Shown: in pieces, positions 1-27,020 of the stretch | How positions within the stretch are numbered: the stretch's first letter is position 1 | Layout of the letters: every line of letters starts with the position of its first letter | Virus record (IMG/VR): IMGVR_UViG_3300031594_000012 | Location: 1 to 27,020 of that record | Reading direction: 5' to 3' (one strand) | DNA: 27,020 bases | From: a virus | Notes under the pieces: model-generated | Told to the model about the DNA's origin: nothing | What the model saw: the letters and a program-made list of their open reading frames with translations, nothing else | Databases searched by the model: none | Translations under genes and position numbers: made by a program

Positions 1-62
1 TTAAAGCTTTACCGTAGTACCTATAAGGCGATTGGTTATCTTTATGTCTTAATATACTTTAT

Positions 63-91
63 ATTATATCATATATCAAAGCAAAAGTCAA
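63..91 (-). promoter_or_regulatory. Leftward sigma70 promoter near the window edge
   Basis: On the minus strand, TTGACT (86-91) is followed after exactly 17 bases by TATAAT (63-68), preceded by TGA, giving an extended -10 (TGNTATAAT). That is 5/6 plus 6/6 matches to consensus. The first ten bases, TTGACTTTTG, are identical to those of the other minus-strand promoter at 23712-23740. It points out of the left edge, so a leftward transcription unit should begin just outside the window. No start codon is visible in the remaining ~55 bases. Confidence 0.7.
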
Positions 92-331
92 GAACTATTT
101 ACTAATGAGCCTAAATAAACCTACCTATCTTGTGTCATACTTGTGTCAATACTTATGTCCTTTAGTACACCCCTGCATACATAAGGGGCGAGGCTAAGGA
201 AACCTATGTAAATCAATGTGTTACAGGTATACACAGGGATACTGTTGTTAATCCCATTTTCCCTCTTTTTTTGTATGCCAGAGGGTACAGTAACAATCTC
301 TCGAGCAAGCCGCCCCCTCCCGCCCCCTAAG

Positions 332-421
332 TTATCCACAGGTTTTGCACATGGCCCAGAGTTATCCACAGGCTGACCCAGTGTTCCACATGGAACATTA
401 GTTATACACAAGTTATCCACA
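332..421 (+). promoter_or_regulatory. Cluster of four perfect DnaA boxes
   Basis: Four exact matches to the DnaA box consensus TTATNCACA lie on the same strand: TTATCCACA at 332-340, 362-370 and 413-421, and TTATACACA at 402-410. Start-to-start distances are 30, 40 and 11 bases, close to whole helical turns, which would place bound DnaA on one face. A one-mismatch box (GTATACACA) lies at 227-235. The only other perfect box noticed in the window is a lone one inside a late gene (13460-13468). Host DnaA binding is inferred. Confidence 0.75.
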
Positions 422-532
422 AGGGTAGGTGCATGTGTGTCGTATGTACCCTATAGCGTACACTAGCAGCCATCACTGTATGAATACACAGGTTGACACA
501 GGTTGACACATGTGGTAGTAAAGGCTGACACA
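371..532 (+). repeat. Iteron-like 10-mer repeats GG(T/C)TGAC(A/C)CA
   Basis: Four copies occur on the same strand: GGCTGACCCA 371-380, GGTTGACACA 491-500 and 501-510 (head to tail), and GGCTGACACA 523-532. The first three are preceded by ACA, so a 13-base form ACAGG(T/C)TGAC(A/C)CA repeats. The last copy supplies the -35 hexamer of the rightward promoter candidate. Such short direct repeats beside DnaA boxes resemble iterons bound by an initiator or repressor. No matching binding protein is recognised in the window. Confidence 0.5.
382..397. promoter_or_regulatory. parS-like 16-bp palindrome
   Basis: TGTTCCACATGGAACA has perfect 7-base arms (TGTTCCA and TGGAACA) around a CA centre. Chromosomal parS sites bound by ParB follow TGTTNCACGTGNAACA, and the variant TGTTCCACGTGGAACA is, from memory, used in pseudomonads. 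This sequence differs from that variant by one base in the centre (CACATG for CACGTG). It lies between DnaA boxes 2 and 3. It may bind host ParB or a phage regulator, or simply be an operator palindrome. Confidence 0.45.
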
Positions 533-553
533 CTGGTTGCGAATTGGTATATA
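525..553 (+). promoter_or_regulatory. Candidate early rightward promoter
   Basis: CTGACA (525-530, 5/6) is followed after 17 bases by TATATA (548-553, 4/6). It faces the early gene run starting at 684 and overlaps the fourth iteron-like repeat, which would let a repeat-binding protein control it. It is weaker than the promoter at 3961-3989. The placement is plausible but other start points in 554-680 cannot be excluded. Confidence 0.4.
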
Positions 554-683
554 AGGTAGGCAGTAAGGTCATGCACAGGATGCATACAGTTATCTCAGGT
601 CATGCGTTTAAATCATTGTACATTGTCTCAGCATCTGGTATTGTGTACCCACATTCATTGATATACATATAGAGAGATACGGC

Positions 684-836
684 ATGGATAGATATCAAAC
701 AGCTTTATTTGCGGAGTTGGTAGTCATACAGAGCCACCCGACCAACCATCATCGGGACATTCTAAAGGGCGTTGGTCTTATGGATGATGAGCAATTTAAA
801 CAATACGTCAACGAACAGCAGGAGCTAATTAAATGA
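684..836 (+). CDS. Small early protein, 50 aa, unknown
   Basis: First gene of the rightward early run. The 50-residue product starts MDRYQTALFAELV and ends QQELIK. It has a His-rich stretch in the middle (SHPTNHHRD) and is otherwise charged, with no membrane segment. Its stop overlaps the next start (ATGA at 833-836), which implies translational coupling and supports it being real. The ribosome binding site is only a weak GAGAG at 672-676. No family is recognised. Its position suggests an early host-takeover or regulatory role, which is inference. Confidence 0.6.
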   Translation: MDRYQTALFAELVVIQSHPTNHHRDILKGVGLMDDEQFKQYVNEQQELIK

Positions 837-1087
837 AAAATATCACAAGACATACCGGCACAGTTACTGATATTAAACGCATGCCTACTAGTCACAACGG
901 TAACCCGCGTTATTCCTTTCTAGTCGATGGATATAAGGTAGTAACCCCTATAGATTCCATGTTAGGATATGAGTTAACCAATTATACCGACAAGCTAGTC
1001 ATGGTCACAGTGGGTACACATTATAACAAGTTGACTCTTGACTCTATTAAAATCGCGGATTGGTGGAATAATCGCGCTTGGTGGTAG
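833..1087 (+). CDS. Small early protein, 84 aa, conserved-type
   Basis: The 84-residue soluble protein contains alternating beta-type segments (TGTVTDIKR, NPRYSFLVDGYKV, DKLVMVTVG, NKLTLDSI) and ends in a tryptophan-rich tail (DWWNNRAWW). The beta pattern suggests a small barrel, possibly OB-like, but no nucleic-acid-binding motif can be pointed to. The start overlaps the previous stop and is preceded by AGGAG about eight bases upstream. The overall look (GTVTDIKRMPTS, NGNPRY) is familiar from short phage proteins of unknown role. No function is assigned. Confidence 0.75.
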   Translation: MKNITRHTGTVTDIKRMPTSHNGNPRYSFLVDGYKVVTPIDSMLGYELTNYTDKLVMVTVGTHYNKLTLDSIKIADWWNNRAWW

Positions 1088-1096
1088 GTTTAACAA

Positions 1097-1119
1097 TGGC
1101 CCCTTGAGGTGAGGGGCTA
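1097..1119 (+). promoter_or_regulatory. RNA hairpin with a GAGG-containing loop
   Basis: GCCCCT (1099-1104) pairs with AGGGGC (1112-1117), extended by a G-U and an A-T pair, around the loop TGAGGTG, which carries a ribosome-binding-like GAGG. It sits between two genes and ends at a possible ATG (1119). No T-tract follows, so it is unlikely to be a simple terminator. It could protect or process mRNA ends or control the start at 1119. Confidence 0.4.
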
Positions 1120-1151
1120 TGATTAAATCAACTATACAGAGGCAATACAGC

Positions 1152-1310
1152 ATGAAAATACTTACTATCATCTGTACTATCATATTAATACTAGCGGCCA
1201 CAGTAGGCTTCGGAGTATCCCTTATGGGTGGACAGGCTTGGTTATACGCTATGTTCTCCCTACTACTAGTAGCATTTGGCTATATCCTAGTCACCTTGCT
1301 AGACGAATAA
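1152..1310 (+). CDS. Small two-helix membrane protein, 52 aa
   Basis: From the ATG at 1152 the product is 52 residues: two hydrophobic helices (about 2-22 and 29-50) joined by a short GGQ turn, with a charged DE end. This is the size and topology of small holins or inner-membrane modulators, but it sits in the early region, far from the lysis-like genes, so an early membrane-directed role is as likely. The start at 1152 is chosen because it follows the motif AGAGGCAATAC, repeated before the genes at 1324 and 4111. An in-frame ATG at 1119, just after the hairpin, would add 11 residues. Confidence 0.7.
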   Translation: MKILTIICTIILILAATVGFGVSLMGGQAWLYAMFSLLLVAFGYILVTLLDE

Positions 1311-1323
1311 GAGGCAATACATA

Positions 1324-1470
1324 ATGAATTATAAAGCTATATTAAACATGTATTCAGTAGAGTGCGCGGCATGTTTCGCACCCTTTACAATGAGCTATCA
1401 CGAGTATCATTATCGTACTGGCTATGAACTTTGCAACCACTGCACAAAAAACCATGAGGCAACAGCATGA
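1324..1470 (+). CDS. Tiny zinc-ribbon-like protein, 48 aa
   Basis: The 48-residue product contains two cysteine pairs, C14-x2-C17 and C37-x2-C40, separated by 19 residues rich in His and Tyr. This is the spacing of a zinc ribbon/knuckle. The start follows the leader AGAGGCAATAC (1310-1320), and the stop overlaps the next gene (ATGA at 1467-1470). Small zinc-ribbon proteins in phages often bind nucleic acid or host transcription factors. Here only metal binding is suggested, not a target. A second small CxxC/CxxC protein lies at 3780-3983. Confidence 0.7.
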   Translation: MNYKAILNMYSVECAACFAPFTMSYHEYHYRTGYELCNHCTKNHEATA

Positions 1471-1649
1471 GCAAATCAATACTAATCGAGATCAAACATA
1501 GCTATGGCCGGAAGGTCATATACCCCGCATGCGATAACGCGGAGTCATTCGCCAAGCTTACAGGGTGCAAGACACTCACAACGCAAGCTCTTGAGTTAAT
1601 CGAGCAGCTAGGCTATACTATCGACACCATCACACCGGACTGGAGATAA
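1467..1649 (+). CDS. Small early protein, 60 aa, unknown
   Basis: The 60-residue protein begins MSKSILIEIKHSYGRKVIYP, a beta hairpin-like start, followed by a probable helix (DNAESFAKLTG) and a second helix (TTQALELIEQLGY). It has two cysteines (in YPACDN and TGCKT) but no paired CxxC motif. The start overlaps the preceding stop by four bases. No family is recognised with confidence. It looks like a compact alpha/beta fold of the type common in the early regions of T7-supergroup phages. Confidence 0.7.
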   Translation: MSKSILIEIKHSYGRKVIYPACDNAESFAKLTGCKTLTTQALELIEQLGYTIDTITPDWR

Positions 1650-1653
1650 TAAC

Positions 1654-1818
1654 ATGCAAAAATTTCAGAGATTCTTAGTTGCTTGGACTACGCGAGACGG
1701 CGTTGAACGCTATAGTGAATATAACAGCTTGGAGGAGGCTACCCTTCGGTATGATCAGCTTAAGACGATAGGCTATGACGAGTATGTTTTCCTGTCAGTA
1801 ATCATTGATTACGAGTAG
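1654..1818 (+). CDS. Small early protein, 54 aa, unknown
   Basis: The 54-residue product starts MQKFQRFLVAWTTRDGVERYSEYNS and ends FLSVIIDYE. It has two strand-like segments flanking a helix (LEEATLRYDQLKTIG). It begins five bases after the previous stop, with a GGAG site nine bases upstream of the ATG. A hairpin follows its stop codon. The fold resembles small beta-alpha-beta modules that recode or sense sequence-encoded turns, but no function can be given. Coding is supported by its tight fit between neighbours. Confidence 0.65.
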   Translation: MQKFQRFLVAWTTRDGVERYSEYNSLEEATLRYDQLKTIGYDEYVFLSVIIDYE

Positions 1819-1825
1819 TTGTTTT

Positions 1826-1856
1826 ATAGTGTCCACTAGCGTATAGTGGGCATTAT
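1826..1856 (+). terminator. Intergenic hairpin, possible weak terminator
   Basis: Bases 1826-1838 pair with 1844-1856 across the loop GCGTA, giving 13 pairs including two G-U. The core is CCACTA against TAGTGG. It lies in the only sizeable gap (74 bases) of the small-gene run. The downstream sequence is ATTATTAAA rather than a clean T-tract, so termination would be partial. It may instead be an operator or mRNA-processing site. Confidence 0.35.
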
Positions 1857-1892
1857 TAAACCAACTAAACTAAACCAAAGAGGCGACACAAG

Positions 1893-2153
1893 ATGAAACT
1901 TAAGCAAATAGGTAGTAACCAAACAGAGCTAGACCTAGGGTTTGCACAGGTATTTTTTAGCTACGAAACACCAGTGGCCGCATGTCTTACTGACGGCACA
2001 TTAGTTCGCACTGATCAGTGGTACAGTGCGACCACTAGCAGACACATTAAAAACTGGTGTGGCCTACACGTTGAACAGGTGTCACAATACCGTATAGACT
2101 GTCTGCTTACGTCAGCCAGTGAATGTGATTCAAACTATGATGAGGTGGCATAA
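1893..2153 (+). CDS. Small conserved phage protein, 86 aa (DUF8033-like?)
   Basis: The 86-residue protein starts MKLKQIGSNQTELDLGFAQVFFSYETPVAA and continues with a TSRHIKNW segment. This pattern (QxGSNQTE, a VFFSYETPVAA strand, then a T-S-x-H-I-x-x-W helix) matches, from memory, a short phage family labelled DUF8033, whose function is unknown. Here the typical N-terminal strand is followed by a Cys-containing C-terminus ending DEVA. The start is preceded by AGAGGCGACAC, a variant of the leader seen at 1138 and 1310. It overlaps the next start by one base (TAATG). Confidence 0.75.
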   Translation: MKLKQIGSNQTELDLGFAQVFFSYETPVAACLTDGTLVRTDQWYSATTSRHIKNWCGLHVEQVSQYRIDCLLTSASECDSNYDEVA

Positions 2154-2335
2154 TGAACAAGCATAAATATTACATTTTAGATGCTGATGGTTATATTTTA
2201 TTAACTGTAATCTCGCAGAATACGAATAGGAATGCTGATAGCGAAGCTAAATTGTCTATTAATCCATTACTACCAGTAATTGCGAAGCAATACGGCAGAG
2301 AAAAAGTTTTTTATACAATTGATGAGGTGGCATAA
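2153..2335 (+). CDS. Small early protein, 60 aa, unknown
   Basis: The 60-residue product is MNKHKYYILDADGYILL followed by an Asn/Ser/Lys-rich segment and the end FYTIDEVA. It is coupled to both neighbours through one-base stop/start overlaps (TAATG). Its last codons plus the next start repeat the 18-base junction found at the end of the previous gene. The local sequence is more AT-rich than the genes around it. No motif is recognised. Confidence 0.65.
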   Translation: MNKHKYYILDADGYILLTVISQNTNRNADSEAKLSINPLLPVIAKQYGREKVFYTIDEVA

Positions 2336-2532
2336 TGAGTATTAGTTACGAGGGATACAGAGAAACATTAGCCAGACTGTCTAGCATGCATCGCGAGTCA
2401 TACAGAGCAGGACATAAAACAGCAAAACACTGGCTCAAGCTCAAAGTACAGTTACGCGCAGAATATCCAGAGCATAGCGATAGATATGCGCGTGAAGCCC
2501 TAGGCTATCCAAAAAAGGAGGTGGCACAATGA
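2335..2532 (+). CDS. Small basic helical protein, 65 aa, unknown
   Basis: The 65-residue, Arg/Lys/Tyr-rich, apparently all-helical protein (YEGYRETLARLSSMHRESYR; HWLKLKVQLRAEYPEHSDRYAREALGY) ends KKEVAQ. The net positive charge and lack of hydrophobic segments would suit nucleic acid or protein binding, but no HTH signature is clear. Its segment WLKLKVQLRAEYP resembles YWLKLQRDYP in the protein at 2638-2853, suggesting a shared short helix. It overlaps the next gene by ATGA, and AGGAGG for that gene is encoded inside its last codons. Confidence 0.65.
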   Translation: MSISYEGYRETLARLSSMHRESYRAGHKTAKHWLKLKVQLRAEYPEHSDRYAREALGYPKKEVAQ

Positions 2533-2636
2533 GACAATTAATAATGTTTTATACCAAATGGATCACAATAGGGTTTGCATTGGGCCTTGCAATAGGCTAC
2601 AGTATTGGTCTCATACAACAAATGGGAGGTATTTAA
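2529..2636 (+). CDS. Single-pass micro-membrane protein, 35 aa
   Basis: The 35-residue product contains one glycine-patterned transmembrane helix (about 9-29; GFALGLAIGYSIG) with GxxxG-type spacing, preceded by a short basic N-terminus and followed by a short polar tail. The start overlaps the previous stop (ATGA) and has a strong AGGAGG site. Its own last codons contain GGGAGG, the binding site for the next gene. GxxxG helices often pair with themselves or another membrane protein. The target is unknown. Confidence 0.6.
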   Translation: MRQLIMFYTKWITIGFALGLAIGYSIGLIQQMGGI

Positions 2637-2637
2637 A

Positions 2638-2853
2638 ATGGCTAATAGACAGTGGAATGGCTCATGCGAGGACTGGCTACACGGTGACGAGCATTGGAAT
2701 GATGAGGTGCTAGATGCCGATGGTGACGAGTATGCACCAGTTGACGATGATGAGCTAGCAGAGATATTAGAGGGAGTCAGAGCCAGAACACTACAGGCTT
2801 ACTGGCTAAAACTACAACGGGATTACCCCGCAATCGAGAGGTATAAAGCATGA
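2638..2853 (+). CDS. Small acidic protein, 71 aa, unknown
   Basis: From the ATG at 2638, eight bases after GGGAGGT, the product has 71 residues. The first two thirds are strikingly acidic (EDWLHGDEHWNDEVLDADGDEY, DDDELAEILEG), followed by a basic-aromatic helix (YWLKLQRDYPAIERYKA). Strongly acidic small early proteins in phages sometimes mimic DNA or occupy nucleic-acid-binding sites of host enzymes. That is only a possibility here. A TTG further upstream in frame (2605) lies inside the previous gene and is rejected as the start. It overlaps the next gene by ATGA. Confidence 0.7.
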   Translation: MANRQWNGSCEDWLHGDEHWNDEVLDADGDEYAPVDDDELAEILEGVRARTLQAYWLKLQRDYPAIERYKA

Positions 2854-3212
2854 CGCTAGAACAGAGGAGAGGAGAGGTTGCAATGCTAGACCTGAATAGC
2901 CACATGGCTAGTATGTCACTGCTAGAGTATCACATAGGGCAGTGGCACATTAACCGCAACTTGATCGCAGGGTCTAGCGACATAAAGCAATTCGACAAGC
3001 TATTGGAGGAGGTGGAGGAACTCAGGCTGTCATTAGATGGCGATCTAACACCCATAGATGACCTAGGTGATATTATGGTGGTCTTAATCAACATTGCACA
3101 TAGAAACAACTTGACACTGCATGACTGTATGGCTCATGCTTATGATGAGATAAAGGAACGCAAGGGCCAGATGGTCAATGGTTTATTCGTAAAAGAGAGG
3201 AGCAAGGCATGA
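2850..3212 (+). CDS. MazG-like NTP pyrophosphohydrolase
   Basis: The 120-residue all-helical protein carries the MazG-type metal-binding pattern: EExxE (E53, E54, E57 in LLEEVEEL) followed by DDLGD (D70-D74), then hydrophobic helices and KERKG near 102-106. Family members hydrolyse NTPs or ppGpp-like nucleotides to monophosphates and are common in marine phages. The length is right for a single-domain phage version. Two starts are possible: ATG 2850, coupled to the previous stop, and ATG 2883, which has an excellent AGGAGAGG site and retains the whole domain. Substrate is unknown; house-cleaning or alarmone control during infection are the usual proposals. Confidence 0.75.
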   Translation: MTLEQRRGEVAMLDLNSHMASMSLLEYHIGQWHINRNLIAGSSDIKQFDKLLEEVEELRLSLDGDLTPIDDLGDIMVVLINIAHRNNLTLHDCMAHAYDEIKERKGQMVNGLFVKERSKA

Positions 3213-3409
3213 TGTTATTTAATAAAGCTTTAAACGTAGAGTTGATCAACGCGGTATGCATAGGACTTGAGATAGCGGACAGTAGAGCAGTCTGGGTGGT
3301 GGACAAAGACACGGGAGACACAAAGGCTATGCCCTTTGAGGGCTTCCTGATCTACCTGCCATTCATTCTAATCAGCTATGGCAACGTGTATGACGAGGTG
3401 CAAATCTAA
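3209..3409 (+). CDS. Small conserved-type phage protein, 66 aa
   Basis: The 66-residue protein (ALNVELINAVCIGLEIADSRAVWVVDKDTGDTKAMPFEGFLIYLPFILISYGNVYDEV) has a helix, a beta hairpin around DKDTGDTK and a hydrophobic C-terminal helix (FLIYLPFILISYG). The hydrophobic part is short and may be buried or membrane-associated. It starts at ATG 3209 or the adjacent ATG 3212, after GGAGCAAGGC, overlapping the MazG-like gene. It ends DEVQI, where GAGGT is the binding site for the next gene. The function is not recognised. Confidence 0.65.
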   Translation: MMLFNKALNVELINAVCIGLEIADSRAVWVVDKDTGDTKAMPFEGFLIYLPFILISYGNVYDEVQI

Positions 3410-3546
3410 TGGGTTGGGTTATATTTTTGGCACTGTGTGCTATAGTGATAGTAGCCACACCCTTGTGGATAGCGCACATGGCTATGACAATGGAAGATAC
3501 GACACCGACAATGCACCAAAGGAGCGAGGATGATGAGCAGAATTAA
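3409..3546 (+). CDS. Single-pass membrane protein, 45 aa
   Basis: The 45-residue product begins with one hydrophobic helix (about 2-24, GWVIFLALCAIVIVATPLWI) and ends in a polar, acidic, Met-rich tail (HMAMTMEDTTPTMHQRSEDDEQN). It overlaps the upstream stop by one base (TAATG) and the next gene by 17 bases. It could be a small membrane-anchored modulator. There is no lipobox and no positively charged N-terminus, so a secretion signal is unlikely. Confidence 0.55.
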   Translation: MGWVIFLALCAIVIVATPLWIAHMAMTMEDTTPTMHQRSEDDEQN

Positions 3547-3778
3547 AGAGAACCTCATAGGTTATGAGCATGAGCCTAACGACTGGATAGAACCTACAGC
3601 CCTTGAGATGTGCGAGGAGCTAGTCGCGCATGACCTATACTGCATGACCTTGAGCGAGGTAAAGTTTAGGGTTGCAAAGCAGGTGAGAGAGGAGTACTAT
3701 AGTCAGGACATAAACATTATGCGGCAGCAGTACGTAGCCGCCTTTGGTAAGACAAACAATTACAATGAGGTATTCTAA
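3530..3778 (+). CDS. Small early protein, 82 aa, unknown
   Basis: The 82-residue (81 from the second ATG at 3533) acidic helical protein includes WIEPTALEMCEELVAHDL and KFRVAKQVREEYYSQDINIMRQQYVAAFG. GGAG C GAGG immediately precedes the paired ATGs. It ends NEVF, where GAGGT again serves the downstream start. No catalytic motif or known family is identified. Location and translational coupling support that it is expressed with the early run. Confidence 0.65.
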   Translation: MMSRIKENLIGYEHEPNDWIEPTALEMCEELVAHDLYCMTLSEVKFRVAKQVREEYYSQDINIMRQQYVAAFGKTNNYNEVF

Positions 3779-3779
3779 A

Positions 3780-3983
3780 ATGAGCAGATGTAAAGCGTGT
3801 GACGTTATACTGGGCGAGTACGAGTTAAAGCGTATCGACAAACTAACAGGCATTCATGTTGACCTGTGCAATGTATGCTATAGCCATAGCAATGACGCTA
3901 TGGTAGATGACAGGAGTGCAGAGTTTAATCATCTTTATCAAGGTCTCAGTGAGAAAGAACTTGACACCCTTGTGGAACAATAG
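3780..3983 (+). CDS. Small zinc-ribbon protein, 67 aa
   Basis: From ATG 3780 the 67-residue product contains CKAC (residues 4-7) and CNVC (residues 31-34) around a charged segment (GEYELKRIDKLTGIHVDL), forming a probable zinc ribbon, followed by a helical acidic tail (LSEKELDTLVEQ). Small proteins of this CxxC-27-CxxC kind are common in marine podoviruses and recall DksA/TraR-type zinc fingers, though the DksA coiled coil is missing. A role in modulating host RNA polymerase would fit but is inference. An in-frame ATG at 3744 overlaps the previous gene and lacks a good site. Its last codons contain a perfect promoter. Confidence 0.7.
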   Translation: MSRCKACDVILGEYELKRIDKLTGIHVDLCNVCYSHSNDAMVDDRSAEFNHLYQGLSEKELDTLVEQ

Positions 3984-3989
3984 TATAAT
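3961..3989 (+). promoter_or_regulatory. Perfect-consensus sigma70 promoter for the replication module
   Basis: TTGACA (3961-3966), a spacer of exactly 17 bases and TATAAT (3984-3989) match the sigma70 consensus at 12 of 12 positions. It overlaps the end of the zinc-ribbon gene and lies 120 bases upstream of the ssDNA-binding gene. Transcription should start near 3996. It indicates direct use of host RNA polymerase for the replication genes, and a step separate from the early run. Confidence 0.85.
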
Positions 3990-4012
3990 ACTAAGGTAAT
4001 CAAGGGGAAATA

Positions 4013-4056
4013 CTTTAAGAATTATCATTAAAGATTATAATTAAAGTATACTAAAG
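4013..4056 (+). repeat. TTAAAG repeat cluster in the leader, possible operator
   Basis: Downstream of the promoter, CTTTAA (4013-4018) faces TTAAAG (4028-4033) as an inverted pair. The element (A)TTAAAG recurs at 4027-4033 and 4040-4046, with ACTAAAG at 4050-4056. A second TATAAT (4036-4041) lies inside, without a good -35. The block is AT-rich and sits in the untranslated leader. It could be a repressor site or a tandem start point. Confidence 0.35.
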
Positions 4057-4110
4057 TAGTACCAAAGCGGCACAGTTAGTGTCATAACTTTAAATAGAGA
4101 GGCAATACCA

Positions 4111-4476
4111 ATGGCAGTAGTAGAAGGCACAATAGCGTTTGAGAACCTAGACACCCACGAGATGTATCAGGGTCAATCCACAGGCAAGTACTCAGTTGTC
4201 ATCAGCTTAGATGACACCACAGCAGACCAATTAGCAGGTCTTGGCATCAAGATGCGAGAGTACGAAGGCGTTAAGCAGCGCAAGTTCAGCAGCAAGTACG
4301 ACATTGGAGTCGTAGATAAGGAAGGTCAGCCCTTTATGGGTCGCATAGGTCGAGGCTCTAAGGTTCGTCTCTTGTGGCAGGAAGGCCCTCCACACCCTGT
4401 CCACGGTACAGGTACGTACCTCAACAAGATTAAGGTCTTGGAAGTGGCAGAGCAGGAAGCAGGTGAGGACTTCTGA
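4111..4476 (+). CDS. Single-stranded DNA-binding protein (T7 gp2.5-like role)
   Basis: The 121-residue protein has a beta-rich body (GTIAFENL, GKYSVVISL, KFSSKYDIGVV, GSKVRLLWQE, NKIKVLEV) consistent with an OB-fold and many aromatic/basic residues, and a short acidic tail ending GEDF. The acidic tail with terminal Phe is the hallmark of T7 gp2.5-type SSBs, where it contacts polymerase and helicase. It is the first gene after the strong promoter, preceded by the leader AGAGGCAATAC (4098-4108), and overlaps the primase-helicase by one base. It is much shorter than T7 gp2.5 (232 aa), as in related marine podoviruses. Assignment rests on fold pattern, tail and position. Confidence 0.75.
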   Translation: MAVVEGTIAFENLDTHEMYQGQSTGKYSVVISLDDTTADQLAGLGIKMREYEGVKQRKFSSKYDIGVVDKEGQPFMGRIGRGSKVRLLWQEGPPHPVHGTGTYLNKIKVLEVAEQEAGEDF

Positions 4477-6101
4477 TGTCAACAGAGTCAACCTTTGTTC
4501 AACATGAGTCATGCCCATCGTGTGGCTCATCTGACAATCTGGCTCGATATAGTGATGGGCATGCAGTCTGCTTCTCTGGGGGCTGCAACCATTACGAGCA
4601 TGGGGATGGCACTGTACAGCAAGTGTTAAGCAGGAAACCAACGAGGCTATTAGAAATGACCGGAGTAGTGGCAGCGATACCCGACAGGCGTATCAATCAA
4701 GAGACAGCCAAGCGTTATGGTGTCACAGTAGAGTACGGCGTAGATGGTAAGATAACCAAGCACCACTATCCCTACTTTGACAAAGACACAGGCACAGCGA
4801 TAGGCACAAAGGTGCGGATAGTAGAGAACAAACAATTCTATGCAACAGGAGGTTTTGATAATGCGGGTCTCTTCGGTCAACAGGCGTTCAAGGGTGGCGG
4901 TAAGTACATCACGGTTACTGAAGGCGAGGCGGACGCAATGGCTGTCAACGAAATGTTTGACGGGAAGTGGCCCGCAGTCAGCATCAGATCAGGAGCAGCA
5001 GGAGCAGCCAAAGACATCAAAGCCAGTCTCGAATGGCTAGAGACCTTTGACCACGTAGTCATCTGTTTTGACAACGACAAGGCAGGACAGGAGGCGGCAC
5101 GATCAGTGCTTGATCTGTTCACCCCCAACAAGGCTAAGAACGTCACGCTACCTATGAAGGATGCAGGTGATATGCTCTCAGCCCGTAAGGTGCAGGACTT
5201 TGTCAAGGAGTGGTGGAATGCCAAGGCGTATCAGCCCGATGGTATCGTAGCGGGCAATGAGACATGGGACATGATCATCAAGCAGGCCGATGTCAAGTCA
5301 ATAGACTACCCGTGGGCTTGCCTCAACGAGTACACGCATGGCTTTAGACGCAAGGAGCTAGTCACGATCACATCAGGGTCAGGCATGGGCAAGTCACAGA
5401 TCGTCAGGGAGCTAGAGCATTACCTGTTGGGCGCAACGGAAGACAACATAGGTATCCTAGCACTGGAAGAGGATATACCCAAGACAGCACTAGGTATCAT
5501 GTCAATCGAGGCCAACAAGCAGTTACACCTTGACAAGACAGTGACACAGGAAGAGAAGAAAGGATACTGGGACAGGACGTTAGGGTCAGGACGTATCTAT
5601 ATGTTCGATCACTGGGGTAGCACAAGCGAGGACAACCTGTTAGGCCGTATACGATACATGGCTAAAGGTCTGGACTGCAAGTGGATCATCCTAGATCACC
5701 TTAGTATTGTGGTGAGCGATCAGGACAACAATGACGAGCGTAAAGCTATTGACAGTATTATGACAAATCTTAGGAAGCTAGTGCAGGAGACAGGTGTAGG
5801 GCTATTCCTAGTGTCACACTTACGCAGACCTAGCGGCTCTAAGGCGCATGAGGATGGCGGTAGGATCAGCCTAGGGGAGCTACGAGGCAGTGCAGCAATC
5901 GCACAGCTTAGTGATATTGTTATTGGTTTAGAGCGCGACCAACAGCATGCCGACCCTACTACACGCAACACAACCTGTGTCCGTGTGTTAAAAAATAGGT
6001 TCGTGGGGTTGACAGGGCCTGCCTGTTACCTGTATTATGATAAGGAGTCTGGTCGAATGATAGAAACCAGTTGTCCTACAGGTGACGAAGCGGAGTTCTA
6101 G
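4476..6101 (+). CDS. Bifunctional DNA primase-helicase (T7 gp4-like)
   Basis: The 541-residue protein combines primer synthesis and 5'-3' unwinding at the fork. In order: a Cys4-type zinc-binding domain (C13, C16, C32, C37) for template recognition; a TOPRIM catalytic core with EGEAD (149-153) and DND (199-201); a linker; and a RecA-like DnaB-family helicase with Walker A SGSGMGKS (300-307), Walker B IILDH (D407), the LVSH motif (H448) and a KNRF arginine segment (about 506-509). Length and order match T7 gp4 (566 aa). The C-terminus is acidic and ends DEAEF, like the T7 tail that docks on the polymerase. The single-base overlap with the SSB gene couples translation. Confidence 0.95.
   Translation: MSTESTFVQHESCPSCGSSDNLARYSDGHAVCFSGGCNHYEHGDGTVQQVLSRKPTRLLEMTGVVAAIPDRRINQETAKRYGVTVEYGVDGKITKHHYPYFDKDTGTAIGTKVRIVENKQFYATGGFDNAGLFGQQAFKGGGKYITVTEGEADAMAVNEMFDGKWPAVSIRSGAAGAAKDIKASLEWLETFDHVVICFDNDKAGQEAARSVLDLFTPNKAKNVTLPMKDAGDMLSARKVQDFVKEWWNAKAYQPDGIVAGNETWDMIIKQADVKSIDYPWACLNEYTHGFRRKELVTITSGSGMGKSQIVRELEHYLLGATEDNIGILALEEDIPKTALGIMSIEANKQLHLDKTVTQEEKKGYWDRTLGSGRIYMFDHWGSTSEDNLLGRIRYMAKGLDCKWIILDHLSIVVSDQDNNDERKAIDSIMTNLRKLVQETGVGLFLVSHLRRPSGSKAHEDGGRISLGELRGSAAIAQLSDIVIGLERDQQHADPTTRNTTCVRVLKNRFVGLTGPACYLYYDKESGRMIETSCPTGDEAEF
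6009..6038 (+). promoter_or_regulatory. Possible internal promoter before the polymerase gene
   Basis: TTGACA (6009-6014, 6/6) and TATTAT (6033-6038, 5/6) are separated by 18 bases, at the end of the primase-helicase gene and about 65 bases upstream of the polymerase start. It lies within coding sequence, so the match could be chance, but the score is high and the placement useful. Confidence 0.4.
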
Positions 6102-6103
6102 TG

Positions 6104-7843
6104 ATGAAACAGTTTGTATTTGACATAGAAGCCAATGGGTTTGACCCAGACACAGTGTTTTGTGTATGTATCCATGAGATAAAGAACGAAGATAACATGT
6201 ATGAGATACATCAGGAGTGTCTCAAGAGAGGCAGGTTTCAGGATTGGTTAGATGCAGAAGGCGAGTGTGAACTGATAGGCCACAACATCATAGGTTATGA
6301 CGTACCTGTATTAGAGAAACTGTTGGGTGCAGACTTTAGCAAGTGTAAGATCACCGACACTCTAGTCATGTCAAGATTAGCTAGCCCATCACGCGAAGGT
6401 GGACACTCACTGGAGAACTGGGGCAACACACTGGGACAACACAAGGGAGACTTCAATGATTTTACTACGTATTCAAGGGAGATGGTGGAGTATTGTAAGC
6501 AAGACGTTAGGGTTAATGTGTTGGTGTACAAGAGATTACTTCTTGAGCTTGCAGATTTTGGAAGTGAAAGCATTAAACTTGAGCATCAAGTACAGACTAT
6601 TATTAATACTCAGATCAAAACAGGATGGCTCTTAGATCAAGAGAAGGCATTCCTTTTATTAGCGGAACTCAAGGAGAAGAAGTATGAGCTTGAAGACAAG
6701 GTACATGAAACTTTTAAACCACTACCGACATTTATCAAACAAGTTACACCGAAAGTTAAGAAAGATGGTGCGTTCTCTGTTGTCGGACTCAAGTTCCTAG
6801 GAGAGCAGTGGGTCACAGCGGCAGCACCATTCAGTCGCATTGATTGGCCCGTGTTTAACCTAGGCTCACGACAGCAGATAGGCAGACACCTAGAGTACTT
6901 CGGTTGGAGACCCAAGACGTTCACTGAGACAGGACAGGCCATCGTAGACGAGGCGGTGCTGAAGGAAGTGAAAGGAATACCAGAGGCTACACTGATTGGC
7001 GAGTACCTGATGATCCAAAAGCGTATCGCGCAGGTACAGAGTTGGTTAGACGCAGTCAAAGATGACGGTAGAGTACATGGGTACGTTAACCCTAACGGTG
7101 CAGTAACGGGCCGTATGACACACTCTAGTCCCAACATGGGGCAAGTACCCGCAGTCTACTCACCCTACGGCAAGCAGTGTCGTGATGTGTGGACAGTACC
7201 GAAGGGTTACAAGCTAGTAGGTATGGATGCTTCAGGTCTTGAGCTTAGAATGTTGGCACACTACATGAATGATGAGGGATACACTAATGAAATACTCACG
7301 GGAGATATACACACAGCAAATCAGTTGGCTGCGGGCCTTGAAAATAGAGATCAGTCGAAAACTTTCATCTACGCTTTTCTTTATGGGGCAGGAGATGCCA
7401 AGGTCGGAAGTATCGTTGGAGGAACTAGGCGTGATGGTGCGAGACTTAAAGAAAAGTTCCTTGCAAACACGCCTGCTCTTGGAAAGCTACGAGAACGAGT
7501 TGGACTGGCGGCTTCAAGAGGCTATGTTTATGGACTGGATAGGAGAAGGGTGTCCATACGATCAGAACACGCGGCATTGAATAGCCTTCTTCAGTCAGCA
7601 GGTGCAATTGTTATGAAGAAAGCACTGTGTTTACTGGATGAGTACGCTACGATATGGGGCATTGACTATAACTTTATAGGGAACATTCACGATGAGATCC
7701 AAACAGAGGTCAGAGAAGAGAAGGCAGAGGTTTTCGGAAGGCTTGCCACAAGTTGCATCCAAGCAGCAGGAACTTTTTACAACCTCAACTGCCCCCTCGC
7801 AGGGGACTACAAGGTTGGAGATAGTTGGGCAGATACCCACTGA
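6104..7843 (+). CDS. Family A DNA polymerase with 3'-5' exonuclease
   Basis: 579 residues from ATG 6104 (a GTG at 6101 would add one). Proofreading domain: FDIE (D7, E9), a HNIIGYD segment (Exo II) and YCKQD (Exo III, D134). Polymerase domain: motif A DASGLELR (D375, E380, R382), motif B RDQSKTFIYAFLYGAG (R415, K419, Y423) and motif C HDE (529-531). It copies the genome together with the upstream primase-helicase and SSB. Motif B is almost identical to T7 and has Tyr at the position of E. coli Phe762. It is about 125 residues shorter than T7 gp5, consistent with lack of the thioredoxin-binding insertion. A GGAG site lies eight bases before ATG 6104. Its end overlaps the next gene. Confidence 0.95.
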   Translation: MKQFVFDIEANGFDPDTVFCVCIHEIKNEDNMYEIHQECLKRGRFQDWLDAEGECELIGHNIIGYDVPVLEKLLGADFSKCKITDTLVMSRLASPSREGGHSLENWGNTLGQHKGDFNDFTTYSREMVEYCKQDVRVNVLVYKRLLLELADFGSESIKLEHQVQTIINTQIKTGWLLDQEKAFLLLAELKEKKYELEDKVHETFKPLPTFIKQVTPKVKKDGAFSVVGLKFLGEQWVTAAAPFSRIDWPVFNLGSRQQIGRHLEYFGWRPKTFTETGQAIVDEAVLKEVKGIPEATLIGEYLMIQKRIAQVQSWLDAVKDDGRVHGYVNPNGAVTGRMTHSSPNMGQVPAVYSPYGKQCRDVWTVPKGYKLVGMDASGLELRMLAHYMNDEGYTNEILTGDIHTANQLAAGLENRDQSKTFIYAFLYGAGDAKVGSIVGGTRRDGARLKEKFLANTPALGKLRERVGLAASRGYVYGLDRRRVSIRSEHAALNSLLQSAGAIVMKKALCLLDEYATIWGIDYNFIGNIHDEIQTEVREEKAEVFGRLATSCIQAAGTFYNLNCPLAGDYKVGDSWADTH

Positions 7844-8315
7844 TAAGACCTGCATAAGTTGTGCTGTACCACTAACAAAAGATAACTGGTGGCCTTCCTT
7901 TGTAATGAAGAAGCACTACAAATGTATAAACTGTTACGACATACGCAGGACAGAGAACAGCATTAAGAGAGGCAACAGATCGCCTAGTCTATTAGCTAAA
8001 CTGTTCGGCCTCAAAGCCAAGGATGTTTATGACCAAGTAACGGAAGGCTCAGTGTATGTGATAGCTAACAAGGCATGGGACGGTTGGGTGAAGGTAGGCA
8101 TGGCTATTGATGCAGAGGATAGGTTAAAAAGTTATCAAACCTCTTCCCCTTTCAGAGATTATATGTTATACTATAGTTATACTACAAGCAACAGAAGGAA
8201 GTCTGAAGCTGAAGCACACAAGCTGTTGGAACAGAAGTATGAGAGAAGGAACGAGTGGTTCCTTTGTACACCTAGTCAAGCGATAGAGGTTTTAAATGGA
8301 CAAGTCAACAGATAA
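7815..8315 (+). CDS. Zinc-ribbon plus GIY-YIG (T5orf172-type) nuclease
   Basis: 166 residues from TTG 7815. An N-terminal zinc ribbon (C13, C16, C37, C40; CISC and CINC) is followed by a GIY-YIG-superfamily domain of the T5orf172/Mug113 type: VYVI (80-83), VKVG (92-95), a catalytic-type Arg in DRLKSYQTSSPFR (R103), and a downstream acid in KSEAEAH (E131 or E133). The family cleaves DNA; phage members may be homing endonucleases or structure-specific nucleases. The start is uncertain: no ATG precedes the first Cys pair after the polymerase stop. The alternative ATG 7692 would overlap the polymerase by about 150 bases, whereas TTG 7815 has AGGGGA eight bases upstream. It overlaps the exonuclease gene by 20 bases. 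Confidence 0.7.
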   Translation: MEIVGQIPTDKTCISCAVPLTKDNWWPSFVMKKHYKCINCYDIRRTENSIKRGNRSPSLLAKLFGLKAKDVYDQVTEGSVYVIANKAWDGWVKVGMAIDAEDRLKSYQTSSPFRDYMLYYSYTTSNRRKSEAEAHKLLEQKYERRNEWFLCTPSQAIEVLNGQVNR

Positions 8316-9177
8316 TGTAGTCGCTGACATCTACGCACTGATGGAAAGCAAGGACGCTGACCCATCTGTGGACGTAGAGGCAGAGATTGAGAGGTTCGGT
8401 GAGGGTGTTAAAGCCTTGATGCGTACAGAGTTTGGTCGGAAGAAGCGAGAGGATAACCGGAGGCTACGCCTCAGTAACATCGGCCGCACCGACAAGTACT
8501 TATGGAACCACTTCAACGGGACTGACGGTGAAGAGTTACAGCCACACACCTACGTCAAGTTTATGTATGGTCACTTGATTGAAGAGATGTTGTTGTTCCT
8601 CACACGCATGGCAGGACACAGCGTGACTGACGAACAGAAAGTGTGCAAGGTAGACGGTATCGTAGGACACATGGACTGTAAGATTGACGGTGTTGTTACT
8701 GATGTCAAGTCAGCAAGTAGCTTTGGGTTCAAGAAGTTTAAGGAAGGCACGTTAGCCTTTGATGATCCGTTCGGTTACATTGATCAGATCAAAGCATACG
8801 CTTACTCAGAGGGTGCAACAGAGTTCGGTTGGTTAGCAATGGACAAGGCCAACGGACACCTGACCTACCTCAAGTATGACTTAGCTGACACAGAAGCACC
8901 AGTGTATGACATATTAAAACAACCCATTACTGAGAGGGTGGCCCATGTAAAAAAGCTAGTAGAGCAGCTAGAACCGGACGCACTGTGTTATCAACCCGTA
9001 CCGGACGGCAAGTCAGGAAACTTAAAGCTTGCTATTGGTTGCTCGTACTGTCAATTCAAAGACCATTGCTACCCAGATTTAAGAGTCTTCAACTACGCAT
9101 ACGGGCCAAAGTATTTATGTACCGTAATCAACGAGCCAAAAGTAAGGGAGATTACTTTCGATGAAACAGGCTTTTAG
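8296..9177 (+). CDS. PD-(D/E)XK exonuclease, Cas4/RecB-like
   Basis: The 293-residue nuclease has the RecB/Cas4 signature: GHLIEE (E96/E97), GHMDCKIDG (D127), TDVKS (D136, K138) and the QxxxY motif in IDQIKAYAY (Q164). Four cysteines (C231, C249, C252, C258) in the C-terminal part (GCSYCQFKDHC) look like an iron-sulfur cluster site, as in Cas4 and AddB. In T7 the equivalent step, degrading host DNA and removing primers, is done by gp6, which belongs to another fold, so this is a functional replacement. It overlaps both neighbours (20 and 17 bases), which ties it to the replication operon. A GAGG site precedes ATG 8296. Exonuclease polarity cannot be told from sequence. Confidence 0.85.
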   Translation: MDKSTDNVVADIYALMESKDADPSVDVEAEIERFGEGVKALMRTEFGRKKREDNRRLRLSNIGRTDKYLWNHFNGTDGEELQPHTYVKFMYGHLIEEMLLFLTRMAGHSVTDEQKVCKVDGIVGHMDCKIDGVVTDVKSASSFGFKKFKEGTLAFDDPFGYIDQIKAYAYSEGATEFGWLAMDKANGHLTYLKYDLADTEAPVYDILKQPITERVAHVKKLVEQLEPDALCYQPVPDGKSGNLKLAIGCSYCQFKDHCYPDLRVFNYAYGPKYLCTVINEPKVREITFDETGF

Positions 9178-9541
9178 ATCAGGGTTAGAGAAGAAGTTAT
9201 CAGAGAAGCTAGACGGGCAGTACTTGTTTGAACCTTACGGTCTGCCCTATACCACACACAGGAAGTACCTACCGGACTTTGTACACGAAGACAAGGCAGT
9301 ACTGATTGAATGTAAGGGCTTCTTCAGAGTAGGTGATACACAGAAGTACAAGGCTATTAGAGACTCCATGCCTGAGTGGGAGATTATTTTTGTCTTGTCT
9401 AACCCAAGCAAGCGGGTACGCAAGGGAGGCAAGATGACAATGGGGGAGTGGTGTGAGAAGGAAGGCTTTAAGCATTACACAATAGACACTTCAAAGGAAA
9501 TGACCAAGTATATTAAAGGGAAGAAGCTACCATGCCTATAA
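9161..9541 (+). CDS. Endonuclease I, Holliday junction resolvase (T7 gp3-like)
   Basis: The 126-residue protein matches the T7 endonuclease I layout: FRSGLEKKL (catalytic E10), YLPDF (D39), LIECKG (E50, K52), then FVLSNP, KGGKMTMGEWC and a short tail. The residues correspond to T7 E20, D55, E65 and K67. The enzyme resolves four-way junctions, debranches DNA before packaging and helps break down host DNA. It is slightly shorter than T7 gp3 (149 aa), missing the N-terminal swap segment. The start overlaps the exonuclease end by 17 bases; AAGGGAG lies about 10 bases upstream. Confidence 0.92.
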   Translation: MKQAFRSGLEKKLSEKLDGQYLFEPYGLPYTTHRKYLPDFVHEDKAVLIECKGFFRVGDTQKYKAIRDSMPEWEIIFVLSNPSKRVRKGGKMTMGEWCEKEGFKHYTIDTSKEMTKYIKGKKLPCL

Positions 9542-9708
9542 CCTTAGAGGAACTTAAAGAACAAGTGATCGCTACGCTAGACGAAGAGTTGATATGTGAG
9601 ATGTTGTCAATCAGTACGTCAGACCTAGTGGATGCTTTTGAGGATAGGATACTTAAAAACTTTGACAAGATAGCAGAGGAGTTTGAGCAAGATGACCAGA
9701 TTGAATGA
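9532..9708 (+). CDS. Small acidic helical protein, 58 aa
   Basis: The 58-residue product is MPITLEELKEQVIATLDEELICEML followed by ISTSDLVDAFEDRILKNFDKIAEEFEQ. It is all helix and strongly acidic. The segment LLDIxxxDLVDAFEDRI is familiar from short phage proteins located next to nucleotide and recombination genes, but I know of no established role. It overlaps endonuclease I by 10 bases and the next gene by 17 bases, so it is translated as part of the same operon. Coding is supported by this tight packing and regular helix pattern. Confidence 0.7.
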   Translation: MPITLEELKEQVIATLDEELICEMLSISTSDLVDAFEDRILKNFDKIAEEFEQDDQIE

Positions 9709-10096
9709 TGCAACACCTAGCATGTGGGACAGAGCAGCACGTAGCAACATTAACCATGACATGGAGACAGAGAAGGGTAGACAAGCAGCGTGGCAGGAAC
9801 TAGCGCACGTAGGGCTAGAGGCTTGGGCGGAACCTGCGGAGAGAGAGTCAGCGAAGTATCAAGAAGATGATGCAGTCCGGAATCCTGAACACTACAACAC
9901 AGGCAACATAGAGTGTATTGAGGCAATAGAGGAGTCTATGTCCAGTGTTGCATACAAAGGCTACCTCAAGGGCAACTCTATGAAGTATCTGTGGCGTTAC
10001 GACTACAAAGGCAAGCAGGTAGAAGACCTACAGAAATGTCAGTGGTACTTAGCCCGTCTAACACAAGTAGTAGTATTTGAAAACGAAGGAGAATAA
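9692..10096 (+). CDS. DUF3310 protein
   Basis: 134 residues from ATG 9692. The N-terminal 60 residues are polar and helical. Residues 62-123 form a DUF3310 domain: VRNPEHYNTGNIECIEAIEE, a YKGYLKGNSMKYLWRYDYKG block and the closing EDLQKCQWYLARL. DUF3310 proteins are widespread in tailed phages and sometimes labelled nucleotide kinases, but there is no P-loop here and the role is unproven. Its location between DNA-processing enzymes and ribonucleotide reductase fits nucleotide metabolism. A TTG at 9683 would add three residues; ATG 9692 has GGAG upstream and is preferred. Confidence 0.85.
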   Translation: MTRLNDATPSMWDRAARSNINHDMETEKGRQAAWQELAHVGLEAWAEPAERESAKYQEDDAVRNPEHYNTGNIECIEAIEESMSSVAYKGYLKGNSMKYLWRYDYKGKQVEDLQKCQWYLARLTQVVVFENEGE

Positions 10097-10097
10097 G

Positions 10098-11978
10098 ATG
10101 GATCAGTATCAGCAGTTTATACACAAGAGCCGCTATGCGCGGTGGCTACCAAATCATGGCCGTAGAGAGACATGGGCTGAGACAGTCTATAGGTATGTCA
10201 GCTTCTGGAGAGATCGTGAACAGATAACAATCCAAGAAGGTCAGGAACTGTACGATGCAATATACAACCTAGAAGTCATGCCTAGCATGCGCTGTATGAT
10301 GACAGCAGGCCCTGCACTAGCCAAAGACAACGTAGCAGGGTTCAACTGTAGCTACCTAGCCATTGACTCACCACGTAGCTTTGACGAGCTTATGTATGTG
10401 CTTATGTGTGGTACAGGTGTAGGCTTCAGTGTTGAACGTAACTTCATAACCAAGCTACCTGTCGTAGCAGAGACATTCCACAAGACTGACAGTGTTATTG
10501 TCGTTAGTGACAGCAAGGTTGGTTGGGCTTCTGCCTTCCGTGAGTTGATCGCTATGCTGTATGCAGGCAAGATACCACAGTGGGACATGAGTAGGGTTAG
10601 ACTGTCAGGTGCTAGGCTCAAGACCTTTGGCGGTAGAGCATCAGGCCCAGAGCCTTTGATTGACCTGTTTAACTTCTGTGTCTCAGCGTTTACCAAGGCA
10701 GCAGGACGCAAGCTGACATCCATTGAGTGTCACGATGTTGTGTGTAAGATAGCTGACATTGTAGTTGTAGGTGGTGTACGTAGGTCTGCCTTGATCAGCC
10801 TGTCTAACCTGTCTGACCCACGCATGGCAAAGGCTAAGTCAGGTAACTGGGGTGACCTAGAAGGGCAGCGTAGGCTTGCTAACAACAGCGTGGCTTACAC
10901 GGAGAAGCCAGACTTTGAGTCTTTCTTAGGAGAGATGCAGAACATATACGAGTCTAAGGCAGGTGAGCGTGGTATCTTTAGCCGTATAGCAGCACAGAAG
11001 ATAGCAGCTAGGAATGGACGTAGGGATGCTGATCAGGACTTTGGAACCAACCCATGCTCTGAGATCATCCTACGGAGTAATCAGTTCTGTAACCTGTCAG
11101 AGATTGTTGTACGTGGTGATGACACACTGGTGACACTGAAGAAGAAGGCACGTATAGCAGCGATCATAGGCACACTACAAGCCACGCTAACGGACTTTAG
11201 ATACCTACGTAGTATATGGAAGAAGAACACAGCGGAAGAGGCTCTACTGGGCGTTAGCATGACAGGTATCATGGATCACTGGCTGTTGGGCAAGGGAGAG
11301 TCTAAGGACTTAGCGAAGTGGCTAGAGGAAGTAAGAGATGTGGCTATTGATACTAACAAGGAATGGGCTGATAAGCTTGGCATTGCTCAGTCTGCGGCTA
11401 TTACATGTGTTAAGCCGTCTGGTACTGTGTCTCAGCTTGTTGACTCTGCTAGTGGTATACACCCTAGGTTCTCTAAGCATTATATTCGCAGAGTACGTAG
11501 CGATAAGAAAGACCCACTTGCAGTCTTTATGGAAGGAAAAGGATTCCCAGTAGAGCAAGATATATACTCAGAGTCTTCTCAGATCTTCAGCTTCCCTGTA
11601 AAAGCTCCTGAGAAGTGTACCACTGTCAGCGAAGTAGGCGCTATGGAGCAGCTAAAACTTTGGAAAGCTTACCAGAACCATTGGTGTGAACATAAACCAA
11701 GCATTACAGTTTATTACACAGACAGCGAGTTCCTGCAAATAGCACAGTGGATATGGGAAAACTTTGATCTCTGTAGCGGTATAAGTTTGTTGCCGTATTC
11801 CGACCATGTATATCAGCAAGCTCCGTATGAGGACATAACCGCAGAGAAGTATGAAGAGTTACTTGCAGCTATGCCCGTTGATGTAGACTGGGAAGACCTA
11901 GGAAACTTTGAGATGGAAGACAACACCACTGGGTCACAAGAGTTAGCGTGTGTCGGTGGAGCCTGTGAAATAGTGTAG
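10098..11978 (+). CDS. nrdJ: Adenosylcobalamin-dependent (class II) ribonucleotide reductase
   Basis: 626 residues from ATG 10098, 8 bases after GGAG. It reduces ribonucleotides to deoxyribonucleotides using a B12-derived radical and needs no small subunit or oxygen. Visible motifs: NCSYL (C84) and FCNLSE (C331), the redox pair; NPCSE (N318, C320, E322), with the thiyl-radical Cys and acid; PSGTVSQLVDSASGIHPRFS, a substrate-binding loop; and the C-terminal CVGGAC (C618, C623), which re-reduces the active site. Length and Cys spacing resemble the monomeric Lactobacillus-type enzyme (about 740 aa), slightly trimmed. As the last gene of the rightward operon it supplies dNTPs. It requires a cobalamin-making or -importing host. 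Upstream in-frame codons (10077) overlap the DUF3310 gene and are rejected. Confidence 0.93.
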   Translation: MDQYQQFIHKSRYARWLPNHGRRETWAETVYRYVSFWRDREQITIQEGQELYDAIYNLEVMPSMRCMMTAGPALAKDNVAGFNCSYLAIDSPRSFDELMYVLMCGTGVGFSVERNFITKLPVVAETFHKTDSVIVVSDSKVGWASAFRELIAMLYAGKIPQWDMSRVRLSGARLKTFGGRASGPEPLIDLFNFCVSAFTKAAGRKLTSIECHDVVCKIADIVVVGGVRRSALISLSNLSDPRMAKAKSGNWGDLEGQRRLANNSVAYTEKPDFESFLGEMQNIYESKAGERGIFSRIAAQKIAARNGRRDADQDFGTNPCSEIILRSNQFCNLSEIVVRGDDTLVTLKKKARIAAIIGTLQATLTDFRYLRSIWKKNTAEEALLGVSMTGIMDHWLLGKGESKDLAKWLEEVRDVAIDTNKEWADKLGIAQSAAITCVKPSGTVSQLVDSASGIHPRFSKHYIRRVRSDKKDPLAVFMEGKGFPVEQDIYSESSQIFSFPVKAPEKCTTVSEVGAMEQLKLWKAYQNHWCEHKPSITVYYTDSEFLQIAQWIWENFDLCSGISLLPYSDHVYQQAPYEDITAEKYEELLAAMPVDVDWEDLGNFEMEDNTTGSQELACVGGACEIV

Positions 11979-11999
11979 ATTGTTTCATATAGTTTACAA

Positions 12000-12017
12000 T
12001 GTATACTGTAGTATACA
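12000..12017. repeat. 18-bp palindrome before the terminator
   Basis: TGTATAC (12000-12006) and GTATACA (12011-12017) form a perfect 7-base inverted repeat around TGTA. It lies between the reductase stop and the terminator stem. It may bind a protein or strengthen transcription arrest where opposing transcripts meet. No regulator is known. Confidence 0.4.
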
Positions 12018-12021
12018 AACT

Positions 12022-12047
12022 AAGGGGCCTTAAGTGGCCCCTTTTTT
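12022..12047 (+). terminator. Strong intrinsic terminator at the convergence point
   Basis: AAGGGGCC (12022-12029) and GGCCCCTT (12036-12043) form a perfect 8-bp stem with loop TTAAGT, running into a T-tract (12042-12047). It ends the rightward operon 45 bases after the reductase stop. The T-tract overlaps the stop codon of the opposing gene (12046-12048). For leftward transcripts the same stem lacks a good T-tract (AGTTTG), so leftward termination here is probably weaker. Confidence 0.85.
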
Positions 12048-13935
12048 ATTGCTCGTTGTTTGCAGTAGTAGCCATCAAGCCAGTGCCTATTGTTCTGTTA
12101 TATCCTTTAAGATAGTCACCACTTGTAGGACTAGCGTTTACATACTCATCAAGAATTTGTCTTATTTTTGGCCTTTCTGCTCTTTTAGCTGTCGTGTACT
12201 TATCTTTTTTGTTATTAACTTTACCTACTTTTGCCAAGGCCCCTTCTGCATATTTTGTACCCATGATGTCCATGTGTATAGGGCCAGAAATAGCCATCAA
12301 TTCATTAGGCAAGGTCTTTTCTAAAACCTTACCCAAGTAAGGAACTTTCTCTAGGAAGTCGTGTTTGTCAGACATAAAGGCTATAGCTCTTCCGTTAGGA
12401 AGTATCTTCATTAATCCGTTAACACCGCCTTCAACAACAGAAGAACCTACCATGCCTGAATTTACCCATATTCCATGTTTCTCTGCGTCTTTCCATGTAG
12501 TATTAATAGAAAATTCTTTTGTTTTATCGGAAATAGCTTTTAACTTGGTGTACAAGTCTTTGGAACTGATAGCTCCCTTTCCTTTATGTCCTGTTATTAC
12601 GTCACGTATGTGTTTGTTTGCAGGATACTTTGATGCTAGGTCAGAGAAGTGGTTTCCTGATTCTCTGCCATTAGGTTCCTTAAAAACAACCTTTCTTTTA
12701 GGGTCAGGCTTGTTTCCCCAAGCTTTATTAATTCTCTCATGTGCTTGGTCTATGACAGCTATAGGTGTCTTTACCTTCTTTCCCTGTGCATTGTTAAACC
12801 TAGTTTTTAAAGCTCCGCTACGAAAGCTCATTTCAGTGTGAGGAGCGTATGATTGTATATTATTAAAATCATCAATTTCCAACAAAGGCACAGACAACCC
12901 GCCAGACCTGTTTGATTGTTCTATAATGTGCCTGTTGTACGTCACCTGTGCTGCTGCTTTATCTAGGAACCTTGTTGAACCTGTCTTGTCGTACTCAGCT
13001 AAGAGTTCCTTTACAAGCTGTTGACCCTTGGCACTAATGCCTTGCCCTGCGTATAAAGCCTTTGAGTTTGGGTTTAGAAGTGCGTCTAACATTGTAGAAG
13101 GTGCTTCTTTACCCCAATCAATTATACCTTTAAGTCTCTTACCCGCAAGCGTAATCTTTGTTATGTCGTTAGGGTTGTAAGCTGCTGTAGGCTTACCCTG
13201 TGCATCTAAGTTGCTTTGGTTAATTACGTTACCCTTGTTAGAAGGAGCCACGCCTTTTAAATGTAAACCTAAAACTCCTAAACCTATTTCTTCGGGAGTG
13301 GGTGGTATGTCTTTGTTATCGTTTCCATAAAAGTTTTTAATGTAGTTAGACATCCCCGCTGCCCACGAGCCTCTGGCTGCTTTAACACCTTGAGATATTT
13401 GACTCCCTCCTACTAGAGCAGTAGCAATGTTAAACATATTACCTATGTCTTCTGAAGCTTGTGGATAAGCTTTACTAAAACTTTCCATAGCTTCTCCAGT
13501 GGCAACCAATCCTGTTTTAACAGGGGAAAAATAAGGAGTGTCTCCTAAAGCACTAATTCCTCTCCCTGCGGCTGACACGGAGTCCTTAACCCACTCAGGT
13601 GTAACCTTATTAACTGTTGCGCCTGTAACATCCCCTAAGAATCCTGATACATTACCTAAAGCGGAAAGACGGGCAGGGCTTTGCCCCATAACACTACCAT
13701 CAGGCATTGAGTAACCTGTAGTCCTAGCCCTCTCTTCAGCATTCTTATAGTTCTGAAGTCTTTGGTCATAAGCTTGTCTCACATCTGTTGTTAGAGAGGA
13801 GACAGGTATTTGACTAGCCAACTGCATTGCATTATCATTCTGCTGTCTTCCTTCATCTCTAAAGTACTGTCCATAGTCTAAACTGTTTAAAAAGTCCTTT
13901 CCTTTGGCACTTGACTTGTTAGAGTTAATAGCCAT
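12046..13935 (-). CDS. Large internal/ejection-type virion protein, 629 aa
   Basis: Last gene of the leftward operon. The 629-residue protein is helical and polar at the start (DYGQYFRDEGRQQNDNAMQLASQ), with a Gly/Ala-rich region around 90-220 (SAAGRGISALGD, SQISQGVKAARGSWAAG) and a basic C-terminal half with many Lys/Asn and the end GTGLMATTANNEQ. No enzymatic motif is seen and no homologous family is named with confidence. It follows directly on another large protein (TAATG overlap at 13935) and three more upstream, the arrangement of ejection or internal virion genes in podoviruses (T7 gp14-16). Its DNA looks AT-richer than genes beyond about 17 kb. Function is inferred from position. Confidence 0.6.
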   Translation of the reverse strand: MAINSNKSSAKGKDFLNSLDYGQYFRDEGRQQNDNAMQLASQIPVSSLTTDVRQAYDQRLQNYKNAEERARTTGYSMPDGSVMGQSPARLSALGNVSGFLGDVTGATVNKVTPEWVKDSVSAAGRGISALGDTPYFSPVKTGLVATGEAMESFSKAYPQASEDIGNMFNIATALVGGSQISQGVKAARGSWAAGMSNYIKNFYGNDNKDIPPTPEEIGLGVLGLHLKGVAPSNKGNVINQSNLDAQGKPTAAYNPNDITKITLAGKRLKGIIDWGKEAPSTMLDALLNPNSKALYAGQGISAKGQQLVKELLAEYDKTGSTRFLDKAAAQVTYNRHIIEQSNRSGGLSVPLLEIDDFNNIQSYAPHTEMSFRSGALKTRFNNAQGKKVKTPIAVIDQAHERINKAWGNKPDPKRKVVFKEPNGRESGNHFSDLASKYPANKHIRDVITGHKGKGAISSKDLYTKLKAISDKTKEFSINTTWKDAEKHGIWVNSGMVGSSVVEGGVNGLMKILPNGRAIAFMSDKHDFLEKVPYLGKVLEKTLPNELMAISGPIHMDIMGTKYAEGALAKVGKVNNKKDKYTTAKRAERPKIRQILDEYVNASPTSGDYLKGYNRTIGTGLMATTANNEQ

Positions 13936-15971
13936 TAAAGAACCGCCTCTTCTTCTTCTTCAGGTAAAAAAGAAGCTCTAAGGTCATTACGCATTTTAGC
14001 TTGTTCTTCTGAGCTTAAACCATCTAAAACGTCACTAATTATTAAATGTAGTGCATTTTCTTTAAACGCTTCAGACTTAAAAGTTGCTTTGTCAAAAGCT
14101 AACAACTTGTTTACAGCTTTAGGATTAGTTGCCATCCTAGAAAGAAAAACAGGAGTCATTAGAACAGCAGCAGCGGCTCCTACGCCAACTACAGGCCCTC
14201 CCGAAGCAGTTCCTGCTATAGCTGCACCCGCAGTCGCAAACTCTTTACCTCTTAAAAACAGAGTACCAAAGTTACCTTCAGGTCTTTTACTTGCCTCTTG
14301 AAACAAATTAAACAGTTGTTTTACAGGTTTGTAGTCTTCACCTAAAATAACACTTAATCTTTTATTCCCTGCGGGAGTAGAAAACTGAGTGGCTAGTTGA
14401 TCATAAGCTTTAATGTTAAAATCAGCCCCACCGGACAAAGGCATAAGGTTCTTTAAAAAAGATTGTCTAATTGCTTGTTTTGCTTCTTTAGCAGTAGCAT
14501 AAGGTATTTCAGAAGGTAGCCCTTTTATTTTAGATAGCTGCAAATATGCCTCATCAATACTACTCATCATTGTAGCTATTTTACTTACATTGGTCTGGGT
14601 AGTTAACAAGTTACCTAGTGCGTCATAGTTACCTACGTCTGCGTTTTTAATTACGTTTTTATTAATAACAGGAAATAAACTTGCATTCCCCTCTTTATAA
14701 GTTTGTTTTAGAAGACGATAAGCCTCCGCAGCTTTAGGGTCTGCTTGTTTTAACGTATCAATAAGGGATTTTTTTAAAACATCTTGCATTTCTCGTAATT
14801 GTCTATCTGCAACAGTGTTATAACTGCCAGATGCTTTATCTCCAAACTTTGTTAATTGCTGAGTGATAAGCTTGTCAATCTTTAAAAGATTAGTAGCAGA
14901 CATATTACCTAATTCAAAAGCACCTGAAAGCTGTCCAGAAATAAACCGTCTAGCATCTTTATCTAAGAGTGCCGTACTTTTTGTTACAAGTTCGCCGTCT
15001 ACTTGACCAAAAGACTGTGCTGTTCTTTTCTTTACAAAATCGTTTAATTGCTTACTTATGCCTTTTGTGTTTACTACTTTGTTAGACACAGTAGACATGA
15101 TTTCATCTAAACCATCACCATACACTTGGCTCATAGCTGTCTTACCTGCCGTAATAACGTCAAAAAGACCTGACCCTAACTCAGCAGGAGAAGCTCCGGT
15201 TCGTATATCAACACTGCCAAAAATATCGTTTATTGCAGACTGAGCAGCAGCGTTTACTTTAAACAAGTTTTCCGTATGTTCTTTACCTGACACTAAACCT
15301 GCTTCACCAATCTTTTCTCCAAATACTTCTAAAGCACTTGCGTTTCCTGTTTGATACCTTGATAGACTAGCTCCACTTTTTTCAAGAATCTTTTGTGTTT
15401 GTTTTAAAGACTCAATAGAACCCGCTTCGGCAGCTTTTTTGCTTGACGTTACTATTTCTTTTGCTATTTCTTCAGGACTGAAACCTAGTGCTTTACGTGC
15501 AGAAACCCATGAGGCTTTAATAGGCCGACCTAGGCCCATAGTAACAATATCAAAACCTACAGACATTAAGGAGTCTTCAATAGCTTTGTTAAAGTCTAAT
15601 TCTTCGTTAGTCATATCGTCAGAAAGTAAAGAGCCTCCAAAAGTTCCGAACGCTCCTCCAACTATGCCTGCACCCGCTGCAATATAAGGATTACCAGTTC
15701 TTGCACCTATTTTAGCACCTGCTACCGCCATTGACATACCTAAAGGTATATCCATGTTTTCTTCAAGGAAACCACCTACACTCTCATACCAAGGGCTGTT
15801 TTCGTCAGACACAGGCACAGGCACAGGTGTCAGTTCTTTCTGTTGAAAGTCAGCTATAGTTGCTAAACCGTTTTTAATAGCAATGTCTTGTATTAATGAA
15901 GGGTCTGTGCCTACAGGAACATTTGGGATTTTTCTACCGTTAGGTAGAACTTGTGTATATGTTTGGCTCAT
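13935..15971 (-). CDS. Internal virion / ejection protein candidate, 678 aa
   Basis: The 678-residue protein opens with VLPNGRKIPNVPVGTDPSLIQD...NGLATIADFQQ (about 8-44), a pattern I associate with N-termini of podoviral internal proteins. Then come a Gly/Ala-rich hydrophobic stretch (about 80-120: AVAGAKIGARTGNPYIAAGAGIVGG), a long helical Lys/Gln/Leu-rich middle, a second glycine-rich hydrophobic patch (AGAAIAGTASGGPVVGVGAAAAVL, about 590-615) and an acidic end (EEEEEAVL). Amphipathic helices with glycine-rich membrane-active patches suit proteins ejected to form a channel through the host envelope. AAAGGA precedes the ATG by seven bases. No catalytic motif is seen. The gene is AT-rich. Confidence 0.65.
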   Translation of the reverse strand: MSQTYTQVLPNGRKIPNVPVGTDPSLIQDIAIKNGLATIADFQQKELTPVPVPVSDENSPWYESVGGFLEENMDIPLGMSMAVAGAKIGARTGNPYIAAGAGIVGGAFGTFGGSLLSDDMTNEELDFNKAIEDSLMSVGFDIVTMGLGRPIKASWVSARKALGFSPEEIAKEIVTSSKKAAEAGSIESLKQTQKILEKSGASLSRYQTGNASALEVFGEKIGEAGLVSGKEHTENLFKVNAAAQSAINDIFGSVDIRTGASPAELGSGLFDVITAGKTAMSQVYGDGLDEIMSTVSNKVVNTKGISKQLNDFVKKRTAQSFGQVDGELVTKSTALLDKDARRFISGQLSGAFELGNMSATNLLKIDKLITQQLTKFGDKASGSYNTVADRQLREMQDVLKKSLIDTLKQADPKAAEAYRLLKQTYKEGNASLFPVINKNVIKNADVGNYDALGNLLTTQTNVSKIATMMSSIDEAYLQLSKIKGLPSEIPYATAKEAKQAIRQSFLKNLMPLSGGADFNIKAYDQLATQFSTPAGNKRLSVILGEDYKPVKQLFNLFQEASKRPEGNFGTLFLRGKEFATAGAAIAGTASGGPVVGVGAAAAVLMTPVFLSRMATNPKAVNKLLAFDKATFKSEAFKENALHLIISDVLDGLSSEEQAKMRNDLRASFLPEEEEEAVL

Positions 15972-15974
15972 TTT

Positions 15975-16964
15975 TTAATCCTTTGATTGTGTCAACTGTT
16001 CCCAAGTTTTTTCTTCTGTTTCTTTAGAGCCGTCAAACATACCTTTAACTAAAGTGTTATACTCTTCTTGAGTTTCTGCCGCTGTGTACATTAACGCATT
16101 ATCAGCTTTGGCTTGTAGTCTATCAATCATAGTCCTAAGAATTGCTGCGTTAGCAGGATTACCTCTTCTGACGTTAGCTCCAATATCCGTTAGTGATTTA
16201 CGCTCTCCTTCACTAATTAAACCACCAAAAATAGGTTTCAAAGATTCTAGTATTGACACCATCATCTTACGTTCAAGAGTTGCTTTATCACCGCCTGTTA
16301 GACCAAAGAATTCTTGTATGCCATAGGAAGCAAGATTGATTGGGCCACCTGTTTTAATAGTTTTTAGAAGCTCTAAGGAAGACTCTAGGTTTGCAATATT
16401 GTTACTCATTTCAGGCAATAAACCCACAGCTTCTACTTTAGCTTCTCCAAACTTCCCTGCAATTGTTGTAACACTCTTTTCTTTTCGTTTTCTCTCTACT
16501 TCTTGAGAAGCAGTCATAGAAAAATCACCGCCAGTTAGTTCTCCTTCTATTGACTGATATTGTATTTCCATTTTACCTGTGTTTGTGTTTAAAGAAGGCA
16601 CAGCAATATAGGGGTTTCCCTCTTTATCAACACCAGTAAAAGTACTGCCTTTTGTAAATTTTGTAGTATCTTTTAAACTTGCAGCTAATTTTAAAGCACC
16701 TGCTCTGTCACCAGTAGCCATCATAAGTTTAATAAGCTTCTCAGCGTCAGCGGGATTGCTAGGATCAAGAGAACCCATAGCCATCTGTAGCTGCTCTGCC
16801 ATAGGTACTGAACCACCTGCACTACGCCTCATGCTTTCCATGCCACCCTGCATCATATTTGTAGCGTTAGCACCCATAGCTAACTGCTGCTGCTGAACAC
16901 TGAGGTTTGGGTTTACGGGTTGGTTAGACACCCCTGTTAACATACCTGCTATATCTAATGCCAT
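15975..16964 (-). CDS. Internal virion protein candidate, 329 aa
   Basis: 329 residues: a Gln/Met-rich helical start (VQQQQLAMGANATNMMQGGMESM), a middle with beta character (GSTFTGVDKEGNPYIAVPSLN) and a helical C-terminal domain in which ERKMMVSILESLKPIFGGLISEGERKSLTDIGANVRRGNPANAAILRTM (about 230-280) resembles a recurrent module of marine phage internal/structural proteins (LERxxLxxLxP-x-LG-I-S-xxE, R-G-x-P). AGGAG lies eight bases before the start. It sits between two larger candidates of the same class with only a few bases between genes. Function by analogy only. Confidence 0.6.
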   Translation of the reverse strand: MALDIAGMLTGVSNQPVNPNLSVQQQQLAMGANATNMMQGGMESMRRSAGGSVPMAEQLQMAMGSLDPSNPADAEKLIKLMMATGDRAGALKLAASLKDTTKFTKGSTFTGVDKEGNPYIAVPSLNTNTGKMEIQYQSIEGELTGGDFSMTASQEVERKRKEKSVTTIAGKFGEAKVEAVGLLPEMSNNIANLESSLELLKTIKTGGPINLASYGIQEFFGLTGGDKATLERKMMVSILESLKPIFGGLISEGERKSLTDIGANVRRGNPANAAILRTMIDRLQAKADNALMYTAAETQEEYNTLVKGMFDGSKETEEKTWEQLTQSKD

Positions 16965-16975
16965 TGTTATATCTC

Positions 16976-19027
16976 CTAATTAGTCCAATATGAGCTTAAA
17001 TCTATACCATCAGCGTTTGTGGGTATAACAGGACTTTGTGGATTAATGCTATCATAAAAGTTAGAACCGCCTAACCAACTGTCCATACCAGTGCTAGGCG
17101 CAGAGAATATAGGAGAAGAAGAAGAACTGCCACCAAACTTGTTACTCAACCAATCAAGACCTTGGTTAACAAGACCACCCTCATTAGTCAACATACCGCC
17201 ATCAGGATTTAAAAACCTGTTTATTAACTGCTCTTGCATAGTGGGTGCTTGTCCAAAGGCACTTGACATTAGACCCTGCATCTGCTGCTGCTGTAACAAG
17301 TTAGCCATGTTAGCACCACTCATGTAACTTTCAACACCTTGTCCACCTGCAATTGCTTGTAGTTCCGCACCACGCTGTTGACCACGTTGAGCTAACTCAG
17401 CGGAAGACAGACCTGAACCAAACATATTAAGAGCCTGTTGCTGTGGTTGATAACCTGCGGCCATCATTGCCTGCATGTTCTGTAGGTCTTGTCCTTGTAG
17501 CTGACCTTGTAACATTGAAGCTTGATTGCCAAGACCAAACATTCCTTGACCTAGATTAAAGTTACCTTGTTGTAGCTGTTGTTGGACACCCGCAGCACTT
17601 TGGTCAGCCCCTTGGAGAGCCATTAGATTCTGTAGCTGCTGTTGATTCATTTGGTTACTTGCTTGTGTACCTGTCATACCTAAGTTAGCAAGGGTAGTAC
17701 CACGACTTATGCCCTCTGTCTCTAAGCCTGAACCAACTTGAGCCAAGTCAGCAGTCATACCTGTCAGAGACTGTGCATTCTGCATAGCCTGTTGTCCTTC
17801 AGCCATAGCTTGCTGACGAGCCATCAAGGAAGCTGTGTTACCTGCTTCAGCCTGTGCTTTAGCCATTGCTAGTTGCTCTGGAGTGCCACCATAAGCGTCT
17901 GTAGAGATGCCTAAACGACCTTGACCTAACAAGCGTTCCTCTAGTGCAAGGTTCTGACGTTGCTCTTCAGGACGTTGTGTGGCTCTTATAGACTCATAGA
18001 TGTCACCTTGGCGTTGTTCAGGAGACATCATTAGTCCTTGTCCTGCCTGCTGTGCTAGGTTTCCGTACTGTGAACGTAGACTCTGAAGATCAGAGGGCTG
18101 TCCTGCTGCACCAAGCTGCCCTAAAGCCCCGCTTAGTCCTGCCTGTGTAATGCCTTCCATACCTGTAGGCTGTCCGTACTCTGCCTGTTGTTGTCCAAAC
18201 AAGCCGCCCATTGCTCCACGTTGTCCTGCAATAGAAGGATCAAACTGACCTGCTCTACCAAGGAAGTTCTGAGCTTGACCATAGGCATTAGAGCCTATCT
18301 GTCCCGCTACTTGGTTGTACTGTCCACCTAAGTTACCCGCTAGTTGACCTGCGCCACCCATCAGTTGACCTTGTAGAGCCTGCTGTTGAGGACTAAGGTT
18401 AACATTAAGTCCACCATTAGCACCTGCTTGTACGTTAGCAAGACTAGAGGTAACACCAAAAGGTTTAAACTGAGTAGCATCAGAAGCTCGTTTACCTAGC
18501 TGCTCAGATAAGTTAAAGCCTGCTGTACCTGCGCCCAAGGCTCCTTCAATACCCTCCTGTCCTGCGTAGTAACCTGCGGCTCCTTGTAAGGCCCCTGTAA
18601 GGTCTCCTGAGAGCAAGCCGCCCAAAGCTAGGCCACCGTATGCGGCAGTGTTGCTAGGGCCAGTAGAGGGTGCTGTAGGTAGTGTTAAGGGGTTGTTGCT
18701 AGAGTTAGGTGGAGGCACTGAGCCTCCTTGACGATAAAAACTACCGTCATTTGGTTGGTTCCATCTCCCCGAAGAGTCAAAACCAACTCCAACTCTGTTG
18801 TTTGTTAGGAACACAGGGTCAGGCACTCTTCCGTTTGACGCATACCCAAAATCGGATGGCTTAAGGGCATAATCATCTGCAAAAACGGCTCTGGAAAAAG
18901 GAGCAACTCTCTGGTTCTCGAATTCAGCGGCTGTTGCTCTGCGCGGCATCGGGGGCTTTGCCAGTCTCAGATTACTTGGTAATTCATTAGGGTTGTACAT
19001 GTTGCCATTCGGCCCTCTAACCATCAT
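16976..19027 (-). CDS. Gln/Gly/Ala-rich virion protein, 683 aa
   Basis: The 683-residue protein starts with a structured-looking segment (about 1-100, GPNGNMYNPNELPSNL; SDFGYASNGRVPDPVFLTNN), then has a long low-complexity region dominated by Gln, Gly, Ala, Leu and Met (for example QQALQGQLMGGAGQLAGNLGGQ, QQQMQGLMSSAFGQ) that looks like continuous amphipathic helix, and ends in a Ser/Gly-rich tail. This composition is typical of flexible ejection/internal proteins and some tail needle or scaffold proteins. It overlaps the 77-aa gene by one base (TGATG); a second ATG follows immediately. No lysozyme or protease motif is recognised. The base composition is clearly richer in G+C than the next three genes leftward. 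Confidence 0.65.
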   Translation of the reverse strand: MMVRGPNGNMYNPNELPSNLRLAKPPMPRRATAAEFENQRVAPFSRAVFADDYALKPSDFGYASNGRVPDPVFLTNNRVGVGFDSSGRWNQPNDGSFYRQGGSVPPPNSSNNPLTLPTAPSTGPSNTAAYGGLALGGLLSGDLTGALQGAAGYYAGQEGIEGALGAGTAGFNLSEQLGKRASDATQFKPFGVTSSLANVQAGANGGLNVNLSPQQQALQGQLMGGAGQLAGNLGGQYNQVAGQIGSNAYGQAQNFLGRAGQFDPSIAGQRGAMGGLFGQQQAEYGQPTGMEGITQAGLSGALGQLGAAGQPSDLQSLRSQYGNLAQQAGQGLMMSPEQRQGDIYESIRATQRPEEQRQNLALEERLLGQGRLGISTDAYGGTPEQLAMAKAQAEAGNTASLMARQQAMAEGQQAMQNAQSLTGMTADLAQVGSGLETEGISRGTTLANLGMTGTQASNQMNQQQLQNLMALQGADQSAAGVQQQLQQGNFNLGQGMFGLGNQASMLQGQLQGQDLQNMQAMMAAGYQPQQQALNMFGSGLSSAELAQRGQQRGAELQAIAGGQGVESYMSGANMANLLQQQQMQGLMSSAFGQAPTMQEQLINRFLNPDGGMLTNEGGLVNQGLDWLSNKFGGSSSSSPIFSAPSTGMDSWLGGSNFYDSINPQSPVIPTNADGIDLSSYWTN

Positions 19028-19260
19028 CAGTATGCTCCTCCAGTTATTGTATCAGCCGTTAGAGTACCTGATATGTTTACAGTGACGGCTGTAGTAGTCC
19101 CTGTTAAGGCAGCGTTAGCAGCATTAGCTTTAGTAGCACTGGCTGTCGCTATGTTATTAAACTCTGTGTCAATCTCTGTTCCCTTGACAATCTTAGCTGC
19201 GTTACCGGAAGCAAGAGCATCTTTAGTGGCAAAGTTAGTAGTCTTTGTGTAGTTGGACAT
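19027..19260 (-). CDS. Short fibre-associated protein, 77 aa
   Basis: 77 residues: YTKTTNFATKDALASGNAAKIVKGTEIDTEFNNIATASATKAN, then a Thr/Ala-rich beta stretch ending TLTADTITGGAY. The TKTTNFxxKDALxSGxxxKIVxGTEIDTEFNNIA block is a very common element in marine podovirus tail fibre proteins and small accessory proteins, often at the N-terminus of larger fibres. Here it stands alone between the nozzle gene and the Gln-rich protein. It may be a fibre-adaptor or a detached fibre N-terminus. GGAG lies nine bases upstream of ATG. Confidence 0.75.
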   Translation of the reverse strand: MSNYTKTTNFATKDALASGNAAKIVKGTEIDTEFNNIATASATKANAANAALTGTTTAVTVNISGTLTADTITGGAY

Positions 19261-20795
19261 TAGATGAGTCTCCCTAGTATAGCATGTATGTCAATTTTTT
19301 GAATAGAAAAAGAAGTGTCGTTGATCTCAGTTTCAAGGCCAATAGTTACTACCTCACCGTTGCCGCTAGTGTTAACTTTTGGTGTGTTGATGATGGCAGA
19401 AGCTGTGTACTCCGCAGTTGTGTTGTACTCAGACACTCCATACTCTCCTGCATTGGTTGATCCCGTTAAAGTAAACACCTGCTTAGTAAAGTTAGTGGAG
19501 TAGTCGTAACCCCAGTTTAAAGTAGATTTAGTGTTCTGACCACCAATGATAGTAATGTTAAACTTCTTTAGGAACTTTAAGTTAGAAGCGTTGCCAAAGT
19601 CCATAGGGTTACTGAAGTAACGCATCTGGTAGTTAGCTGTGCCGTCTAGGTATCCTGCGTACTTGACAACACCTGAAGAAAGACCAAAGTATATGTCACC
19701 TGCTTCAGTTGTAGTGAGAGCTAGTGGATGTAGACCTGACCAAGTAGTAACTCTTTGTGATCCATCCTGTAAAGGTGAACGCATGTCAAAGCAGTACGTT
19801 GTGTCACTGTCAGGCAGAGTCAACAAGTAGAATGCTTCATCAGCACTGTACACAGACTTAATAGGATTAGTTTGCAAAGGCACAAGAGAGGTAAGATCAC
19901 TACGGACGTTCTTGCTTATGTCACGCATAGGCATAGACTTCTCTTGGATAGTCCTTCCAAAGCTACGAACACCTGAGTCAGATAGGAACAAGATGTCAGT
20001 ACCTGTGTGCTGCACTGAGTCTCTTGCTATACAACCTACACCCTCTACTGTATCCGCTAATGTCATGTTAGCAGGGGAAGAAGCACCTGAGTACACAAGG
20101 ATAGACTTCTTGCCAAAGATAACTAAGAAGTTGTTGTGTGCAGCTAAAGCCACTACTTCGTCATTACCCGTAGGCCATACAGTTGTTAGGTTAAGATTGC
20201 CTGTAGCACCGCCTGTCCACTTTGTGCCGTCAAGAGTGTCACTCCAGTACACAGTGTGCTTGTTGCCTACAATGTCCGTAACCCACAGCTTACCAAAGGC
20301 AGCCAGTACTTCGTTGCCCTGTGGTACTGTGCCTGAGTATCCTGTGTGAGCAGTGATAACTTCCATTACAAAGGAACCTGAATCGTCTGTAGCAATTAAC
20401 GGGACATGCCCAGACTGAAACATATACAGGTGGTTGTTGAAGGTTGCACACTTCCAATTGTTAGCTGACGGTGAATAGCCACTAGGTGTAATATCAACTA
20501 GTGTGCCTGTGCCTTTGAATATCTTGTTGTTGCCCGCAGAGATAACAACCTTGCTACCACTAGTGTCCACAAACTCAAAGACTGTTTCTATGCCACGACT
20601 ACTACCTAGCACAGCAGCACCGTTAGAAGACACAGCTTCCCATCCTTTACGCGCACCTATGCGGCCTAGCTTGTCTATAACACAGTTGTCAGCAACAGAG
20701 GCAAATGAGGGATCACCACCTATGGGAGACTCCTGCGTGTTAAGCCCCATAAATCCCGGCGCTGCTACTGTAATGTTCTGTAGTTGTTGAGCCAT
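19260..20795 (-). CDS. Tail nozzle / tail tubular protein B-like
   Basis: The 511-residue beta-rich protein starts with APGFMGLNTQESPIGGDPSFASVADNCVIDKLGRIGARKGWE, a segment found at the start of podoviral nozzle-type proteins (T7 gp12-like, and reminiscent of P22 gp10). Repeated strand motifs with W and Y (HTVYWSDTLDGTKWTGG, DIYFGLSSGVVKYAGY) suggest a propeller-like body. The neighbour upstream is the tubular A-like gene, as in T7 (gp11-gp12). In the virion it would form the distal conduit that fibres attach to. It ends ILGRLI with no extra domain. The start ATG at 20795 has only a weak binding site and probably relies on coupling to the previous stop at 20796. Confidence 0.8.
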   Translation of the reverse strand: MAQQLQNITVAAPGFMGLNTQESPIGGDPSFASVADNCVIDKLGRIGARKGWEAVSSNGAAVLGSSRGIETVFEFVDTSGSKVVISAGNNKIFKGTGTLVDITPSGYSPSANNWKCATFNNHLYMFQSGHVPLIATDDSGSFVMEVITAHTGYSGTVPQGNEVLAAFGKLWVTDIVGNKHTVYWSDTLDGTKWTGGATGNLNLTTVWPTGNDEVVALAAHNNFLVIFGKKSILVYSGASSPANMTLADTVEGVGCIARDSVQHTGTDILFLSDSGVRSFGRTIQEKSMPMRDISKNVRSDLTSLVPLQTNPIKSVYSADEAFYLLTLPDSDTTYCFDMRSPLQDGSQRVTTWSGLHPLALTTTEAGDIYFGLSSGVVKYAGYLDGTANYQMRYFSNPMDFGNASNLKFLKKFNITIIGGQNTKSTLNWGYDYSTNFTKQVFTLTGSTNAGEYGVSEYNTTAEYTASAIINTPKVNTSGNGEVVTIGLETEINDTSFSIQKIDIHAILGRLI

Positions 20796-21440
20796 TTAAG
20801 AATACCAGATAGTTTCTTCGGGATGTTGGGCAGCGTCAAAGGCTATAGCATCAGCTAAAGTCCTATCAGCAAGAGCAAACAGTTCAGCAGCACTTGTGCC
20901 ACCTGTCTCACCACGCTCTCTAGCACCCAATGCAGTGGCTAGTTGAACGACAGGAGAGGAAGGTATAAGCATGTTGTTTGTGTCTACAGTGAAGTCATCA
21001 GTACGTAGGACAGCGTTAAAGCGTACCTGATACACACCGTCAGGCTTTGGATACAAGTCAACACCGTTGTCTCCGTTAGCGTCCACACCGTTAAAGCTGT
21101 AGAACTGTGGAGTACCTGTAGGTGCATCGTTGATAAGGAAAGCGTTGTTCATCCAGTGTGATGTGCGGTACTGCAAAAAGAAGTTAGAGGTGTCGTTAGC
21201 AACATCCAGTATCTTCATACGATTGCCAGAACCAACCAGTGTGTAGTTAAAAGCTGTAGCGTCTGTGCTGACAGTTAGCGTGTCACGTAAGGCTGTCCAA
21301 TCGTAGGCATCCTCAACAGTTCTTTTAGAGTCGTTAACAAACTCACCTATAAGTTTAGAGTAGCTGTTCTGAGAGACTGACGTAACTTCATCTTCCCTCA
21401 GTCTGCGTAGTACGCTGTTAACTAGCTGTAAGTATGTCAT
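20796..21440 (-). CDS. Tail tubular protein A-like adaptor
   Basis: The 214-residue protein starts MTYLQLVNSVLRRLREDEVTSVSQNSYSKLIGEFVNDSKRTVEDAYDW, the helical start of gp11-type adaptors, then has a beta domain (LTVSTDATAFNYTLVG...RMKILDVANDTSNFFLQY) and a C-terminal helix (GGTSAAELFALADRTLADAIAFDAA). It is close in size to T7 gp11 (196 aa). It links portal and nozzle in the short tail. It overlaps the preceding gene by TAATG and lies next to the nozzle gene, exactly as expected. Confidence is high because both sequence pattern and gene order agree. Confidence 0.85.
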   Translation of the reverse strand: MTYLQLVNSVLRRLREDEVTSVSQNSYSKLIGEFVNDSKRTVEDAYDWTALRDTLTVSTDATAFNYTLVGSGNRMKILDVANDTSNFFLQYRTSHWMNNAFLINDAPTGTPQFYSFNGVDANGDNGVDLYPKPDGVYQVRFNAVLRTDDFTVDTNNMLIPSSPVVQLATALGARERGETGGTSAAELFALADRTLADAIAFDAAQHPEETIWYS

Positions 21441-23326
21441 TATGCAAACCTTTGTGATGTTGTAAATGCAGACTCAAATGGAGATGTTAAAAAATCTTCT
21501 ATGTCTACTTCTTGTTCTGGTTGGTTAAGTGGGCCAAACTCTGTTAGCTCTATCTTGTTCTTAAACTTGAATAGTTCGTTTTCAAATATCTTACCTGTTG
21601 TAGCTGTAGGGGCAGGTGCGCCTGAAAGAAGCATACCCATACCCATGCCTAAACTTGGCAGGTTGAAGTTAGGTAAGTCAATGCTAGGTAAGTCAATGCT
21701 AGGTAAGTCTATGTCAGGAGTACTAAAGGGTGACTGTATATCGTATAAGCCTTCATCTAGCTTAGTCAGTTCTCTTCTAGCTGCTGTATCTGCTTCCGAC
21801 AGTACTTCTCTAATGGCTGTGTCTGCTGCTGATAAAGCATCGCCCGCAGGTCTGAAGACAGCATCATCTAAGTCTTTAGCTATTTCTCTTACAGGTTGTA
21901 TAACAGCATCATCTATTGCACTACCACCTGCTCTAACTAAGTCTTCTGCTGTTCTGCCTGCTTGTCTAATGGCGCTAGTGTCTATATCTGGGACAGACTC
22001 TTTAACAAACTTAGCAACTGCTGTAGCTGCTGTACCTATGGGTCTGACAATATCTCTAACTACATCCTCAATTCCTGCAAAAGAAATATCTGATTCAGGC
22101 ATATTAAAGAGATTTTTTAAACCACCTTCTCTAGCATAATCAACAAAGCCATAAGCAAGGGCATCGTCAAACTCTTCACCTGCCGCTACTTTCTCAACAG
22201 TCTTTTGAAGACCTGCTTCAAATGCGGCAGCAGGGATACCAACTTTAGCCAAAGCTTCTGAGGTAACACCTGCTTTGTTTAATCCTCCTTTAATAAGGTC
22301 TCCACCATATATAGAGACAAGAGCAGACTTAGGATCACCTGTGGCCGCTGCTGTTAACAAGCCTACTGATTGGTTATATGAAAGAGTTTTGCCTGCAAGG
22401 GTAAGCCCTTTGCCCGCTAGAGCAGCGTTTTCAGCTATTGGGCCTGCCATTACTCCTCCCGATTGAGCAGCTACCTCACCTATCTTCTGAGCTTCAGCGG
22501 CAGTAGCGGGTGCTTGCAACATGCCCAAACCTTTTGCAGCGGACACGCCCGCACTTAGGTAATCTGTACCGTGGAGTGTCTGACCGTTAGCAGCTTTAGC
22601 GGCAGTCAAGACAGCCGTGCCAAAAGGAACAAAGTTAGCAGCTATGTTAACTACGGGGTTGTTTATTATGTCTTGAAAAAAAGAGGTGCTTGTATCTATA
22701 TAAACTGTTGAATACGTACCTACTGGGCCTTGGTCTTGCCAGATACCGTCACGAACTCTTCCGTGTAAAGCATCATTGTTTCTATCGTTTCCTCCTGTTA
22801 AATGATAAGTAACACCATCTCTTTCTTGGGTTAGAGGTATGTTGTTATCTTTAACATAAGTGTTTAACGCATCTTTTGAGGCGTTTGTTCCTAAAGCCCT
22901 AGGGCCAGAAAGCCCAGACCTTAAATAGTCGCTTGGGTCAAACTGAGTAAGCCCGTATTTATTTGTTGTGTCTTGGTATTGGGTGTCTAACCCTCCAAGA
23001 AAACTTGCAAACCCGCCAAGAGCTTCTTCGGTTGTGTCATACACAGCACCGGAATCAAAAGTTATATCAGACTGATTTGGAAGCTCATGTGAACTAACAC
23101 TGGAGCCTACGCCTTTCTGCCCTGCTTCCCAGATTCCTTCAGCTTTTTGTTTATCAGCTAGAGCTTGGGAGTTTGCAGCAGCTTGCTTTTGTGTTATAGG
23201 TTGTGCGGCTACAGGTGCAGCAGTAGGTTTGACTAAAGCTACAGGCGTAGGAGCAAAAGGATCAGGCTCGTCAAAGGAGCTACCTAAAGAAGCAAACTGT
23301 TCAGGATCAAAACTAAAGTTAAACAT
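21440..23326 (-). CDS. Large virion-type protein with IDLPS repeats, 628 aa
   Basis: The 628-residue protein has a Pro/Ala-rich N-terminus (FAPTPVALVKPTAAPVAAQP), a possibly structured segment around 100-220 (YGLTQFDPSDYLRSG; GVTYHLTGGNDRNNDALHGRVRDGIWQDQG), an Ala/Gly-rich helical middle (about 220-510) and a C-terminal linker with the tandem repeats IDLPSIDLPSIDLPNFNLPS at about 537-556, ending in an acidic tail. The alternation of disordered, helical and repeat regions resembles structural or ejection proteins. There is no enzymatic motif. It lies between the 3TM holin-like gene and the tail tubular A-like gene, overlapping both by a few bases. I do not recognise a family. Confidence 0.6.
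   Translation of the reverse strand: MFNFSFDPEQFASLGSSFDEPDPFAPTPVALVKPTAAPVAAQPITQKQAAANSQALADKQKAEGIWEAGQKGVGSSVSSHELPNQSDITFDSGAVYDTTEEALGGFASFLGGLDTQYQDTTNKYGLTQFDPSDYLRSGLSGPRALGTNASKDALNTYVKDNNIPLTQERDGVTYHLTGGNDRNNDALHGRVRDGIWQDQGPVGTYSTVYIDTSTSFFQDIINNPVVNIAANFVPFGTAVLTAAKAANGQTLHGTDYLSAGVSAAKGLGMLQAPATAAEAQKIGEVAAQSGGVMAGPIAENAALAGKGLTLAGKTLSYNQSVGLLTAAATGDPKSALVSIYGGDLIKGGLNKAGVTSEALAKVGIPAAAFEAGLQKTVEKVAAGEEFDDALAYGFVDYAREGGLKNLFNMPESDISFAGIEDVVRDIVRPIGTAATAVAKFVKESVPDIDTSAIRQAGRTAEDLVRAGGSAIDDAVIQPVREIAKDLDDAVFRPAGDALSAADTAIREVLSEADTAARRELTKLDEGLYDIQSPFSTPDIDLPSIDLPSIDLPNFNLPSLGMGMGMLLSGAPAPTATTGKIFENELFKFKNKIELTEFGPLNQPEQEVDIEDFLTSPFESAFTTSQRFA
21671..21715 (-). repeat. 15-bp tandem repeat encoding IDLPS
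   Basis: Three head-to-tail units of 15 bases (AGGTAAGTCAATGCT twice, exactly, then a copy with three changes) lie within the 628-aa gene and encode (S)IDLP on the minus strand. Near-identical units point to recent slippage or duplication, and the number of units may vary between relatives. Confidence 0.8.
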
Positions 23327-23709
23327 TACTTATCCCTCGCCACTGCTTTTGTTTTCTCTACTGTTCGCATAGCACCTAGTCCTAACATACCCATCAAGAC
23401 AGTTGTAAGCAAGGAGCTATCAACAGGAGGTACTGTAAACCAGATGCCTAAGATTGGTGAGAGGATGGTAGAGTAGAATAAAGACAGCCCACATATCCAA
23501 CCAATAGCAGGTCTCCATCCACTGACAAACAAAGACTTATGTGCTGCTTCTACCTTGTTGACTTCTAGTTGACCCTTGGCTAGTTCTTGAGCATGCTTCT
23601 CTGCCATAGTCGCTAGTTCAAAGGCAATGGCATTCTTTTGATCTTTATCTTCAATAAACTTATCTAAAAGTCCTGTCACTGGGCCAATCAAACTAGTTAA
23701 AATACTCAT
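23326..23709 (-). CDS. GTA-type three-helix holin-like protein
   Basis: 127 residues: an amphipathic N-terminal helix (SILTSLIGPVTGLLDKFI), a charged helix (EHKA..ELAKGQLEVNKVEAA), then KSLFVSGWRPAIGWICGLSLFY with membrane helices at about 66-91 and 98-114, and a basic tail. The SxWRPxxGWxCGLxLFY pattern is the signature I associate with the 3TM holin family first described for gene transfer agents. Such proteins open the inner membrane for lysis. A strong promoter overlaps the start (the -10 ends two bases before ATG), and no clear ribosome binding site is seen, so full-length translation must come from read-through mRNA or from another start. Confidence 0.75.
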   Translation of the reverse strand: MSILTSLIGPVTGLLDKFIEDKDQKNAIAFELATMAEKHAQELAKGQLEVNKVEAAHKSLFVSGWRPAIGWICGLSLFYSTILSPILGIWFTVPPVDSSLLTTVLMGMLGLGAMRTVEKTKAVARDK

Positions 23710-23711
23710 TT

Positions 23712-23740
23712 ATTATACACCATTTCTAGTCAAAAGTCAA
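23712..23740 (-). promoter_or_regulatory. Near-consensus leftward promoter abutting a start codon
   Basis: On the minus strand, TTGACT (23735-23740) and TATAAT (23712-23717) have a 17-base spacer: 5/6 and 6/6 matches. The first ten bases TTGACTTTTG equal those of the promoter at 63-91. The -10 ends two bases before ATG 23709, so the expected start of transcription falls inside the gene. It probably serves the tail and ejection genes downstream. Confidence 0.7.
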
Positions 23741-23802
23741 GGTAAATCTTTGTAACGTGCAGTGAAGTGTTGAGTGGTGTCACTTTATGGCGCATATAAA
23801 TG

Positions 23803-23964
23803 CTACCGTTTAGTCAGCTTCTGCACCGTGTCTGACTCGTAGATGCGTAGACCTAGCCACACTATAGTAAACAAGGAAGCTACTGGGGGCAACCATGCTG
23901 CTAGTGTCGCTAGGGCTGTCGATGCTGCTGCTACATCCATCATGTCTTTGCTTGCTTCGTCCAT
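23803..23964 (-). CDS. Small holin-like membrane protein, 53 aa
   Basis: The 53-residue product starts MDEASKDMMDVAAASTALATLAAWLPPVASLFTIVWLGLRIYESDTVQKLTKR. It has an Ala-rich helix (about 10-24), a PP kink and a second hydrophobic helix (about 28-42), ending in a charged tail. The LPPVAxLxTxVWLxLRIYExxTVQ pattern is one I link with small class II-type phage holins. The ATG lies just after the stop of the 148-aa gene with GGGAAG upstream. It sits beside the 3TM holin-like gene, so two membrane proteins with probable lysis roles are adjacent. A 93-base gap carrying the promoter follows. Confidence 0.75.
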   Translation of the reverse strand: MDEASKDMMDVAAASTALATLAAWLPPVASLFTIVWLGLRIYESDTVQKLTKR

Positions 23965-23965
23965 G

Positions 23966-24412
23966 TTATCTTCCCAGTATTGTTAGTATTAAATATACTG
24001 CTGATCCAAGGACTGGTATAGCCACAAGCGCAGTACAGATTATAGTAAAGAACTCTATTACGTGTTGCTTGTGTTTAGCACTAGCGTATTGCTTGTCTTT
24101 CTCTTCCTGCGCCCTAGCTCTCTTACAATCTGATTGGAAATGGAGCCAATCGTCATACATGTTAGCTCGTCCTGCGTAGATCATAATCTCACGTAGCTCA
24201 GTCTCCTGCTCCTTGATGGACTCAAGAGCCATGAATGCTTCCATGTCGCTCTTGTTTCCACCGTTCTTAGCCTTCTTTGCTATCGTGCTTTTGGAGTCAA
24301 AGTAGCTTGTAACCTGAGTAGCCACACTGTGCAGTTCTTGACCGTTGCTAATAGCGTTCTTTATTACACCAAATGCTGCGTTAGCAATTGCAATCTCTGC
24401 AAGCATGGTCAT
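23966..24412 (-). CDS. Conserved phage protein with C-terminal membrane anchor, 148 aa
   Basis: 148 residues: LAEIAIANAAFGVIKNAISNGQELHSVATQVTSYFDSKSTIAKKAKNGGNKSDMEAFMALESIKEQETELREIMIYAGRANMYDDWLHFQSDCKRAR, then a Lys/Gln-rich coil and one hydrophobic helix (about 119-145). The EIAxANAAFxVIK...GNKSDxEAFMALExIKEQExELxExMIYAGR pattern is recurrent in marine T7- and T4-like phages with no proven function. A cytoplasmic coiled body with a C-terminal anchor and the location beside holin-like genes would fit a lysis or spanin-type role, but no typical spanin signal is present. AGGAG lies before ATG. Confidence 0.75.
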   Translation of the reverse strand: MTMLAEIAIANAAFGVIKNAISNGQELHSVATQVTSYFDSKSTIAKKAKNGGNKSDMEAFMALESIKEQETELREIMIYAGRANMYDDWLHFQSDCKRARAQEEKDKQYASAKHKQHVIEFFTIICTALVAIPVLGSAVYLILTILGR

Positions 24413-24427
24413 CTCCTTTACTTGTTA

Positions 24428-24673
24428 TTAGCTTGCGGTATAGCCGTTGCCTGAGACTATGGCGGCATTTGTGGCTGTCATGTCTTCACTGCCCCAATCG
24501 TCCTTGGCTACCATAAGCTCTAGGTGCTGAGTGTTTCTATCTACACAGCCTTGGCGTTCTTCGGCATCATCGTCAGCCATGCAGTTACCTGCGATTACGT
24601 CTGTAATCAAAGCTACGCTGTCGCCCATTGCTGAGTAGTCTTGTGCCAGTTCTTCTGTAGTGCGAGGTTCCAT
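24428..24673 (-). CDS. Small conserved protein after the fibre, 81 aa
   Basis: The 81-residue acidic, mostly helical protein: EPRTTEELAQDYSAMGDSVALITDVIAG, then QGCVDRNTQHLELMVAKDDWGSEDMTATNAAIVSG. The C-terminal pattern RNxxHLELMVAKDxWxxEDMTAxNAAIxxG is very common in short proteins encoded right after tail fibre genes in marine podoviruses. Two cysteines (GNCMADD, QGCVDRN) flank a loop. The family has no assigned function; association with fibre assembly is inferred from position. AAGGA precedes ATG 24673, six bases after the fibre stop. Confidence 0.75.
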   Translation of the reverse strand: MEPRTTEELAQDYSAMGDSVALITDVIAGNCMADDDAEERQGCVDRNTQHLELMVAKDDWGSEDMTATNAAIVSGNGYTAS

Positions 24674-24678
24674 TTCGT

Positions 24679-26925
24679 TTATCCTTCTAAGGTTGTGATA
24701 CGAGCGAGTGCTGCGTCTAGTTGTGTTGAGAGTTCTTGTATTGCGTTAATCATGTACCATGTTAAATTATCCGCATTAACTGAAAGCACTCCTGTATTTT
24801 GTTCAGTAACACAGGAAGGAAGCACTGCTTGAATTTCTTGAGCAATTAAACCTAACTGAACGCCTTGAATATCAATAACATCTGTTGAAGCAAGTTCAGT
24901 AACTTCATCTTCAGTGCGGTACTCAAAGTTACGGACTTGCAGTTGGTTTATTTTTTCAAGGCCAACTGTGTTGTCAACAATGTTTTTCTTTAGCCTTCGG
25001 TCAGAAGTTTGCGACCACGCTGATGCGTTATTACCTTGAAAAGTACCACCACCTCCTGCATTTATATAACCTGTGGCCTGCCCTTTACTGACTGAATTAT
25101 AGCCAATCACTATTTCGTTGTTATTACCAACTGCGCTTCCCCTCGCACTATTTCCAAGCATAATAGCATTTGCGCCAGTAGTTGTAGTCCCTCCTGCTGA
25201 CCTACCAACAAAAACCGCACTGCCTCCAGTAGTAAGCGCAGCACCTGCTCCCCAACCTAATAGGGTATTGTCTGATCCGGTAGTTATTGCGGTTCCTGCG
25301 ATGTTCCCAAATGCTGAGTTTTCGTGGCCGGTGGTGTTTGCTTCTAATGCTCGTCTTCCCACTGCTGTGTTGTTAGATGCTGTGGTGTTAGCTTCTAAGG
25401 CTTGATCACCTATAGCAACATTACTAGAGCCAGTTGTGTTTGCCCCTAAAGTCGCATAACCCAACGCTGTATTAGCATCTCCTGTTGTATTAGCGTCTAG
25501 CGAAACACCGCCCAGTGCTGTGTTCTGTGTACCTGTGGTGTTTGCTCCTAAAGCACTTGTGCCAACCGCTGTGTTGTTAGCCGCTGTTGTATTTGCGCCT
25601 AAAGCACTTGTACCTACTGCTACGTTATCTCCACCAGTAGTGTTTGCGTCCATAGCGTCTCCACCGATTGCTACGTTCTGCTGTCCTGTGGTGGTTGCTC
25701 CTAAAGTGTTATAGCCTATCCCTACGTTGTACGCCGCAGTAGTGTTTGATTGCAGTGCGTAGGCTCCAAGACCAACATTCTGTGCGCCTGTGGTGTTTGC
25801 GGTTAAAGCATTGTAACCAAGAGCAGTGTTATTAGCCGCTGTGGTGTTTGCGTCTAAAGCTAACGACCCCACTGCTACGTTTGAAGCGCCTGTGGTATTT
25901 GCGGCTAAAGCAGAATAACCCACTGCTGTATTACTTATGGCGGTGGTATTTGCGCTTAAAGCTGATGCTCCAACAGCTACGTTGTAGTATCCCGTGGTAT
26001 TTGCATCAGCAGCAAGACCACCAATGAAGGTATTGTGTGTGCCTGTGGTTACTGCGTTACCTGCAAAGTAACCCACTGCTGTATTATAAGTATCTGTAGC
26101 AGATGTAAAGTTTTGACCAACTAAAGTGCCTCTACCAAGAGCAGTTGATTTATTGCCTTTCGTGTCTGAGCCTAAAGAACCAAATCCTAGCACTACATTA
26201 TCTGTTCCAGTATTTAGCGCATCTCCCGCAAGACCACCGATGAGGGTGTTTTGAGTGCCTGTGGTGACTGACTCACCTGCTCCGTGTCCCACAGCTACGT
26301 TATACATATCTGTTGCACTAGCAGGATTCTGAACCTGTAAAGCGGCTCTACCTATTGCTACGCTTTTGCTTCCCAATACGTTAGTAATTAAGGTGCTGAA
26401 CCCTAAAGCAGTGTTTCCACTGGCTGTAGTAACTGCTTTCCCTGAATCGTACCCTATAAATGTATTCTCATCACCCGTAGTAATCGCAGTACCTGCTTCA
26501 TCACCTACGACAGTATTATAATTACCACCGCTTGCAATCGAGTTACCTGCGTTGACACCTGCGCGGAAGTTGCTTGTTCCTGCTGAAGCCGTGATTAAAT
26601 CTGCGCCATTTGCAAGCGTTACGTCTGCCGCAAAGTTTGCTGCACCGTCTACGTCTATGACATCTAGGTTCGATGTGCCGTCTACGTCTATATCTCCAGA
26701 GATGTCTAGGCTTGTAGCTGTTAGGACTCCTGTGACTCCCAGAGTACTCGCCATTGTCACAGCGCCCAGAGGATTAGTACCTAGCTCGACAATAGCACCT
26801 GAAGCATTCTCAGTATACAAACGCTTGTCCGTGACGTTAACCGCTAACTCGCCTTGGACAAGATCACTTGCAGAAGGTGCGCTACCGCCAGTACTGCTAT
26901 TCTTTGTTACTATTTTTGTTGCCAT
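24679..26925 (-). CDS. Tail fibre with repeat shaft and S74 self-cleaving chaperone
   Basis: 748 residues. N-terminal adaptor: KIVTKNSSTGGSAPSASDLVQGELAVNVTDKRLYTENASGAIVELG (5-50), typical of marine fibres. A short connecting domain follows (about 51-130). The shaft is built first from three 72-residue modules beginning at N137, N209 and N281, then from fourteen 17-residue units (304-541) of the form xALxANTTxxxNxAVGx, resembling the left-handed beta-roll of YadA-like heads. C-terminal S74 chaperone: SDRRLKKNI with the S641/K646 dyad, QLGLIAQEIQAVLP and a coiled tail. Such chaperones trimerise the fibre, then cut themselves off before the Ser. It would bind the host surface. No sign of a diversity-generating system is seen. 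Confidence 0.88.
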   Translation of the reverse strand: MATKIVTKNSSTGGSAPSASDLVQGELAVNVTDKRLYTENASGAIVELGTNPLGAVTMASTLGVTGVLTATSLDISGDIDVDGTSNLDVIDVDGAANFAADVTLANGADLITASAGTSNFRAGVNAGNSIASGGNYNTVVGDEAGTAITTGDENTFIGYDSGKAVTTASGNTALGFSTLITNVLGSKSVAIGRAALQVQNPASATDMYNVAVGHGAGESVTTGTQNTLIGGLAGDALNTGTDNVVLGFGSLGSDTKGNKSTALGRGTLVGQNFTSATDTYNTAVGYFAGNAVTTGTHNTFIGGLAADANTTGYYNVAVGASALSANTTAISNTAVGYSALAANTTGASNVAVGSLALDANTTAANNTALGYNALTANTTGAQNVGLGAYALQSNTTAAYNVGIGYNTLGATTTGQQNVAIGGDAMDANTTGGDNVAVGTSALGANTTAANNTAVGTSALGANTTGTQNTALGGVSLDANTTGDANTALGYATLGANTTGSSNVAIGDQALEANTTASNNTAVGRRALEANTTGHENSAFGNIAGTAITTGSDNTLLGWGAGAALTTGGSAVFVGRSAGGTTTTGANAIMLGNSARGSAVGNNNEIVIGYNSVSKGQATGYINAGGGGTFQGNNASAWSQTSDRRLKKNIVDNTVGLEKINQLQVRNFEYRTEDEVTELASTDVIDIQGVQLGLIAQEIQAVLPSCVTEQNTGVLSVNADNLTWYMINAIQELSTQLDAALARITTLEG
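25303..26016 (-). repeat. Fourteen 51-bp units encoding the fibre shaft
   Basis: The stretch encodes 14 consecutive 17-residue units, each with the core (A/S)NTT(G/A)xxNxAxG; one copy reads ATTTG. Units differ in the residues preceding the core and at positions 10-11, which would lie on the same exposed edge of a beta-roll. DNA identity between units is moderate, so the array is not recent slippage throughout. Confidence 0.85.
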
Positions 26926-26937
26926 TTTTATATACCT

Positions 26938-27020
26938 TTAGTAAGTGCCACCTAGTAGCGTACCTGAAGTCATGTTGTCTGCGTTTAAAGTAGAGTTAGA
27001 TTGTAAAGCTGAGTCTGCCT
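26938..27020 (-). CDS. C-terminus of a fibre-like protein (cut by window edge)
   Basis: Only the last 26 residues are visible: ADSALQSNSTLNADNMTSGTLLGGTY. The gene runs into the window from the right and ends 12 bases before the tail fibre start. Its end (TLNADNMTSGTLLGGTY) closely resembles the end of the 77-aa protein at 19027-19260 (TLTADTITGGAY), suggesting the same small fibre-associated class or a longer fibre ending alike. AAAGG in the gap serves the tail fibre gene. Confidence 0.65.
   Translation of the reverse strand, partial: ADSALQSNSTLNADNMTSGTLLGGTY

Follow-up and report, generated by a model that had tools for sequence, protein, structure and literature searches.

A sigma70-type promoter motif lies directly against the start codon of a holin-like gene in the window (the whole stretch of 27,020 nucleotides analysed here, from IMG/VR virus record IMGVR_UViG_3300031594_000012, an uncultured marine phage), and the same geometry was found in nearly all related loci with the same gene order. 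The best explanation, which we regard as probable, is that this promoter skips the holin and serves the packed block of late genes behind it, with the holin made by read-through. It would be a promoter of the host sigma70 type, placed in the last noncoding gap before the block.

The promoter site and its surroundings

A sequence-only reading of this DNA had placed a leftward -10 element ending at 23712, two bases from an ATG at 23709. Direct reading of the sequence confirmed this: on the minus strand, TTGACT (23740-23735) is followed by a 17-nt spacer, TATAAT (23717-23712), AA, and the ATG (23709-23707). The features of the window are:

63-91, minus strand: strong promoter TTGACTTTTGCTTTGATATATGATATAAT, which matches the group's promoter before the GRPKK-type gene
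3961-3989, plus strand: strong promoter TTGACACCCTTGTGGAACAATAGTATAAT, 121 nt before the ATG at 4111, with a normal leader
19260-20795, minus strand: probable tail/neck structural protein (weak-to-moderate PHROG matches, mostly to structural families)
20796-21440, minus strand: SU10-adaptor-like protein (PF24175, E 5e-9; phrog_10775 tail protein, E 9e-13), the first conserved structural gene of the block behind the holin
21440-23326, minus strand: gp21440, a variable-length protein whose ATG overlaps the holin stop codon (TAATG), with a Shine-Dalgarno-like site (dG -6.9)
23326-23709, minus strand: holin-like gene, 127 aa, GTA_holin_3TM, ATG at 23709 with a weak or no Shine-Dalgarno site
23703-23706, minus strand: region where a published rule predicts the RNA to start, covering positions 6-9 after the -10, with the modal position 7 at 23705
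23712-23717, minus strand: -10 element TATAAT, 17 nt from the -35 and 2 nt before the holin ATG
23735-23740, minus strand: -35 element TTGACT, read directly; TTGAC[AT] in 59 of 60 syntenic loci
23803-23964, minus strand: gp23803, 53 aa, one hydrophobic stretch, directly upstream of the holin; no match in the family search

The product of 23326-23709 is called a holin by homology only, and its membrane-lesion activity is putative. The ORF matches PF11351 GTA_holin_3TM (E 1e-16, 62 bits, against a curated cut-off of 24.8) and the phrog_3427 holin (E 4e-37). An in-frame TAA directly precedes the ATG at 23709, which is the earliest possible start of this frame. At this ATG the Shine-Dalgarno duplex energy was close to 0 for most representatives, with -2.8 for the window and -5.8 in one case; at gp21440 it was -6.9 in the window and ranged from -2.9 to -8.2 in the group. 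The holin/gp21440 junction and most gp21440/adaptor junctions overlap or touch.

The neighbouring genes have some features of their own. In the window and its relatives, gp21440 is highly variable (about 490-1446 aa, 27-96% identity) amid well conserved neighbours. The small gene gp23803 stands directly behind the tail-fibre region and is possibly a second small holin of the kind found in T7-like phages. The S74 tail-fibre gene contains internal 51-nt tandem repeat units (window 25306-26013).

The site at 23740-23712 has TTGACA/TATAAT-like hexamers within the 16-18 nt spacing of sigma70-type promoters. It matches 11 of 12 sigma70 consensus bases at a spacing of 17 and was the top of 15 promoter-like sites in 15000-27020. 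Such loose sites were not enriched as a class there (15 found, 16.4 expected from shuffles), whereas for the strict pattern TTGACW-N15..18-TATAAT, 0.02 occurrences were expected in the window and three were found: at 91-63 (minus), 3961-3989 (plus), and 23740-23712 (minus). A search for PF00940 (phage T7-type RNA polymerase) gave no matches in nine records and its control likewise matched nowhere; whatever that search gave, the motif is sigma70-like.

Searching ten related records with the strict pattern picked out a small set of strong promoters. For those before the MAVVEGTIAFEN-type (window ATG 4111), GRPKK-type, and MIDKELEQYY-type genes, the ORF begins about 35-193 nt after the -10, and the ORFs behind the non-holin strong promoters mostly have a Shine-Dalgarno site. 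Only the holin promoter has a gap of 1-3 nt among the strong promoters of these records. In a sister phage (L356), a very similar promoter precedes the adaptor gene by 38 nt, a placement consistent with a promoter that serves structural genes. Beside the leftward promoter at 91-63 we also observed a cluster of DnaA boxes on the plus strand (332-421), with TTATCCACA at 332, 362, and 413 and TTATACACA at 402, a possible host-DnaA-type replication origin in the phage.

Conservation of the geometry in relatives

We fetched IMG/VR relatives by holin or adaptor search and counted the loci without selecting for the motif. The pattern TTGAC[AT]-N17-TATAAT-N1..3-ATG was found in 59 of 60 loci with the window's gene order and in none of the 52 holin homologs that stand in a different gene context. 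The promoter is thus conserved with the downstream block and not with the holin alone, as an operon-internal promoter would be. The one exception, from a sister clade (L079), has extra sequence between gp23803 and the holin, and sister clades with similar gene order do without the holin-adjacent promoter, which counts against the holin-skipping explanation. The holins of the promoter-positive set are 50-100% identical to that of the window. A single phage lineage comprises all of the holin-type cases, including the 24 representatives chosen under 93% identity, and shared descent accounts for part of their constancy.

The gap between the -10 and the ATG was 2 nt in 40 loci, 3 nt in 10, and 1 nt in 9, while the distance from the gp23803 stop codon to the -35 took nine values, from -17 to +64. 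Where spare noncoding DNA precedes the -35 (62 nt in the window, 64 nt in L116 and L120), the -10 still lies 1-3 nt from the ATG. In about half of the loci the -35 is inside the end of gp23803, as in the subgroup with TTGACAAACAAGACTAA. In the other loci this element is noncoding, and its conservation therefore cannot be put down to coding constraint on gp23803. In none of the loci does the -10 overlap either annotated gene. The spacer and the upstream sequence differ between subgroups, but the two hexamers and their 17-nt distance do not. Per-position conservation was computed on motif-selected loci, so that hexamer invariance in that calculation is partly by construction; the unbiased count is the 59 of 60. 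Judged from these sequences, conservation in relatives excludes chance, and the promoter and its geometry appear to be real and selected. A reading in which the motif is not an active promoter would agree with the chance-level frequency of loose sites, but the excess of strict sites and the retention of hexamers and spacing, both across diverged representatives and in the 59 loci, leave it hardly any credibility.

The promoter is not tied to the window's holin family, since in L107 it is retained, with the first codons, before an ORF of another family, phrog_2524. In both L107 (641-1049) and L185, a phrog_2524 protein replaces the holin while the promoter and the first codons MSILTTLI are kept; by sequence this appears to be a lysis-gene swap with its junction in the first codons.

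In a search for isolated relatives, the adaptor had no match among 50,697 phage records, and the DNA polymerase was at best 52% identical to those of pelagiphages such as HTVC103P. A contig in a Sphingobacteriales MAG (L377, JAAXIF010000042.1) has the same phage gene order, with an adaptor of 63% identity, and is probably a binned phage fragment; no promoter was found at its holin.

The predicted transcript and competing readings

Bacterial start sites use positions 6, 7, 8, and 9 after the -10 in 3, 70, 23, and 4% of cases (PMC5730371), a rule measured with E. coli RNA polymerase, which may not be the polymerase of the phage host. The A of the holin ATG is at position 3 after the -10 (2-4 across the group). 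By this rule, RNA from the holin-adjacent promoter should start in holin codons 2-3 and lack the ATG. It would serve gp21440, the adaptor, and the later structural and ejection genes, while full-length holin would come only from read-through RNA that starts at more distant promoters and crosses the tail-fibre and gp23803 genes. The benefit would be strong structural expression without more holin.

The holin N-terminus indicates that a second transcript is needed. Codons 4, 8, and 10 encode an identical amino acid in all 24 representatives with varying synonymous codons, and the amino acids at codons 2, 3, and 7 are nearly as constant. An N-terminal ML-x-x-LI pattern is also common to holin homologs without the promoter. 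The conserved amino acids at codons 1-10 show that the N-terminus is translated and selected and that full-length holin is still needed, so some other RNA must carry the ATG. From the tail-fibre gene to the holin, the minus strand showed no intrinsic terminator-like site, which makes read-through the likely source. Recognition of the holin start codon on that RNA would not rely on a strong Shine-Dalgarno site. Synonymous variation was 0.28 in codons 2-8 against 0.44 elsewhere, and 2 of 113 contiguous windows were as low; this is suggestive of constraint at the DNA level, although A+T bias at gene starts predicts the same.

These results partly support the sequence-only reading, whose account of the transcript is the best supported: that it should begin inside the holin gene and could not give the full protein, that holin would come from read-through mRNA (the conservation of codons 1-10 requires another transcript), and that promoter-derived mRNA would express only the downstream tail and ejection genes (adaptor-like and other structural genes do lie there). 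The purpose it had offered, uncoupling lysis from structural expression, is plausible.

The same start site could also be used with no regulatory meaning, the promoter occupying the nearest noncoding gap before overlapping genes and the loss of holin being a side effect. The overlapping or touching junctions of the block and the -35 within the end of gp23803 in about half of the loci favor this, and it accounts for the general location of the promoter, since no later noncoding gap is available ahead of the packed genes. However, compactness is weakened as a reason by the spare DNA in the window, L116, and L120, where the 1-3 nt gap is kept all the same, and the unrelated family phrog_4258, described below, has the same geometry. 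We consider this reading rather unlikely. A leaderless holin mRNA starting at the ATG itself would account for the fixed closeness of the -10 and ATG and for the weak or absent Shine-Dalgarno site. Leaderless genes with a -10 directly before an ORF that lacks a Shine-Dalgarno site do exist in Deinococcus-Thermus, but there the -10 is about 6-7 bp away and closer placement leads to aberrant expression (PMC12340547). The gap is 1-3 nt in the 59 loci, and with the A of the ATG at position 3 after the -10 a leaderless start there is unlikely; the start codon should instead fall outside the RNA. We judge a leaderless holin mRNA to be improbable. An alternative -10 for such a start was rejected, as the hexamer about 6-7 nt before the ATG matches poorly (TAGTGT-like) with a spacer of only 12 nt.

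Two-product holin genes are known, for example lambda S, and this counts for a reading in which translation of the promoter RNA begins at an internal start and gives a holin with a shortened N-terminus, making a holin/antiholin pair. Candidate starts are a GTG at codon 11 (10 of 18 members) and an ATG at codon 35 (17 of 18), and an internal promoter reportedly gives a short VirF via a leaderless mRNA (PMC5101355). On the other side, no internal holin start ahead of the membrane segments was found to combine conservation with a strong Shine-Dalgarno site. Such a pair is therefore very improbable, although in some members a shortened holin might in principle begin at the codon 11 GTG, a point against the holin-skipping explanation.

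A second family with the same architecture and wider meaning

We scanned viral contigs for TTGACW-N17-TATAAT-N1..3-ATG. Among the matches listed, most were chance occurrences before very short ORFs, and one unrelated family, phrog_4258, was recurrent (loci L378-L420, L183, L198, L212, L217, L252, L257, L262, and L274). The phrog_4258 ORF (about 135 aa) is flanked on one side by a D10-like helicase region and on the other by SSB-, D12-, and D13-like genes. TTGACA-N17-TATAAT or TATACT stands 1-2 nt before its ATG or GTG in 43 of the 43 loci retrieved with one member, which share 46-100% identity and include many close relatives. A distant homolog in a T5-like Klebsiella phage has TATAAT 4 nt before the ATG. 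As at the holin, a consensus promoter abuts the start codon, a same-strand gene lies upstream, and the next gene overlaps or touches; a strong Shine-Dalgarno site (-6.6 to -9.1) precedes the SSB-like gene that follows. Unlike the holin, phrog_4258 is an unrelated protein in a T5-like replication region of marine phage contigs. Because pyrimidines are common among the start bases predicted for phrog_4258, and a moderate Shine-Dalgarno-like site is present in some of its members, the parallel, which is drawn from sequence, is one of architecture and gives no proof of the same function. We tentatively raise, while leaning somewhat against it, the idea that phages have repeatedly and independently evolved the placing of a consensus -10 directly against a start codon, as at the holin and at phrog_4258, so that the first ORF of a strong transcript stays untranslated and its dosage is separated from that of the later genes.

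Internal promoters in phage late operons raise downstream expression and leave the upstream gene out of the new transcript. The holin promoter would likewise omit the upstream gene and raise the later ones, but it differs in having its -10 set against the start codon, in the conservation of the 1-3 nt gap across the group, and in leaving out a holin. The mqsRA operon is reportedly similar in that promoters drive the second gene, mqsA, without the harmful first gene, mqsR, a transcriptional uncoupling; it is a bacterial toxin-antitoxin operon and is not related by descent (PMC6918082). The same arrangement before a holin was not found in the literature searched, the coverage of which was incomplete.

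The holin-adjacent promoter would usually be attributed to the holin by gene finders and promoter tools. If the holin-skipping explanation is true, a promoter abutting a start codon would be recognizable from sequence as one that does not express the gene immediately behind it, and the annotation of phage operons and of lysis control would change. It would also give a phage that uses host RNA polymerase a simple way to express its structural genes strongly without raising holin.
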